In this document: positions 1-62,205 of the stretch, piece by piece
How the letters are laid out: every line of letters begins with the position of its first letter
Numbering within the stretch: position 1 is the stretch's first letter
Origin: Acidobacteriota bacterium
GTDB taxonomy: Bacteria > Acidobacteriota > Vicinamibacteria > Vicinamibacterales > 2-12-FULL-66-21
Direction of reading: 5' to 3'
Length of the DNA: 62,205 bases
Assembly: GCA_003222675.1 (NCBI GenBank)
Contig: QHWT01000052.1
Span: 1-62,205, forward strand
Notes under the pieces: model-generated
What the model saw: the letters and a program-made list of their open reading frames with translations, nothing else
Told to the model about the DNA's origin: nothing
The model's database searches: none
Program-made: the position numbers and the translations under genes

Positions 1-365
1 CCGGTCTCCCGCTCGGCGATTCGATAGATGAACCAGAAGATCACCAGTGAGCTGCCGAACGATACCAGCCGGAGCGGCAGGAACCCGAGGCCGGTCACGC
101 GGGCGGCGGCAGCACTCACGTAGTAGTAGAGAGGCGGATACAGGAACGGCGTGTAGTCGAGCGTGGGTGGCGCGTAAAGCGGCTTCGTATCCAGCACCCG
201 CGATACATGGTGAACCATCGAGCCCTCCATCCATTCCAGGTCGAACGGATAGGCGAGCCGTTGGAGCGCCACGAGCAGATATGCGACAACGAAGATCGCC
301 GCCGCGCCGCACACGATCGCTTCAGCGGCAAGAGCGTAGCGCTCTGGAGTGCTTTCAGAGTACAT
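1..365 (-). CDS. GT-C-type membrane protein, N-terminal fragment
   Basis: The reading frame opens with ATG at 365 and runs off the left edge, giving about 121 residues. After a short polar start there is a hydrophobic segment near residues 15-35, then a periplasmic-looking loop with the motif DLEWMEG followed by YPPLYYYV, and a second hydrophobic stretch. An acidic residue shortly after the first membrane helix plus a YPPLYY-type segment is typical of ArnT/PMT-like GT-C glycosyltransferases (family GT39/GT83), which move sugars from lipid carriers outside the cytoplasmic membrane. The family call rests on this fragment only. It is divergent from the regulator gene at 473. Confidence 0.7.
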   Translation of the reverse strand, partial: MYSESTPERYALAAEAIVCGAAAIFVVAYLLVALQRLAYPFDLEWMEGSMVHHVSRVLDTKPLYAPPTLDYTPFLYPPLYYYVSAAAARVTGLGFLPLRLVSFGSSLVIFWFIYRIAERET

Positions 366-430
366 GGACACCGTTTCGCGCGCGATACGGGAACGCTGCG
401 GATGGTAGCCGCACCGCTGGCATTTTTCTA

Positions 431-459
431 TTGAAAACTCAGCCGTGTACGATTAATCT
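431..459 (+). promoter_or_regulatory. Sigma70-like promoter of the RHH gene
   Basis: TTGAAA at 431-436 is separated by 17 nt from TAATCT at 454-459 in a locally AT-rich stretch. The expected start of transcription is about 466, only some 7 nt before the ATG at 473. No Shine-Dalgarno sequence lies in that space, so the transcript would be leaderless or nearly so. Confidence 0.55.
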
Positions 460-472
460 AATAGAAATTCAT

Positions 473-988
473 ATGGCGAAGCGGACGTTGAGCCTGGCCC
501 CGCGCCGCGGCCGGCCGAGGAAGTTCATTGTCCCCTCGCGTCCTATCACGCTGACCCTCCCGGAGCAGGTCATCGAGGCGCTCGGCCGCATCGACGGCGA
601 CCTGGGTCGGGCGGTCGTGCGCCTGGCGCAGCCCGAGCTCGCGAAACGCGCGCACGCTCCCGCCGAACTGGCCGCCTTCGGCCGCACCGCGGTGATCGTC
701 GTCCATCCGAGCCGCACGCTCGAGCAGCAGAAGGGCGTGACGCTGGTGCACTTGCCCGATGGACGCGCGCTGATCTCGTTCGATCAGTCGATAACGATCG
801 GCGGGCTCGAATTGATGATTAACGACGCGCTGGAGGCCGCGCGTCTCACGAGCGTGGACCGCGCCGTGTTCGAGGCCATCGGGAACATTCTCAGGACGGC
901 GCGCCGCTCCCCCGGAACTGCCCTCTTGCAGCGCAACATCATCGTCGTCGAATCCCGGCGCCGATCCAAGAATCGGAGGAGTGCGTGA
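473..988 (+). CDS. Ribbon-helix-helix-like DNA-binding protein
   Basis: 171 residues starting MAKRTLSLAPRRGRPRK. A basic GRPRK tail (an AT-hook-like patch) is followed by RPITLTLPEQVIEAL and a second helix, the strand-helix-helix arrangement of MetJ/Arc-type (RHH) repressors. The remaining ~110 residues contain a beta-rich part (TAVIVVHPSRTL, GVTLVHLPDGRALISF) that I do not recognise. The start was chosen because it directly follows the promoter at 431-459; longer upstream frames read through that AT-rich region. The stop overlaps the GTG of the lipoprotein at 985, so the two are probably co-transcribed and the regulator may control that lipoprotein. Confidence 0.7.
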   Translation: MAKRTLSLAPRRGRPRKFIVPSRPITLTLPEQVIEALGRIDGDLGRAVVRLAQPELAKRAHAPAELAAFGRTAVIVVHPSRTLEQQKGVTLVHLPDGRALISFDQSITIGGLELMINDALEAARLTSVDRAVFEAIGNILRTARRSPGTALLQRNIIVVESRRRSKNRRSA

Positions 989-2118
989 AGGTAAATACCT
1001 GGCAGATCGTCAGCGGGGCGGCCGCGGCCGCGATACTCGTCGTCGCGTGTGGGGGGAAAGACAAAAGCCCGACGGCACCGACGTCGGTCACGGCCTCGCT
1101 GACGGCCCCCGTGCTCGACAGCCCGGCGGCCAACGCGCAGCTCGACACGCTGCGTCCGACGCTCACCGTCAGGAATGCGACGGCAGATCATGCTGGCACG
1201 CGCACCTACGAGTTCCAGATATCCGACAGCAACAGCTTTACCAGCGCCACGACGTCGAACGTAACGGGATTTGCCGCCGCCGTTGGAAAGACCGGCGTTG
1301 CCGAGGGAGCGGATGGCAAGACAAGCTGGACGCCTGACGCCGATCTGCAGCCCACCACGGTGTTCTACTGGCGCGTTCGCGCGGTGCAGGGCACCTCGAA
1401 CGGGCCCTGGTCGGAAGTCGGCAAGTTCAAGTCTCGCCTGGTGGGGTTCCTCCGCGATGGTGAACTCTACGATCCCCTCATTCACGGCGAGACGGTCGGG
1501 CAGATCGTGGGAGCCGCGACGTTCGTTCCGGGCAAGGGCATCCAGTTGAACGACGGCACGAGCTACGTGAAGTACCAGTTGCCGCAGACGATCTCGAACG
1601 GCGAGTTCTCGATGGACGTCGAAGGGCTGCACGCCAATGCTTCCGGCGACAAGGCCAAAGTGTTCGGGATGCAGGAAGGTCAGGGGGACTTCATCACGAA
1701 CAAGTACCGCGTCGACATTCAGTATCGCGGTGTGAAGGGCGTTCCGCCGAATGCCATCACCTGGCGCGCGCTCTATGGATCGGCGTCCGACCTCGGCGTC
1801 CGCTACGAGCCCGACACGGCGACACGCTTCGCGTCCGTATTTGCCCTCGATCCGTCCACGGTCTACCACTGGACGGCGACGTGGGGCAACGAGTTCCGTG
1901 TCAGCGTTTTGAGCGGCGGCATCGGCGGTTCCACGCTCTACAACGTGGGTATGGCATCGCCGAGAGGCGTCTACGCGCCGAATCCGCATATCGCATACCT
2001 CGGCGCACCGGTGGGGCGCAGTGGCAGCGAGGCGGCCAGCATTGCGGGCACGATCTATCGCAATGTGTGGCTCGGCAATCGTCCGCGTCCGGATTCGTTG
2101 GGGAGCGCGCTCCAATAG
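985..2118 (+). CDS. Secreted lipoprotein, FN3-like plus lectin-like domain
   Basis: 377 residues from GTG at 985, with GGAGGAG at 975-981 as ribosome binding site. A signal peptide ends in a lipobox (ILVVACGG, Cys about residue 22). Then comes a Ser/Thr/Pro linker, one FN3/Ig-like domain (about 38-140; YEFQISDSNSF and FYWRVRAVQG strands), and a ~220-residue beta-rich C-terminal domain opening GFLRDGELYDPLIHGETVG. The C-terminal part is shared with the lipoproteins at 13211-14332 and 14491-15585, suggesting a concanavalin/LamG-like carbohydrate-binding fold. Exact function unknown; likely anchored on the outer membrane. It follows the RHH gene with a GTGA overlap. Confidence 0.8.
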   Translation: MKVNTWQIVSGAAAAAILVVACGGKDKSPTAPTSVTASLTAPVLDSPAANAQLDTLRPTLTVRNATADHAGTRTYEFQISDSNSFTSATTSNVTGFAAAVGKTGVAEGADGKTSWTPDADLQPTTVFYWRVRAVQGTSNGPWSEVGKFKSRLVGFLRDGELYDPLIHGETVGQIVGAATFVPGKGIQLNDGTSYVKYQLPQTISNGEFSMDVEGLHANASGDKAKVFGMQEGQGDFITNKYRVDIQYRGVKGVPPNAITWRALYGSASDLGVRYEPDTATRFASVFALDPSTVYHWTATWGNEFRVSVLSGGIGGSTLYNVGMASPRGVYAPNPHIAYLGAPVGRSGSEAASIAGTIYRNVWLGNRPRPDSLGSALQ

Positions 2119-2231
2119 CAGCTGCCAGCTGCCAGCTTCCAGCTGCCAGCTTCCAGCTGATAGCTGGTGGCTGATAGCTGGTGGCTGATAGCTGGCGGCT
2201 GGTGGCTGGTGGCTGGTGGCTGGTGGCCGGC
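2119..2231. repeat. AGCTGCC/GCTGGTA palindromic tandem array at convergent junction
   Basis: The left half is built of CAGCTGCCAGCTTCC-type units and the right half of GCTGGTGGCTGATA-type units, so the whole can fold into one long imperfect hairpin. It fills the gap between two convergent genes. A related array lies at 47471-47609. Confidence 0.8.
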
Positions 2232-4229
2232 TCAGGATCCTGCAGTATTGGCCGAGGCGTGTTCATCAGAAGGCGGCGCAACTGCCCGCTCCGTCATGCG
2301 CTCCGACGTTTCACCTGAATGCACGCGCCACCAGACGATGTTCGCCAGTGACCGCAGTCCTTCGGACACACTCGTTCGTCGGACCTGTTCGGGAGAGATG
2401 GCGTAAAACCGCACAGGCGTTTCGAGGATCTCGGCGCGCTGCGCGAGCAGCCGCGACAGCAGCCGTTGATTCAGCAGCTTGTCCGCCAGGTGAACCCCGG
2501 GCGCGGCGACGTATGAGGCGCGAACCCCGCGCACGCCCGATAGCGTATCCGAAACGTAACGCCCGTACAGCACGAGATACGCCGCGCTCAGGATGTGACT
2601 GCCCGCCTCGGCGGTCATGCGCAACACGGTGTTGTGACGATAGCGCAGCCGGAGCGATGCTTCGATATCCCGAACAGACAGCCGCCGACTGCCCCACACC
2701 GCGTCGAGCCGGCCGAACGTCAACGGGGCGGCGACGCTGACGAGATCCTCGCCGTTATACATCCCGGAAGACTCGAACAGCAGCGCATAGTCGAACCCCT
2801 CGTTCGCGAGCGCCTGCCGATAGTTCTCCTCCGCGTCCGCTGCGCTCCCCACATGTCGCACGGCAAACGGGAATCGATCGGTGAGCCGACGGTTGATTGG
2901 TTCGACTCCGCCGTAGAACACCGTGACGTCGAGCGCCAGATCCTGTATGCGAGCACGCACCATTTCCAGCAGGGTCTGGCTGATCTTGCTCCTCGACTCA
3001 CCGGCGTACAGCCAGACGGCAACCCGCTGACGGCGCGGGCGGTGAAGGAACGACTGAAGAAACGGTGTCAGGACTTTCGCCGGGTCGTGGCGACCCGTAA
3101 TGCCGTCCTCGTAATTGCTGATGCGGACCAGCCGCGGGTCTTCGAGCGCGTCCAGCCGTCCCAGCGGGACATACGGCGACTCTTCCTGCGACGCGCGCGG
3201 GTCGTTGAACAGATAGTGGGTGATGAGAAATGGCGTCGAGATCGGCAGCCGTCCTTTGTCGCGCAGGTAATACACCGCGCGTTCGACGATATCGACCGCC
3301 GTCGCGCCCGTCAGTTCCGCATCGCTCTGAATATTCGTGATGAGCAGCTTCAGGGCCGACAGATTGCGCGCGATCGCGTCGCTGAGGCCGTCCGTCAGGT
3401 ACGACGGAAAGAGCGACGAATGCTGCGTCCCTGGTGAATACACGATCAGGTCGGCGCTCCCGAGGCGATCGACGAGCCGGGGATTCAGCCGTACGCGCTG
3501 CTGATGCGCTTCGAGCCATTGTCCGGCGTCCACGGTTCGCATCGATGCAAGCGCGCCCGTGTCTTCCTCGGTCGGACGGCGCTCCAGCAGGTAAATGTCC
3601 TTGATGCGGTTCTGCCGGTTCGCGTCCACGATGTCCGCTTCGCTGGCGAGGAGGCGTCCCTCCGGATCAAGGGCCACGAGGAACGCGTTCGTGCCGTCGG
3701 TCACGTTTTCGATGAGCCCCGCAGGGAGCTGCAGGAGCGCGCAGTAGTCGTAAATCGCGCGGTTGAAATCGCGCTGCGCACGCAGGTAGGCCCCGGCGAA
3801 CACGAGGTTGCCGATGCTGCAGTCCCCGAATGCAAAGGGAGCGGCCTTGCGGCTGTACTCGTAGAGGAACGCCGAGACCCAATCGATCAGTCGCCGATCG
3901 TGCAGCGTCCCGGAGATCATCTTCGTGAGATGTTCGACCGCGGCGGACGCCGCAATGTCCGCAGGCAGGCGCGAATCCAGCAGCTCGATCAGATCCGGCG
4001 CGCAGGTCTTCAATTCCGCCGCGAGGCGCGACGCGTTCTTCCGAAAGTCCGACGGCCCGAGACTATCTCCCAGGAACCGTCGCACTTCGCCGGTCGAGAA
4101 CCCATCGTCGTAGCCGTTGATCGCAAGGGTGACGGCGATGTCCGGATTGGTGATGAGCTCTTTCGAGAGCACCGACGAGCCGCGGCCGCCCGAGAAGACG
4201 ACAACAGAAAGAGAACGTCTTCCCGTCAT
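2232..4229 (-). CDS. CofD/YvcK-like domain fused to GT2-like domain
   Basis: 665 residues. Residues 1 to ~395 match the CofD/YvcK (UPF0052) fold: VVVFSGGRGSSVLSKEL replaces the usual GGTG loop, then AINGYDDGFSTGEVRRFLGD. CofD enzymes make phosphodiester bonds (phospholactyl transfer in F420 synthesis); YvcK homologues act in cell-wall control. From ~398 the protein resembles a dolichyl-phosphate-type GT2 glycosyltransferase (VWGSRRLS, YGRYVSDTLSGVRG, ETPVRFYAISPEQ), parallel to the enzyme at 7572-8264, but a clear DxD is not evident. The start overlaps the stop of the 59-residue membrane protein (ATGA). No F420 genes are nearby, so a lipid- or sugar-phosphate role is more likely; that is inference. 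Confidence 0.75.
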   Translation of the reverse strand: MTGRRSLSVVVFSGGRGSSVLSKELITNPDIAVTLAINGYDDGFSTGEVRRFLGDSLGPSDFRKNASRLAAELKTCAPDLIELLDSRLPADIAASAAVEHLTKMISGTLHDRRLIDWVSAFLYEYSRKAAPFAFGDCSIGNLVFAGAYLRAQRDFNRAIYDYCALLQLPAGLIENVTDGTNAFLVALDPEGRLLASEADIVDANRQNRIKDIYLLERRPTEEDTGALASMRTVDAGQWLEAHQQRVRLNPRLVDRLGSADLIVYSPGTQHSSLFPSYLTDGLSDAIARNLSALKLLITNIQSDAELTGATAVDIVERAVYYLRDKGRLPISTPFLITHYLFNDPRASQEESPYVPLGRLDALEDPRLVRISNYEDGITGRHDPAKVLTPFLQSFLHRPRRQRVAVWLYAGESRSKISQTLLEMVRARIQDLALDVTVFYGGVEPINRRLTDRFPFAVRHVGSAADAEENYRQALANEGFDYALLFESSGMYNGEDLVSVAAPLTFGRLDAVWGSRRLSVRDIEASLRLRYRHNTVLRMTAEAGSHILSAAYLVLYGRYVSDTLSGVRGVRASYVAAPGVHLADKLLNQRLLSRLLAQRAEILETPVRFYAISPEQVRRTSVSEGLRSLANIVWWRVHSGETSERMTERAVAPPSDEHASANTAGS

Positions 4230-4405
4230 GCCGACCCAGTATACGCTGAAGCGTTCGAGGAGCGCGGAGCCGCGACCATCCCACGATGGCGATGCAGCCA
4301 GTGCGCGCCGGCGTAGCAGCTGCCGCCGAGGATCACGAGCAGGAGCGCCAAGCCGACCACGCGCAGCATGCGGCCGAGCAGCGCCGATTCCTCCATGGTG
4401 AACAT
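4226..4405 (-). CDS. Small single-pass membrane protein
   Basis: 59 residues beginning MFTMEESALLGRML. One transmembrane helix spans roughly residues 14-33 (VVGLALLLVILGGSCYAG), followed by a basic tail. The start codon overlaps the stop of the radical SAM gene (TGATG) and its stop overlaps the next start (ATGA). That double overlap is the main evidence that it is real. It could be a membrane adaptor for the two flanking enzymes. No family recognised. Confidence 0.7.
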   Translation of the reverse strand: MFTMEESALLGRMLRVVGLALLLVILGGSCYAGAHWLHRHRGMVAAPRSSNASAYTGSA

Positions 4406-5943
4406 CAGAAGTAGCCGCGGCCGGCTTCGTAAATCTCCTTGTCGCCGAGCGTCTCGGCCGGCGCCTTCCTCTTCCGCCGCAAGACCGACGGAATGGTTCT
4501 CATCGTCATCGTCAGGCCGGACTTGCCGGTCATGAGAACCGTATTGTGAAAGTACCGCAGCGCCGGGACGGGCCGGACCCGGTAGAACAGCAGCTCCTGG
4601 CACATGTTGAACGAGCCGATGATGCGGAACAGGATGTTGTCCGGCACTTTCACGAGCTTCTTGAAGAACGGGATCCACGATGGCGGGAATTTCACCATCA
4701 GCCAGAATAGCGACGCGATGTTCCGGAACTCGCGCGCGTACGGCGTCTTCAGCGTAATTTCCTGTGATTCGGCGATTTGCTTATCGATGTCGAAGTCCGC
4801 GTCGACGTACCCGTTCTGCCGTGAGTACTCGACGAGCGGCAAGCCCGGGAACAGCAGGAACGTGTTCGCGCGGACGTAATCGGACTTCAGGACCATGTTC
4901 AGCTCGACGGTCTCGAACGCATTGTCCAGCGTCTCGCCCGGCAGGCCGATCATGTTCGTCGTGAGGACCTTGATTCCTTTGTCCCGCAGCAGGCGGGCGC
5001 CTTCCACGATGTGCTCGTTCTTGGAGCGTTTGCGGATCACGACCTCGCGAATCTGCTGGTTGCCGGATTCGAGGCCGACGGCCGCGCCGTAGCAGCCGGC
5101 CTTCTCCAGCAGGTCGGCGGCGTGCTGATTCACGGAGTCGTACCGGATGTTGCAGTTCCACGGAATCCCGACTTCCTTCGGGTACACATCCGCGAACTCC
5201 TCGAGCCACTTGTAGCTGTTGCGGATAAAAAACAGATCGTCCGAGAAATGGACATGATTCAGCGGGAAGCGATCTTTGATGTATTTGATCTCGGCGACCG
5301 CGCGCGTGACGGTTTTCCGGCGCAGATAATCGGACTTCGTCTCCGCGCGATACATGGCGCGGATCACCGGCTCGTGACAGAACGTGCACGGGTAAGGGCA
5401 GCCCATGCTCGCAATGAAGCGCTTCATCGGCATGTCGCGCAGGAACGGGTACTTGTAATAAAGCTCGCGGTCGGGCGGCGGCAGCTCGTCGAGCGGCACC
5501 GCGGGCCGGACGTCGTTCTTGTGGACCACGCCGTCGCGGGTTTTCACCTGCAGATTTCGGATCTTCGTGATGTCGGCGTCCCGCTGGAGCGCGTCAGCGA
5601 GCTCCAGCATCGCGAGCTCTCCCTCACCGCGGCAGATGATGTCGATCGCCGGGTTGAGAATCATCTCGGGCGAGTAGGTCGGGTGCGGGCCACCGACGAT
5701 AATTGGGACGTTCAGGTCGCGTTTGATGCGCGCGGCGAGCTGCTCGAGCGAATGATGGACGCCGGTGAGCGCCGAGAACGCAATCAGACCAGGGTCGTAC
5801 TTCCGAATCGCGCCGATCAGATCAGGTGTGTGCGATACCAGCAGGAGGTCGGCGTCATGACCGTTTGCCTTGAGGATGCCTGACAGATTCGCGACGCCGA
5901 TCGACTCCTGGATTCCGTTGTTCTGGATGAATAGAACCTTCAT
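4405..5943 (-). CDS. B12-binding-domain radical SAM enzyme
   Basis: 512 residues from ATG at 5943, which has GAGGAGG just upstream; an upstream extension of 14 codons lacks such a site. Residues 1-140 form a cobalamin-binding-like Rossmann domain (MKVLFIQNNG, HDADLLLVSHTP, IIVGGPHPTY, ICRGEGE). The radical SAM iron-sulfur motif CPYPCTFC is near residues 181-190, followed by HFSDDLFFI and GLESGNQQI. This architecture (BchE/P-methylase type) performs methylations or ring rearrangements, often on lipids or glycans. First gene of a three-gene overlapping operon with the small membrane protein and the CofD-GT2 fusion. Confidence 0.88.
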   Translation of the reverse strand: MKVLFIQNNGIQESIGVANLSGILKANGHDADLLLVSHTPDLIGAIRKYDPGLIAFSALTGVHHSLEQLAARIKRDLNVPIIVGGPHPTYSPEMILNPAIDIICRGEGELAMLELADALQRDADITKIRNLQVKTRDGVVHKNDVRPAVPLDELPPPDRELYYKYPFLRDMPMKRFIASMGCPYPCTFCHEPVIRAMYRAETKSDYLRRKTVTRAVAEIKYIKDRFPLNHVHFSDDLFFIRNSYKWLEEFADVYPKEVGIPWNCNIRYDSVNQHAADLLEKAGCYGAAVGLESGNQQIREVVIRKRSKNEHIVEGARLLRDKGIKVLTTNMIGLPGETLDNAFETVELNMVLKSDYVRANTFLLFPGLPLVEYSRQNGYVDADFDIDKQIAESQEITLKTPYAREFRNIASLFWLMVKFPPSWIPFFKKLVKVPDNILFRIIGSFNMCQELLFYRVRPVPALRYFHNTVLMTGKSGLTMTMRTIPSVLRRKRKAPAETLGDKEIYEAGRGYF

Positions 5944-6033
5944 GTGCCTCCTCGATGCCGCCAATACCGAACACACCGTTCCCATTCCGAATGGGCGGCG
6001 ATGGTTCGCTAACGACGGTCTGTTACGGGTGGG

Positions 6034-6693
6034 CTACCCTGGAGCTCGATCAGAGTCGAGCCCGATATCGATTGCCGGTCCTCGACGTGTAAGGGAGGCG
6101 ACCGGCAGCGCGAGCCATGCGTCGGACGAAGACCGTCCCGAGAGAACCGAAGGAACTACTGGCGCCGTCAAAGACCAGGCAGCGGTGCCCGCCCATGTCG
6201 GCCATGGCAGCCTTGAGGGGGGTCCAATTGTCCATTGCGCAAATGAGCCGGAGCCTTGATTGTTCCAGCCGCGGATGCTGCCTCGTGCGCCGAGCGAGAC
6301 AAGATCCGTATCGCCATCTCGATCGATATCGGTCGCGGCGAGACCGATCGTGTCGGAGAGCGCGCCTAGGTGAACGGTGGTTCGTTGCTCCGATAAACTC
6401 AGAGCGATGCGGTCGTCGCGGAGAGTCGCGAAATCAAGAATGCCGTCGCCATCGAAATCAGCGGTCACTTCGCGGTCGATGCCGCAGCGCCGTTCTGCTG
6501 AGAACGCCGTCGAGGCGCAAAATGCTACGGCGATGAACGCCAGAGTCAGGACGAGAGCCGAGGACCGCGAAAATCGAGAAGGCAATGTCAGCTCGAAGAC
6601 ACGCAGTATATCGCAGTTCCGCGCGATTTTCGTCCCTGCGTCGGGCTGCGAAAGCCTCGCTTTGCAGATCGACAGCGATCGCGCTCGGCGCAA
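6034..6693 (-). CDS. Secreted FG-GAP/VCBS-like protein
   Basis: 219 residues with a hydrophobic signal sequence at about residues 43-66 (LVLTLAFIAVAFCASTAFSA). Two calcium-binding FG-GAP-type blades follow: DFDGDGILDFATL and DIDRDGDTDLVSL, the latter continuing into GWNNQGSGSFAQW. That is too few for a closed propeller, so the domain must be partial, oligomeric, or truncated. The start is uncertain because the signal sequence begins late; no better internal ATG was seen. A similar short protein is at 52649-53227. Confidence 0.65.
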   Translation of the reverse strand: MRRARSLSICKARLSQPDAGTKIARNCDILRVFELTLPSRFSRSSALVLTLAFIAVAFCASTAFSAERRCGIDREVTADFDGDGILDFATLRDDRIALSLSEQRTTVHLGALSDTIGLAATDIDRDGDTDLVSLGARGSIRGWNNQGSGSFAQWTIGPPSRLPWPTWAGTAAWSLTAPVVPSVLSGRSSSDAWLALPVASLTRRGPAIDIGLDSDRAPG

Positions 6694-6831
6694 ATGGTGC
6701 GACAGTCACGTGGCCAGACTGCTGGCGCTTCACGGGTTTGAGCTTCGACTGTGCGAGCGGGATTGCGAACGCGATCGCCGGGTAGTGCACCTACCGCGTC
6801 GACGTGTCGTCGGGGCGCCGAACGGCCAGCC

Positions 6832-7575
6832 ATGTCGCGCATCCTGATCGTTCCTGCAGCAGGGTTGGGCACTCGCCTGAAAACATCCGTGCCGAAAGCG
6901 CTCGTGACCGTCGACGGCCGCCCGATGCTCGATCACCTCGCCACGTTGTACGAGCCGTTCGTCGCCTACACGGTCGTCGTCGCGCATCCGTCGTTCGCGC
7001 CGCTCATCGAGCAATGGGCGGACGAAGCGGGGTACGCCGAGGTGGTGCAGCAACGGGAGCCGACAGGCATGCTCGATGCGATTCTGCTCGCAGCCTCCGC
7101 CGTCGAGCGCCTGCGGCCTGAGTCGATTTGGATTACCTGGTGCGACCAGGTGGGCGTGCTTCCAGCGACCGTTCAGCGGCTCGCGGACGCAACTTCGGTC
7201 GGGCTCCCGCCGGCGCTCGCGTTTCCGACGGTCCGACAGGCCGAGCCGTACATCCATTTCGCGCGTGACACGCACGAACGAATCGTCAACGTGCTGCACC
7301 GGCGGGAGGGAGACGCCATGCCGGCGGAAGGGGAGAGCGACATGGGGCTGTTTGCTCTGTCGCGTGAGGCGTTCGACCAGGACCTGCAGACATATGCACG
7401 CGACGTGATGCCGGGGCGCGGCACAGGAGAACGCAATTTCCTGCCGTTCATCCCGTGGCTTGCCGGACGAAAACCGGTCGTGACCTTCCCCTGCACGGAT
7501 CCGATGGAAGCTCTCGGCATCAACACGCCGGAGGATCTGCAGCAGGTGGAAGCGTGGCTCCGCAGCCGTCGATGA
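6832..7575 (+). CDS. Sugar-nucleotide nucleotidyltransferase family protein
   Basis: 247 residues. The N-terminus ILIVPAAGLGTRLKTSVPKAL is the signature of NTP_transferase enzymes (GlmU/RmlA/ManC-like), where the G-x-GTRL loop binds the nucleotide and the Lys contacts phosphate. A PTGMLDAI motif follows, and WITWCDQVGVL sits where the metal-binding DxD-type segment is expected. It lacks the hexapeptide domain of GlmU. It overlaps the GT2 gene by ATGA, so the pair probably makes and uses one activated sugar or polyol. Substrate unknown. Confidence 0.85.
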   Translation: MSRILIVPAAGLGTRLKTSVPKALVTVDGRPMLDHLATLYEPFVAYTVVVAHPSFAPLIEQWADEAGYAEVVQQREPTGMLDAILLAASAVERLRPESIWITWCDQVGVLPATVQRLADATSVGLPPALAFPTVRQAEPYIHFARDTHERIVNVLHRREGDAMPAEGESDMGLFALSREAFDQDLQTYARDVMPGRGTGERNFLPFIPWLAGRKPVVTFPCTDPMEALGINTPEDLQQVEAWLRSRR

Positions 7576-8264
7576 AGATCTTATCGATCGTGATTCCCGC
7601 GTATAACGAGGAACGGTTCATCGGGACGCTCCTGGAGCGGATCCGGGCCGTCGATCTCCGAGTGCTGGACGTCGACCGAGAGATCGTGGTCGTGGACGAC
7701 TGTTCGCGGGATCGGACCGCCGCCATCGTGGAGGCAATCCCGGGCGTGCGCCTGCTGCGAATGGAGCGCAACAGCGGAAAGGGCCGCGCCGTGCGGGCCG
7801 GTATCGCGGCCGCCACCGGGGATCTCTTGATTATCCAGGATGCCGATCTCGAGTACGACCCGCAGGATTACGTGCCGATGCTGCGCGCGCTGCTCGACGG
7901 CCGCTCCGACATTGTCTACGGCAGCCGCTATCTGGGGCGCGGACGCTATCCCAACCAGTCGCTCGCTGCGTATCTTGGCGGCCGCAGTCTGAGTCTCGTC
8001 GCGTGGGTCCTGACCGGCCGCTATCTGACGGACACCGTGACTGCGTTGAAGCTGTTTCGCCGCGCAGAGGTCGCCGGACTGCCGCTCGAGACGAGCGGCT
8101 TCGAGCTCGACCACGAGATTACCGCCCGTATGCTCGCGCGAAGGCGGCGGATTCTCGAAGTCCCGATTCGCTATTACCCGAGAAGCCGCAAAGAGGGAAA
8201 GAAGATCGGTGCCCGCGACTGGTTCATCGGCGCGCGGACATTCTGGAAATATCGCAAGGGATGA
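7572..8264 (+). CDS. GT2 glycosyltransferase, dolichyl-phosphate mannose synthase-like
   Basis: 230 residues: SIVIPAYNEERFIGTLLERI, VVVDDCSRDRT, then NSGKGRAVRAGIAAATGD and DADLEYDPQDY near residue 89 (the catalytic DxD region). Later motifs YGSRYLGRGRYP, LTDTVTALKLFRR and EVPIRYYPRSRKEGKKIG are characteristic of DPM1-like enzymes that load a sugar onto polyprenyl phosphate. No C-terminal membrane helices, so it is a soluble or peripheral type. It overlaps the nucleotidyltransferase upstream. GT-C membrane proteins elsewhere in the window could use such lipid-linked sugars. Confidence 0.9.
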   Translation: MKILSIVIPAYNEERFIGTLLERIRAVDLRVLDVDREIVVVDDCSRDRTAAIVEAIPGVRLLRMERNSGKGRAVRAGIAAATGDLLIIQDADLEYDPQDYVPMLRALLDGRSDIVYGSRYLGRGRYPNQSLAAYLGGRSLSLVAWVLTGRYLTDTVTALKLFRRAEVAGLPLETSGFELDHEITARMLARRRRILEVPIRYYPRSRKEGKKIGARDWFIGARTFWKYRKG

Positions 8265-8325
8265 TCGCTGAGGTCGGAGGTCCGAGGTCCGAGGTCGGAG
8301 GTCCGGGGTCCGGAGTCCAGGGCGG
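8265..8325. repeat. GGAGGTCG short tandem array
   Basis: Tandem units of 7-8 bp (GAGGTCG/GAGGTCC). The same unit occurs near 27947-27980 (reverse orientation), near 30303-30345 and at 39199-39222. It lies immediately downstream of a GT2 gene in a convergent intergenic region. Confidence 0.75.
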
Positions 8326-8391
8326 GAGGCGAGGCGCGACAGGTGTATCGCAAGATCATTGGAGAGTCGTGACGCCGTTCGCGCGGAGAAG

Positions 8392-8605
8392 ACGATCTCA
8401 CGCGAAGGCGCAGAGGCGCAGAGCACGGAGAGAAGGCTGCCGGTGACCTCCTGCCGCGCGAAGCGCGGCGACGAAGGCGCGTACGCAGCCGTTTCCTTAT
8501 TTGTCTTCTCCGCGCGCGGTGTGACGCCACGACTGCCGTAATCAGTGTGACCGCGTTTTCTTGCCGTCTATTTCTCTGCGCCTCATGCGCCTCTGCGTGA
8601 ATCGT
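8392..8605. repeat. Inverted-repeat-bounded intergenic element, copy 1
   Basis: Left arm at 8392-8423 and right arm at 8574-8605 are inverted copies of a ~32-bp sequence of the type TCTCACGCGAAGGCGCAGAG. The right arm continues into CGTACGTGGCAAGTGAAC. The same arms bound the element at 40517-40847, and the CCACGTACG-type end recurs near 33790 and 50511. No protein is encoded between the arms. Confidence 0.75.
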
Positions 8606-8896
8606 ACGTGGCAAGTGAACGAAGGCGGATCGAATGGAGAAAGCCGGCATGTGTCCGACGGCCGGAGCTGATGGACTTCCGCGTGTCGACCGCCGTTCAG
8701 GAGGGGAAGTGCGTGTCGCGCAGGCGGGATCGGTGCGCGCCACGGTCGTCGTCGGGGCGAATTTGCCTGCGTTCGGGCGTCACGCGCGAGCGACGAATGG
8801 TGTCTGGTGGCGGTCAACCAGTGCTGGACGCAGAAATCGCCGCGCATCGCCGCCGGAGAACTGGAAGAAGCGCGCGCCGCCTACGAGGCCGCTCGA
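8606..8896. other. Intergenic, no supported gene
   Basis: Open frames exist on both strands but none has a ribosome binding site, a recognised motif or a plausible composition. It may hold decayed coding sequence; I see nothing specific. Confidence 0.5.
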
Positions 8897-10918
8897 TCAC
8901 TGCACGCGATAGATGACGACTTCCTCGTTGCGATACGCCGGGGCGAAGTACTGCGGCGCCTGATCGAACTTCTTCACGCCTGCCGGATACGCCGCACGCT
9001 CCACTTCGTCGACCCAGATGTAGTTCACTCTGAGAAACCGGGCGATCGTCCACGCTTCACGCGCGTCGAGGGTGGCATACATCACGCGCACGCGCTCGGA
9101 CCGTGCGTGGTACTCCGGATCGTCCACCAGCGTGCGTGGAAGGCCGGCGCTCATGCGACGTTCGGCGAAGCTGGGGATGAGGCTCCACGTCGTGCGGCCG
9201 CGGGCGAGCGCATCGAGCTGCACCGTAGCGGTGGGCGGGGTCGTCTGCCGCAGCCACTCGACGGCATCGTCGTGTGCCCGATCCAGCACCTGAGTCCACG
9301 GGAATCCGGGACCGGCCGCGAGATTCGCAATGTCCTGTGCGTTATAGACGTCGATGATCGTTGTGGGCAGTCCGACGATCAGAGCGGCGATCGATAGCGC
9401 CCCGGCCACCCGCCGCCAATGCGGTGCCGCCGCGAACGCGGCGGCCGAGAGGCAGGGAGTCACGGCGAGAATCATCTGACCCGCGCGAAACGCCACCCAC
9501 GATTCATCGACGCGCAGTCGCACGAAGTGCATCACGATGAGCGCACCGATCATCATCAGGACCGGCGCGATAATCGCCCGGAAACGGCCGATCGATCGCG
9601 CTGCGAGCATTCCCGCGAGAGCGGGCACGAGCGCTGGACCCAACGAGAGCGAAAGGTTTGCAACCGGCGCACTCCGTGCTCCGCCCAGCAGACCAAGTTC
9701 CAGCATGCCGGGCGCGCGACCGACCATCTGATTGCCCAGGCACCAGACGAGCGCGACAAGAATCGGCAGGCCGACCGCGGCCGACCGGGCCAGTCGCCTG
9801 AGCGGGTCGGGCGAAATCAGCGCATCCAGCGCGAGCGCGACGCAACAGACGGCTGCGAAGATTGCGCCGACGAAAGGATTGAAGGCTGCAGACCCGGCCA
9901 GCGCTGCTCCGGCTATCCAGTAAGCGGCCGCGCCCCCGCCGCTGCCGGACGCATTGACAACTGCAAGCGCGACGAGGCCCAGGATGTACGACATCGAATG
10001 CTGCGGCACCCACCAGAAGCAGCGTGGAATGCCGTCGATGCGCAGTCCGCCGAACCACCAGTTGCTGATCGCGTCGATGTTGAGGTCCCGGACGGCGCCG
10101 AGGGGCGCACCGCGCTCCACCAGGCGCAGTAACGCGACCGTTCCCTCAGCGCTGGACGCTACCGTCGCGAGCGTCACGCCCGCGGCGGCGGCGAACGCAT
10201 GTGGCACCGCAGTCCACGCGGCGAGAAACAGCGTCGAGACCAGGAGCAGCGCCGTGCCGATCGCATTCACCTTCAGGTCCGCTTCGACGTTCGCGAGCTG
10301 GCCAGGTCCGGTGCCGGCAATCGCAGCCGGGGCGATGTAGTAAGCCCAGTAGTAGTGTAGCGGCCGGTGCGGCATGTACATGTTGCGCGGAGGCATCGCA
10401 AATTTCTTCAGCTCGCTCGTGACCGCCATGTGCCACACGAAATCCGCCGTGAAGTACGCACGGTAATACCGGTTCCCGTTCGCGTCACGCGCCCCGAGCC
10501 TGATGAATGGCGGCCCGGCGATTCCCGGTACGAGCAGGAGCACCGTCAACCAGGCCGCCGTGTCCCGCTCGGTCCACGCGGGCAACGGGACCAGAGGCGT
10601 GACGACGCCACGCGTGCTCACCCACGTCAGCACAAGCGCAAGCACCCATCCGCCAATGAAGGTGACAATGGATGGCAGACTCAGCGCGATCGCGAGCCAG
10701 AGAGCAAGAGTGGTGATGAAGTACCCGAGCGCGGCGCCCGCAATCCAACCCGCGCCGTGGCGTCGGCCGAACAACGCGAACCCGACGGGCAAACCCGGCA
10801 CCAGCGTGACGGCATACAGCACGCCATACAGGAGTCCGCCGATTCCTGATGCCAGCACGATGACGAGGACCAGCGCCGCCGCCAGCACGGAGGCGATCGA
10901 CCACACGAATCGCTTCAT
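8897..10918 (-). CDS. Large polytopic membrane protein, GT-C-like
   Basis: 673 residues from ATG at 10918, which overlaps the stop of the flippase-like gene (ATGA); the longer open frame upstream is antisense overlap with that gene. About 12 or more hydrophobic helices. The first large loop carries GNRYYRAYFTADFVWHM followed by MPHRPLHYYWAYYI, an arrangement resembling the acidic, aromatic first loop of GT-C glycosyltransferases. The C-terminal ~100 residues form a soluble domain ending in VVIYRV. Probably transfers a sugar outside the membrane, with the flippase-like protein and radical SAM enzyme of the same operon. Family assignment is tentative. Confidence 0.75.
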   Translation of the reverse strand: MKRFVWSIASVLAAALVLVIVLASGIGGLLYGVLYAVTLVPGLPVGFALFGRRHGAGWIAGAALGYFITTLALWLAIALSLPSIVTFIGGWVLALVLTWVSTRGVVTPLVPLPAWTERDTAAWLTVLLLVPGIAGPPFIRLGARDANGNRYYRAYFTADFVWHMAVTSELKKFAMPPRNMYMPHRPLHYYWAYYIAPAAIAGTGPGQLANVEADLKVNAIGTALLLVSTLFLAAWTAVPHAFAAAAGVTLATVASSAEGTVALLRLVERGAPLGAVRDLNIDAISNWWFGGLRIDGIPRCFWWVPQHSMSYILGLVALAVVNASGSGGGAAAYWIAGAALAGSAAFNPFVGAIFAAVCCVALALDALISPDPLRRLARSAAVGLPILVALVWCLGNQMVGRAPGMLELGLLGGARSAPVANLSLSLGPALVPALAGMLAARSIGRFRAIIAPVLMMIGALIVMHFVRLRVDESWVAFRAGQMILAVTPCLSAAAFAAAPHWRRVAGALSIAALIVGLPTTIIDVYNAQDIANLAAGPGFPWTQVLDRAHDDAVEWLRQTTPPTATVQLDALARGRTTWSLIPSFAERRMSAGLPRTLVDDPEYHARSERVRVMYATLDAREAWTIARFLRVNYIWVDEVERAAYPAGVKKFDQAPQYFAPAYRNEEVVIYRVQ

Positions 10919-11904
10919 GAGATGCTGTGGGTTTTCGCGGGCACTGGCTCGCCGAACGCGTAGAGCAGGCCCCCCGGCAGACTGCCGATCACGCCGAGAG
11001 CGAGAAACAATATCGATAACGCGAACACCGGCGCGGGCGCGGCCCCTCTCGGGACGAAGAGCGCCTCGAACGCCCACTGCGTCGTCCCGAGCCCGTTCAC
11101 CGTGATCGGCAGCTGCATGACCAGCACGATCGCCGGCACGAGCGCGAGGTACATCACGAGCGGAAGATCGATCCCGAGGGCCTGTCCCAGGCACCACGCC
11201 TGAACGACCCGAATGGCCTGGACGAGCACGGACATGACGAGCACGCGTGTCATCTCGGTCAGCGATGCGGTCACGCGGTGCAGCCGGTTCGAGGGGACGC
11301 TCGACGCAAGCGCCACGACGACCCGAGCGGCGCGCTCGCTGAAGACGACGACGCCGGCCATCGCGCAGGCGAGAAACGCCATGCCGAGCCCTGCGATCAG
11401 CCCGCGATCCGACGCGATCTCCCGCGCGAACGGCAGGGCCACAAGCCCCACGATCACCAGTGACAAGACGCCGAGCATCCGGTCCATCAGGACGGATGCC
11501 GTGGATTCCGCCAGGTGCACGTCGTATCGCGAGAGCGCATACGCGCGATACATGTCGGCCGCGACGCTCGGAACGAAGTTGCTGACGAAGGAACTGACGA
11601 AGAAGATCCTCAGAACGATTGAAAACCGCGGCCGTGAGCCGGGCGTCAGCGCGCTGAGCAGATCGATCCATCGCAGCGCCATCAGCGTGCGATCGATCAG
11701 CACGAGCGCGATTGCCAGGCCGATCCATCGCAGGTCGGCGCCGGCCGCCGCGCGCACGACGTCAGTGGGATGTGATTTGTAGAACAGGAACGCCGTCAGG
11801 CCGACGGCAACGATGATGCGAAAGAGGCGGGGAACGCTGACGGTCCTTGACGCCGGCCCGCCTTCGCCGAGGCTTCGGCGGGCCGCGCTACCTGCTCGTG
11901 CCAA
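10915..11904 (-). CDS. Lysylphosphatidylglycerol flippase-like (UPF0104) membrane protein
   Basis: 329 residues from a TTG start, seven to eight hydrophobic helices. Motifs SFVSNFVPSVAADMYRAYAL, VLMDRMLGVLSLV and LPITVNGLGTTQW are characteristic of the COG0392/UPF0104 group (the MprF N-terminal flippase type, also frequent in glycan operons). The first ~20 residues (ARRSLGEGGPAS) are encoded by a palindromic repeat at 11853-11885 and are not part of the family core; no other in-frame start lies closer to the core. It overlaps the radical SAM stop upstream and the GT-C gene downstream. Confidence 0.85.
   Translation of the reverse strand: MARAGSAARRSLGEGGPASRTVSVPRLFRIIVAVGLTAFLFYKSHPTDVVRAAAGADLRWIGLAIALVLIDRTLMALRWIDLLSALTPGSRPRFSIVLRIFFVSSFVSNFVPSVAADMYRAYALSRYDVHLAESTASVLMDRMLGVLSLVIVGLVALPFAREIASDRGLIAGLGMAFLACAMAGVVVFSERAARVVVALASSVPSNRLHRVTASLTEMTRVLVMSVLVQAIRVVQAWCLGQALGIDLPLVMYLALVPAIVLVMQLPITVNGLGTTQWAFEALFVPRGAAPAPVFALSILFLALGVIGSLPGGLLYAFGEPVPAKTHSIS
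11853..11885. repeat. Coding-region palindromic repeat, relative of the 79-bp family
   Basis: A near-perfect palindrome (CGGCCCGCC ... GGCGGGCCG) with central CTTCGCCGAGGCTTCG. It resembles the centre of the 79-bp repeats at 13125 and 45960 and is translated as the N-terminus of the flippase-like protein. Confidence 0.6.
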
Positions 11905-13060
11905 CCGGTCCCGGCATCGTGTCGACGTGCCGCTCCGGATCGCGCTTCACCTGGTAGGCGCGTTTCAGGAACTTCGCGTAAGGAACGAACTGCTTCATCG
12001 CGCCGACGTTCACCTGGCAGGGGCTGAGGCACGTCGGGCACACCGCGTCCTTCAGGTGCTGACGGTGCATCAGGTTTTCCGCCTTGAAGTACAGCGACTC
12101 CGCGGAATCATCGAGCACGTTGCCGAGCTTTTCGGAGTTCTCGCAATAGTGCAGATCCCCGTTCGGGTTGAGCAGCAGCCCCTGGCTCTGGAACGGGCAC
12201 GGCATCGTCCGGTGATAGCCGTTCGCGATCATGTCCGCATAGTGCAGGTACATAAACGACTGGCCGCTCAGCACCGACTCTTCCTTCACGCGATCGATGA
12301 AGAACTTGCGCATGAACTCTTCTTCGCGCGCGCGAAACCCGATCGTCTCCTTGAGATCCTGGTTGTGGAGCATCGCGTCGGTGAAGCGGAGCATGTTGAA
12401 GACGACGTCGAGTCCCTTCGTGCGGGCCCAGGCAAGGATGTTCTCCGAGTCCTCCATGTTGGTCGCGAAGATCGTCGACGCGATCCCGAACTGGAAGTTC
12501 TCGTACTCCTTCGCGAGCGCCTGCATCGCGTCGATCGTCCTGGTCGCCTTGTCGAAGCCGTGCTTCACGGCGCGCACCTGGTTGTGGACGTCGCCGATGC
12601 CGTCGAGCGACACGCGGATGCTGAGCAGCAGATCCTCTTCCGCGCAGAACTTCACGATGCGGGTCAGCATCGGGATCGCGCGGGCGGGCGTCAGCCCTGT
12701 CGTGTTGATGCCAATCTTGCGGAGCCGGGGCAGGTGCCGCTGGAACATCTCCACCATGCGCGGCAGGTCGAGCCGCGTGGTGGGTTCTCCGCCCGAGATG
12801 TTCAGGTTCTCGACGGCGCCCCAGAACGGGTCGCTGATGACCGGCTCGAGCTGCGAGAGCGTCATGTCCGACTTGCGATCGCCCCATTTCCAGTTGCTGC
12901 ACATCGTGCATTTCGCGTCGCACACCCACGTGCAGTTGTAGATGAGCACCGTGGGACGGATCGGATGGATCTTCGCGCTGATGAAAGTATTGACGAGGTC
13001 GCGGGGGACACCCGCAGCCGCCTTCGCGAGGTACTGCAGCCGAAATGTGCTGGTGGACAC
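11888..13060 (-). CDS. Radical SAM protein with SPASM-like C-terminal cysteines
   Basis: 390 residues if GTG at 13060 is used. CDAKCTMC near residues 46-53 binds the 4Fe-4S cluster, followed by NISGGEPTTR and INTTGLTP, typical MoaA/PqqE-like radical SAM features. The C-terminus has CPF, NGDLHYCENS and CPTCLSPC (about 340-348), consistent with a SPASM/twitch auxiliary cluster site. The frame continues upstream to a GTG at 13210, but that part consists of a dispersed repeat (13125-13203) and a terminator-like hairpin, so I prefer the short start, which follows a TACAAT hexamer. Heads an operon with the flippase and GT-C genes; substrate probably a glycan, lipid or peptide. Confidence 0.85.
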   Translation of the reverse strand: MSTSTFRLQYLAKAAAGVPRDLVNTFISAKIHPIRPTVLIYNCTWVCDAKCTMCSNWKWGDRKSDMTLSQLEPVISDPFWGAVENLNISGGEPTTRLDLPRMVEMFQRHLPRLRKIGINTTGLTPARAIPMLTRIVKFCAEEDLLLSIRVSLDGIGDVHNQVRAVKHGFDKATRTIDAMQALAKEYENFQFGIASTIFATNMEDSENILAWARTKGLDVVFNMLRFTDAMLHNQDLKETIGFRAREEEFMRKFFIDRVKEESVLSGQSFMYLHYADMIANGYHRTMPCPFQSQGLLLNPNGDLHYCENSEKLGNVLDDSAESLYFKAENLMHRQHLKDAVCPTCLSPCQVNVGAMKQFVPYAKFLKRAYQVKRDPERHVDTMPGPVGTSR

Positions 13061-13069
13061 GTAAGGTGG

Positions 13070-13098
13070 ATTGTACAAGCCAAAGGGGCGGGAAACAA
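13070..13098 (-). promoter_or_regulatory. Putative promoter of the radical SAM operon
   Basis: TACAAT at 13075-13070 lies 17 nt from TTGTTT at 13098-13093. Only 9 nt separate the -10-like hexamer from the GTG at 13060, so the mRNA would be leaderless. The -35-like hexamer overlaps the hairpin at 13085-13113. Confidence 0.4.
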
Positions 13099-13113
13099 AG
13101 CGTTTCCTGCCCC
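13085..13113 (-). terminator. Rho-independent-type hairpin after the lipoprotein gene
   Basis: 12-bp stem with one mismatch (GGGGCAGGAAAC / GTTTCCCGCCCC on the minus strand), 5-nt loop, followed by TTTGGCTTG. It lies about 100 nt beyond the stop of the lipoprotein at 13211 and argues that transcription of that gene ends before the radical SAM gene. The T-run is short. Confidence 0.45.
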
Positions 13114-13124
13114 GTTCGCAGATC

Positions 13125-13203
13125 TCGTGGCTTCCGCCTTCCGCCTTCGCGCGAAGCGCTTCGGCGGACCGCCGTAGCCTCGGCGGAGGCTGGTCAGGCG
13201 GAA
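13125..13203 (-). repeat. 79-bp palindromic repeat, copy A
   Basis: This copy differs from the one inside ligA (45960-46038, opposite strand) at two of 79 positions. Its centre contains inverted GC-rich arms around CGCGCGAAGCGCTTCG. Read on the minus strand it is open and would encode [18 protein letters not shown] upstream of the radical SAM gene. Confidence 0.85.
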
Positions 13204-13210
13204 GTGCCAC

Positions 13211-14332
13211 CTACTCTCCAGGGAAGTTCGGGCGTGGACGGGCTGAAACCCACACGTTCTTGTAGATCGCGCCCGGGATGCTCGCGTCCTCCGGGCCGCC
13301 GCGGCCCGGTGGCTGGCCGAGGTGCACGACGTGCGGCGCCGGCCGATACGGGTGTCCATTCGTCGTTTTCGATGACGAGTAGATCACGCGGCCGTTCGGG
13401 CCGTCCTCGCGGACTTCGACCGACGCAAAGCCGTTGCGCCACGACGCCTTCCAGAAATACCAGCGCTCGTCGCTGAACGAGACGCCCGTGCGGAAGCCGT
13501 CGTTGATGCTTCCCTGGTCGCTGGCGTTGCCGGTGATCATGCGCCATGTGACCGCGCCGGGTACGACATAGCTGCGTCCGCGCTTTTCAACCGTGAAGCG
13601 ATAATCGTTCGTCGTCGGATCGCCGAAGCCTTCCTGCATCGTGAAGATCTTCGACTTGTCGCCCGGGGACCCTTCGTCGATGCCCGTCACCATCACCGAC
13701 AGTTCCCCCTCGACGAGCGTCTCCGGCATCACATAGGTGACGCGCGCTTCGTGGGCCATCAGTTCGATGCCCCGGCCGCTCACGAACTGCGTGGGCCCGA
13801 CGGGGGTGCCGACGGTGCGGCCGTTGCTGAGCGGATCGAAAATCTCCGCGCCGCGAATATAACCGCCGGATGGCGTGCGGAACGCGGCCGTCGAGGACCA
13901 CGGGCCCACCGCGCCCTGGAACACTCCGCGCGCGCGCCACGTGTGGGGCTGATCGAATTCGAGCGAGCCGCCCACCGTGTGCGACACGTTGTCCGATCCG
14001 CTGGCTGCGCCGCCGGTGACCCCGGAGGTGTAAACGCGCTGGTTCGACGCGTTGAATACTTCGAACTCGTACGAGACGGGAATGTCGGCGAACTTGCCCC
14101 TGGCTTTCGTGGCGGTCAACACGAGTGACCCGTCCGGCTGCTGATTGTTGATGGGAGAGACCGGTGTCGGCGCGGTCACTTTCAACGTGGAGCCGTCGGC
14201 CGCTGCGCTGGCACCGGGATCGACCGCGGCACTCGACGGCGAGATGGGAGACGGGGACTGTTGCTTACCGCAGGCGACGATCAGCGCGAGAGTGCCGACG
14301 CACGCGCAGATCGCGAGCTTCTTGAAGTGCAT
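13211..14332 (-). CDS. Secreted lipoprotein of the FN3-like/lectin-like family
   Basis: 373 residues. Signal peptide with lipobox TLALIVACGK (Cys about 21), a Ser/Pro-rich linker, one FN3-like domain (PTPVSPINNQQ ... WRARGVFQGAVGPWSS), then the C-terminal domain GGYIRGAEIFDPLSNGRTVG, ending GAIYKNVWVSARPRPNFP. It aligns well with the neighbour at 14491 and the one at 985, including GDKSKIFTMQEGFGDPTTNDYRF. GTGAGG precedes the ATG. Probably outer-membrane anchored and carbohydrate binding, by analogy only. Confidence 0.82.
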   Translation of the reverse strand: MHFKKLAICACVGTLALIVACGKQQSPSPISPSSAAVDPGASAAADGSTLKVTAPTPVSPINNQQPDGSLVLTATKARGKFADIPVSYEFEVFNASNQRVYTSGVTGGAASGSDNVSHTVGGSLEFDQPHTWRARGVFQGAVGPWSSTAAFRTPSGGYIRGAEIFDPLSNGRTVGTPVGPTQFVSGRGIELMAHEARVTYVMPETLVEGELSVMVTGIDEGSPGDKSKIFTMQEGFGDPTTNDYRFTVEKRGRSYVVPGAVTWRMITGNASDQGSINDGFRTGVSFSDERWYFWKASWRNGFASVEVREDGPNGRVIYSSSKTTNGHPYRPAPHVVHLGQPPGRGGPEDASIPGAIYKNVWVSARPRPNFPGE

Positions 14333-14490
14333 TCACTACCTCACGAGGGTTGGAATTTGCCCGCCGGGAAGGGCGTCCGTGGCAGTGAATGATACTACAC
14401 CAGTGTACTGCTGTCACTGGTGCCATGTATGTGACTGAACTATTACGATCGGGGCGGCAGCCCTCGAGCGGCTGCCGCCTGCCTCGAGCT

Positions 14491-15585
14491 CTACTGTGGG
14501 AATGCAGGTCGCGCGTTCGGTCCGGCGTACACGTTCTTGTACACGCCACCCGGCAGTGTGGCATCGAGCGATCCGCCGCGCCCGATCGGCGCACCGAGAT
14601 ACAGGATGTGCGGGTTCGGTTGGTACGTCCGGCCGCCCAGGGACTTTGTTTGGCTGTAGATCACTGGACCGGAATCGCCGTCTGCGCGCACTTCCATCGT
14701 GAAGCTGCCGCCGATGTTCCAGCTGACCCGCCAGAAATACCACCGCGAGCTGTCGAAGCTGCGCTGCGAACGGTCGCAGTCGCGCGAGACGCGATCGCCC
14801 GCGATCATACGGCAACTGATCGAACCGGGTCCGCCGCCGTAGTTGCGTCCGCGCAACTCGCCCGTGAAGCGATACGAGTTCGTGGTGATGTCGTCGAAGC
14901 CCTGCTGCATCGAGAACACCTTGCTCTTGTCTCCCTCGGCCCCCTCGTCCGCACCTTTGACCATGAGCGAGAACTCGCCGGCCGTCAGCGTCGTCGGCAG
15001 CTGATAGGTGACGTGGCTTTCGTGGGCGCCCAGCAGCAACCCTTCGCCCGTGAACTGCGCGGGGCCGACGATCGTTCCGACGGTCTTGCCGCCGGTCAGC
15101 GGATCGAAGAGCTCGTTATCGCGAATGAACCCGCCGACCGGCGCCTTGAACGTGGCGTCGGAGGACCAGGGACCGGCGGCACCCTGGAATATCGCGCGCG
15201 CGCGCCAGGTGAACGTCCCGTCGGGCGTCAGCACCACTGATGGTGTGTGCTGCACGTTGTCGGGGCCGTTCGCGAAGCCGCCGACGACCTTCGAGTCGTA
15301 CACGACGTTGCCGCCGTCGCGGATCTGGAACTGGTACGAGAGCGCCGCGTCCGCGAACTTCATACGCGCCTTCGTCGCGACGAGGACGAGCACGTCGGGC
15401 TGTGCGCCGTTCACCGGAGACACCGGAGACGGTGCGGTGGCTTTCAGCGTCGACCCGTCCGGAGCCGCGCTGCTGTCGCTCGCCGTAGCCGAGGACGGAC
15501 TGGTGGGAGCCTCTGAAGACTTACCGCATGCGAGCGCGAGTGCGAACGTAGCTGTCGCCGCGCACAAGAGAACCTTTCGTGACAT
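14491..15585 (-). CDS. Secreted lipoprotein of the FN3-like/lectin-like family
   Basis: 364 residues from ATG at 15585 (a TTG immediately upstream is an alternative), with GGAG upstream. Lipobox TFALALACGK, linker, an FN3-like domain (SPVSPVNGAQPD ... WRARAIFQGAAGPWSS) and the same C-terminal domain as its neighbour at 13211 (GGFIRDNELFDPLTGGKTVG, GDKSKVFSMQQGFDDITTNSYRF). The two genes are adjacent, same strand, and probably arose by tandem duplication. It differs by a CRMIAGDRVSRDCDR segment with two cysteines that may form a disulfide. Confidence 0.82.
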   Translation of the reverse strand: MSRKVLLCAATATFALALACGKSSEAPTSPSSATASDSSAAPDGSTLKATAPSPVSPVNGAQPDVLVLVATKARMKFADAALSYQFQIRDGGNVVYDSKVVGGFANGPDNVQHTPSVVLTPDGTFTWRARAIFQGAAGPWSSDATFKAPVGGFIRDNELFDPLTGGKTVGTIVGPAQFTGEGLLLGAHESHVTYQLPTTLTAGEFSLMVKGADEGAEGDKSKVFSMQQGFDDITTNSYRFTGELRGRNYGGGPGSISCRMIAGDRVSRDCDRSQRSFDSSRWYFWRVSWNIGGSFTMEVRADGDSGPVIYSQTKSLGGRTYQPNPHILYLGAPIGRGGSLDATLPGGVYKNVYAGPNARPAFPQ

Positions 15586-15752
15586 CAATGGAGCTCCGGG
15601 AGAATTTCGGGTTAATGCACCTGGGGACGATCAGAATCGTAGCGTGGAATTTCACGAATCGGAATGCCCCCGTGGGGTACCATCATGTTACCATCCCATT
15701 CGGCCTCGAGGATCGCCGCGCGCGGTCCTCTCACCACAGCTCAACAGGAGAG

Positions 15753-16490
15753 ATGATTTTGAAGATGATGAAAGTCGGACTTCTGGCGCTCTGCGTGTAT
15801 GCGGGCGCCGCGCGACCCGCCACTGCGCAGACGCTGCAGTGGACCGATAAAGGATTCGTGACAGTGAACGGCGGCGTCCAGGTGGGATCGCACGATCTCA
15901 CGACGACGCAGACATTCGATTTGTTCGACGAGACCGCCACCGTCACCACCGCGTCAAAGGTGAAGAGCGGTGGATTGTTCGATATCGGCGGGGGCTACCG
16001 CGTCTGGCAGAACGTCGCGGTCGGCGTGACCTACTCGTTCACGTCCAGCGACTCGAACGCCGCGATCACGGGCATCATCCCCGATCCACGCGTCTTCGAC
16101 AATCCGCGCTCGATCAGCGCCAGCGCGGGCGGTCTGCGGCATAAGGAGAACGTGCTGCACTTCAATGCAACCTGGATGATGCCGATCACCGACAAGATTG
16201 ACGTCGGCTTCTCGGCCGGTCCATCGATCTTCTTCGTGAAGCAGGACGTCGTCTCTTCGGTGCCCACGACGGAGCCGGGGCCGAGCGTCGGCACGCCGGT
16301 GGTATCGAACGACAGCAAGACGACCGCCGGCCTCAACTTCGGTGTCGACCTCACATATCTGCTTTCGAAGAAGTGGGGCGTCGGCGGCATTGCGCGCTAC
16401 ACGTGGGGTTCCGCGAAGCTCGCGGGGGGCGATCAGAGCCTGACGCTGGGCGGCCTGCAGATCGGCGGCGGACTCAGGATGAGATTTTAA
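15753..16490 (+). CDS. Outer-membrane beta-barrel protein
   Basis: 245 residues from ATG at 15753, with AGGAGAG directly upstream. A signal peptide ends at PATAQ, and the mature part is a series of alternating amphipathic strands (GGLFDIGGGYRVWQNVAVGVTY, KIDVGFSAGPSIFFV, TAGLNFGVDLTYLLS, KKWGVGGIARYTWG) ending in GGLRMRF with the C-terminal Phe used for BAM recognition. This is an OmpA/OmpW-like small barrel of unknown role. It is divergent from the lipoproteins and is followed by a strong terminator. Confidence 0.8.
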   Translation: MILKMMKVGLLALCVYAGAARPATAQTLQWTDKGFVTVNGGVQVGSHDLTTTQTFDLFDETATVTTASKVKSGGLFDIGGGYRVWQNVAVGVTYSFTSSDSNAAITGIIPDPRVFDNPRSISASAGGLRHKENVLHFNATWMMPITDKIDVGFSAGPSIFFVKQDVVSSVPTTEPGPSVGTPVVSNDSKTTAGLNFGVDLTYLLSKKWGVGGIARYTWGSAKLAGGDQSLTLGGLQIGGGLRMRF

Positions 16491-16492
16491 TC

Positions 16493-16628
16493 AGACTTCA
16501 GGCTTCGGGCCTCAGGCTTCAGGAGTACATGCGAGGGGCCGGCTGCGGGAAACCGCGTCGGCCCCTTTCTCTTTGCCCAACCGTCAACCCAAGCCCTTCC
16601 CGAAGCCTGAAGCCCGAAGCCTGAAGCC
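16493..16628. repeat. Inverted repeat cassette CTTCAGGCTTCGGGC enclosing a terminator
   Basis: Left arm (about 16493-16522) and right arm (about 16595-16628) are inverted copies made of 7-bp units (GGCTTCA/GGCTTCG). They sit at a convergent junction and enclose the hairpin at 16535-16575. A short relative occurs near 27908-27935. Confidence 0.8.
16535..16575 (+). terminator. Rho-independent terminator of the barrel gene
   Basis: GC-rich stem (GGGGCCGGCTGCGG pairing with CCGCGTCGGCCCC), a GAAA tetraloop, and a following TTTCTCTTT tract. Confidence 0.85.
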
Positions 16629-16629
16629 G

Positions 16630-17772
16630 TTATTGAATCTCGCAGACATCGACCCGGATGTTCGGCACCGTGCTCGGTCCGCTCCATGACGGGTTCTGTG
16701 CCCCTTCCGCATCGCTGAGCACGTCCCACTGCTTCTGGCTGTTGCCCTGGCCAGAGCAGATGATGTCGCACGAGTAGCCGTTGCAGCTCGAGCCGCTCGA
16801 TTTCCGCAGCAACCCGAAGGGCCCTCCCGAAATGCCGTTACGCGTGAGTGACGTCGCGGTGGAGCGGAGGAAGGAGACGGTCTGACTCGACGACATGTGG
16901 CCGTACTTCGCGCGCTCGCATTCCACGATCGTCTGCGGGTTACTCGAATTGCACGGTCCGCCCGGCGCCGGCGACGGGCCGGGGCTTGGCGGCGGCGGCG
17001 CCGCAGGCGTCTGGAAGCTCTGGGTTGGCATCCACGGGCTCGTGGTCTCGCCGTCGGTCACGCGCGCGCGCCAGAAGTACGTTCGGCTCCCCGCGAGCGT
17101 GGCGCTCGTCATCGATGTCTGCCCGCCGCCTTCCGAGACGATGCCCGCCGAGACGAGCTGCGTGAAGCCTTGATCGTTCGCGATCTGGAACTCGTACGAC
17201 TTATTGCCGACAGGACCGACGGTCGTTGAATTCTGGACCGTCAGCACGGGTGTCGCGTTCGCGGTTGTCGCATTGTTGATTGGGGCAATCGCATTGGGCG
17301 GATTGATCGCAGGCTTCGGAAAGATTTCGAAACCTGCGCTGGCGAAGGGACCGGTGTTCGCGCCGTCTTCCGCGCGCACGCGCCAGAAGTAGGCGCGGCC
17401 GATCTCGAGGCGATCGACCTGGACGCTCGTGCGTCCGCCGCTCCCGGGAGCCACGCCTGCGCGGCTGAATAGTTTGGTGGTGAAGCCGGAGTCGCTCGCG
17501 ACTTCGAACGTGTACGACAGCGGCCGCACGCCGGTAGACGAGGCGTTCTCGATCAGCAGCCTGATCGGCTGCTCCGAATCCCGGAACTTGAAGCCCTGCG
17601 CCGGCTCCAGCAGCTTCGGTGCGGTGATATCCACGCCCGGGATCGGGCCTGCGACGGACGGGCTGAGCGGGTTCGAGCTCTTCTTCGCTTCGCAACCCGC
17701 AAAGGCTGCGCTCAATGCAACAATGACGACGCTGCATCGAGCGGCCGTTGTTCTGGCGGCGCTCGACTTCAT
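16630..17772 (-). CDS. Lipoprotein with two FN3-like domains and a Cys-rich C-terminal domain
   Basis: 380 residues from ATG at 17772 (AGAGG upstream). Lipobox AAFAGCEAK, then two FN3-like domains (about 45-145: YTFEVASDSGF, YFWRVRAEDG; about 150-245: YEFQIANDQGF, YFWRARVTDG), a Pro-rich linker PAAPPPPSPGPSPAPGG, and a C-terminal ~100-residue domain with cysteine pairs and DVLSDAEGAQNPSW. The C-terminal domain resembles most of the small lipoprotein at 17951. Probably a surface protein; function unknown. Confidence 0.8.
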   Translation of the reverse strand: MKSSAARTTAARCSVVIVALSAAFAGCEAKKSSNPLSPSVAGPIPGVDITAPKLLEPAQGFKFRDSEQPIRLLIENASSTGVRPLSYTFEVASDSGFTTKLFSRAGVAPGSGGRTSVQVDRLEIGRAYFWRVRAEDGANTGPFASAGFEIFPKPAINPPNAIAPINNATTANATPVLTVQNSTTVGPVGNKSYEFQIANDQGFTQLVSAGIVSEGGGQTSMTSATLAGSRTYFWRARVTDGETTSPWMPTQSFQTPAAPPPPSPGPSPAPGGPCNSSNPQTIVECERAKYGHMSSSQTVSFLRSTATSLTRNGISGGPFGLLRKSSGSSCNGYSCDIICSGQGNSQKQWDVLSDAEGAQNPSWSGPSTVPNIRVDVCEIQ

Positions 17773-17950
17773 GGCACTACCTCTGGACACCAACGGTTAC
17801 CAACCGACGGGCACGCGGCGCGCGTCGCAGATACACACCGCGGACCGTATCGGCGCGAGGGCAAGTTGTCTTTAGGGAGAACGTGGGGGTTGCTGGCGAA
17901 GGCCCCGTGTTCGAGCCGCTAGAATAGCACAGCTCTGCACGTCCTCGCTC

Positions 17951-18412
17951 TTAGCCGCACGTCGACCCGGGATACTCGCGATAGAACGGGAACGAGCCGT
18001 CTCCCCAATACAACTGAAGAGGATGATCGGGATTGTCGTAATCAAACGCGATGTCGTGGCCGTAGTCGGCGCCGTCTCGACGCTCGACGATGAAGTCGTT
18101 GCTGACGTCCGGACCGCCGCGCTTCAGATTCCAGCCCAGATCCATGCCGCCACACTTGCCCGCTTCGATGATCCGGTCGCGCAGGAACTGCATGTTCTGA
18201 ATGCGCTCGTCGCGGCTGATGCCGCCCGCGAGCCGCTCGGGATACTTCGCCGCAATGTACGCAACCAAGGCCGGACCGTTATTGGGATAGCCGGCCGCGG
18301 TCGAGTGGGTCGTAGACCGACCGGAATCAGTGGGCGCAACGGGCGATGATTTTCGCAGCTCGCATCCAGCAAGCGCGACGACGAGGGAAACGAGGCACAA
18401 GGATTTTTTCAC
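17951..18412 (-). CDS. Small lipoprotein sharing the C-terminal domain of its neighbour
   Basis: 153 residues from GTG at 18412 with GGGAG upstream. Lipobox VVALAGCEL. The mature part has FLRDRIIEAGKCGGMDLGWNLKRGG, a short linker, then DFIVERRDGADYGHDIAFDYDNPDHPLQLYW. Order and spacing of the conserved patches (helix, FLR, GG..G..K, D-I, D-x-D, W) parallel the C-terminal ~100 residues of the protein at 16630, so I propose one shared domain. No known family recognised. Confidence 0.72.
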   Translation of the reverse strand: MKKSLCLVSLVVALAGCELRKSSPVAPTDSGRSTTHSTAAGYPNNGPALVAYIAAKYPERLAGGISRDERIQNMQFLRDRIIEAGKCGGMDLGWNLKRGGPDVSNDFIVERRDGADYGHDIAFDYDNPDHPLQLYWGDGSFPFYREYPGSTCG

Positions 18413-18433
18413 GCGCGCTCCCAGGGAAGCTAC

Positions 18434-18464
18434 ACGTGCCGCCATAGCGCCGACGGCGGCACGT
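18434..18464. terminator. Perfect 10-bp hairpin between two minus-strand genes
   Basis: ACGTGCCGCC at 18434-18443 pairs with GGCGGCACGT at 18455-18464. No U-tract. It lies downstream of the flippase gene and just upstream of the small lipoprotein start, so it could be a terminator or a 5' leader structure. Confidence 0.4.
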
Positions 18465-18612
18465 AATTGATCTCGATTGTGGTGAAGAGGCCGACCGAAA
18501 AATCTGCCGGCCGATCAAGAGTGCAGGACGGACGAGCTTTCGTCAAGCTCGGCGGGGAGGGAACGGAATCCACTCGCTCAGAAGCCGCCGAAATCAGGAA
18601 AGACGATTTGGA

Positions 18613-19593
18613 TTATCGAGAAGGCGCCTGTCGCGTCAGGTATGCGACGCCGCCGGAGAGGGAGAAGATCATGATGAGCGCGGCGCCCATGAACGAGACG
18701 AGGAGCGCCGATTCGAGTGACAGCCCGAGGCGCGTGAAATAAAAGCCGAAGGTCGCTTCGCGCACGCCGAACCCGTTCATCGAGACCGGCAGCATCTGCA
18801 CGATGAACGACACGGGCACGATGACGGCGAGCTCGGCGAAACCGATCGGGATACCCATGCTCCGCGCGATCGCGAGATAGAACAGGACCAGAAGTCCTTG
18901 GACGGCGACCGCGCCGATGAAGCAGCCGGCAAGCGCCGCGGGTGTTTCCTTGAACCGCGTCAGCGTCTCGGTCAGCATTTCGATCCGTGTATCCACCCAT
19001 TCCTTGTGAAACACGCGAAGCGGCTGCAAGAGCTTCGTCATGCTCTCAGGGATGAGGAGCGTCGGCGTGGCGACGATGGCGCCGAGGCCGAAGCCCGCCC
19101 AGAGCACCCCCGGGCCCACGGGCCCCACGGCCATCCGCTGCATCAACGTCGCGCCACTCGCTGCCATCAGAGCCAGCGCAAGCAGCCCGATGCCTCGATC
19201 GATCAGCACCACGGTGGTGGCGAGCGTTTTCGATCCGGCTGGTTTCGCCGTGTCGGTGATGCGCACGACGTCGCCGCCGATATTGCTCGGCAGGAAATTA
19301 TTGAAGAAGGTCGCGACGAGAAATGAAGACGTGAGCGCGGTGAACGGCAGCCTCACGTGCTGCGCGCGCAGCAGCACGCCCCACCGCCACGCGCTCGCGA
19401 GCACCATCAGCAGATACAGGCCCAGCGCGCCCGCGAGCCACACGATGGAGGCGTTGCGCGCATAGCTCCAGAGCCGCGCCACGTCGACGCGCAACAGGAG
19501 CAGCGCGAGCAACCCGATGCTGACGGTGGCCTTGAGGAGGCCGAGTGCGAGTGTGCGGACGCGCGACGGACGCGGTTCGTTCTCGTGATCCAC
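18613..19593 (-). CDS. Flippase-like (UPF0104) membrane protein
   Basis: 326 residues from GTG at 19593, with about eight hydrophobic helices. FLVATFFNNFLPSNIGGDVVR, VVLIDRGIGLLALALM and LPVSMNGFGVREATFGFYF are the diagnostic motifs of the COG0392 group. It is homologous to the protein at 10915-11904. Such proteins often accompany exopolysaccharide or lipid-glycan genes; this one is divergent from the GT cluster that starts at 19803. Substrate unknown. Confidence 0.87.
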   Translation of the reverse strand: MDHENEPRPSRVRTLALGLLKATVSIGLLALLLLRVDVARLWSYARNASIVWLAGALGLYLLMVLASAWRWGVLLRAQHVRLPFTALTSSFLVATFFNNFLPSNIGGDVVRITDTAKPAGSKTLATTVVLIDRGIGLLALALMAASGATLMQRMAVGPVGPGVLWAGFGLGAIVATPTLLIPESMTKLLQPLRVFHKEWVDTRIEMLTETLTRFKETPAALAGCFIGAVAVQGLLVLFYLAIARSMGIPIGFAELAVIVPVSFIVQMLPVSMNGFGVREATFGFYFTRLGLSLESALLVSFMGAALIMIFSLSGGVAYLTRQAPSR

Positions 19594-19640
19594 GTTGATC
19601 GGATGCCCGCGCCATGCACGCGCGGACCCTTCAGCCTACC

Positions 19641-19783
19641 ACGGCCACAGAAGAACACAGAAGAACACTGACCAACACTGAACAACACAGCAAACCCACT
19701 GAAAACAGGATGTCTTCGACTTCCGGGTTCTGTGTTTTTCTGTGGCCATCTTTCCGGGTTGTTCAGTGTGTTTCTGTGGCCGT
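19641..19783. repeat. Inverted repeat cassette ACGGCCACAGAA
   Basis: The left arm (from 19641, ACGGCCACAGAAGAACACAG) and right arm (ending 19783) are imperfect inverted copies; inner segments (CGGGTTCTGTGTTTTTCTGTGGCC) also pair with the left. It sits in the divergent region before the GT4 gene and ends at the candidate -10 TACAAT at 19783-19788. Confidence 0.75.
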
Positions 19784-19802
19784 ACAATTCGGTGTTCTCT
19801 CG

Positions 19803-21002
19803 ATGCGCATCCTCATGATCGCACCGGAGCCGTTCTTCGAGCCCCGGGGCACACCTTTCAGCGAATTTCATCGCATTCGCGCGCTCGTCGAGCTCGGCCA
19901 CACGGTCGATCTCGTCACGTACCCGTTCGGGCGCGACGTGTCGCTGCCGGGCCTGCGGGTGTTTCGGAGCGCGCGGCCGCCGTTCATGAACGGCATCGGC
20001 ATCGGTCCGTCCTGGCGCAAGCTGCCGCTCGATCTGCTCGTCTTCTGCTCGACGCTGCATCGCGCGTTATCGGGCCGCTACGACGCCGTGCACTCGCACG
20101 AGGAGGGCAGCTGGTGGGGAGTCCTCGTGGCGGCGCTGCTCGACGTGCCGCACTTGTACGACATGCATTCGAGCCTGCCGCAGCAGCTTACCAACTTTGC
20201 CTATAGCCGCTCGCGGGTGTTGACAGCGCTCTTCCGTTCGCTCGAGCGTTTCGTCATCCGCCGCTCGCGCGTGGTCATCGTGATCTGTCCGCAGCTCGAA
20301 GATGTCGTGCGCGGCATCGACCGCGCCGTCCCGTCGGTGCTGATCGAGAATGCGCCGGGATCGGGCGATGCGCCGGTTGCAGGCTCTGGCGCCGCCGTCC
20401 GCGGGGCGCTCGGCCTGGATCCGCAGGCGCCCCTTGTCCTTTACACCGGCACGTTTGAGACCTACCAGGGGCTGGACCTGTTGTTCGCGTCGATGCGCCA
20501 CGTGCTGACCGAACGTCCTGACGCGCGGCTCGTGCTCGCAGGAGGACGTGCCGATCAGATTGAGGCCGCCCGCGAGCAGGCGGAACGGGAAGGCATTGCG
20601 AAGGCAACGATCTTCGCCGGGCAGCGTCCGGCGGAGGAAATTCCCGCATTTCTCGACGCGGCGGACGTGCTCGTATCGCCGCGCAGTCTCGGGACCAACA
20701 CGCCGCTGAAGATCTACCAGTACCTTCGGTCCGGTCGCGCGATAGTGGCGACGCGGCTGCTCACGCACACGCAGGTGTTGAACGACGATGTGGCGATCCT
20801 GACGGAGGCAACCGCCGAAGGATTCGCCCGAGGCATCGTCGCGGCGCTGGCCGATCCGGATCACGCGCGGGCGATCGGCGGGCGGGCGCGTCAGCTCGCG
20901 GATACGAAGTACAGCTACGACACGTACCTGTCGCGGACACGGCAGGCGTGCGCGCACCTGTCCGGCGAGGCCACGCCACAGATGGCCGGCGGTGTGGCGT
21001 GA
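19803..21002 (+). CDS. GT4 family glycosyltransferase
   Basis: 399 residues. N-terminal Rossmann domain MRILMIAPEPFFEPRGTPFSE (acceptor side) with HSHEEGSWWG, and a C-terminal GT-B donor domain with LVLYTGTFETYQGLDLLF, LVLAGG, and SPRSLGTNTPLKIYQYLRSGR, where the usual E-x7-E pattern is replaced by a TPLKIYQYL segment as in many GT4 enzymes. The upstream extension reads through the intergenic inverted repeat, so ATG at 19803 is preferred. First gene of a co-directional glycan cluster; the next gene overlaps by GTGA. Confidence 0.88.
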   Translation: MRILMIAPEPFFEPRGTPFSEFHRIRALVELGHTVDLVTYPFGRDVSLPGLRVFRSARPPFMNGIGIGPSWRKLPLDLLVFCSTLHRALSGRYDAVHSHEEGSWWGVLVAALLDVPHLYDMHSSLPQQLTNFAYSRSRVLTALFRSLERFVIRRSRVVIVICPQLEDVVRGIDRAVPSVLIENAPGSGDAPVAGSGAAVRGALGLDPQAPLVLYTGTFETYQGLDLLFASMRHVLTERPDARLVLAGGRADQIEAAREQAEREGIAKATIFAGQRPAEEIPAFLDAADVLVSPRSLGTNTPLKIYQYLRSGRAIVATRLLTHTQVLNDDVAILTEATAEGFARGIVAALADPDHARAIGGRARQLADTKYSYDTYLSRTRQACAHLSGEATPQMAGGVA

Positions 21003-21868
21003 CGGCCGCCTCCGCGCCTGACGGCGCGACGGCGCCCAAGGCCGCGTCCGCGCCTGATGGCGCGACCGCGCCCAAGGCCGCGTCCGCGCCCGACGGCGCG
21101 ACGGCGCGCCACCACGCCGAGGCGCAGCCGCCCGATCATTACAGCTACGCTGTCTACGCGGATCCCGCGATGGCGGAACGCTTCGAAGCGCTGCGCTTCA
21201 GCGGCCCGATCGGCCGTCTGATCGCCGAAACGCAGGAGCAGCAGATCTCCACGTTTCTCGCGCCGGTCGAGCGTAAACGCGTCCTCGACGTGGGAACCGG
21301 CACCGGCCGCGCGGCGATCGCGCTCGCACGCGGCGGCGCGGTCGTCACCGGCGTGGACGCGTCCGCGGAGATGCTGCAGGTTGCCGAGCGCCGGGCGCGC
21401 GAGGCCGGCGCCCGCGTCACGTTTGCGCGCGGGGATGCGCACTGCCTCGATTTTGACGACCGCAGCTTCGACGCGGTCGTCTGTCTTCGCGTGTTGATGC
21501 ACACGCCGGACTGGCAGCAGTCGCTGAAAGAGCTGTGCAGAGTCGCGAACGATCGCGTCGTGTTCGACTATCCTGCGCGCTGGAGCACGGCGGCGCTGCA
21601 GGCGGCGGCCCGCCGGGTCGCGCATCTGGTCGATTCGCGCGTGGAGGCGTATCGCGTCTTCTCGTCGCGGGCGATCGCGCGCGCGCTCAACGCCGAGGGA
21701 TTTCGGGTCGCCGGCGAACACCGACAGTTCGTGCTGCCGATCGCGCTCCACAAACGCGTCGGCTCGGAGGCATGGACGAGCCGAACCGAAGCGTGGCTGA
21801 CGCGCGCCGGGCTGATGCGGCGGTTTGGTTCCCCCGTGACTATCGTGGCCGAACGTTGCGCGTCCTAG
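20999..21868 (+). CDS. SAM-dependent methyltransferase with repeated N-terminal linker
   Basis: 289 residues from GTG at 20999, overlapping the GT4 stop. The N-terminus is a threefold 12-residue repeat (AASAPDGATAPK). The class I methyltransferase core begins near residue 85: VLDVGTGTGRAAIAL (motif I), VTGVDASAEMLQ, FARGDAHCLDF, FDAVVCLRVLMHTPDW. Closest in style to UbiE/COQ5-like enzymes. In a glycan cluster it could methylate a sugar or lipid intermediate. It overlaps the epimerase downstream by 13 nt. Confidence 0.83.
   Translation: MTAASAPDGATAPKAASAPDGATAPKAASAPDGATARHHAEAQPPDHYSYAVYADPAMAERFEALRFSGPIGRLIAETQEQQISTFLAPVERKRVLDVGTGTGRAAIALARGGAVVTGVDASAEMLQVAERRAREAGARVTFARGDAHCLDFDDRSFDAVVCLRVLMHTPDWQQSLKELCRVANDRVVFDYPARWSTAALQAAARRVAHLVDSRVEAYRVFSSRAIARALNAEGFRVAGEHRQFVLPIALHKRVGSEAWTSRTEAWLTRAGLMRRFGSPVTIVAERCAS
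21005..21106 (+). repeat. 36-bp tandem repeat, three units, coding
   Basis: Units begin at 21005, 21041 and 21077 (the last is partial) and encode AASAPDGATAPK. They differ at a few mostly synonymous positions and form a disordered N-terminal extension of the methyltransferase. Confidence 0.9.
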
Positions 21869-22836
21869 TCACGGGCGGCAGCGGGTTCACGGGTGGCCAT
21901 CTCGCGCGCGGTCTTCGCGCGCGCGGCCACGATGTCCGCGCGCTCGTGCGCGACGCGTCGCGCGGCGAGCGGTTGCGCGCGGCAGGCGTCGAGCTCGCGA
22001 CGGGCGATCTCCGTGACCCGTCTACGATTCACCGCGCCGCCGCCGGGGCCGACGTCATCTACAACATTGCCGCCCTGTATCGACAGGCGGGCCTCCCCGA
22101 TAGCGTCTATCACGACGTCAATGCCGCTGCTGTCGGCTCGCTGATTGAGGCGGCCGCAGCAGCAGGCGCCCGTCGCGTCGTCCACTGCAGCACCGTGGGC
22201 GTGCACGGGGACGTCGAGCACCCGCCCGCGAACGAGGACGCGCCGCTCCGTCCGGGCGACATCTACCAGGTCACAAAGCTGGAAGGCGAACGCGTGGCGC
22301 GCGAGGCAGCGGCGCGAACGGGCGTCGAGGTCGTGATTGCGCGCCCGACCGGAATCTACGGTCCCGGCGATCGGCGCCTGCTGAAGTTGTTTCGAGGCGT
22401 CGCGCGACGGCGCTTCGTGATCCTTGGCCGCGGCGAGATCTTCTACCACCTCACCTACATCGACGACCTCGTCGAGGGCTTTCGATTGTGCGGCGAAGTG
22501 CCGGCCGCGGCCGGACGGACCTACATTCTGGCGGGCGGCGAAGTCTCGACACTAAACGAGCTTGCCGCGTTGATTGCCGAGGCAGCGGGCGTCCCGGCGC
22601 CACGTTTCCACCTGCCGGTGTGGCCGTTCTGGGCTGCGGCCGCTGCGTGCGAGGCTCTTTGCGCGCCGCTCAAAATCGAGCCGCCCCTTTATCGCCGTCG
22701 AGTGGATTTTTTTACGAAGAGCCGGGCGTTCGACATCAGCCGCGCGCGCGCGGAGCTCGGGTACGCTCCGAAGGTCGGGCTGCGCGACGGGGTTCGGAAG
22801 ACGCTCGCGTGGTATCGATCCGAGAGGTGGATTTAA
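21856..22836 (+). CDS. NAD-dependent epimerase/dehydratase (extended SDR)
   Basis: 326 residues from a TTG at 21856; the frame is open further upstream only as overlap with the methyltransferase. VLVTGGSGFTGGHLARGL is the dinucleotide-binding loop, IYQVTKLEGE carries the catalytic Tyr-x3-Lys, and ARPTGIYGPGDRR follows. The style (NIAALYRQ, long C-terminus with LRDGVRKTLAWY) is close to HpnA-like and 3-beta-HSD-like SDRs acting on lipid-linked or sugar substrates. Substrate not resolved. Confidence 0.85.
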   Translation: MRVLVTGGSGFTGGHLARGLRARGHDVRALVRDASRGERLRAAGVELATGDLRDPSTIHRAAAGADVIYNIAALYRQAGLPDSVYHDVNAAAVGSLIEAAAAAGARRVVHCSTVGVHGDVEHPPANEDAPLRPGDIYQVTKLEGERVAREAAARTGVEVVIARPTGIYGPGDRRLLKLFRGVARRRFVILGRGEIFYHLTYIDDLVEGFRLCGEVPAAAGRTYILAGGEVSTLNELAALIAEAAGVPAPRFHLPVWPFWAAAAACEALCAPLKIEPPLYRRRVDFFTKSRAFDISRARAELGYAPKVGLRDGVRKTLAWYRSERWI

Positions 22837-22942
22837 GTGCTGTTCAGGCCCAGCATCGGTCGCCTTATCATATAAGTAAGCCACGATCCGCGGATCAGAT
22901 CGGCGAGGAATCACACGCGGATCACAGGGAACAGATCAACGA

Positions 22943-23698
22943 ATGATGGACACTCGTGATATACCGCGCGCGCAGGATCAGTTGTTCTCGGCGCGGCAGT
23001 CCGCGCGCAACAAGTTCGCGGCGCTCGTCGTCGGACAACCGGGATGGGGTCCGTTGCTGAAGTACGAGCTGGTCCAGCAGCTGTCGCAGAACGTCGCCGG
23101 TGCCGTCGGCTTTGCGCTGCGCAAGGTGATGTTTCCGTGGCTCCTCGGCGCGTGCGGACGGAACGTCATCTTCGGGCAGAACGTGGTCCTGCGGCACCCT
23201 CACAAGATCCGGATCGGCGACAACGTGGTGATCGACGACAACTGTCTGATCGACGCGAAAGGCGATACCAACCGCGGTATTTCGATCGGCAGCGGCGTCT
23301 TCATCGGGCGGAACACGATCCTCTCCTGTAAGAACGGCGACATCGAGCTCGCCGACGGCGCGAACATCGGCTTCAACTGCGAGATCTTCTCCGCCAGCCG
23401 CGTCAGCATCGGGAAGGAGACGCTCCTTGCCGCGTACTGCTACGTCATCGGCGGCGACCACGACTTCAGCGATGTCTCGGAAGCGATCCTCGCGCAGGGA
23501 CGCCGTTCCGTCGGCGTGTGGGTCGGCGCGGGGGCCTGGCTCGGGGCTGGCGCGAAGGTCCTCGACGGCGTCACGATCGGCGATCGCGCGATCGTCGGCG
23601 CCGGCGCGGTCGTGCGCGACGCGGTGCCCGACGCGGCGGTCGCGGTGGGTGTGCCGGCGCGCGTGATCGGTCAGCGCGATGGGGCGGTGCGCTGGTGA
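22943..23698 (+). CDS. Left-handed beta-helix (hexapeptide) acyltransferase
   Basis: 251 residues. After ~60 residues of N-terminal helix, about ten imperfect hexapeptide turns follow (VLRHPHKIRIGDNVVIDDNCLI, ISIGSGVFIGRNTIL, ANIGFNCEIF, WVGAGAWLGAGAKVLDGVTIG), interrupted by an extended loop carrying GGDHDF, which supplies the His common in LpxA/WbbJ-type O-acetyltransferases. It probably acetylates a sugar in the surface glycan made by the neighbouring glycosyltransferases. Two adjacent ATGs make the start uncertain by one codon. Confidence 0.88.
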   Translation: MMDTRDIPRAQDQLFSARQSARNKFAALVVGQPGWGPLLKYELVQQLSQNVAGAVGFALRKVMFPWLLGACGRNVIFGQNVVLRHPHKIRIGDNVVIDDNCLIDAKGDTNRGISIGSGVFIGRNTILSCKNGDIELADGANIGFNCEIFSASRVSIGKETLLAAYCYVIGGDHDFSDVSEAILAQGRRSVGVWVGAGAWLGAGAKVLDGVTIGDRAIVGAGAVVRDAVPDAAVAVGVPARVIGQRDGAVRW

Positions 23699-23756
23699 TC
23701 CCGTCTGGCTCGCCGGAGGTGCATCTCGGCGGAGAGCGGCAAGGCGAGGTGCGCTC

Positions 23757-25007
23757 GTGAACCCGCCTTCGCCGCTGCGCGGCTTCGGCGAGGCAAGCGA
23801 CGCTGCTGCGCAGCGTCGCTTGAACGTGCTGCAGGTCTGCGATCACCTTGGCTGGGAAGGGTCGCGGATGCACGGCGTCAAGCGCCTGTTCGCCTGGATG
23901 ATTCCGCGCTTCGACCCGGCACGCTATAACGTGTCGCTCGTCAGCCTTCGAAAGAAGGACCTGTCCGAGGAGACGCTCGACGCGCTCGGTATCGACATCA
24001 CATATCTCCACAAATCGAGGTTCGACCCCGCAACGCTCCCGGCCTTGCTCAAGATCATCGGCCGCAAGCGAATCGATATCCTGCACCTCCACGGGTACGG
24101 CGCGACGACGTTCGGGCGGTGTGCGGGGATGATGCGCGGGCTGCCGACGATCCTGCACGAGCACGCGAACCTGACGGACACGCCATGGTTTCAGAAAGTG
24201 GCCGACCGCCTGCTGGCGCCTGCGACCGATATCGCGATCGCGGTCTCGAAGAGCACCGCGGAGTTCGTCATCAAGGCGCGGCAGATGCCCGCGGAGCGCG
24301 TGAAGGTGGTGTACCTCGGTGTGCCACTGGAGGAATTCAGCCGGAAACGCTCACCCGAAGAGATCGCCGACGCGCGGCGTGAGCTAGGCATCGGCGCGGA
24401 CGAATGGGCGGTCGGCACGATCACGCGCCTGCACGACTCCAAGGGAAACTCCTACCTGGTGGACTCCGCGCAGCAGGTGCTGCAGGAGCGCTCGAACACG
24501 CGGTTCTTCCTGTTTGGCGAAGGACCGCTGCGCGCCGACCTCGAGTCGCAGGCGCGCTCGCTCGGCCTTGGCGACCGCGTGGTGTTCGGCGGCTTCGCGC
24601 GCGACGTTGCTCGAGTGCTCTCCGCATTCGACGTCAGCGTCTTTCCGTCGCTGTGGGAGGGGACGCCGCTGACCGTGTTCGAGGCGCTGGCAATGGGGAA
24701 GGCGATCGTGGCGACCGACGCAGACGGTCTTCTCGACGTGCTGACGCCGGATCGCGAGGCGGTGATCGTGCCGAAGCGCGATGCGAACGCGCTGGCGCGG
24801 GCAGTCGTGCACGTGCTCGATCATCCCGAGGAGCGTGCGCGGCTGTCGGGCAACGCGCGGCTCAAGGGTCAGCAGTACGACATCGCCACTTTCGTGCGAA
24901 GGATGGAGCGCCTCTACGACCTGCTGCACCGCGTGTCCCGATCGACGAAGCGTCGCGGCGTATTGCAGGCGGACCTCACGTTCCTGACCGGGGGAATCCG
25001 CGCGTGA
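23757..25007 (+). CDS. GT4 family glycosyltransferase with hairpin-encoded N-terminus
   Basis: 416 residues if GTG at 23757 is the start (GAGG upstream); a TTG at 23820 would give the usual family start LNVLQVCDHLGWEGS. The intervening 21 codons are encoded by two GC-rich palindromes. The GT-B donor domain shows VGTITRLHDSKG, FFLFGEGPLRADLE and FPSLWEGTPLTVFEALAMGKAIVATD, with the E-x7-E motif. Part of the co-directional glycan cluster; overlaps the membrane protein at 25004 (GTGA). Confidence 0.87.
   Translation: MNPPSPLRGFGEASDAAAQRRLNVLQVCDHLGWEGSRMHGVKRLFAWMIPRFDPARYNVSLVSLRKKDLSEETLDALGIDITYLHKSRFDPATLPALLKIIGRKRIDILHLHGYGATTFGRCAGMMRGLPTILHEHANLTDTPWFQKVADRLLAPATDIAIAVSKSTAEFVIKARQMPAERVKVVYLGVPLEEFSRKRSPEEIADARRELGIGADEWAVGTITRLHDSKGNSYLVDSAQQVLQERSNTRFFLFGEGPLRADLESQARSLGLGDRVVFGGFARDVARVLSAFDVSVFPSLWEGTPLTVFEALAMGKAIVATDADGLLDVLTPDREAVIVPKRDANALARAVVHVLDHPEERARLSGNARLKGQQYDIATFVRRMERLYDLLHRVSRSTKRRGVLQADLTFLTGGIRA
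23794..23822. repeat. Perfect 13-bp hairpin in the 5' end of the GT4 gene
   Basis: CAAGCGACGCTGC at 23794-23806 pairs perfectly with GCAGCGTCGCTTG at 23810-23822. A second, imperfect palindrome precedes it at about 23764-23793. It ends exactly on the alternative TTG start, so it may control initiation. Confidence 0.8.
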
Positions 25008-26869
25008 CCTCACCGTTCACCGCCGCTCCAGCGGCGGCCGAGCGCATGACGGTCCGGCCGGGTCTCATTGCTGCCGCGCTGTGCCTGTCGGTCTACGGCG
25101 CGCTCGCCTTGACGGTGGACTTTCCGCGCGCCGCACTGGGTATCCAGAGCGACGAGGCGACCTACTACATGATGGGGCACAGCCTCGCCGAAGACGGGGA
25201 TCTCGCGTATCGTTCGGAGGATCTCGTCCGCGTCTGGCGCGAATTTCCGACGGGACCTGCCGGCGTCTTCCTGAAGAAAGGTCGTACGATCACCGGCGCT
25301 CCGGACCCCGACCAGCAGCGCCTGTTCTTCGGGAAATCATTCATTTACCCCATGTTCGCAGCGCCCTTCGTGAAGCTGTTCGGGACGAACGGCTTTCTCG
25401 TCCTGCATGCGATGCTGCTGGCACTCGTGGTCTTGTGCAGTTACCTCTTCCTGCATGCGCGCGCTCCTGCCATGCCATCGCTGTTACTCGCGACCGCCTT
25501 CGTCGGCGCCACCGTCGTGCCGGTGTATTTCGTGTGGATCACCCCTGAGCTGTTCAACTTCGCCCTCGGATGCCTGGCATATTTCTGCTGGCTCTATAAA
25601 GAGGTGGCCTCACCCGAGCGATCGCCGAAGGGTACGGCGTGGCTGTTCTGCGGCCGGAGCGACCTCGTGGCTGCCGCGATTCTGGGCATCCTGACGTTTT
25701 CGAAACCGCCCAACGCTCTGCTGTTCGCTCCTCTCGTCATCTGGCAGGTCGTCGGAAGGCGCCGCCTAGGGATCGCCATCGCGAGCACAGCGCTGTTCGC
25801 GCTCGTGGCCGGCGGCTTGTTCGCCACCAACATCGCGATTTCGGGGGACTGGAATTATCAGGGTGGACGCGATCGGCAGACGTACTATTACGAGTTCCCG
25901 TTCCAGAACGAGGCGCCGAAAAGGGATATCGGCGTGCCGAAGTCGCGCAACGAGGCGTTGACGAACATCATCTTCGATCCGCGCGTGTTCACGACGAACC
26001 TGCTCCACAACGCGGTGTACTTCTTCGTCGGCCGCTACGCCGGGCTCGTCGCCTACTTCTTTCCCGCAGTGTTTGGGCTCGCCGCCTTTCTCGCCGCGCC
26101 ATCGAGAAGACCTCGATGGCAGTGGCTCGTGCTCGCGTCGGGTCTCGCACAGGTGGTGCTCTTCATCATCGCGACGCCCTACACCTGGAACGGCGGAGGC
26201 GGCTCGGTCGGTAATCGCTACTTCATGAGCGCATACGGTGTGTTCGTGTTCCTGCTGCCGCCGATCGCGTCCACCGGTATCTCGTTCATCCCGTGGATCG
26301 CGGGCTCGATCTTCGTCGCGCCGCTCGTGCTCAACCCGTTTGTGGCGTCGTTCTATCCGGGCAGCAACGCCAAGAGCGGGCCGCTGCGGCTGCTGCCGGT
26401 CGAGCTGACGCTCATCTACGACCTGCCGATCAACAACGAGCCGTCGCGTGTCCGCCAGTGGTACGGCGACAATCCCGGTCAGGGGGATCCCGGCTTCCAG
26501 ATCTATTTCCTCGATGACAATACCTACCTGCGCGAGTCGGACAAGAGCTTCTGGACGCGCGGCGAGTCGCGCGCGGAATTCCTGATCAAGACGGATCGCC
26601 CGATGAAGCGCGCCGTCTTCGTGTTGACGGCGGGACCGCTCGCAACCGACGTGAAGATCTCCGCGGATGGCCGCCGTCAGCGCCTGCACGTCGCCGCGGA
26701 CGCGACCGAGCAGGTGACGTTCGCCCTCGGCCCCGGGTTTCTTTACCAGGGCACCTGGCCCGTGTGGCGCGTATCGGTCTCGAGCAGCACCGGCTTCACG
26801 CCCGTGTTTCACGGCAGCGACGATACGCGTTACCTCGGCGTCCGCGTAAAGCTTGTCCTCGCTCCATGA
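25004..26869 (+). CDS. Large membrane protein, GT39-like
   Basis: 621 residues from GTG at 25004. About ten transmembrane helices between residues 20 and 450, then a ~170-residue soluble beta-rich C-terminal domain. The first loop contains GIQSDEATYYMMGHSLAEDGDLAY, matching the Asp/Glu-containing first periplasmic loop of PMT/ArnT-like GT-C enzymes and similar to GDEPHYLIVTQSLWADRDL in the protein at 58028. Likely a membrane glycosyltransferase using polyprenyl-linked sugars. The next gene overlaps by ATGA. Confidence 0.78.
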   Translation: MTSPFTAAPAAAERMTVRPGLIAAALCLSVYGALALTVDFPRAALGIQSDEATYYMMGHSLAEDGDLAYRSEDLVRVWREFPTGPAGVFLKKGRTITGAPDPDQQRLFFGKSFIYPMFAAPFVKLFGTNGFLVLHAMLLALVVLCSYLFLHARAPAMPSLLLATAFVGATVVPVYFVWITPELFNFALGCLAYFCWLYKEVASPERSPKGTAWLFCGRSDLVAAAILGILTFSKPPNALLFAPLVIWQVVGRRRLGIAIASTALFALVAGGLFATNIAISGDWNYQGGRDRQTYYYEFPFQNEAPKRDIGVPKSRNEALTNIIFDPRVFTTNLLHNAVYFFVGRYAGLVAYFFPAVFGLAAFLAAPSRRPRWQWLVLASGLAQVVLFIIATPYTWNGGGGSVGNRYFMSAYGVFVFLLPPIASTGISFIPWIAGSIFVAPLVLNPFVASFYPGSNAKSGPLRLLPVELTLIYDLPINNEPSRVRQWYGDNPGQGDPGFQIYFLDDNTYLRESDKSFWTRGESRAEFLIKTDRPMKRAVFVLTAGPLATDVKISADGRRQRLHVAADATEQVTFALGPGFLYQGTWPVWRVSVSSSTGFTPVFHGSDDTRYLGVRVKLVLAP

Positions 26870-27903
26870 GCCGCATCGCGGTCGTGACATCCAGCCCGCC
26901 GATGGCCGAGGGAGGGCACATGGTGATCGCGCGCGAGCTGAGGCGCGCGTTGCGAGACGCAGGTCACGACGCGCACATCATCGTGACGCCGCAGAACCGG
27001 TTCGGACGCCAGGCGTCGGCATATGTGGCGACGTGGCTCACGGATCTTGGGGCCAGCGAGCGGCCGATCGACCAGGTGATCAGCCTTCGCTATCCGAGCT
27101 ACGCGGTACGACACTCCCGTCATGTGTGCTGGCTGAATCACACGATGCGTGAGTACTACGATCTGTGGGATCGGTTCAGCGCGTCGCTGTCGCCGCAGGG
27201 CCTCGCAAAGGAGCGCGTTCGCCGCCTGTTGATTCATACGGCTGATCGGTATCTGCTGACGCGCAATGTCACGCGGCTGTTCGTGCAGTCGAAGACCATT
27301 CAGCAGCGATTGTCGATGTGGCCGACGCTGCGATCGACCGTGCTGTATCCCCCCGCGCCCAAGCGGCCGTACCGCTGCGAGGAGTACGGTGACGAGATCC
27401 TGCTGGTATCCCGGCTGACACGGTTGAAGCGGGCGGATCTGCTGGTGCGTGCGTTGGCCACGAGCACAGCCAGGGGCCTGCGTGCCGTCATCGCGGGCGA
27501 GGGAGAAGAACGGGCCGCGCTGGAGCGGCTCGCGTCGGAGATCGGGGTCGCGAACCGGGTGCGGTTCACCGGCACGCTCAGCGAAGAGCAGTTGATCGCG
27601 GAGCTCGCTCGCTGTCGTGCCGTCTGTTTTCCAACCTATCAGGAGGACTTCGGCTTCGTGACGGTCGAGGCGTTCGCGTCGCGGAAGGCGGTCGTCACGT
27701 GCACGGATTCGGGCGGGCCCGCCGAACTCGTGCAAGACGGCGTCAATGGTTTCTTGACCGCACCGGCGCCGGAGTCGCTGGCATCAGCGCTGCGCCACCT
27801 CGTTGACGACCCGTCGCTGGCCGAACGGTTCGGGTCGGCAGCATACGAGGCAAGCGCCAAGCTCACGTGGCCCGAGACGGTGAAGCAACTGATCGTACAA
27901 TGA
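26866..27903 (+). CDS. GT4 family glycosyltransferase
   Basis: 345 residues. The N-terminal domain (SRIAVVTSSPPMAEGGHMVIA) is followed by the donor domain with ILLVSRLTRLKRADLLVRAL, VIAGEGEERAALERLA, RVRFTGTLSEEQLIAELARC and PTYQEDFGFVTVEAFASRKAVV, where E-D-F-G-F-V-T-V-E is the GT4 E-x7-E motif. Last gene of the 19.8-27.9 kb cluster; it overlaps its upstream neighbour by ATGA and is followed by a repeat array. Confidence 0.9.
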   Translation: MSRIAVVTSSPPMAEGGHMVIARELRRALRDAGHDAHIIVTPQNRFGRQASAYVATWLTDLGASERPIDQVISLRYPSYAVRHSRHVCWLNHTMREYYDLWDRFSASLSPQGLAKERVRRLLIHTADRYLLTRNVTRLFVQSKTIQQRLSMWPTLRSTVLYPPAPKRPYRCEEYGDEILLVSRLTRLKRADLLVRALATSTARGLRAVIAGEGEERAALERLASEIGVANRVRFTGTLSEEQLIAELARCRAVCFPTYQEDFGFVTVEAFASRKAVVTCTDSGGPAELVQDGVNGFLTAPAPESLASALRHLVDDPSLAERFGSAAYEASAKLTWPETVKQLIVQ

Positions 27904-27999
27904 AGACGGGCTTCAGGCTTCGGGCTTCAGAGGCTTCGAGCTTGGGGCGGACCTCGGACCTCGGACCTCGGACCTCGATCCTCCGTCAAGCAGCTTCGT
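27904..27999. repeat. Short tandem arrays after the glycan cluster
   Basis: Units of the GGCTTCG type (about 27908-27935) followed by four CGGACCTC units (about 27949-27980), the reverse complement of the array at 8265-8325. Confidence 0.75.
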
Positions 28000-28815
28000 A
28001 TGGCATACACATCAGAGTTGGAAACCCGCATCGCGAAGAAGGTGACGAAGGCGATCACCGAGCACGGTCTTATCGAGGAGGGCGATCGCGTGATGATCGC
28101 CCTGTCGGGCGGCAAGGACAGCTGGGCGCTGATTCAGATTCTGGACGTTCTCCGTCGCCGGGCGCCGATCGCGTTCACGCTCGTCGCCGTCAACATCGAT
28201 TCGGGCTACGAGGGATACGAGCACGAAAAAATCACGGCCACGTGCGCGGCGCGCGGGTGGGAATGTCACATCGAGCACACGACGATCGGTGAGACCATCG
28301 AGGACATCCTCGACGAGAGCGCCACGCCGTGCTCGCTGTGCGCGCGGCTGCGTCGCGGGGCGCTCTATCGGCTCGCGACGAAGGTCGGCGCGACGAAGAT
28401 CGCGCTGGGTCATCATGCCGACGACTTCATCGAAACGCTGCTGCTGAACCTGTTCTTCCAGGGATCGCTCAAGGCGATGCCCGCCCGGCTGGTGTCGGAC
28501 AATGGCGAACATGTCGTCATTCGTCCGCTGGTGAACGTCCTCGAATCCGAGGCGCGCGCCTACGCGAAGGCCTCGGCGCTGCCGATCGTCGGCTGCTGCT
28601 GTCCGGCGTGCGGCGACCTCAGTCTCCAGCGACAGCGCGTCAAGCGCCTCATCGCGGAGCTGCAGGTGGAGCACCCCGACATCAAGAACTCGATGCTGCG
28701 CGCGCTCGGCAACGTGGCCTCCCGTCACCTGCTCGATAAGCGACTGGATCCTCTACCCGAACTGCGTGCAGCCGCCGCGAGGGTGCTGTCACTGACGCCA
28801 GTCCCGACGCGCTGA
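28000..28815 (+). CDS. ttcA: tRNA 2-thiocytidine biosynthesis protein TtcA
   Basis: 271 residues. PP-loop IALSGGKDSWALIQIL near residues 31-46, then PCSLCARLRRGALYRLA, ALGHHADDFIETLLLNLFFQGSLKAMP, and CCCPACGD, which match TtcA closely; the CxxC plus the later cysteine hold the 4Fe-4S cluster. The enzyme thiolates C32 in certain tRNAs. It ends with a TGATG overlap on dtd, so two tRNA-related functions are translationally coupled. No clear Shine-Dalgarno sequence precedes the ATG. Confidence 0.95.
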   Translation: MAYTSELETRIAKKVTKAITEHGLIEEGDRVMIALSGGKDSWALIQILDVLRRRAPIAFTLVAVNIDSGYEGYEHEKITATCAARGWECHIEHTTIGETIEDILDESATPCSLCARLRRGALYRLATKVGATKIALGHHADDFIETLLLNLFFQGSLKAMPARLVSDNGEHVVIRPLVNVLESEARAYAKASALPIVGCCCPACGDLSLQRQRVKRLIAELQVEHPDIKNSMLRALGNVASRHLLDKRLDPLPELRAAAARVLSLTPVPTR

Positions 28816-29264
28816 TGCGCGCGGTGGTGCAGCGCGTCAGCCGCGCCCGCGTGACGGTCGACGGGCGGATCGTCGGCGAGATCGCGCACGGGCTCGTCGT
28901 GCTGCTCGGGGTCGCCACCAAAGACCAACCGTCTGACGTCCAATACATCGCCGGCAAGATTCGCGACCTGCGGATCTTTGCCGACCAGGACGGCAAGATG
29001 AATCGATCCGTGGAGGATGCGAAAGGCGCCGTCCTCCTCGTCTCGCAATTCACGCTGCTCGGTGATGCGCGAAAGGGACGCCGTCCGTCGTTCGACGCTG
29101 CGGCGGCGCCGGCCGTCGCCGAGGCGCTCTATCAAGACGTGGCGCGCGAGCTCGGTGACTCCGGCCTTGCCGTCGCGACCGGCGTGTTCCAGGCCGACAT
29201 GCAGGTCGAGCTCGTGAACGACGGCCCGGTCACGATATTGCTCGATAGCACGCGACAATTCTAG
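28815..29264 (+). CDS. dtd: D-aminoacyl-tRNA deacylase
   Basis: 149 residues, the usual length. MRAVVQRVSRARVTVDG, LLVSQFTLLGDARKGRRPSFDAAA and VFQADMQVELVNDGPVTILL are the family signatures; the SQFTL and VNDGPVT (usual NxGPVT) segments line the active site. It removes D-amino acids and misattached glycine from tRNAs. Overlaps ttcA. The stop codon lies within the stem of a downstream hairpin. Confidence 0.96.
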   Translation: MRAVVQRVSRARVTVDGRIVGEIAHGLVVLLGVATKDQPSDVQYIAGKIRDLRIFADQDGKMNRSVEDAKGAVLLVSQFTLLGDARKGRRPSFDAAAAPAVAEALYQDVARELGDSGLAVATGVFQADMQVELVNDGPVTILLDSTRQF

Positions 29265-29307
29265 CGAGGCTACGCCTCAGCTCATTGCGGCTCCGCCTCG
29301 CTAGAAT
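29258..29307 (+). terminator. 13-bp hairpin overlapping the dtd stop
   Basis: ATTCTAGCGAGGC (29258-29270) pairs perfectly with GCCTCGCTAGAAT (29295-29307). The TAG stop lies inside the left arm. There is no T-run, so termination efficiency is uncertain. Confidence 0.55.
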
Positions 29308-29340
29308 GCATTGTTGATAACGCCCCGCTGTCGCGGGGAC

Positions 29341-29392
29341 GGTCTTGACCCGAAGACTCGACGTCCTAATAGACGGCTTTGGGGTCAAGACC
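29341..29392. repeat. 11-bp inverted repeat upstream of the barrel gene
   Basis: GGTCTTGACCC at 29341-29351 and GGGTCAAGACC at 29382-29392 are perfect inverted copies; a smaller GC stem (CCCCGC ... GCGGGG) precedes them. It lies in the leader of the gene at 29413 and could be a terminator for dtd or a leader structure. Confidence 0.6.
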
Positions 29393-29412
29393 TCTGGCGA
29401 GGTGACGAGTCG

Positions 29413-30258
29413 ATGAAACGAACGCTGACAGCGGCCGTCCTGGCCGTTCTAGGTTTTGCCTCTCCCGTGTGGGCGCAGCAACGGCCGCTCGTGACGGAGG
29501 ACCCTGAGACGATTGGCTCCGGCAATGTCCTGATCGAAGGAGGCGTGGACGTCGCCCGCGACATTCTCTATCCCGTCAGCGGTCTGCAGGGGGACCTGCT
29601 GCGGCTTCCGACGATCGGCGTCAGCTTTGGACTGAGCTCGATTGCCGAGCTCCAGATCGACGGCGGTCTTTACAACCGGCTCTCGATCACCTCCCGTCGT
29701 CCCGCGCCACTCTCCGGGATGCTCGATGTGACGGGCGACACGACCAGCGACGTCGAGGACATCGTTGTCGGTACCAAGATTCGCGTTTTGGCCGAAACGC
29801 CAGGGCGTCCGGCGATAGGAATCCGCTTCGCGACGCGGCTGCCGAACGCGAGCAACGAGAGCGGGCTCGGCCTCGACACGACGGACTTCCTCGCGACGGC
29901 GCTCTTTGGAAAAACCGTGCAGTCGATCAGGGTCGTTGGCAATGTCGGTCTCGGGATCCTCGGGGATCCCACGCGTGGCGATCGTCAGAATGACGTGCTG
30001 CTGTATGGAGTCTCCGTCGCGCGCGCGGTCCGGCAGGGGCTCGAAGTCGTCGGCGAGATCAACGGACGCGCAAACACGCGCGGCACGGAAGCCCCGCCGG
30101 GAACCGACAGTCGTGCGACGATCCGCATCGGTGGCCGGTTCACCCGCGGCACGGTCCGGATCGATGCGGGAGTACTCCTCGGCATGACGTCACGCGATCC
30201 TGGCTTCGGATTCACCGTCGGCGCGACGTGGGTGTTCAGGGGGTACACGATACCGTAG
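29413..30258 (+). CDS. Outer-membrane beta-barrel protein
   Basis: 281 residues from ATG at 29413 (GAGG at 29399-29402 is slightly distant). The signal peptide ends SPVWAQ. The mature part opens RPLVTEDPETIGSGNVLIEGGVDV and continues with alternating strands (LPTIGVSFGLSSIAELQIDGG, PAIGIRFATRLPN, DAGVLLGMTSRDPGFGFTVGATWVF). The pattern matches the MetA/phenol-degradation (Toluene_X-like) transporter barrels often seen as hypothetical exporters. No partner gene suggests a substrate. Confidence 0.75.
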   Translation: MKRTLTAAVLAVLGFASPVWAQQRPLVTEDPETIGSGNVLIEGGVDVARDILYPVSGLQGDLLRLPTIGVSFGLSSIAELQIDGGLYNRLSITSRRPAPLSGMLDVTGDTTSDVEDIVVGTKIRVLAETPGRPAIGIRFATRLPNASNESGLGLDTTDFLATALFGKTVQSIRVVGNVGLGILGDPTRGDRQNDVLLYGVSVARAVRQGLEVVGEINGRANTRGTEAPPGTDSRATIRIGGRFTRGTVRIDAGVLLGMTSRDPGFGFTVGATWVFRGYTIP

Positions 30259-30390
30259 ATGGTTGACGGAGGACGGTTGACGGTGGTCGGTTGGTAAACG
30301 GTGAACCTCGAACTCTCCGGCCTCCGACCTCCGACCTCTCCGACAACTGTCCTCCGCCAACCGTCCTCCGACAAGCGCCGTCCCTGTTTG
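30259..30390. repeat. Mixed GGTTGACGGAGGAC / CCTCCGACC inverted repeat
   Basis: The left half has GGTTGACGGAGGACGGTTGA units; the right half has their complement (CCGCCAACCGTCCTCCG), with the CCTCCGACCT array between. The whole forms an imperfect hairpin just before a promoter. Confidence 0.7.
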
Positions 30391-30397
30391 CTATAGT
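30389..30397 (+). promoter_or_regulatory. Extended -10 promoter, TGCTATAGT
   Basis: TG-n-TATAGT with the hexamer ending 8 nt before the ATG at 30406, no Shine-Dalgarno sequence between. Predicted transcription starts at or next to the start codon. Confidence 0.5.
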
Positions 30398-30405
30398 TCG
30401 AAGCC

Positions 30406-33400
30406 ATGCATCAGGTGAGATTCAGGCGCGGACTGTTCTTCCTTTCGCTGCTCTCGATGGCAGCGTTCCTTTCGATCGTTCTGCCCGCCCAACGGCAGAG
30501 CGCACCTAGCGGTCCTCCGCCGACCAGCACGCTGGAACCGCTCAAGTTCCGCTATATGGGACCTGCAGCCGCGGGGCGCATCGCGACGGTCGCCGGCGTG
30601 CCGGGCGATCCGAAGACGTATTATCTCGGCTCCGCATCCGGCGGAGTCTGGAAGTCCACCGACGCTGGCAGCACCTTCGCGCCGATCTTCGACGACCAGC
30701 CGGTCGCCGCCATTGGCAGCATCGCCGTCGCCGCGACTGATCCGAAAACCGTGTGGGTCGGCACCGGCGAGCCGTGGGTGATTCGCTACAGCGACGTGAT
30801 GGGCGACGGCGTCTACAAGTCGACCGACGCCGGCGCGACGTGGCAGCACATGGGACTGCCGGAAGTCGGACGCATCTCGCGCGTGCTGCTCCATCCGACG
30901 AACATCGACATCGTGTACGTGTGCGCGCAAGGACGACTCACGGGTCCGCAGGAAGAGCGCGGCGTCTTCAAGTCAACCGACGGCGGCGCCAAATGGGAGC
31001 GTGTGCTGTTTGTCGACCAGAACACCGGTTGCTCGGGTCTTGCCGTCGATGAGAAGGATCCGAACACGCTGCTGGCGGGCTTCTGGCAGATGGAGCAGAA
31101 GACGTGGGTGCAGCGGAGCGGCGGACCGGGCAGTGGCGTTTACATCTCACACGACGGCGGCACGAAGTGGACGAAGATCACCGCGGGCATGCCGAAGCCG
31201 CCGGTCGGCAAAGTCGATGTCGCCATCGCGCCATCGGATCCGAAACGGATGTACGCGCTGATCCAGACGGCGGACCAGGGATCGCTCTGGCGCTCCGACG
31301 ACGCGGGCACGAGCTGGAGAGCGGTGAGCTGGGATCGGTCGCTCATCGGCCGTGCAGGCTATTACATCCGCATCGTCGTCAATCCGCAGAACGCGGACGA
31401 TGTCTTCATCATGAGCAGCAGCATGCACCGCTCGCAGGACGGCGGAAAGACATTCAGCGGCAACGGCGGCGGACCCTTTCCGTTCACCGAAGGGCAGGCG
31501 ACCTGCGGAGATTGCCACGACGTCTGGATCGATCCGAAGGACCCGGTGCGCTACGCGCTCGTCGATGACGGCGGCGCCGCGATCAACACGCGCCAGGGTA
31601 TCGTGCGCGTGTCCCTTCCGAACGGGCAGATGTATCACGTCCACGTCGACAACCGCGTCCCGTATTGGATCTACAGCAACCGCCAGGACGACGGGACGAT
31701 GCGCGGGCCGAGCACGAGCTCGGAGCAGACCGGCAACGGCCGCCTGCCTGAAGGCAGCCTGATGCCCACGCCGCCTAGCGGCGGCGGTCGCGGCGGCCGC
31801 GGCGGCGGTGGCGGCGGATTTCTCGGACGTGGACGAGGCGCGGCCGGCCCCGCGTGGCAACCGAACATTGGCGGGTGCGAGTCCGGCTTCACGATTCCCG
31901 ATCCGATTGACGCCGACGTCGTTTATGCCTCCTGTTATGGCAACAAGGTGACGCGATGGGACGCGCGGACCGGCACGGCGCGGTCGATCGAGCCATGGAT
32001 GGTGTCGCTCGATTCGCCGCCGAACGAAGCGAAGTACCGCTGCCACTGGACGGCGCCGATGGCGATCGATCCGTTCGATCACAACACCGTCCTGTACGGC
32101 TGCCAACTGATTCTGAAGACGACCAACGGCGGCCAGTCGTGGACGGAAGCGAGCCCGGATCTCTCGACGAAGGATCCGTCGCGCATCGTTTCCAACGGTG
32201 GCCTCGTCGGCGACAATCTTGGCCAGTACAGCGGCGAGGTCGTGTGGGACATCGAGTACTCGAAGATCCAGCGCGGCCTGATCTGGGCGGGCACGAACGA
32301 CGGAAAACTCTGGTACACGAAGGATGGCGGCTCGAACTGGAACGATGTCAGCCGGAACTTCAAGGACCTTCCGGTCTGGGGCACGTTCACCCAGATCTGG
32401 CCGTCGACGTTCGACGCGGGCACCGCGTACGTCGCGATATCGTTTCACCTGATGGACGATCGACAGCCGTACGTCTACAAGACCACCGACTTCGGCGCGA
32501 GCTGGACGAAGATCACCGGCAACATTCCGTCCGGCCACCCGCTCGACTACGTCTTGTCGCTGTCGGGCAATCCAAACCGCAAAGGCATGCTCTTCGCGGG
32601 CACCGCGCGCGGGTTTTATTACTCCCTCGATGAGGGCGCGAACTGGACGCGATTGAAGGATGGGTTGCCACCCGCGCCTGTCAGCTGGATCACCGTCGAG
32701 CCGCGTTTCCACGACCTCGTCATCTCGACGTACGGACGCGGGCTCTTCATTCTGCCGAACATTGCGCCGTTGGAGCAGAGCGGGCAGTCGCCAGACGCGG
32801 TCACGACGACCGAGCTCTACACTCCGGCCCCGGTGTTCCGGCAGGCCCGCACGGTGTTTCAGCAGTACGGACGTCCGCACTTCACGCTCGCGCTGGCGTC
32901 CGCGCCAGCCGGACCGATCCGGATGGAGATCCTCGACGCGAACGGAAAGGTGATCCGCACGCAGCAGTTCACCGCCCACGCGGGGTTGAACGGCCTGAAC
33001 TGGGATCTCGGCTATGAAGGTCCGACGCTCGTCGCGCTTCGAACGACCCCGCCCCAGAATCCGCATATCTGGGAAGAGCCGCGGTTCCAGGGGACGGACG
33101 TTCGCCGCATTACGCACTGGGGCATCACGCCGCAGACCGGTGTTCCGCTCGCGGCGCCGGGTAAATACCAGGTTCGTGTCATCGTCGGCGGCACACAGCT
33201 CAGCCAGCCGTTCGAGGTGTTGAAGGATCCCGCCGTCGCCGCGTCGATCGACGATCTCCAGGCCTCGACGACCACGCAGGTGCGCATTCGCGACGACATC
33301 TCGCAGACCTCCGACATGGTGAACCGAATGGAGATCTGGCGAAAGCAGATCGAGGATCAGCTGAAGGTGAATGCGGGTAAGGCGGTGGTCGCGAAGACGC

Positions 33401-33744
33401 TGACGGAGTTGAACAAGACGATCCTTGACGTCGAGTTGAAGCTCGTGTCGCGCTCGGAGATGCTGAGCGACGACAAATATTTTCCCGAAGCCTACAAGGT
33501 TTACATGAATCTGATTTGGCTGAGCGGCGGCGTCGGCCAGGGGGCGTCCGACGAAGCGGGCAGCATTGATTACCGTCCGACGGAGACCCAGATGCAGGTG
33601 CTCGCCGTCATCGAGAAGGATCTCACGGCGGCAAAGGCCGGCTTCGACAAGCTCGTCTCGACCGACCTGCCCGCGTTCAACAAGGCGATGGCGGGAAAGG
33701 TGCCGCCGATCGGGGACACGGTGAAGACGACGACGCAGCAGTAG
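30406..33744 (+). CDS. Sortilin/VPS10-like beta-propeller protein, secreted
   Basis: 1112 residues with a signal sequence (FFLSLLSMAAFLSIVLPAQ). Many BNR/Asp-box-like repeats follow: GGVWKSTDAGSTF, DGVYKSTDAGATW, RGVFKSTDGGAKW, SLWRSDDAGTSW and others, the S-x-D-x-G-x-T/S-W signature of sortilin-type propellers. A Gly/Arg-rich insertion of ~35 residues (about 459-493, GGGRGGRGGGGGGFLGRG) splits the propeller region. The C-terminal ~280 residues contain an FN3-like part and a helical tail. This family is abundant in Acidobacteria and Bacteroidetes genomes and is poorly characterised. The partial gene at 61049 is a paralogue. Confidence 0.88.
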   Translation: MHQVRFRRGLFFLSLLSMAAFLSIVLPAQRQSAPSGPPPTSTLEPLKFRYMGPAAAGRIATVAGVPGDPKTYYLGSASGGVWKSTDAGSTFAPIFDDQPVAAIGSIAVAATDPKTVWVGTGEPWVIRYSDVMGDGVYKSTDAGATWQHMGLPEVGRISRVLLHPTNIDIVYVCAQGRLTGPQEERGVFKSTDGGAKWERVLFVDQNTGCSGLAVDEKDPNTLLAGFWQMEQKTWVQRSGGPGSGVYISHDGGTKWTKITAGMPKPPVGKVDVAIAPSDPKRMYALIQTADQGSLWRSDDAGTSWRAVSWDRSLIGRAGYYIRIVVNPQNADDVFIMSSSMHRSQDGGKTFSGNGGGPFPFTEGQATCGDCHDVWIDPKDPVRYALVDDGGAAINTRQGIVRVSLPNGQMYHVHVDNRVPYWIYSNRQDDGTMRGPSTSSEQTGNGRLPEGSLMPTPPSGGGRGGRGGGGGGFLGRGRGAAGPAWQPNIGGCESGFTIPDPIDADVVYASCYGNKVTRWDARTGTARSIEPWMVSLDSPPNEAKYRCHWTAPMAIDPFDHNTVLYGCQLILKTTNGGQSWTEASPDLSTKDPSRIVSNGGLVGDNLGQYSGEVVWDIEYSKIQRGLIWAGTNDGKLWYTKDGGSNWNDVSRNFKDLPVWGTFTQIWPSTFDAGTAYVAISFHLMDDRQPYVYKTTDFGASWTKITGNIPSGHPLDYVLSLSGNPNRKGMLFAGTARGFYYSLDEGANWTRLKDGLPPAPVSWITVEPRFHDLVISTYGRGLFILPNIAPLEQSGQSPDAVTTTELYTPAPVFRQARTVFQQYGRPHFTLALASAPAGPIRMEILDANGKVIRTQQFTAHAGLNGLNWDLGYEGPTLVALRTTPPQNPHIWEEPRFQGTDVRRITHWGITPQTGVPLAAPGKYQVRVIVGGTQLSQPFEVLKDPAVAASIDDLQASTTTQVRIRDDISQTSDMVNRMEIWRKQIEDQLKVNAGKAVVAKTLTELNKTILDVELKLVSRSEMLSDDKYFPEAYKVYMNLIWLSGGVGQGASDEAGSIDYRPTETQMQVLAVIEKDLTAAKAGFDKLVSTDLPAFNKAMAGKVPPIGDTVKTTTQQ

Positions 33745-34175
33745 GCCCAGAGCGACCTGGGCTTCGAATTCGACGACAGCCACTTGCCCACGTACGATTC
33801 ACGCGGAGGGCGCCGAGATTGCAGAGCAGTTACGCTACCAGGAAGACCACGGAAGAACACAGATAAGAGGCAACGACGACGTGCCGCGCGGACAATTGAC
33901 GATGCGGCCGCTCACGCAACGTTTGCGGTGGCCGGCCTACAGGCCGGCCGCTGGAGGACACGCGAATCCGCAAATACAAGCACTATCAACCGGCGTCTGG
34001 CTTGTATTCCCGGATTCGCGTGTTCTCAGCCGCGCGAAGCGCGGCTCCGCAAACGTGGCGAACCGGCGGCCTTCTCCGCGGTCTCTGCATGCTTAGGCAA
34101 GAATCCATCTCCGCGCGAGATCGTCCGCGCGGCACGCGGTCACTCTCAGCACACGAGGGCATCGATGCCCACCGA
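33745..34175. repeat. Repeat-rich convergent intergenic region
   Basis: No supported gene. It contains a CCACGTACGATTCACGCGGAG end (about 33789-33809) shared with the elements at 8392, 40517 and 50511; a GGCCGGCCTACAGGCCGGCC palindrome (about 33931-33950); and an inverted pair with arms GACACGCGAATCCG and CGGATTCGCGTGTTC around AATACAAGC / GCTTGTATTC (about 33957-34024). The last motif also occurs inside the 40517-40847 element. Confidence 0.75.
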
Positions 34176-35798
34176 TCAAGCCCACTGATAGAATCGGTCG
34201 ACGGCTGCGATCTCCTGGTTGCGCCGGTCGGCGTCCCATCCCAACTCGTCTCCCGCGATTCGGGCGGCGCTCTCAACCAGGCCGGCGCCGGGATGACCGC
34301 CCGCGCCAAGCTCCGTCCGCCGAATGACGATGTCGGCGAGCGTGCACGCCATCTCGTGGCGGATGACGTAAACTACTTCCGCGCCAATCGCCGTCTGCCC
34401 GCTGACGAGAGGCATGCGCCAGTCGCTCTGCTCCGCCATGATGCGCACGATCTGTGCGCATCGATCGCCGTAGACCGCTGTGAGTCGACGAATGATCGGC
34501 GGCGCGAGTTCGAGCCCCACAGCGCGAGCCGTTTCAATCGCGAGCGCCTCGTGATCCGCGATGCCGGCACCTGAGAGCGGCTCTCGATCGCTCGCTGATG
34601 CACGCACGCTGACGCCGAGTCGGCGCGCGGCGGTGTTGACCGCACGCGCGGCCACGCCACGCGCGGTCGTGTATTTCACGCCTATCACGGTCATCGCACC
34701 AGGGGCGCCGTGTCCATGGTGATCGAGGATGCGTGGCGCCGACAGCAGATCTGCGCGTCCGCCGCGGCCCCGCTCGGCGGGGACGATGCCGCGATGGACG
34801 AGCAGCACCTCGTCGCGCGTGAGCTTCAACGCCGGGAACGCCTCGTTCGCTTCGGCGATGAACGCGTCTACTTCCGCCGGCGAGATCGGCAGGTCGTCGG
34901 GATTCTTGAAGCCCGCGGACTGGCTGGTGCCGATGAGCGCGCGGCCGCGCCAGGGAACGAGGGTCAACATGCGACCGTCGCGGGTGGGTGCCGCCAGGGC
35001 GATGTCGCTCGCTCGCCTCGAGGTCACAAGATTCATCGCCTTGACGAACAGGCACTCGCGAGAGACGCCGAACCTGCGCATGAGCTCACCGGCGTGCGCG
35101 CCGGCGGCGTTGAGAGTGAGGCGGGCGTGAACGTCGATTTCCTCACCGGTCAGACGATCGCGGATGCGCATGCCGGAGATGGCGCCGCTCTCCCGGAGCG
35201 GTACAGTGGCTTCCGCATAGTTTGCGAGCCGCGCGCCGCGCGCGTCGGCCGTTTCGGCGAACGCAGTCGCGAGCCGGCTGGTCTCGACGATCTGGTAGTC
35301 GTACCACATCGCGCCGCCGGTGAGACCGTCCGCGCGGACGCCGGGAAACAGCTTGAGCGTCGCGGCGCGAGAGGTAAGACGCGGCGGCGGCAGGTGGAGC
35401 TCGGGCTCGACGTCGTCGTTGCGATGACGGCCCATCCACCGGTCAATACGGAACGCGACGCGCAGCGCGAGGCGGTTCTTGATGACCGAGCGGTACGTGC
35501 CGACGATGAACGGCAGCGGACGAAGAAGACGCGGCGCCATGCGCGCGAGCGCGCGCCGCTCGCGGATCGATTCGCGCGCGCGATCGAGGCGTCCCGACTG
35601 CAGCGAGCGCAGCCCTCCGTGCGCGGTCTTCTGATGGTTGAACGATGTGGCGGCGCCGAAATCGCCGGCGTCGACCAGCGCGACGCGGAGCCGGCGTCGC
35701 GCGGCTTCGAGTGCGATCGCCAGTCCGTAGATGCCGCCGCCGACCACGAGAATGTCGTAGGTCGTTTCGGTGAACGCTTCCAGCTCGCGCGCGCGCAT
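34176..35798 (-). CDS. FAD-dependent glycerol-3-phosphate dehydrogenase family protein
   Basis: 540 residues, typical for GlpD. The N-terminus DILVVGGGIYGLAIALEAARR is the FAD-binding loop; HGGLRSLQSGRL and GGAMWYDYQIVETSRLA are conserved GlpD segments; TLVPWRGRALIGTSQ and GVKYTTARGVA complete the DAO domain. The C-terminal ~110 residues are helical, as in GlpD/GlpA. It oxidises glycerol-3-phosphate to DHAP at the membrane, passing electrons to quinone; a related substrate is possible because Thr/Ser-rich surroundings differ. A TATAAG hexamer lies 11 nt upstream of the ATG. Confidence 0.88.
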   Translation of the reverse strand: MRARELEAFTETTYDILVVGGGIYGLAIALEAARRRLRVALVDAGDFGAATSFNHQKTAHGGLRSLQSGRLDRARESIRERRALARMAPRLLRPLPFIVGTYRSVIKNRLALRVAFRIDRWMGRHRNDDVEPELHLPPPRLTSRAATLKLFPGVRADGLTGGAMWYDYQIVETSRLATAFAETADARGARLANYAEATVPLRESGAISGMRIRDRLTGEEIDVHARLTLNAAGAHAGELMRRFGVSRECLFVKAMNLVTSRRASDIALAAPTRDGRMLTLVPWRGRALIGTSQSAGFKNPDDLPISPAEVDAFIAEANEAFPALKLTRDEVLLVHRGIVPAERGRGGRADLLSAPRILDHHGHGAPGAMTVIGVKYTTARGVAARAVNTAARRLGVSVRASASDREPLSGAGIADHEALAIETARAVGLELAPPIIRRLTAVYGDRCAQIVRIMAEQSDWRMPLVSGQTAIGAEVVYVIRHEMACTLADIVIRRTELGAGGHPGAGLVESAARIAGDELGWDADRRNQEIAAVDRFYQWA

Positions 35799-35828
35799 GC
35801 GTCGCGTATCTTATAGTAGAGGGCACGG

Positions 35829-36050
35829 AGTCCGATTTACTCAGAGGCCACGGAGGCCACAGCGCGGCTGCGCCGCAACCAAACCCGTGGCGCATCCGCG
35901 CTAGCGGCGGGACCCGTGGGCCCGCCGATCTAGTAGAACAAACGCATTCTTGTCAGGAAAACACGTTTTCGCGCGTTTGTTCTACAGAGAATTCTTTTTT
36001 AAGAAGAACTAAATGGCTCCGTGACCTCCGTGGCCTCTGAGTGACTCCGG
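35829..36050. repeat. CACGGAGGCCAC outer inverted repeat enclosing the 135-bp element
   Basis: The left arm (TTACTCAGAGGCCACGGAGG, about 35836-35856) and right arm (ending near 36045, CCTCCGTGGCCTCTGAGTGA) are inverted copies. Between them lies the 135-bp element at 35857-35991, which looks like a secondary insertion into the loop. Confidence 0.75.
35857..35991. repeat. 135-bp dispersed element, copy 1
   Basis: Differs from 50544-50678 at only two of 135 positions, same orientation, no gaps. It contains GCGGCTGCGCCGC, GGGCCCGCC-type stems, a long hairpin with arms GAACAAACGC and GCGTTTGTTC, and a nested GAAAACACGTTTTC palindrome. No open frame of note. Confidence 0.92.
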
Positions 36051-36073
36051 TCCGAACCGTGGCCTCTACACGA

Positions 36074-36832
36074 ATGACTGATAACACCGCGGTTCGCGAC
36101 TATTGGGACCGCCACATCCACGATCTCGAGATCACGCGCCATCCGGTCGGCTCGCCTGGCTTCTTCGCCGATCTCGATCACTATCATTTCGAGAAGCTCC
36201 ACCATCTTCCGCGGCTGATTGACTTCAATGGCTATCGTGCACAGCGTGTGCTGGAGGTCGGATGTGGCGCCGGCACCGATCTGGTGCGCTTCGCGAAAGG
36301 GGGCGCCATCGTCACGGGGGTGGATCTCTCGTCATCGGCCATCGCGCTTGCAAGGCAGAACTTTCAGCAACAGGGACTCGAGGCGGACCTGCGCGAGGCG
36401 GACGGCGAGCACCTGCCCTTCGCGAGCGAGTCGTTCGATTTCATCTACGCACACGGAGTCGTGCAGTACACGGCCAACGACCGGGCCCTCGTCGACGAGT
36501 GCCGGCGTGTGCTGAAGACAGGCGGCGCCGCCGTGTTCCAGGCCTACAACCGAATCTCCTGGCTGAACGCGCTCTCCAAACTGATGAAGGTCGGCCTCGA
36601 GCACGAGGACGCGCCGGTGCTGAAGAAATACAGCGCGGCGGAGTTCCGCGCCGTGCTCTCGGGGTTTCGCGACGTCCGCATCTTCGAGGAGCGGTTTCCC
36701 GTGAAGTCGCGGCTGCACGGCGGATGGAAGGGGATGCTGTTCAACACGTTCTTCGTCGGCACGTTCAACGCGCTGCCGCGCGCGTGGGTGCGCCGATTCG
36801 GCTGGCACCTGGTGGCCTTCTGCCGCAAATGA
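36074..36832 (+). CDS. Class I SAM-dependent methyltransferase
   Basis: 252 residues from ATG at 36074. VLEVGCGAGTDLVRFAKGGAIVTGVDLS (motif I and post-I), ADGEHLPFASESFDFIYAHGVVQYT and VDECRRVLKTGGAAVFQAYN define a UbiE/Methyltransf_11 domain. The N-terminal VRDYWDRHIHDLEITRHPVGSPGFFADLD segment occurs in a recognisable subgroup of hypothetical methyltransferases. The gene overlaps dapF by ATGA. Substrate unknown. Confidence 0.88.
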   Translation: MTDNTAVRDYWDRHIHDLEITRHPVGSPGFFADLDHYHFEKLHHLPRLIDFNGYRAQRVLEVGCGAGTDLVRFAKGGAIVTGVDLSSSAIALARQNFQQQGLEADLREADGEHLPFASESFDFIYAHGVVQYTANDRALVDECRRVLKTGGAAVFQAYNRISWLNALSKLMKVGLEHEDAPVLKKYSAAEFRAVLSGFRDVRIFEERFPVKSRLHGGWKGMLFNTFFVGTFNALPRAWVRRFGWHLVAFCRK

Positions 36833-37620
36833 CGGTGGTCAAGGCGCACGCATACGGCAACGATTTCCTCCTCGTGGAGGAGCAGTCCGCGCCGCCCCTC
36901 GCGGATCGCGCCGCACTGACGCGCGCCATGTGCGAGCGTCACCGCGGCATCGGCGCCGATGGCGTCATCTTTTACAGCGACGGGCCGCGCGGCGCGTCGA
37001 TGCGTCTTCTGAATGCGGATGGCAGCCCGTCGGAGATTTCGGGAAACGGCGTGCGCTGCCTCGCAGCGTGGCTGACGCGCACGCGCGGGCTCCGGCCCGG
37101 GAGCTCACTCGAGATCACGACCGACGCCGGCGTGAAGACGCTGGATCTGCTCGCGACCGACGGGCGCCGCCTCACCTTCCGCGCGGCGATGGGTCCGCCG
37201 GAGCAGGTGGAACAGCGCATGATCGATGTGCACGGGGAAACCATAGAAGCCGTCACGCTCCGCATCGGCAATCCCCAATGCGTCGTCCTCGGCGAGGTGA
37301 ACGAGGATCGTCTCTATCGAATCGCCTCGCGACTGGCCGTGCACCGGACGTTTCCTGAAGGCACGAACGTGGAACTGGCCACGGTTGAACGTCCGGATCG
37401 CGTGCGCATTCTGATCTGGGAGCGCGGTGTCGGGCCGACCGAAGCGTCGGGCACCGGCGCCTGCGCGGCCGCGGTCGCGGCGATGTCCTTCGGCGGCGCC
37501 GCGCGCGACGTGGAGGTGAGCTCTCCCGGGGGCACGCAGCGCGTCGAGTGGCGTTCGTCCGGATTGTTCCTTACAGGTTGGTCGGAAGTGGTCCTGGATG
37601 GCCGATGGATTGACATTTAA
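36829..37620 (+). CDS. dapF: Diaminopimelate epimerase
   Basis: 263 residues. AHAYGNDFLLVE, MRLLNADGSPSEISGNGVRC with catalytic Cys near residue 76, RIGNPQCVV, EGTNVELATV and ERGVGPTEASGTGACAAA with the second catalytic Cys near residue 210. Converts LL- to meso-diaminopimelate for lysine and peptidoglycan. Both cysteines are present. It overlaps the methyltransferase upstream; other lysine-pathway genes are not adjacent. Confidence 0.95.
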   Translation: MTVVKAHAYGNDFLLVEEQSAPPLADRAALTRAMCERHRGIGADGVIFYSDGPRGASMRLLNADGSPSEISGNGVRCLAAWLTRTRGLRPGSSLEITTDAGVKTLDLLATDGRRLTFRAAMGPPEQVEQRMIDVHGETIEAVTLRIGNPQCVVLGEVNEDRLYRIASRLAVHRTFPEGTNVELATVERPDRVRILIWERGVGPTEASGTGACAAAVAAMSFGGAARDVEVSSPGGTQRVEWRSSGLFLTGWSEVVLDGRWIDI

Positions 37621-37746
37621 ACATCGAAGAGTCGAAGGAAGACTGAAGGAGTCGAAGGATCCATCAAACAGAAACGCGTCGAAGGTTCTCATAAATAAAT
37701 AGACAGCCCTTCGATTCCTTCGATTCTGCTTCGAGCCCTTCGATTG
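37621..37746. repeat. CGAAGGA inverted repeat at convergent junction
   Basis: The left arm contains ATCGAAGAGTCGAAGGAAG and the right arm CCTTCGATTCCTTCGATTC, imperfect inverted copies around an AT-rich centre (CATAAATAAATAG). It separates dapF from the convergent lipoprotein gene. Confidence 0.8.
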
Positions 37747-38319
37747 TCAAGACTTCCTGCGGCGCGCCGGGCGCTGCGGGATCCCTTCGACCTCGTTCAG
37801 CGCCGCCTCCAGCCGCGAACGAACCGGGGCCAGCTTCGACGCGACGTCTGCGTAGTTCCCGCCGTCAATCGCTGTGCGCGCTTCTTGCAAGGCTGTCTGC
37901 GTCTCCGTGAGTGTGGCGTGGCTTTTTTGCAGCTCGCGCGCGGGCACGCGCGCGCCTTCCGCGGTCTTGATCCGCGTTTCGAGCTGCTGCGCTCGCGCAG
38001 AAATCTGGCTGAACGCGTTTTCGGCGGTGATTCGCGCGCGCGCCTTGCCGTCAGCGGCCTGACGCGCGGCATCCTGCGCGCGCTCCCGCGCGTCAAGCGC
38101 GTAGCTGAGCGCCTGGCGGTAGTCGCGCTGATCGACCGCATCATGCGATTTCTGCAACGCGGAAGTGGCGGCGGTGTACTCGTCCACCGCGTACTTGTCG
38201 GCGCCCGCCGCGCGTGCGGCGTCGATTGCGCCCTGGGCCTGGTTGATTTCCTTCTGGGGAGGCTCGGAGCAGCCCGCTGCCAGGAGCAGCAGGAGTCCGA
38301 TCGCCGGAAGGCGACGCAT
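37747..38319 (-). CDS. DUF4398-like helical lipoprotein
   Basis: 190 residues. Signal peptide with lipobox LLLLLAAGCSEP (Cys 17), then an almost entirely alpha-helical, Ala-rich protein with regularly spaced Ala/Gln (YTAATSALQKSHDAVDQRDYRQALSYALDARERAQDAAR), resembling the DUF4398/TPR-like helical-hairpin lipoproteins found next to OmpA-like proteins. A TGCTATACT extended -10 ends 7 nt upstream of the ATG. Role unknown; probably periplasmic face of the outer membrane. Confidence 0.78.
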   Translation of the reverse strand: MRRLPAIGLLLLLAAGCSEPPQKEINQAQGAIDAARAAGADKYAVDEYTAATSALQKSHDAVDQRDYRQALSYALDARERAQDAARQAADGKARARITAENAFSQISARAQQLETRIKTAEGARVPARELQKSHATLTETQTALQEARTAIDGGNYADVASKLAPVRSRLEAALNEVEGIPQRPARRRKS

Positions 38320-38326
38320 CGTTCGA

Positions 38327-38335
38327 AGTATAGCA
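38327..38335 (-). promoter_or_regulatory. Extended -10 promoter, TGCTATACT
   Basis: The hexamer TATACT ends at 38327, leaving 7 nt before the ATG at 38319 and no Shine-Dalgarno sequence. Confidence 0.5.
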
Positions 38336-38513
38336 GCAGCAACGAGTAGTGCGGGGCAAGCGAGCGCCGTCCGCCTTCGCGCAAGGCGCTACGGCGAGAC
38401 GGCCTTCGGCCGGAGTTGACGCGCGCAGCGGCCTGCCGCGCCGACGCTCGACGCGAGCCAGCGAGCGAAGGCGGGAGGTGGGGAATCTGAAGGGGCGCCA
38501 CCGAGCGGAGTGA

Positions 38514-39191
38514 ATGATGAAGACGGTTCCGGAGCGAGATCGACCGCGCGAGAAGCTCGAGCGCCTCGGGACGGCAGGTCTCGGCGATAACGAGCTGCTC
38601 GCTATCGTGCTCGGCCACGGCGCCGCGCGGGCCGGCGCTCTGGAGCTCGCCAACGCGGTGCTCGTGTCGGTCGGCGGACTGCACGGGCTCGCGCGCACCT
38701 CGATGGACGAGTTGCGCCGCGTGCCCGGCATCGGCGCGGTCCGTGCCGCACAGCTGATTGCCGCCGTCGAAGCGGGACGCCGCACGCTCGTGCGCCGGGC
38801 GAGCGAGCGTCCGCAGATCATCATCGCGAAGGACGCCGCGGAGCTCCTGCTCCCGCAGTTCGGCAGCCGCGCCGTGGAGCAGTTCGGCGTGGTACTGCTC
38901 GATACGAAGCATCGCGTGCTGCGCATCACGGTGCTCTCCGTCGGCACGCTCGACGCGAGCATTGTCCATCCCCGCGAGGTGTTTCGCGAGGCGGCGAGCG
39001 GCGGCGCCGCCGCGATCGTGCTGTTCCACAATCATCCGTCGGGCGACCCGACGCCGAGCGAGGACGACTTCGCTCTCACGCGCCGTCTCGTGCGGGCAGG
39101 CGAGTTGATGGGCATCACCGTTCTCGATCACCTGATCCTCGCCGAGACGCGCTTCTGCAGCCTGACGGAGGAGATGAAGAAGCTGTCATAA
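38514..39191 (+). CDS. radC: RadC family JAB1/MPN-domain protein
   Basis: 225 residues, usual length. The N-terminal UPF0758 domain has RPREKLERLGTAGLGDNELLAIVLG and a helix-hairpin-helix (RVPGIGAVRAAQLIAAVE); the C-terminal JAMM metal site is HNHPSGDPTPSEDD. The name is historical; a repair role is doubtful, and deubiquitinase-like or nuclease activities have been suggested. GGAG precedes two consecutive ATGs, so the second (38517) is an equally good start. A degenerate relative of the 79-bp repeat lies upstream (about 38370-38420). Confidence 0.93.
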   Translation: MMKTVPERDRPREKLERLGTAGLGDNELLAIVLGHGAARAGALELANAVLVSVGGLHGLARTSMDELRRVPGIGAVRAAQLIAAVEAGRRTLVRRASERPQIIIAKDAAELLLPQFGSRAVEQFGVVLLDTKHRVLRITVLSVGTLDASIVHPREVFREAASGGAAAIVLFHNHPSGDPTPSEDDFALTRRLVRAGELMGITVLDHLILAETRFCSLTEEMKKLS

Positions 39192-39198
39192 TCTTCGG

Positions 39199-39222
39199 AG
39201 GTCGGAGGTCGGAGGTCGGTTT
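39199..39222. repeat. GGAGGTCG tandem array
   Basis: Three units of the same 8-bp sequence as 8265-8325, between radC and larC. Confidence 0.75.
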
Positions 39223-39240
39223 CGGTTGCTGGTTCCTCGC

Positions 39241-40506
39241 ATGCTGTATCTGGATTGCTTTTCCGGCGCGTCGGGCGACATGATCCTTGGCGCGTTGCTT
39301 GATCTCGGACTGCCACTTGATGCGCTGAAGGGGGCGCTTGGCAGTCTCGCGATCGAATACGGCAACGTCGCCGCCGATCGCGTGCTCCGGGCGGGCGTAT
39401 CGGCGACGAAGTTCCGTCTCGTCGAGCATGCCGCGTCAGATCCCGCGCAGTCCGATCAACACCAGCATCACCACCTCAAACACATCGTCGCAGCGATCCG
39501 GCGTTCCGCGCTATCCAAGGAAGGACAGGATCGTGCGGTGCACCTGTTCGAGCGGCTGGCGGATGCGGAAGCGGCCATCCACCACACGCCGATCGAACGT
39601 GTCCACCTTCACGAGGTCGGCGCCCTCGACTCGATCATCGACATCGTAGGCGCAGTGTACGGCTTCGAGTGGTTCCGGATCGACGACGTCATGTCGTCGC
39701 CGCTGAACGTGGGTGGCGGTACGGTGCGCTGCGCACACGGCGTGTTTCCCGTGCCGGCGCCCGCAACCGCGCGGTTGCTCGCGGGTGTGCCGGTGTACTC
39801 GGATGGTCAGTCCGAGATGGTAACACCGACGGGCGCGCTCCTGGTGACCGGATATGCGAAGCAGTTCGGCCCGCTGCCGGCGATGAGCATCGAGCAGATC
39901 GCGTACGGCGCCGGCGAAAGGGATCCGAAGGAGAGACCGAACGTTCTGCGGATTCTGCGCGGCACGCGTGCCGCCGCGACGAGCGAGGGAGCGGAGCGGG
40001 GCGAAGGGGCCCCCGCGAGCGACCGAGCCGGGGTGTGGGGCAGAGCCCCACGTGATGAAGACGAGCGGATCGTGAAGCTCGAATCGGAGATCGACGACAT
40101 GAACCCGCAGCTGTTCGGGCCGTTGATGGATGCGCTGCACACCGCCGGTGCGCTCGACGTGTTCTACACGCCAGTACAGATGAAGAAGGGACGGCCGGGC
40201 ACGCTCGTCACGATCATCGCGTTCCCGGAGCGCCGCCAGGCGCTCACCGAGATCCTCTTCCGCGAATCGACGACGATCGGCGTTCGATATGAAGAGATGT
40301 CACGCACGCGGCTCGATCGATCGATTGAGTCCGTCGATACGCCGTATGGCCCGGTCCGATTCAAGATCGCACGCCGCGGCGGAGAAGAACTGAACGCTGC
40401 CCCGGAGTTTGACGACTGCGCCCGCCTGGCCGCCGAGCGTGGTGTTTCAATCAAGACCGTGCAGGCTGCAGCGATCAAAGCGCGTTTGGATGGAAGCGCG
40501 CGTTAG
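39241..40506 (+). CDS. larC: Nickel-pincer cofactor biosynthesis protein LarC
   Basis: 421 residues from ATG at 39241. MLYLDCFSGASGDMILGALLDLG, HLHEVGALDSIIDIVG, PLNVGGGTVRCAHGVFPVPAPAT and the C-terminal ESEIDDMNPQ and FYTPVQMKKGRPGT segments are LarC signatures; LarC inserts nickel into the pincer cofactor of lactate racemase-like enzymes. A ~25-residue low-complexity stretch (SEGAERGEGAPASDRAGVWG) falls between the two halves, encoded by a GC-rich repeat-like segment at 39981-40051. No larB, larE or larA is in the window. Confidence 0.92.
   Translation: MLYLDCFSGASGDMILGALLDLGLPLDALKGALGSLAIEYGNVAADRVLRAGVSATKFRLVEHAASDPAQSDQHQHHHLKHIVAAIRRSALSKEGQDRAVHLFERLADAEAAIHHTPIERVHLHEVGALDSIIDIVGAVYGFEWFRIDDVMSSPLNVGGGTVRCAHGVFPVPAPATARLLAGVPVYSDGQSEMVTPTGALLVTGYAKQFGPLPAMSIEQIAYGAGERDPKERPNVLRILRGTRAAATSEGAERGEGAPASDRAGVWGRAPRDEDERIVKLESEIDDMNPQLFGPLMDALHTAGALDVFYTPVQMKKGRPGTLVTIIAFPERRQALTEILFRESTTIGVRYEEMSRTRLDRSIESVDTPYGPVRFKIARRGGEELNAAPEFDDCARLAAERGVSIKTVQAAAIKARLDGSAR
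39981..40051. repeat. In-frame GC-rich repeat-like insert in larC
   Basis: Contains AGCGGGGCGAAGGGGCCCCC and a perfect 7-bp hairpin GTGGGGC-AGA-GCCCCAC (40035-40051). Similar GGGGCGAAGCCCC-type words occur in the metG-tatD spacer (about 43120-43160). Unlike the flanking coding sequence. Confidence 0.6.
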
Positions 40507-40516
40507 CGCGTAGAAG

Positions 40517-40847
40517 ACGGTCTCACGCAAAGGCGCAAAGGCGCAGAGCATGCCGAGGAGGCTGCCATCCGGCGCATTCGCCGCGCCCGCCTTCGGCGGG
40601 CGTAACGGAGGTCACCCGAGATACGAATACAAGCGGCCTCGTTTTTGTACGCCGCTTGTATTCGTAGTCTCGTGTGACCTCCTGCCGCGCCACGCGCGGC
40701 GGCGAATGCGCACGCACGCGCAGCTGCATCTTCAGCGGTCTTCCACGCGCCTGTTGCGCGCCGCTGTCTGGTTTCTATCCATGTGATCCCTTTGATCGCT
40801 GGCTGTTCTTGTGGGCTCTGCGCCTTTGCGCCTCTGCGTGAGACCGT
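40517..40847. repeat. Inverted-repeat-bounded intergenic element, copy 2
   Basis: Arms at 40517-40548 and 40816-40847 are inverted 32-bp copies with one mismatch (ACGGTCTCACGCAAAGGCGC type). The interior carries CGCCCGCCTTCGGCGGGCG, and a hairpin with arms GATACGAATACAAGCGG and CCGCTTGTATTCGTA. No gene inside. Same ends as 8392-8605. Confidence 0.85.
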
Positions 40848-40863
40848 ACGTGGCAGGTGAACA

Positions 40864-40891
40864 TTGCCCGAGAGCGGCAATCCGATAGAAT
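40864..40891 (+). promoter_or_regulatory. metG promoter, TTGCCC-16-TAGAAT
   Basis: TTGCCC at 40864-40869 and TAGAAT at 40886-40891; the -10 ends 7 nt before the metG ATG, with no Shine-Dalgarno sequence, again predicting a leaderless mRNA. Confidence 0.55.
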
Positions 40892-40898
40892 TAATTAG

Positions 40899-42980
40899 AT
40901 GTCCCGGTTCTACCTGACGACGGCTATCGACTATGTGAACAGCCGTCCCCATCTCGGCACCGCGTACGAAAAGATCACGGCGGACGCGATCGCGCGCTAC
41001 AAGCGGCTGTCGGGCGTAGAGACGCTGTTCGTCATGGGCAACGACGAGCATTCGCAGAACGTCTTCCGTCGCGCGCGCGAGCTCGGGATGAACCCGCTCG
41101 AGTACTGCGACCTGATGGAGCGCGAGTTCAGGAACGTCTGGGATCATCTCGAGGTGTCGTACGATGATTTCATCCGGACGACCCAGCCGCGGCACCGGCA
41201 GGCGGTGCAGGAACTTGTGCGCCGCATCGCCGCCGCAGGCGATGTCTACGAAGGATTCTATGAGGGTTGGTACTGCATCGGGTGCGAGGCGTTCAAGCAG
41301 GACAAGGATCTCGTCGATGGCAAGTGTCCGCTGCACGGACCGGTAGAGTGGATCAAGGAGAAGAATCATTTCTTCCGGCTGTCGGCGTATCGAGACAAGC
41401 TCCTGCAACATTTCAGCGCGAACCCGGAGTTTCTCGAGCCGGACGTGCGTCGAAACGAGATCCTGCGGCTGCTCGAAGCCGGCCTCGAAGACATTTCGAT
41501 CAGCCGGGCCGGGCAGGCGTGGGGCATTCCGCTGCCCGATGATCCGAACAGCGTCGTGTATGTCTGGTTCGACGCGCTGATCAACTACGCGGCGGCCGTT
41601 GGTTTCGGGACCGACCAGCCATTGTTCGATCGCTGGTGGCCCGCGAGCCTCCATGTGATCGGCAAGGACATCACGCGCTTTCACACCGTGATCTGGCCCG
41701 CGATGCTCATGAGTGCAGGGATCGCACTGCCGCGGCAGGTCTTCGGCCACGGCTTCATGACTGTCGACGGACAGCGCATGAGCAAGACGCTCGGCAACGT
41801 CGTCGATCCGTCCGACGCCGCGACACGATTTGGCGTGGACCCGCTCCGCTTGTACCTGATCAAGGAGATCACGTTCGGCGGCGATGGCGATTTTTCGTGG
41901 CAGCGGTTCCAGGAGCGCTACAACGTCGACCTCGCGAACAACCTTGGCAATCTCGTGAGCCGGATCGCCGCAATGGCGGAGAAATATCGCGGCGGCCGCA
42001 TCGCGCCGGCCGGCTCACCCGGCCGGCTTGCAGAGGTCGCCACTACAGCCGTCGGGGACTATCGCCGGCTGATGGACGCGTTCGCGCTCGAGGGTGGCGT
42101 TGCTGCCGCGTTCAGAATCATCGACGCCGCGAACGAATACATCGCGGAGACGGAGCCATGGGCGCTGGCGCGCGACGAGCGGAACGCCGATCGGCTCAGC
42201 CAGGTGCTGTTCGACGTGGCGGAGGGCGTTCGGGTCGCGGCGATCATGCTTCTGCCGATGATGCCGAAATCATCGGCGGAGATCCTGCGGCGCGTCGGCG
42301 ATCCGACGGCACACGATCGGCTGCGACTCGATGCGGCGAAATGGAGAAACGAAGGGGAGCGCGTCCTTCAAAAGGGCGATGCGCTGTGGCCTCGCACGGA
42401 ATCGCCATCCACCACCAAACCCGACCCGGACATCGGGCGGAGCTCCAGTAGGCCCCACCTTCCGCCTTCGCGTGAAGCTTCGGCGGACCGCCGTAGCCTT
42501 GGCGGAGGCGGTCGGGTCGGGCATGCCACGAATAAGCAAGATCGGAGCAGGAGCAAAACGTTGGCAGATAGACCAAACGAACCAACAGCATTACCTACGA
42601 CGGCGGCGGCAGCGGCGCCCCCTGTGCCAGCGGTGCCGGCCGCGAGCGGCGACCAGCGCATCTCGATCGACGACTTCATGAAGATCGATCTGCGCGTCGC
42701 GAAGGTGATCGCGGCGGAAAAGGTACCCAACTCACGCAGGCTGATAAAGCTGCACATCGATGTCGGTACCGAGCACCGCACGCTGGTCGCTGGCATCGGC
42801 GAGGCCTACGAACCGGAACAACTCGTCGGCCTGACGATAGGAATCGTGTTCAACCTCAAGCCCGCGAAATTGATGGGCATCGAGTCGAACGGGATGATTC
42901 TGGCGGCCAGCCCCGAAGGCGGGAAGCCGACGCTCGTGAGCTTCGAGAGTGACGTGCCGCCGGGCTCGCGCATCCGGTGA
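40899..42980 (+). CDS. metG: Methionyl-tRNA synthetase with C-terminal tRNA-binding domain
   Basis: 693 residues. The HIGH-type motif is HLGTAYEKI near residue 18, zinc ligands appear in CIGCEAF (about 126-129) and a later CPLH, VYVWFDALINYAA is conserved, and the KMSKS-type loop is RMSKTLGNVVDP near 292. Residues ~585-693 form the EMAP-II/Trbp111-like domain (DDFMKIDLRVAKVIAAEKVPNS). The linker of ~75 residues (about 510-585) includes a 79-bp-family repeat (42459-42516) read as [18 protein letters not shown] and is low-complexity. Aminoacylates tRNAMet; the domain set suits a homodimer. Confidence 0.96.
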   Translation: MSRFYLTTAIDYVNSRPHLGTAYEKITADAIARYKRLSGVETLFVMGNDEHSQNVFRRARELGMNPLEYCDLMEREFRNVWDHLEVSYDDFIRTTQPRHRQAVQELVRRIAAAGDVYEGFYEGWYCIGCEAFKQDKDLVDGKCPLHGPVEWIKEKNHFFRLSAYRDKLLQHFSANPEFLEPDVRRNEILRLLEAGLEDISISRAGQAWGIPLPDDPNSVVYVWFDALINYAAAVGFGTDQPLFDRWWPASLHVIGKDITRFHTVIWPAMLMSAGIALPRQVFGHGFMTVDGQRMSKTLGNVVDPSDAATRFGVDPLRLYLIKEITFGGDGDFSWQRFQERYNVDLANNLGNLVSRIAAMAEKYRGGRIAPAGSPGRLAEVATTAVGDYRRLMDAFALEGGVAAAFRIIDAANEYIAETEPWALARDERNADRLSQVLFDVAEGVRVAAIMLLPMMPKSSAEILRRVGDPTAHDRLRLDAAKWRNEGERVLQKGDALWPRTESPSTTKPDPDIGRSSSRPHLPPSREASADRRSLGGGGRVGHATNKQDRSRSKTLADRPNEPTALPTTAAAAAPPVPAVPAASGDQRISIDDFMKIDLRVAKVIAAEKVPNSRRLIKLHIDVGTEHRTLVAGIGEAYEPEQLVGLTIGIVFNLKPAKLMGIESNGMILAASPEGGKPTLVSFESDVPPGSRIR
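42459..42516 (+). repeat. 79-bp-family palindromic repeat inside metG, copy C
   Basis: Same sequence family as 13125-13203 and 45960-46038, here with small deletions and in the opposite orientation relative to the host frame compared with ligA. The core CTTCGGCGGACCGCCGTAGC is identical in all three. Confidence 0.88.
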
Positions 42981-43165
42981 ATGCGAGCGATCACCGCGAG
43001 CGGGTCACGACACCGGAGCGGGGACGCGGCCGGAGCGGCGCGAGCCGCGAAGCGTCAGCGTAGCAGAGCACGCCTGGCGGGGTGCAGGGACCCCGCCCGA
43101 TTCAAGCGAAGCGGGCCCCGCGAGGTGACGTGTAGGGGTCCGCGGGGCGAAGCCCCCGGGTCTAG

Positions 43166-43960
43166 ATGATCGATTCCCACTGTCATCTCGCCGACGAAGC
43201 GTTCGAGGCGGATCTCGACGAGACGATCGCACGTGCGACCGACGCGAGTGTGTCGTCGGCGCTCTGCATTCTCTCCGCCGGTGACGAGGCAGAAGGGGCC
43301 CGCGCGCGCCGCGTGCGCGATCGGTGGCCGGCCGTTCGTTTCGCGACCGGCGTGCACCCGCACAGCGCCGGGACGTTCGACGGCCGCGCCAGCGAGGCCG
43401 CGCGCGTCGCCCAGGCACACGCGGCGGCGTTCGAGGCGTGCGCGATCGGCGAAATCGGCCTCGATTACCACTACGACTTCGCGCCGCGCGCGGTGCAGCG
43501 CGACGTGTTCGTCGCGCAGGTGCAACTCGCATTGACGCTGGACCTCCCCATCATCATTCACACGCGCGAAGCGACCGACGATACGTTCGCCGCTCTGCGT
43601 GAGGCCGGAGCCGGCGTGCGCGGCGTCTTCCATTGCTTTACCGGCGACGCGGCGATGGCAAGGCGCGCGCTCGACATGCACTTCCACGTGTCGTTCGCCG
43701 GTATCGTCACGTTTCCGAAAGCGGCGGACGTGCGCGAGGCGGCGAAGATCGTCCCGACCGATCGGCTGCTGATCGAAACGGACAGTCCGTATCTCGCGCC
43801 GGTCCCGCATCGCGGCAAGCGGAACGAACCGGCGTACGTGGCGCGCGTGTTCGAGGCGATCGCCGCGCTCCGCGACGAACCGACCGCATCGATCGAGGCC
43901 GCCGTCGCGCGCAATTTCGACGCGCTTTTCCGTCCAAAGTCAGTGCCCGCAAGGGCTTAG
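43166..43960 (+). CDS. tatD: TatD family metal-dependent hydrolase
   Basis: 264 residues. Metal-binding residues are visible in MIDSHCHL, ACAIGEIGLDYHYDF, IIIHTREA, FHCFTGD and LLIETDSPYLAP. TatD-type enzymes are TIM-barrel exonucleases/DNases of the YcfH/YjjV group. No Shine-Dalgarno sequence is obvious upstream; the preceding 185 nt are GC-rich with small hairpins. Confidence 0.93.
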   Translation: MIDSHCHLADEAFEADLDETIARATDASVSSALCILSAGDEAEGARARRVRDRWPAVRFATGVHPHSAGTFDGRASEAARVAQAHAAAFEACAIGEIGLDYHYDFAPRAVQRDVFVAQVQLALTLDLPIIIHTREATDDTFAALREAGAGVRGVFHCFTGDAAMARRALDMHFHVSFAGIVTFPKAADVREAAKIVPTDRLLIETDSPYLAPVPHRGKRNEPAYVARVFEAIAALRDEPTASIEAAVARNFDALFRPKSVPARA

Positions 43961-44003
43961 CGCGTTGACACTCCAGTCCGGAGTCCGATATGGTGAGCCG
44001 ACA

Positions 44004-44050
44004 AGTAACGAGGCTCCGCCTGAAACGAGTGGAGGCGGAGCTTCGTTACT
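44004..44050. repeat. 18-bp inverted repeat before the polyprenyl synthase
   Basis: AGTAACGAGGCTCCGCCT (44004-44021) pairs with 44033-44050 with one mismatch around an 11-nt loop. Acts plausibly as a terminator for tatD. Confidence 0.75.
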
Positions 44051-44180
44051 GGATCCGCGGCCGCTGTTGCGGCGGCGGCTAAGCCGTGGTTGCACGGCGA
44101 AATTTGACGCGTTCGAACACATTCAGGCCGTGCAAGCACGGCTAGTCATCCCCTTGAGCGACACCACGCAGAATCCTCCC

Positions 44181-45161
<981 letters not shown>

Positions 45162-45195
45162 GCGGCTCATGACTCACGGCTCATGCCTCGTGGGC

Positions 45196-45257
45196 GCCGG
45201 GTCTGAAGACCCGGCCTACAGTGCTGTGCACGTGTAGGGCGGACCTTCAGGTCCGCC
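45196..45257. repeat. Two perfect 9-bp hairpins before ligA
   Basis: GCCGGGTCT-GA-AGACCCGGC at 45196-45215 and GGCGGACCT-TC-AGGTCCGCC at 45238-45257. They are near-related stem-loops in tandem, bounded by CTCATGA words. Confidence 0.8.
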
Positions 45258-45265
45258 GTTCTTGA

Positions 45266-47470
<2,205 letters not shown>

Positions 47471-47609
47471 CAGCCGCTTCAAAGCTGTCAGCTGACAGCC
47501 GCCAGCCTTGAGCCGAATCTTCAGCTGGAAGCTGGAAGCTGCAGGCTGGTAGCTGGTAGCTGGTAGCTGGAGGCTGGAGGCTGGTAGCTGGAGGCTGGTA
47601 GCTGATTCT
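47471..47609. repeat. AGCTGAC/GCTGGTA palindromic tandem array
   Basis: Left half with AGCTGTCAGCTGACAGC units, right half with GCTGGTAGCTGG 7-bp units, forming an imperfect inverted repeat. Same family as 2119-2231. It occupies the whole ligA-htrA spacer up to the ATG. Confidence 0.8.
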
Positions 47610-49103
47610 ATGCGCCGTTTCACTGTCCTCACCGTCGCGCTGTCTTCCGCGGTGGCCTTTCTGGTCGGCGTGATCCTCGCCGGCGGCCTGACGCCTGCGC
47701 CGACGATCTCGAGCGCGCCCCGGACGCTGACGACACGCGGCGGCCTGCGGCCCGCCCGCGATGCTCCCGGCGCCGTGAATTTCGCTGACGTTGCCGAAAA
47801 GATCAATCCCTCGGTCGTGAACATCGATGCCGCGTCGCGCGGCGGCCGTGGAAATCCGCGGCGCCGGCCGGACGAGACGGCCGATCCGCAGCGCGAATTC
47901 GAGGTTCCCCGCCAGGGATCGGGCAGCGGGTTCATCATCGATCGCAAGGGCTACATCCTCACCAACTATCACGTCATCGAAGAGGCGGATCGCATTACCG
48001 TCACGCTGGCGGACGGGCGCGTGCTCCGCGGTGAGGTCGTCGGATCCGATCCCGCGATCGATGTGGCCCTCGTCAGGGTCTCAGGCGGTGCCGAGCTTCC
48101 GGAGGCGCCGCTTGGCAATTCTGACGACCTGCGCGTCGGCGAGTGGGTGTGCGCGATCGGGAACCCCCTCGGCTACGTGCACTCGGTAACGGTCGGCGTC
48201 GTGAGCTTCATCGGCCGCAAGCTGTTCGACGCGAGCCTCGACGATTACATCCAGACCGACGCCGCGATCAACTTCGGCAACAGCGGCGGCCCGCTGATCA
48301 ACGCGCGTGGGGAGGTGATCGGCATCAACTCCGCAATCAGCGCGCGCGCGAGCAACATCGGATTTGCGGTGCCGATCAACCAGGCGGCGGCGATCCTGCC
48401 GCAGCTGAAGACCCGCGGCAAGGTGTCGCGCGGGTTTATCGGCGTCCTGCTCACGGACGTCACGCCCGACCTGCAGCGCTCGCTGAAGCTGCCGGTGTCG
48501 CGCGGCGCGCTCGTGCAGGATGTCAGCGGCGATTCGCCGGCGGAGCGCGCGGGCGTGCGGCCGTACGACATCATCGTATCCGTCGACGGGCGCGACATCT
48601 GGACGAACGAAGAGCTGATTCGCGACATTTCCGGACGGCAGCCCGGAACTGTGGCGCACCTCGATTTCCTGCGCGAAGGCCACCGCCAGACGGCATCCGT
48701 CAAGCTGACGGAGCGGCCTCCGCGCGAAACGGGGTTCGACGAAACGAATTCAGGGTTGACGGACCGTCAGCGCGCCCCGCGTTCTCTGCCGAGCGATCCT
48801 CCGCTCGGCCTCACCGTGCGCGATCTCGACGCGGCGATCACGAAACGGCTGGGACTGGAGATTCCACCGTCGATCCAGGGTGTCATCGTGATGCGCGTCG
48901 ACCCGGCGAGCGCGCCGTTCGTGCCTACGATCCGCCGGTTGTTCGTGATCATGGAAATCAACCGCCAGCCGATCCGATCCGCCGACGAGTACCTGAAGAT
49001 CGTTTCGGCCGCGCGCTCCGGCGACGTGCTGGCCTTCTACGGCTACGATCCGCTGCTCGGCCAGCGCGCATTCGTGACCGCGACGGTGGACGACTCTCGA
49101 TGA
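47610..49103 (+). CDS. HtrA/DegP-like serine protease with two PDZ domains
   Basis: 497 residues. An N-terminal membrane helix (VLTVALSSAVAFLVGVILAGG) anchors the protein, facing the periplasm. Catalytic triad: His in LTNYHVIEEAD near 121, Asp in AIDVALVRV near 150, Ser in NFGNSGGPLINA near 224. PDZ1 (RGFIGVLLTDV, about 270-360) and a divergent PDZ2 (LGLTVRDLDAAITKRLGLE, about 395-490). Degrades or refolds damaged envelope proteins. Stop overlaps the response-regulator start by ATGA, so the two are translationally coupled. Confidence 0.92.
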   Translation: MRRFTVLTVALSSAVAFLVGVILAGGLTPAPTISSAPRTLTTRGGLRPARDAPGAVNFADVAEKINPSVVNIDAASRGGRGNPRRRPDETADPQREFEVPRQGSGSGFIIDRKGYILTNYHVIEEADRITVTLADGRVLRGEVVGSDPAIDVALVRVSGGAELPEAPLGNSDDLRVGEWVCAIGNPLGYVHSVTVGVVSFIGRKLFDASLDDYIQTDAAINFGNSGGPLINARGEVIGINSAISARASNIGFAVPINQAAAILPQLKTRGKVSRGFIGVLLTDVTPDLQRSLKLPVSRGALVQDVSGDSPAERAGVRPYDIIVSVDGRDIWTNEELIRDISGRQPGTVAHLDFLREGHRQTASVKLTERPPRETGFDETNSGLTDRQRAPRSLPSDPPLGLTVRDLDAAITKRLGLEIPPSIQGVIVMRVDPASAPFVPTIRRLFVIMEINRQPIRSADEYLKIVSAARSGDVLAFYGYDPLLGQRAFVTATVDDSR

Positions 49104-50479
49104 AAGCACGCATTCTGGTCGTCGACGACGAGGCGGAGATCCGCCGGACGGTGCGGATGATTCTCGAATACGAAGGCTACGACGTCCAGGAAGCTTCCAG
49201 CGGTCCGGAAGGGCTCGCAATCATCGAGCGCGAAACGCCGGATCTCGTCTTTCTCGACATCAAAATGTCCGGCATGGACGGCCTCGACGCGCTGCAGCGG
49301 ATACGCCAGACGAACGAGTCGCTGCCGGTCGTGATCATCTCGGGTCACGGGACGGTGACCACGGCCGTCGAAGCGACGAAGCTCGGGGCATTCGATTTCA
49401 TCGAAAAGCCGCTCGCGAGCGAGCGCGTGCTCGTCACGATCCGCAACGCGCTGGATCAGACGCGCCTGCAGAACGAGAACCGCACGCTCAAACGCGCGGC
49501 GGAAATCCGCCATCAGATGGTGGGGGAGAGCGCTGCGCTGCGCCAGATCTGGGACGCGATCAAGCGCGCGGCGCCGACCAATGCGACGGTGCTGCTCCTC
49601 GGCGAGAGCGGCGCGGGCAAAGAGCTCGTCGCGCGGTCGATCCATCGCAACAGCCTGCGCAGCCGCGAGCGGTTCGTGCAGGTCAACTGCGCGGCGATCC
49701 CGGAGGAATTGATCGAGTCGGAGCTGTTCGGCCACGAGAAGGGATCGTTCACCGGCGCGACCGAGAAGCAGATCGGAAAGTTCGAGCAGGCAGACCGCGG
49801 CACGATCTTCCTCGACGAGGTCGGCGACATGAGCGCGAAGACGCAGGCCAAGGTCCTGCGCGTGCTTCAGGAAGGCGAGGTCGAGCGGCTGGGATCCGCG
49901 CGCACGATCAAGGTGGACGTTCGCGTCATTGCAGCGACGAACAAGGATCTCGAAGCGGAGATCGAGAAGGGGAGCTTTCGCGAGGACCTGTACTTTCGCT
50001 TGAGCGTGATCCCGATTCGCGTGCCGCCGCTGCGCGATCGGCGTGAGGACATCCCGGCGCTGGTGCGCCATTTCGTCGATCTCTTCAGCCGCGAGAACAA
50101 CCGACGGCCGCAACGCCTTACGCAGACCGCGCTCGAGTACCTGCAGAAGGCGCGGTGGAAGGGAAACGTGCGGGAGCTCAGGAACACCGTCGAACGGCTG
50201 CTGATCATGACGCCCGGCGACACCATCGACGTCGACGACCTGCGCGAGATTGTCCGCATGGACGCCAAGCCATCTGCCGCATCGCCGGAGCCGGCGGACA
50301 GGGATCGCCCCGGCACACTGCGCGAGTTCAAGGAGTCGGCCGAGCGCGCGTTTCTCGTGGACAAGCTCCGCGAAAACGCCTGGAACATCTCGAAGACCGC
50401 GGAAGTGATCGGCACGCCACGCAGCAATCTCTACAAGAAGCTGGAGCAGTACGCGATCACGCAGGAAAACGACGGGTGA
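49100..50479 (+). CDS. NtrC-family sigma54-dependent response regulator (NtrX-like)
   Basis: 459 residues. Receiver domain with ILVVDDEAE, phospho-acceptor Asp in LVFLDIKMSGMDG near 53, and Lys in DFIEKPL. The AAA+ domain has Walker A GESGAGKE (about 168-175), the sigma54-contact loop GSFTGA (usual GAFTGA), Walker B IFLDEVGD, and the R-finger region. The C-terminal Fis-type helix-turn-helix is ...NISKTAEVIGTPRSNLYKKLEQY. Overlaps the HtrA gene; no sensor kinase is adjacent. GSFTGA is common in NtrX proteins, some of which work without sigma54. Confidence 0.93.
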   Translation: MKARILVVDDEAEIRRTVRMILEYEGYDVQEASSGPEGLAIIERETPDLVFLDIKMSGMDGLDALQRIRQTNESLPVVIISGHGTVTTAVEATKLGAFDFIEKPLASERVLVTIRNALDQTRLQNENRTLKRAAEIRHQMVGESAALRQIWDAIKRAAPTNATVLLLGESGAGKELVARSIHRNSLRSRERFVQVNCAAIPEELIESELFGHEKGSFTGATEKQIGKFEQADRGTIFLDEVGDMSAKTQAKVLRVLQEGEVERLGSARTIKVDVRVIAATNKDLEAEIEKGSFREDLYFRLSVIPIRVPPLRDRREDIPALVRHFVDLFSRENNRRPQRLTQTALEYLQKARWKGNVRELRNTVERLLIMTPGDTIDVDDLREIVRMDAKPSAASPEPADRDRPGTLREFKESAERAFLVDKLRENAWNISKTAEVIGTPRSNLYKKLEQYAITQENDG

Positions 50480-50543
50480 TACGGGTGCTCACTTAGACGA
50501 CAGCCATTTGTCCACGTACGGCCTCACGCGGAGCCCGCGGAGC

Positions 50544-50678
50544 CCACAGCGCGGCTGCGCCGCAACCAAACCCGTGGCGCATCCGCGCTAGCGGCGGGCC
50601 CCGTGGGCCCGCCGATCTAGTAGAACAAACGCATTCTTGTCAGGAAAACACGTTTTCGCGCGTTTGTTCTGCAGAGAA
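50544..50678. repeat. 135-bp dispersed element, copy 2
   Basis: Same orientation and length as 35857-35991, two mismatches. Here it is preceded by a CCACGTACGGCCTCACGCGGAG end (about 50511-50532) like those at 8392 and 40517, rather than by the CACGGAGG arms of copy 1. It lies between the NtrC-type gene and the 3' end of rnpB. Confidence 0.92.
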
Positions 50679-50780
50679 AGAGAAACACACGGACTACGCA
50701 CGCGGACAACTGAGGAGCTCGATGCGACCCAACGCGCGGAGGCGGGGAGTGAGACAGACCCCCCTAGGAAATGCATTAAA

Positions 50781-51230
50781 ACCGCCGAGAGCCCCGTAAG
50801 CCGAATTCTGTTCCGCGCCTTCGCCCATCGAGCTCAGGCGCGGACGACGATCATTCCTCTAGCCCCGTCATCGCTGACGGGATCGAGCAGCCTACCCGGA
50901 AGCCTGAGACGGGCCGTCTCATCAGGCGGGCCGCATACGCGGCCGCCTGGCGCCTCCCTATTTGGCCTTGCTCCGTGCGGGGTTTTGCCTGCCACCCGTG
51001 TTGCCACGGACGCGGTGCGCTCTTACCGCACCTTTTCACCCTTGCCCGTCGCGCGCCCGTGGCGCGCGACTAGGCCCGCGCCTTTCGGCGCGGGCCGGCG
51101 GTATGTTTTCTGTGCCACTGTCCTTCGGGTTGCCCCGACCGGGCGTTACCCGGCGCACTGCCCTGCGGAGTTCGGACTTTCCTCCCTCCACCTTGCGGTG
51201 GACGGCGATCGCCTGGCTCTCTCGGCGGAA
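50781..51230 (-). ncRNA. rnpB: RNase P RNA, bacterial class A
   Basis: Reading the minus strand: the 5' end CCGCCGAGAGAGCC pairs with GGCTCTCGGCGG at the 3' end (P1). Then GGAGGGAGGAAAGTCCGAAC (the CR-I GAGGAAAGUCC signature), CCGGGTAACGCCCGG, a GGGTGAAAAGGTGCGGTAAGAGC core with ACAGAAAACATACCGCC, CAAAACCCC and finally ACAGAATTCGGCTTAC, the universal 3' signature. ~450 nt, somewhat longer than average because of GC-rich peripheral stems. Processes the 5' ends of tRNAs with RnpA. Ends are inferred from P1 and are approximate. Confidence 0.96.
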
Positions 51231-51338
51231 TCTCCATTATCGCACGGTGCGTATCGCGGCCGATCCCTCGAAGTCGCACGCGCGTCATCAGCGTGACTGC
51301 ATCGGGCGGCTCAGGACCATCGAGACCTCTCTCTACGG

Positions 51339-52535
51339 TCACTTCATCCGATCTTTAATCGCGCGTATCCGGCGGCGCGTGCCCACAATCGCGGGCAACA
51401 CGCCGCTGAGCGGCGAGTTCAACAGCAGCGAGCGCAGCGCTTGCTTGCGACGTCGCCGAAGGACGATCTGCTCCAGCAGCGCGGTAACGGCGGGATCTCC
51501 GTTGTGCGCGCGCGCGAACTCGAGGTTCTCTTCGACAAACGGGAGGGTGTCGTGCGCGGCGACCTCTTCCCAGTGCGCCATTGACTTGTTTGGAAAAGTG
51601 ACGGCCTCGTCCAGCACTCCAAGCGATCGCAGCGGGAGCATGGTGCGGACGCACTTCCGGCACTCACAACAGTTGTAGGCGCCTCCGAAGTTCATGACGC
51701 ACACGCGGAGGTGCTTCAGCACGAGGTCCCGATCCCATTGGAGGATCCGCGCGAGCTTCTCGGGGCGCGCCAGTTCTGCGCCATCGTGCACGATCCGGAC
51801 GCGCTCGGTCGAGTACCGCTCATCGGTCAGCGGCGTGCTGCCGATTGTGACCGGATCCCGGTATGAATATGTGGAGGCAATGCAGACATGGCTGAATCCT
51901 CCGCCAAGGCTCAGCGCGGCTGCCGCGAGACCGCTGCCGCAATACAGATGCAACCAGTCGGCGTCGAAGTAGGCTCGCAGGTTGCTCTCGCCGATGATGC
52001 ATCCCACGCCCACGGCGTCAGCAATGGTCCGGACCAGCTGCTCGGATGCCTCGACGTCCTTGAGGAAATCGAGCGGCTTTTCCAGGCCGCGCATGAAGAT
52101 GACATGCGTGAGCGGCGCCGGCAGCGCCTCTCGCCCGCGATACTTGAGGAGCGTGTAGAACGAATCCACACCGCCGGAGAAGAAGGTGGCCGCGCGGTTG
52201 GCACCAGGCGCCGGATCGATCGCGCGAGGCTTCGCCAGGATCTCGGAACGCCTGAACTGAGGATGCCACGTGTGAAAGATGTCTCGAACCCGTCCGAGGT
52301 GGAAGAGCAATTGCGGCGACAGAGGCGGTGAAATCTGCAGCGCCTCTCCCCGCAGCATCGCCGGGACGAGCATCGCGACCGCAAACGGATCGGGCGACGC
52401 CGACACGAACGGTTCGTACTCGATTGGAAACTTGAAATAGAGCTCGAAGGGCTCTGGCGTCTGTTCGCTCTCCACCTCCGCGATCAAACTGACGGCGTCG
52501 CCGTTCGCTCGGACCGATACAGTGTTCAGGCGCAT
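51339..52535 (-). CDS. PP-loop ATPase family protein, QueC/AsnB-like
   Basis: 398 residues from ATG at 52535 (AAAGG upstream); a GTG at 52577 is an alternative. After a ~120-residue beta-rich N-terminal domain comes the PP-loop ATFFSGGVDSFYTLLKY, then IGESNLRAYFDADW and a C-terminal NCCECRKCVRTMLPLRSLG, a cysteine cluster resembling that of ExsB/QueC-type adenylating enzymes. PP-loop enzymes adenylate a substrate before amination or thiolation. I know similar proteins only as uncharacterised genes near polysaccharide loci. It is divergent from the FG-GAP and radical SAM genes. Confidence 0.78.
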   Translation of the reverse strand: MRLNTVSVRANGDAVSLIAEVESEQTPEPFELYFKFPIEYEPFVSASPDPFAVAMLVPAMLRGEALQISPPLSPQLLFHLGRVRDIFHTWHPQFRRSEILAKPRAIDPAPGANRAATFFSGGVDSFYTLLKYRGREALPAPLTHVIFMRGLEKPLDFLKDVEASEQLVRTIADAVGVGCIIGESNLRAYFDADWLHLYCGSGLAAAALSLGGGFSHVCIASTYSYRDPVTIGSTPLTDERYSTERVRIVHDGAELARPEKLARILQWDRDLVLKHLRVCVMNFGGAYNCCECRKCVRTMLPLRSLGVLDEAVTFPNKSMAHWEEVAAHDTLPFVEENLEFARAHNGDPAVTALLEQIVLRRRRKQALRSLLLNSPLSGVLPAIVGTRRRIRAIKDRMK

Positions 52536-52648
52536 GAAACCTTTGCGGATTGCAATCTCATCGGTGGGACTCTGCACATTCTAAGTCGACAGGAGCAGCC
52601 GCAAAAGGCCGGGATGCGGAGAGCCATCTGAGCCGCAGGGTTTTTGAC

Positions 52649-53227
52649 GTGTGGCTGCCGTCGGATTACTGTTGCTCTGTGGCGGCGTGCGGCATTGTTT
52701 CGATTCTCGTTGTAGCCCTGCTCGGGGTTGCCCCAGGAGCGGCTGCCGAGGCAGCTACGGCGCCGCTGGATACTCGAATCGATACGGTCCGGTTCGCGAA
52801 TCAGGCGGACGGCAGCGTCGTGTCGGTCAAGCTTCGCGGGCGGCCCCGGCCGCGGATTCTGCGCTCCGTCGAGCGTCTCGTGGCTATCGTGATTGCCGAC
52901 GTGGATGCGGACGGCGACCTCGACATTCTCGCCGCGACGATCCGCCAGACGCTGGTGCTCTGGCGCAACGCCGGGCGGGGACATTTTGTCCTGACGCGGC
53001 TGCCGAAAGCGCGTAACGCGCTTGGCCGGGTCCCGCGTGTCTCGCGCGACAGGCGCGTGAGCGCGCACGACCAGCCCGGCGAAAGCAGCGCCGACAGCGC
53101 GATTCCGCGCACCGGACACGGCGGTGACCCGCTCGTTCTGCGATCGTTCGTTCTCTCCGAATCGTTTTCGCCTCTCGCGGAGTACCGCGCCGCCCCGACC
53201 GGCCGCGCGCCGCCCACCATCGCCTGA
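52649..53227 (+). CDS. Short secreted FG-GAP-like protein
   Basis: 192 residues from GTG at 52649 (AGGG upstream). Signal-like hydrophobic segment (VSILVVALLGVAPGAAAEA). One FG-GAP unit, IADVDADGDLDILAATIRQ, continues into LVLWRNAGRGHFVLTRLP, like the blade in the protein at 6034. The remainder is Arg/Ser-rich without motifs. Start and full extent are uncertain. Confidence 0.6.
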   Translation: MWLPSDYCCSVAACGIVSILVVALLGVAPGAAAEAATAPLDTRIDTVRFANQADGSVVSVKLRGRPRPRILRSVERLVAIVIADVDADGDLDILAATIRQTLVLWRNAGRGHFVLTRLPKARNALGRVPRVSRDRRVSAHDQPGESSADSAIPRTGHGGDPLVLRSFVLSESFSPLAEYRAAPTGRAPPTIA

Positions 53228-53346
53228 CCCGGTACTTCCTCAGCCGCGGACCCTGCGCAGTCGCACGGCTCCGACCTGTTGATCCGTGCGATCCGTGGCT
53301 GTGATCCGTGGCCTCAATTGATTTCGTGATCGGTGGAGGGTTGTTC

Positions 53347-54741
53347 ATGCGTGTATTGCTCGTGGATCTGCCCGCGCGCGACGGGTTCGTGTCGAAGGAC
53401 ACCGTTGTCGGCGGATATGGCTCCCGTCTTCTTCCATTTTCGCGCGTGACCCGGATCATCGGCGAACTGAAACGGCGCTTTCTCGATGTCCCCAGCGTGC
53501 AGCTTGCGCACATCGCCGCGATTCTCGCGCGATACGGGCACGAGGTGATCTGGTCGCGCGGCGAGATCGCCAACGTGGATGTGGCCATCGTCCTCAGCTC
53601 GCTCGTGGATCACCGCCACGAAGCGGCCTGGGCGGATCGCCTTCGACGAGCGACGGGCGCGCACGTCGGCTTCGTCGGCCTTGCGGCGTCCAAGCTGCCG
53701 GAGCTCTTCCGGGGGGCCGCGGATTTCGTCGTGATCGGCGAGCCCGAGTCCGCTGTCGAGCGCCTCGCGCGCGGGGAAGTGCTCACGGGCGACTCGGTGA
53801 GCGCGCCGGCGCCGGATCTCGACGCGTTGCCGTTTGCGCGATGGGACGCGCTCGAGGAGCGCGGCCGACATCACGTGCCATTTTCCCCGCGACCGTACGG
53901 CGGCGGCATTCCGTTGCTGGCGAGCCGCGGATGCCCGGAGTTCTGCACGTATTGTCCGCACCGCATTCTCGCGGGCCATCGTGTGCGTTCGGTCTCGAAC
54001 ATTGTCGACGAGCTCGAGACGATCCGCGATCGGTTCCGCAACCCTTACGTCATCTTCCGTGACCCGCTGTTCACCGCCGATCGCGAGCGCGCCCTGATGC
54101 TCGCGGACGAGATTCTCGCGCGTGGCCTCCAGCTGCGTTTCGAGTGCGAAACGCGGCTCGATCGTCTGGATCCCGATCTGCTCGACGCGCTCCATCGCGC
54201 AGGGCTGCGCGCCATGAGCTTCGGCGTCGAATCCGTGTCGTCGGAGATTCTGCGGCGCGTGGGCAGGCGGCCGACGCCGGAGCCACACCAGCGCGCGATC
54301 CTCGATCACTGCCGCCGCCGGGGGATTGCGACGGCGGCGTTCTACGTCCTGGGATTCCTGCAGGACGACTGGGCGTCGATCGCGGCGACGATCGACTACT
54401 CGATCGCGCTCGATTCGTCCGTCGCGCAGTTCAAGCTCTTGACGCCGTACCCGGCGACGCCGTTGTGGAAGCAGCTTGCACCGCGCGTGTACGAGACGGA
54501 TTGGGAGAAATTCGACGGTTTCACACCAACGTTCGAGCATCCGCATCTCTCGCCGCGCGAGCTGCGCTTCCTGCTCGGCGCAGCGTACACGCGCTTCTAC
54601 ATGCGCCCCTCGCTCGTCGCGCACTGGACACGCGTGACGGCGCGCCCCGTGCGTTCCATGGTCCGCTGGGCGGACGGGCGAATCGCCCGGCGCCACGCAC
54701 GAAAGGAGCGTGCGAGCATGTCGAGGACGGTCACATGCTGA
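53347..54741 (+). CDS. B12-binding-domain radical SAM enzyme
   Basis: 464 residues from ATG at 53347 with GGAGG 9-10 nt upstream. The N-terminal ~170 residues form a cobalamin-binding-like domain lacking the DxHxxG motif (LVDLPARDGFV, VGFVGLAAS, VIGEPESAVERLARGE). The iron-sulfur motif is CPEFCTYC near 196-204; SFGVESVSSEILRRVGRR, FYVLGFLQDD and KLLTPYPATPLW follow. The family (HpnP/BchE-like) modifies lipids, glycans or antibiotics. Overlaps the DegT aminotransferase by 7 nt, suggesting a shared pathway. Confidence 0.87.
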   Translation: MRVLLVDLPARDGFVSKDTVVGGYGSRLLPFSRVTRIIGELKRRFLDVPSVQLAHIAAILARYGHEVIWSRGEIANVDVAIVLSSLVDHRHEAAWADRLRRATGAHVGFVGLAASKLPELFRGAADFVVIGEPESAVERLARGEVLTGDSVSAPAPDLDALPFARWDALEERGRHHVPFSPRPYGGGIPLLASRGCPEFCTYCPHRILAGHRVRSVSNIVDELETIRDRFRNPYVIFRDPLFTADRERALMLADEILARGLQLRFECETRLDRLDPDLLDALHRAGLRAMSFGVESVSSEILRRVGRRPTPEPHQRAILDHCRRRGIATAAFYVLGFLQDDWASIAATIDYSIALDSSVAQFKLLTPYPATPLWKQLAPRVYETDWEKFDGFTPTFEHPHLSPRELRFLLGAAYTRFYMRPSLVAHWTRVTARPVRSMVRWADGRIARRHARKERASMSRTVTC

Positions 54742-56021
54742 CAGCGATCTGCCGATATGGGCCGCGCGTGGTGCCGGAAACCGACGCCATTGTGCAGCGC
54801 TGTCGCGATCGCGGTGAGCTGATCGACGGACCCGACATTGCCGCGTTCGAGCAGGCGTGCGCGGACAGGATTGGCGTGGAAGAGAGCGTCAGCGCGTCGT
54901 ACGGGCGCATGGCGTTCTACTACATCCTCAACGCGCTCGATTTGCGGGACGGCGGGGAAGTGATCCTGCCGGCGCTCACGTTCTGGGTTGTGCCGGAGAT
55001 GGTGCGCGTCGCGGGACTCACGCCGGTGTTCGCTGACGTCGATCCTCGCACGTTCAACCTGGACCCCGCGTCGTTCGAACGCGCCATCAGCTCACGCACG
55101 GTCGCGGTGGTGCCGACACATTTATACGGCCTGCCGTGCGACATGGACGCGATTGTCGCAATTGCGCGGCGGCATCGGCTTGCGATCGTCGAGGACTGCG
55201 CGCACGCGCTCGGAGCGACCTCTCGCGGGAGCCACGCGGGCACGTTTGGCGACGCAGCGTTCTTCAGCTTCCAGACGCTGAAGCCGCTGAACACGTACGG
55301 CGGTGGACTCGCCGTCGCGCGCGATCCTCGAGTGCTCCGGAGGATTCGGGCGCAGGCGGAGGCGGAACCGTGGCCATCGATCGAACGTGTTCGCACGCGC
55401 CTGAGGCTCGGATGGGTCCAGCGCACGTTCAGCCGCCCATCCGTGTTTACCGTCACGGCCTATCCGGCGCTGCTCGCCGCGGCGTTGTGGAACGGGCGAG
55501 CGGACGTGTATCTCTGGGAGAAGATCCGTCCGCTGTCGCCGATGCCCGACAGCTATCGCGAGCGCTACACGAATGTGCAGGCAGCGATCGGTCTGGCGGC
55601 GTTGGACAGACTCGTCGAATGGACGCGCGCGACACGCGCGCATGCCGCGATCATGGACGAAGCGTTGCAAGGAATCCCGGGCGTGCAGGTACCGCACGTC
55701 CCCGAGGGGGCGGGGCACGTCTACTATCAATATTGTGTGTATGCGCCGGACCGGGATCGCCTGGTCCGACGCGCGCTGTGGCGGGGCATCGACGTCGAAA
55801 CGCTGCACGTCGACGTATGTTCGACATTGTCGATCTTTGGCACGCAGCCGCCCACGCCGGGAGCCGAGCGCGCCGCCCAGGTCGTCCAGTTGCCGGTTTA
55901 TGCCTCTCTCGGGAGTCGCCGTGCGCGGCGGATTGCGCGGCGCGTACGGCGGCTTTTGGCAGCAAACGCGGCCTTTCAGGACCCGGTGCAGAAAGCGCGC
56001 ACGGATATTGCTAAGGTATAG
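54735..56021 (+). CDS. DegT/DnrJ/EryC1 sugar aminotransferase family protein
   Basis: 428 residues from ATG at 54735. SVSASYGRMAFYYILNALDL, EVILPALTFWVVPEMV, ADVDPRTFNLDP and VVPTHLYGLPCDMDAI are PLP-fold signatures. The Schiff-base Lys is in FFSFQTLKPLNTYGGGLAV, near residue 182, and an Asp-His motif (EDCAHALGA) holds the cofactor. These enzymes aminate keto sugars to make amino sugars for glycans. A TGCTAAGGT word ending 7 nt before the next ATG falls within its last codons. Confidence 0.88.
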   Translation: MLTAICRYGPRVVPETDAIVQRCRDRGELIDGPDIAAFEQACADRIGVEESVSASYGRMAFYYILNALDLRDGGEVILPALTFWVVPEMVRVAGLTPVFADVDPRTFNLDPASFERAISSRTVAVVPTHLYGLPCDMDAIVAIARRHRLAIVEDCAHALGATSRGSHAGTFGDAAFFSFQTLKPLNTYGGGLAVARDPRVLRRIRAQAEAEPWPSIERVRTRLRLGWVQRTFSRPSVFTVTAYPALLAAALWNGRADVYLWEKIRPLSPMPDSYRERYTNVQAAIGLAALDRLVEWTRATRAHAAIMDEALQGIPGVQVPHVPEGAGHVYYQYCVYAPDRDRLVRRALWRGIDVETLHVDVCSTLSIFGTQPPTPGAERAAQVVQLPVYASLGSRRARRIARRVRRLLAANAAFQDPVQKARTDIAKV

Positions 56022-56024
56022 GGC

Positions 56025-56972
56025 ATGGATCATTACCTCGTCACGGGCGGCGCGGGTTTTATCGGCTCGCACCTCACCGAGGAGCTCATTCGGCGCGGGC
56101 ACCAGGTCCGCGTGGCAGACAACCTGAGTACCGGCAAACGGGCCAATCTGGATCACGTTTCGGGCGTGGAATTTCTCGAAGGGGACCTCGCGGATCTCGA
56201 CTTCGCCCATCGCGCCGTCCGCGGCTGCGACTACGTGCTGCATCAGGCCGCGATTCCTTCGGTGCCGCGTTCGGTGAAGGATCCCATTGCGTCCAACCGA
56301 GCGAACGTGGATGGCACACTCAACGTGCTGATTGCGTCGCGCGACGCCGGCGTGAAGCGGCTGGTGTTTGCCGGATCCTCGTCGGCATACGGCAACACAC
56401 CGACGCTTCCAAAGCACGAGGACATGCCTTCGAGCCCGTTGTCTCCTTACGCGCTGCAGAAGGTCGTGGGCGAACAGTATCTCCAGATGTTCACGCGTTT
56501 GTACGGCCTCGAGACCGTCTCGATCCGGTATTTCAACGTCTTCGGCCCCAGACAGGATCCTTCCTCGCCGTACTCAGGAGTCATCTCAGCGTTTGCGTCC
56601 GCGCTGATCGAGAACCGCTCGCCGAGGATTTATGGCGACGGTGAGCAGACGCGGGACTTCACGTACGTCGCGAACGTCGTCGACGGCGTACTGCGCGCGA
56701 CGGAGGCGCCGCGGGCGAGCGGGGAAGTGATCAACGTGGCAACCGGCGGGCGCATTTCGTTGAACGAGCTGTTCCGGACGATGCGCGACCTCGTGGGTGC
56801 GTCGGTCGAGCCGACTTACGAGGAGTCGCGCACCGGTGACGTCCGTGATTCGCAAGCCGACATCACGAAGGCGCGCACCATCCTGAACTACGAGCCGATC
56901 GTGTCGTTCGAGGAAGGACTGCGACGCACGGTGGAGTGGTATCGAACTGCCGGGGCGACCGCGTCGGCATAA
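56025..56972 (+). CDS. NAD-dependent nucleotide-sugar 4-epimerase-like protein
   Basis: 315 residues, normal for GalE/WbpP enzymes. VTGGAGFIGSHLTEELIRRGH (NAD loop), FAGSSSAYGN, catalytic SPYALQKVVGEQY (Tyr-x3-Lys), IRYFNVFGPRQDPSSPYSGVIS and RIYGDGEQTRDFTYVANVV. The last pattern is typical of UDP-GlcNAc/GalNAc 4-epimerases (WbpP) and RmlB-like dehydratases. Together with the aminotransferase upstream it would supply a modified UDP-sugar. The substrate is inferred from family only. Confidence 0.9.
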   Translation: MDHYLVTGGAGFIGSHLTEELIRRGHQVRVADNLSTGKRANLDHVSGVEFLEGDLADLDFAHRAVRGCDYVLHQAAIPSVPRSVKDPIASNRANVDGTLNVLIASRDAGVKRLVFAGSSSAYGNTPTLPKHEDMPSSPLSPYALQKVVGEQYLQMFTRLYGLETVSIRYFNVFGPRQDPSSPYSGVISAFASALIENRSPRIYGDGEQTRDFTYVANVVDGVLRATEAPRASGEVINVATGGRISLNELFRTMRDLVGASVEPTYEESRTGDVRDSQADITKARTILNYEPIVSFEEGLRRTVEWYRTAGATASA

Positions 56973-56990
56973 CAATCGCGAGTCCCTGAT

Positions 56991-58031
56991 ATGAGGCGCT
57001 CTTTCAGGGCAGCTCTAGTGATCGTCGTGCTCGCGGCGTGCGTGGGCTTCGACGCTCACGCCCAGCGCGCCATGCCGCGCTTCTGGTTCTGCCCTGGTCC
57101 CGGCACGCTCGATTACGTCCGCCTCTTCGACAGCCCGCAGGCGTGGTCGCACGCGCGGCTGCTCGTCTCCGTCTTCAAGTTCTACCAGCAGCACACGCAG
57201 ATGCCGCCGGACCCGATCGTCGGGCCGAACACGTACGACGCGCTTGCGCGTGCGGGCGTGTTCCGGCAGCTCAAACAGTGGCACATCGAGACCGGAATTG
57301 AAGTCGCATCCGTGAAGGACTTCTACTGCACATCAGACGCGCGCGGGATGAACGAAGCGATTGCGGCGACGCTGGCGTCCGTTCACGCCGTCGAGTCCGC
57401 TGGTGGCAGCGTGTCGTATCTCTCGATGGATGATCCGTTCGCCGGCGGTCTCGCGCCTGTCTGCGGCGGCCCGGCACCGGAACCATCCGCCGACCGCATT
57501 GCGACCTACACGCGCGGTGTGCGCGCGGCATTGCCATCCGTTCGCATCGGCTGGATCGAGGCTTACCCGCTGTCGAGCGCCGACGCGATTGAATCGATGA
57601 TGGGACTCCTTGCCGCACGTGGTGCTCTACCCGCGTTTCTCCATATGGACGTCGACATGCCCTTTCTCGTCAGGCGCGGTCGGACAGACGACTTCGTACG
57701 CGACATGAAGCGCCTGCGGGATGCGGCGAGCGCCCGCGGAATGCAGTTTGGAATCATCATCTGGGGCAACAATGGGGACGCGGACGCCTTGTACGCGCTC
57801 GATGCCGAGCGCATCCTCGAGTCGCTTACTGCAACGTTTCCGACATCCGACAGCATGCCCGACCACATTGTGGTACAGAGCTGGGCGGAATCGAGCACCG
57901 GCCTGCGCATTACCCCGACGAACCTTCCGGAAGATCAGCTTTACACGCACACCAACCTGCTCTGGAACGCCTTCCGTCGGTTGCGCGGCCAGACCGCGCC
58001 AGCGACAGGTGTTGCGGTTGGCCGGCGGTGA
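56991..58031 (+). CDS. Secreted putative glycosidase-like protein
   Basis: 346 residues with signal peptide (FRAALVIVVLAACVGFDAHA). Alternating beta-alpha pattern suggests a TIM barrel: VSYLSMDDPFAGG, VRIGWIEAYPLS, FLHMDVDMPF, FGIIIWGNN and IVVQSWAESSTG place acidic residues at strand ends, as in many glycoside hydrolases. I do not recognise a CAZy family. It lies between a sugar epimerase and a GT-C protein (overlapping the latter by GTGA), so it may trim an exported glycan, like other hydrolases in exopolysaccharide operons. Confidence 0.7.
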   Translation: MRRSFRAALVIVVLAACVGFDAHAQRAMPRFWFCPGPGTLDYVRLFDSPQAWSHARLLVSVFKFYQQHTQMPPDPIVGPNTYDALARAGVFRQLKQWHIETGIEVASVKDFYCTSDARGMNEAIAATLASVHAVESAGGSVSYLSMDDPFAGGLAPVCGGPAPEPSADRIATYTRGVRAALPSVRIGWIEAYPLSSADAIESMMGLLAARGALPAFLHMDVDMPFLVRRGRTDDFVRDMKRLRDAASARGMQFGIIIWGNNGDADALYALDAERILESLTATFPTSDSMPDHIVVQSWAESSTGLRITPTNLPEDQLYTHTNLLWNAFRRLRGQTAPATGVAVGRR

Positions 58032-59431
58032 ACGCTCGCGCCACTTCAACGAGAGTCCGCGCCTTTGCCCTCACCGTCATCTTTCTTCTGTCGTGGGGTT
58101 TGACTACGCACGGAAAATATTCCGCGACGGGAGATGAGCCGCACTATTTGATCGTGACGCAAAGCTTGTGGGCGGATCGCGATCTCGACGTGAGCAACAA
58201 CTATGCGTCGCACGGCGGCGCCCTCTTTGGCGCGGCGGGACTGGAGCCGGAGTCACACGCACGGGTTGCGAGATCGGGGAAGTTGTGGCCGGTGCACGAC
58301 ATTGGCGTGTCGGTCCTGCTGATTCCGGCCTACGCCGCAGCGACGAGACTCGCGACGGTGCCATCTGACGCGTTTCTGCAACGATTCCGTATGAACAGAG
58401 GACTGTTCACTTACTCGATCATTTCCTTTTGTGTGATTCTCGTGGTCGTCTGCGCGGCGGCGATCACCATCGCGTCGCTCGAATACTCCGGACTGTCGGA
58501 GAGCAGCGCCGCACTGATCGTCATGGTGTTGTGGCTGGCGCCGCCAGTCCTGTCACATTCGTTTCTCGTCTTCCCCGAACCGTTCGCTCTGCTCGTCACA
58601 GCGTGGGCCGTCCTGGAATGGACTGCGCCGCCGCGGCGGTTCGGACTGCGGGAAGATATGTTTGCGCTTGCACTTGGAGCGCTACCGTGGCTCCATCGAA
58701 AGTACACGTTCTACGCTGTTGCCATCCTGCTGATCATCTGGTGGCGTCGCTGGCGCCTCGTTGACGAGCGTCGGAGGAAATGGGTCGTCCGAGCGGCCGC
58801 GCTCTTTCTGCTGCCGCAACTCGCATCCGTGTTGTGGACCTTGCATTACTGGGGCAACCTCGCGGGTCCGATGGCGCTCCTGATGGAGGGGATCCCAGGA
58901 TTGTTGGTGGATCGTGAGAATGGTCTGCTCTGGTGGGCGCCTGTGTATGCGTTGCTCCCCGCCGCATGGTGGCTGCGCCGCTCCTGCGTCGGCTTGTGGC
59001 TGCTGCCAGTCGCCGCTCTGATGATTCCGTGTGCCGCGCACCAGTGGTGGGCCGGCTTTTCGCCGGCGGGCCGCTTCATCGTGCCGCTGATCCCAATCTT
59101 CTGTCTCGTGGGCGCCGTTCTGTTAAAGAGCAAGACGACCCGTTACGCTGCGATTGCGCTGTTGATTCCTCAGCTGGCGATCACGGCGTACGCTTGGCAG
59201 CACCCGCGTATGCTCTGGCCCCAGGGAGACGGCACGAACAGGGTGCTGTCGCGACTGCTGGGAGCCATTGGGCAGACAGACCAGTGGCTTCCGTCGTTTC
59301 GCACGGCGCCCGACAGGGCATGGTCTGCTGCGATCGTGTGGCTGCTGATTGTCGCCGCGCTGAATGTGGCCCTCGTCTTTGGTTTTCGTGAACGCTCCGC
59401 TTCGTCGCCGACGCCTGGCGTGGGCGCGTAG
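58028..59431 (+). CDS. GT39-like membrane glycosyltransferase-like protein
   Basis: 467 residues from GTG at 58028. Eight to ten helices. The first periplasmic loop has SATGDEPHYLIVTQSLWADRDLDV, with the Asp-Glu expected for a GT-C catalytic base and similarity to the protein at 25004. Likely transfers a sugar from a polyprenyl carrier. It lacks the long C-terminal domain of the other protein. Overlaps the secreted protein upstream. Confidence 0.8.
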   Translation: MNARATSTRVRAFALTVIFLLSWGLTTHGKYSATGDEPHYLIVTQSLWADRDLDVSNNYASHGGALFGAAGLEPESHARVARSGKLWPVHDIGVSVLLIPAYAAATRLATVPSDAFLQRFRMNRGLFTYSIISFCVILVVVCAAAITIASLEYSGLSESSAALIVMVLWLAPPVLSHSFLVFPEPFALLVTAWAVLEWTAPPRRFGLREDMFALALGALPWLHRKYTFYAVAILLIIWWRRWRLVDERRRKWVVRAAALFLLPQLASVLWTLHYWGNLAGPMALLMEGIPGLLVDRENGLLWWAPVYALLPAAWWLRRSCVGLWLLPVAALMIPCAAHQWWAGFSPAGRFIVPLIPIFCLVGAVLLKSKTTRYAAIALLIPQLAITAYAWQHPRMLWPQGDGTNRVLSRLLGAIGQTDQWLPSFRTAPDRAWSAAIVWLLIVAALNVALVFGFRERSASSPTPGVGA

Positions 59432-59503
59432 TGGATCGGCTGCGGACGTGTGCGTGTGCTTTATGATCGCGATGTAACCCGCGCATCGTTGCGGAGGCAT
59501 GTC

Positions 59504-60784
59504 ATGTCGCGGATGTCCTGCCGAGCTATCGCACTGTTCGTGGTCCTGCTCACGATCCCGATCCGCGCGTATGGGCAGTTTGCGACCTTTCAGCATGGAG
59601 CCCGCGGCACAGCGGAAGCGGGAGCGTTGACGGCCCGCGCCGCTGACGCCTCTTCGGTCTTTTACAATCCTGCGGCCCTCATCCAACTGGAGAACGTTCA
59701 GATCCAGATTGGCTGTGGCGTCGACCTGCTCCATGCCGACTACGCGCGGGACGACCTGAGAGCCTTTTCAAGCGACTCCAATCTCCCCGCGTCTGCGTTC
59801 CTGGCATTCCATCCGGTGGGTGCCGCAATCGCGGTTGGCGTTGGCATCGACTCTCCGGTTGGCTTTCGTCACACTGATGTGACTGACGCCAGCGTCGGAC
59901 CAGGGTTCGAGTTAGATCCAGACTTCGAAGCACATTTCCGAGAGGTTCACCCGGTCGTCGCCGTTCGGCTGGGCGCGCGCTGGAGCGTCGGCGGCGGAGT
60001 CCGGTATCTTCGCGGTTGGCTTCGTGACGACTACGATACCGTGCTCGACAGCGGCCGCAACCCGAACACCTTCTTCGTGCTGGGCGCGCGCTCGGCAAGG
60101 GCGGAGACTGATGGGTGGTCGGCAGACGCGGCCATCGCATTTCGCGATCGCGTCTGGGGCTTTGGCGCGGTCGCGTCTCGAGGCGCCGCGCTGAACGGCA
60201 TCGCACGCATCGATCTCACCGTACGGCACTTCGGGTTGCCAGGCGCGCCCCGCGCCGGCACGAGTGCGGCATACCTGCTCGAAGATGCGCCCCGCGGATT
60301 GGGAATAGATGTACCACCGGAATACCGCGCCGGCATCTGGGCTGCCCCTCATCGCCGCATGCGGCTGGAAGGGGACGTTGCATTCATCCAGTGGGCGCAG
60401 GCGGGCTGGTACCGTCCGCGTGAGCAACCGCTGTGCGGTGCTCCCTGCAGCACACTCTTGCGGCGCGACTGGCGCAACACCATCTCACCACGGATCGGAA
60501 TGGATATCGATGTCGCCGAGCATCTCCAGGTGATCGGCGGTGTCGCATTCGATACGTCGCCGCTACGCGCAGGCCCGGGCGGCGCATCCTTGACGCCGGA
60601 CCAACCCGCCGCGCTCTCGACGTACGCTGGCGGAATCACGTACGACTTCGCGCACGTCTCCCTTGACGCGGGGTATTCATTCCATCGCGCCGGTCGCAGT
60701 CAAGACGTCTCGGGCGGCCAATTGTCGTCGAACAGTCACGTGTGGGCGGTGTCGATACGATGGCGGTTGCCCTGGGCAACGTGA
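59504..60784 (+). CDS. FadL/OMPP1-like outer-membrane porin
   Basis: 426 residues from ATG at 59504 with GGAGG 8-9 nt upstream. Signal peptide ends RAYGQ. The mature N-terminus GARGTAEAGALTARAADASSVFYNPAALIQLENVQ is the FadL hatch domain with its NPA motif; a 14-strand-type barrel pattern follows. FadL-like proteins import long hydrophobic molecules. Last gene of the second cluster and possibly linked to it. Confidence 0.88.
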   Translation: MSRMSCRAIALFVVLLTIPIRAYGQFATFQHGARGTAEAGALTARAADASSVFYNPAALIQLENVQIQIGCGVDLLHADYARDDLRAFSSDSNLPASAFLAFHPVGAAIAVGVGIDSPVGFRHTDVTDASVGPGFELDPDFEAHFREVHPVVAVRLGARWSVGGGVRYLRGWLRDDYDTVLDSGRNPNTFFVLGARSARAETDGWSADAAIAFRDRVWGFGAVASRGAALNGIARIDLTVRHFGLPGAPRAGTSAAYLLEDAPRGLGIDVPPEYRAGIWAAPHRRMRLEGDVAFIQWAQAGWYRPREQPLCGAPCSTLLRRDWRNTISPRIGMDIDVAEHLQVIGGVAFDTSPLRAGPGGASLTPDQPAALSTYAGGITYDFAHVSLDAGYSFHRAGRSQDVSGGQLSSNSHVWAVSIRWRLPWAT

Positions 60785-60835
60785 TCTGGCTGGGGTCAAT
60801 CGCGAATTGTCTGATCTAAGTCGATTGCATCGTCG

Positions 60836-60940
60836 ATGACGAAACGCTTCCGATTCGCGTCAGTGCTGGCGGTGAGTCTCACGTCCGCGACGTGTGGGGG
60901 GCCGCCGACAGGCCCGTCCACCGAACCGCGACCGGACTGA
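60836..60940 (+). CDS. 34-residue lipoprotein-like peptide
   Basis: A short frame: MTKRFRFASVLAVSLTSATC then GGPPTGPSTEPRPD. A charged N-terminus, hydrophobic core and a Cys followed by Gly-Gly-Pro resemble the start of the CGGKDKSPTAPTS-type lipoproteins at 985. It may be a real small lipoprotein or a remnant of a longer one. No clear ribosome binding site. Confidence 0.35.
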   Translation: MTKRFRFASVLAVSLTSATCGGPPTGPSTEPRPD

Positions 60941-61032
60941 TGATCAGCGCCCGGTCGGTTAAGCCGCTGACGCTGCCAGACATTTGCGACCACAAGGTCT
61001 TGAGTGGTTCGAACGACGGCATGCAGCACGGC

Positions 61033-61041
61033 TGTTATACT
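61033..61041 (+). promoter_or_regulatory. Extended -10 promoter, TGTTATACT
   Basis: TATACT ends 7 nt before the ATG at 61049; no Shine-Dalgarno sequence lies between. Confidence 0.5.
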
Positions 61042-61048
61042 GCGCGCC

Positions 61049-62205
61049 ATGCTTCGCGTGCGCTTCTTGCTTCCGATCGCTCTTATCGGCGCGCTCTGTT
61101 CGTCGCTTGTCGGGTCGCGTGCACAGTCTCCGCAGGCAACTCAGGCCAATACTCCCGGGCTCTTCAGCGAAATGCGATGGCGAACGATCGGCCCGTTCCG
61201 CGGCGGGCGGACCAAGGCGGCAACCGGAATCCCCTCACAACCCAACGTGTTCTACATCGCGGCGGTGAACGGCGGCGTCTGGAAGTCGACCGACTACGGC
61301 GTCACCTGGAAGCCGATCTTCGACGATCAGCCGACGGGATCGATTGGCGCGATCGCCGTGGCGCCGTCGAATCCCGACGTGATCTACGTTGGCAGCGGCG
61401 AAGGTCTGCAGCGTCCGGATCTCTCCACCGGTGACGGCATCTACAAGTCGACCGACGCGGGCAGGACGTGGACGCACCTGGGTCTTCACGACGGACAGCA
61501 GATCCCACAGATCATCGTCGATCCGGCGAATCCGGATCGCGTGTTCGTCGCTGTGCTCGGCCATCCCTATGGCCCCAACGACGAGCGTGGCATTTTCCGC
61601 TCGATCGACGGCGGCCGGACGTTTCAGAAGATTCTCTATAAAGATGAGAATACCGGCGGCGTCGACCTCGTGTTCGATCCATCGAATGCGAACCACGTGT
61701 ATGCGGTGATGTGGGAAGCGCGCCAGGCTCCGTGGGAGAACGGCGTCTTCAACGGACCCGGCAGTGGTCTCTTCGAGTCCACCGACGGCGGCAACAACTG
61801 GAAGCCGCTGACGAAGGGTCTGCCGAATTTCGAGCAAGGCGGCCTCGGACGCATCGGCATCACGATTGCCCCGAGCGATCCGAAGCGCATGTACGCGACG
61901 ATCCAGGCGGCAAGCGGCGGCGGCCTCTATCGATCGGACGACGGGGGCCAGAGCTGGAGCAAGTCGACGGAGAACACGCTCATCGTCACACGCGGCGACG
62001 ACTTCGCCGAGGTCAAAGTCGACCCGAAGAATCCCGACATCGTCTATACCGCCAGCGTCGTCGCATGGAAATCGACGGACGGGGGCAAGTCGTTCCGCGC
62101 GCTGCGCGGCGCGCCGGGAGGCGACGACTACCACCGCATCTGGATCAACCCGACCAACAGCGACATCATCCTGATTGCGTCAGATCAGGGAGCAGTCATC
62201 ACCGT
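61049..62205 (+). CDS. Sortilin/VPS10-like protein, 5' part, truncated by window end
   Basis: At least 385 residues, open to the right edge. Signal peptide LLPIALIGALCSSLVGSRAQ, then FSEMRWRTIGPFRGGRTKAATG and repeated Asp-boxes: GGVWKSTDYGVTW, DGIYKSTDAGRTW, RGIFRSIDGGRTF, GLFESTDGGNNW, GLYRSDDGGQSW, VAWKSTDGGKSF. Homologous to the protein at 30406-33744 over this length, without its Gly-rich insertion so far. Extracytoplasmic; function unknown. Confidence 0.9.
   Translation, partial: MLRVRFLLPIALIGALCSSLVGSRAQSPQATQANTPGLFSEMRWRTIGPFRGGRTKAATGIPSQPNVFYIAAVNGGVWKSTDYGVTWKPIFDDQPTGSIGAIAVAPSNPDVIYVGSGEGLQRPDLSTGDGIYKSTDAGRTWTHLGLHDGQQIPQIIVDPANPDRVFVAVLGHPYGPNDERGIFRSIDGGRTFQKILYKDENTGGVDLVFDPSNANHVYAVMWEARQAPWENGVFNGPGSGLFESTDGGNNWKPLTKGLPNFEQGGLGRIGITIAPSDPKRMYATIQAASGGGLYRSDDGGQSWSKSTENTLIVTRGDDFAEVKVDPKNPDIVYTASVVAWKSTDGGKSFRALRGAPGGDDYHRIWINPTNSDIILIASDQGAVIT

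Follow-up and report, generated by a model that had tools for sequence, protein, structure and literature searches.

The closest described systems are the REPs with GTAG heads and the REP-associated tyrosine transposases (RAYTs) linked with them (PMC3733652, PMC2817692). As far as the sections of these reports drawn on here extend, the elements described below resemble GTAG REPs in having a GTAG or GTGG head, a stem of 8–9 bp and, in the minimal form, a TY loop, in being present in many copies and, for the minimal type B REP in a congener, in adjoining a RAYT gene. Intragenic REPs are already known from 2013, including copies in a DNA ligase and in tRNA synthetases, as here (PMC3733652, in the part considered). 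The loop is different: our elements carry a conserved cassette of approximately 50 nt that is common to many arms, whereas the longest complementary loops in the considered part of PMC3733652 are ≤27 bp (Bradyrhizobium GTAG-14). Rickettsial palindromic elements, as treated in the same portion of that report (PMC3733652), are likewise palindromes that occur in frame within genes whose protein products are probably functional, but most copies here are not intragenic by our test and their minimal forms are GTRG-headed REPs. In the open-licence literature, we found neither this core sequence nor one conserved loop cassette on many REP stems described.

Elements in the window and their class

The window, that is, the whole stretch of 62,205 nt that was analyzed, contains the following features.

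40899–42980 (+): metG ORF, methionine–tRNA ligase with a C-terminal tRNA-binding domain, 693 aa
42448–42522 (+): REP with a loop cassette in metG, 75 nt, with a GTAG head, an imperfect outer stem of 8 bp and a cassette of about 50 nt at the apex
42448–42451 (+): GTAG head tetranucleotide of the metG REP
42452–42459 (+): 5′ arm of the metG REP, GCCCCACC, pairing at 7 of 8 positions with the 3′ arm
42478–42497 (+): 20-nt core, inside the cassette of the metG REP
42515–42522 (+): 3′ arm of the metG REP, GGTCGGGC
42549–42553 (+): Shine-Dalgarno-like AGGAG before the in-frame internal start
42561–42563 (+): in-frame TTG, proposed as the internal start from which the tRNA-binding part is translated, with comparable starts in relatives
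45275–47470 (+): ligA ORF, NAD-dependent DNA ligase, 731 aa
45959–46036 (−): type A REP with a loop cassette, within ligA in antisense orientation
46091–46114 (+): second REP in ligA, a minimal form of type A with a CTGG head, in inverted orientation to the ligA cassette REP
45196–45219 (−): minimal type B REP, GTAGGCCGGGTCTTCAGACCCGGC, upstream of ligA
45234–45257 (+): minimal REP, GTAGGGCGGACCTTCAGGTCCGCC, inverted partner of the REP at 45196–45219
13127–13204 (+): type A REP with a loop cassette, not intragenic by our test

The 20-nt core, CTTCGGCGGACCGCCGTAGC, is in frame in metG at 42478–42497 (+). The same core is found within the ligA ORF at 45985–46004 (−), in the orientation opposite to the coding strand, and a third copy lies at 13159–13178 (+). 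A search of the window with up to three mismatches gives six matches, against 0.03 expected from dinucleotide shuffles; since the core is nearly palindromic, these are three places, each found on both strands. In the whole genome (7.16 Mb), the core occurs exactly in 13 places and its reversed control in none. The metG element scores 79.7 bits (E 1.6e-18) against a covariance model built from 21 copies, the metG copy itself being among them, and is also found by blastn (E 4.9e-17) with an 82-nt query modeled on the other two window copies. An Rfam search of the region 42000–46600 gives no matches at E ≤ 1. The preliminary description had reported a repeat shared by metG and ligA in opposite orientations and in frame in both, and the coordinates and translations agree with this. 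Its span in metG, 42459–42516, lies within the element but covers only a part of the full 42448–42522. It had also named the outcome that would undo the claim, namely a chance GC-rich likeness in an ancestral metG linker. The region is indeed GC-rich and the linkers of relatives are low in complexity. However, the exact 20-mer at 13 places with no reversed match and three exact copies in the window refute this reading, and among the metG linkers of relatives compared by eye the element is present in only one, that of G003, a genome of another genus in the same family. We regard a chance likeness as practically impossible.

The covariance model gives 74 matches in the genome, many of which are the two strands of one palindrome. 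We used 43 places of cassette elements at E ≤ 1e-4 (48 rows minus four reverse-strand duplicates and minus C136:75876-75940); this number is a lower bound, because the first pass scored 150 of 10903 candidates. With stricter filters at 1e-4, the element is present in 31 of 60 genomes, this one included.

The aligned copies form a common palindrome of approximately 75–80 nt with two types of ends. Type A ends are GTGG-CTTCCGCCT ... AGGCGGAAG, and type B ends are GTAG-GCCGGGTCT ... AGACCCGGC; the metG arms, GCCCCACC/GGTCGGGC, are a relative of type B. The cassette, running from TTCCGCCTTCGC to CTTCGGCGGACCGCCGTAGCCTTGGCGGAGGCGGTYAG over about 50 nt, takes the place of the short REP loop. The metG hairpin (42446–42522) has a predicted folding energy of −45.9 kcal/mol (z −3.60). 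The ends also occur without the middle: pattern searches of the genome give 75 exact type A matches (in two of which the arms differ in an S base) and 85 exact type B matches, with none for the reversed controls. Most of these minimal REPs have a TY loop, with few exceptions, and TTYA in most. This abundance of both ends without the middle indicates that the metG element is a REP whose short loop has been replaced by the cassette.

Several features expected of RAYT-type REPs are found. A GTAG or GTGG head stands beside the stem in metG (GTAG), in ligA (GTGG) and in 67 of 86 paired copies among the matches listed. Against an expected perfect or near-perfect stem of 6–13 bp, the ligA cassette REP has a perfect stem of 9 bp and the metG copy pairs at 7 of 8 positions. 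The copy number is high, with 75 and 85 minimal REPs and at least 43 cassette places, and inverted pairs are present, both in ligA and among the 75 type A matches, nine pairs of which start no more than 100 nt apart. The very short loop (TY, CMA) is found in most minimal REPs but not in the metG copy, though some of the REP families described have longer loops, so that a short loop is not a strict requirement (PMC3733652, in the part considered). In contrast, the many in-frame intragenic copies expected of a Rickettsial palindromic element are not seen: 4 of the 43 copies pass a strict but rough test, or about six with domain evidence.

Insertion sites in metG and ligA

MetG scores 744 bits against its NCBIfam model (cut-off 598), and its tRNA-binding part matches Trbp111 and MetRS beta structures. 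In Aquifex, metG is an alpha/beta gene pair. The layout around the insertion should be noted. Of 60 metG loci given, 16 were unparsed, some being contig-end fragments. Among the 44 parsed loci, both parts are in one frame in 42 and the sequence is open between the parts in 40; one exception, L055, is misanchored and actually in frame and open, and stops between the parts are found in three relatives (L067, L068, L070). An in-frame start preceded by a Shine-Dalgarno-like site is present in 42 of the 44 loci, the window's included, and such a site precedes 46 of 102 start codons in metG loci, against 12% of 2261 other codons. This arrangement would fit an alpha/beta pair of the Aquifex kind that was fused while keeping its internal start, judging from sequence comparison. 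The REP lies just before the predicted internal ribosome-binding site and start, and it probably occupies what used to be a spacer between two genes rather than a normal linker of a protein. The term "metG linker" in the preliminary description is thus right as to the position between the catalytic and tRNA-binding parts, but probably not as to the nature of the site, given the starts in 42 of 44 loci. The metG copy would have landed in what was a spacer at the boundary of the two parts and would now be read through in frame.

LigA scores 852.9 bits against NCBIfam (cut-off 369). Thirty ligA loci were taken, and the loop after YQLV is 17–30 aa in 23 of the 26 measured. Long loops with REP-derived sequence are found in this genome (G000, 66 aa), in its congener G001 (94 aa) and in G003 (47 aa) (L106, L107, L108). 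In our genome, the loop contains the antisense type A cassette REP and the inverted minimal type A REP, and in G001 it contains a pair of GTAG-headed minimal type A hairpins, one on each strand. The two pairs may share an origin, since both have one REP per strand. In G003, the loop contains an antisense cassette element that has the arms GCCCGACC/GGTCGAGC, lacks a GTRG head and is translated in a different frame. On the DNA ligase structure 2owo_A (E. coli LigA), the loop falls in the stretch from residue 227 to residue 238. The ligA copy would sit in an adenylation-domain loop tolerant of extra residues.

Further in-frame REPs are observed in a QueA-like ORF (L039:707-1966), a BPTD_3080-like restriction endonuclease (L148:54-3101), an N6-methylase-like ORF (L017:649-3075) and an E2 acyltransferase (L031:502-2448). 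The insert in the QueA-like ORF falls between residues 91 and 93 of 1yy3_A. A copy in a YfhO/pilin frame (L019), apparently a read-through junction, was excluded from the intragenic count.

RAYT genes and the loop cassette

In the congener G001, a 165-aa protein truncated by the contig start (P0003) scores 114.9 bits against NF047646, the model of REP-associated tyrosine transposases (cut-off 80). Four GTAG hairpins lie within approximately 110 nt at and after its stop codon, three of them exact type B and one a variant. We inspected 50 Y1-transposase loci (31 and 19 further). Seven other loci (G006, G008, G016, G022, G024, G042 and G046) stand beside several GTRG hairpins of other sequence, and all seven match P0003; among the remaining loci, no more than single hairpins and one pair without a recognized gene occur. 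A RAYT beside a cassette-form REP was not seen.

A search of our genome with P0003 at 1e-8 gives no matches. Its own two Y1 transposases (L044 and L045) score 53.4 and 72.2 bits against NF047646, below the cut-off of 80, and lie on contigs other than that of the window. As movers of the REPs they were rejected, no type A or B REP being found within 1.5 kb of them. In the L044 frame, peptides of the VTLT type recur by eye, as though it contained internal repeats. Across 60 genomes, element number shows no clear association with RAYT presence: P0003-like matches at 1e-8 are found in 9 of 18 genomes with at least five element matches and in 14 of 29 genomes with none, and strong matches (about 1e-28) in 7 of the 18 versus 7 of the 29.

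From the anatomy of the elements and the genes linked to them, we infer that the cassette REP was moved by a RAYT acting in trans. The REP would have spread as a non-autonomous, single-stranded hairpin that is cut and joined by the RAYT, which may have been active at some earlier time or whose gene may now be lost or unassembled. The preliminary description had proposed mobility independent of a transposase in the window. The repeat is dispersed and the genome's own Y1 genes are on other contigs, in agreement with that proposal, but the observation may be better read as action of a RAYT in trans.

The cassette itself is widespread. An exact search of public genome contigs with the core gives at least 108 stretches. 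Of the 108 listed, 105 bear acidobacterial names (with Sulfopaludibacter, Luteitalea and Terriglobia counted as such), two are labeled Acidimicrobiia and one Bifidobacterium. The last three contigs (L253, L314, L300) may be misbinned or reflect transfer. Of the cassette copies, 114 of 122 (109 outside copies among the matches listed and 13 of our genome) were anchored on the left edge. In these anchored copies, conservation is 1.6–1.8 bits at the CTT before the cassette and ≤0.7 in the seven columns preceding it. The loop-proximal 8-nt arms pair: among the matches listed, at least 7 of 8 positions are paired in 86 of the 114 copies and all eight in 59, compared with 13% (maximum 21% in 200 shuffles) and 3%, respectively, when partners are shuffled. 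By a looser measure, 8/8 pairing is found in 47 of 94 outside copies among the matches listed, versus 5% shuffled. The same test is weaker in the 13 exact-core copies of our genome (six at 8/8, shuffled 26%), because few arm types are present there. The arms of the 67 GTRG-headed copies comprise at least 30 strings, or at least 28 after register shifts are merged; merging one-base neighbors gives, among the matches listed, at least 14 groups greedily and five by single linkage.

These observations bear on the origin of the cassette, which may be a mini-element that nests itself in the loops of REPs already present or else an old constituent of long REPs. Entry into existing loops would account for one cassette on at least 28 arm sequences (at least 14 with one-base neighbors merged), for the presence of minimal REPs sharing an arm with cassette copies in 7 of 18 assemblies (pieces of each being searched, with single-piece assemblies left out), for a junction that lies at the loop centre (CTT^YAG or, equally, CT^TYAG) and for the core being shared, by eye, with bigger palindromes that have no head. 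However, the identical picture would arise if long REPs had lost the cassette and their arms had evolved fast, and gradual arm change is conceivable since single linkage joins the arms into five groups. In addition, 11 of the 18 assemblies show no minimal partner in the pieces searched, and an empty and filled pair of one and the same REP is not proven. We consider the nested origin a serious candidate, at somewhat less than an even chance. More tentatively, we propose as a speculative model that the cassette is a gene-less element residing at the REP loop centre (TT^YA), that it passes among more than a dozen Acidobacteriota stems by RAYT strand transfer at the CT of the loop or by conversion, and that it has in this way entered essential genes and may be retained there for its structure.

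Two described systems are relevant to this model. In Marinomonas, the loop of REP Mb is TTNA, like the TTYA of most minimal REPs here, and the T, T and A are needed for cutting by the enzyme (PMC8266576, in the part drawn on). In cassette REPs some 50 nt separate the TT from the YA, so RAYT recognition may be lost or changed. A REP as the target of another element would have its parallel in REP-targeting insertion sequences (PMC1525189, in the section considered), though the cassette differs from these in being too short for a gene and in lying at the loop centre.

Larger head-less palindromes containing the core, over 100 nt by eye, are observed in several acidobacterial MAGs (L235, L236, L255, L269, L296). 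In one MAG (L309, 4484–4944), four core copies at a spacing of 147 nt form an array of cassette palindromes.

Probable survivorship, coding compatibility and conservation of the metG hairpin

We consider it likely that the metG segment is a RAYT-type REP with a cassette that spread in trans, landed in a former spacer and is in frame by survivorship, despite a mismatched outer stem, a loop unlike the typical short REP loop and third positions that seem too conserved for a passenger. The in-frame state of the intragenic copies would reflect the loss of others rather than evolution of the element toward coding. The preliminary description had instead suggested selection for coding-compatible insertion, as in a protein-coding palindromic element. 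What speaks for such selection is the presence of in-frame copies, in both orientations, in metG, ligA and the QueA-like, BPTD_3080-like, N6-methylase-like and E2 acyltransferase ORFs; however, selection on essential genes also leaves in-frame survivors. The six-frame translation proposed with that suggestion gives what base composition gives: the type A consensus has four open frames, or three when the base before AGG is T, while its shuffles average 3.88 and 2.87, respectively, and the mean for 76-nt segments drawn at random from the window is 4.07. Five frames are open in the metG copy, versus 3.34 shuffled (P 0.07), but as a survivor in a gene it is a biased case. In a strict intragenic test by codon usage, 4 of the 43 placed copies pass and 39 fail; metG and the E2 acyltransferase copy (L031) failed the threshold and were counted in on domain evidence. 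This tally is rough because the test is weak (coding windows, mean 0.16 and 5th percentile −0.21; other frames, mean −0.14 and 95th percentile 0.17). The ligA loop of G003, moreover, reads a related element in another frame. Selection for coding compatibility is thus not supported, and we judge it very improbable.

The conservation of the metG copy is harder to square with a passenger. G003 has a REP at the same metG place, on the same strand and in the same frame, with GCCCGACC where our genome has the 5′ arm GCCCCACC. Between the two, the third-position identity of the element is 0.846, which none of 577 domain windows of 26 codons reaches (maximum 0.808), and synonymous differences are found at 4 of 21 sites in the element versus 205 of 359 in the alpha part (Fisher p 0.001). 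Together with the strong predicted hairpin (z −3.60), this is what one would expect if the hairpin were kept as a DNA or RNA structure that adjusts how stable the message is or how the tRNA-binding part is translated. On the other hand, the comparison comes from one genome pair, both G001 contigs ending in or after the metG linker, and the all-position identity of 0.872 is reached by 6% of the 577 windows. Within the hairpin, the G003 copy differs from ours. The same pattern would result from a late parallel insertion or from conversion, and further GTAGGCCCGACCT starts are found in both genomes (seven in G000 and six others in G003), though these are pattern matches and so candidate REPs. Constraint, parallel insertion and conversion are all possible causes of the conservation; a kept structure we hold to be rather unlikely.

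The metG case can separate two views of intragenic REPs, namely tolerated passengers and kept structures. The ligA loop, REP-derived in three genomes and with other arms and a different frame in one of these, documents how REPs have repeatedly entered an essential gene. Should the cassette pass from one REP family to another, REPs would be modular, with separate histories for stem and loop, and one could examine directly which of the two a RAYT requires. If the probable internal start is used, metG would yield a free tRNA-binding subunit in many of these bacteria.
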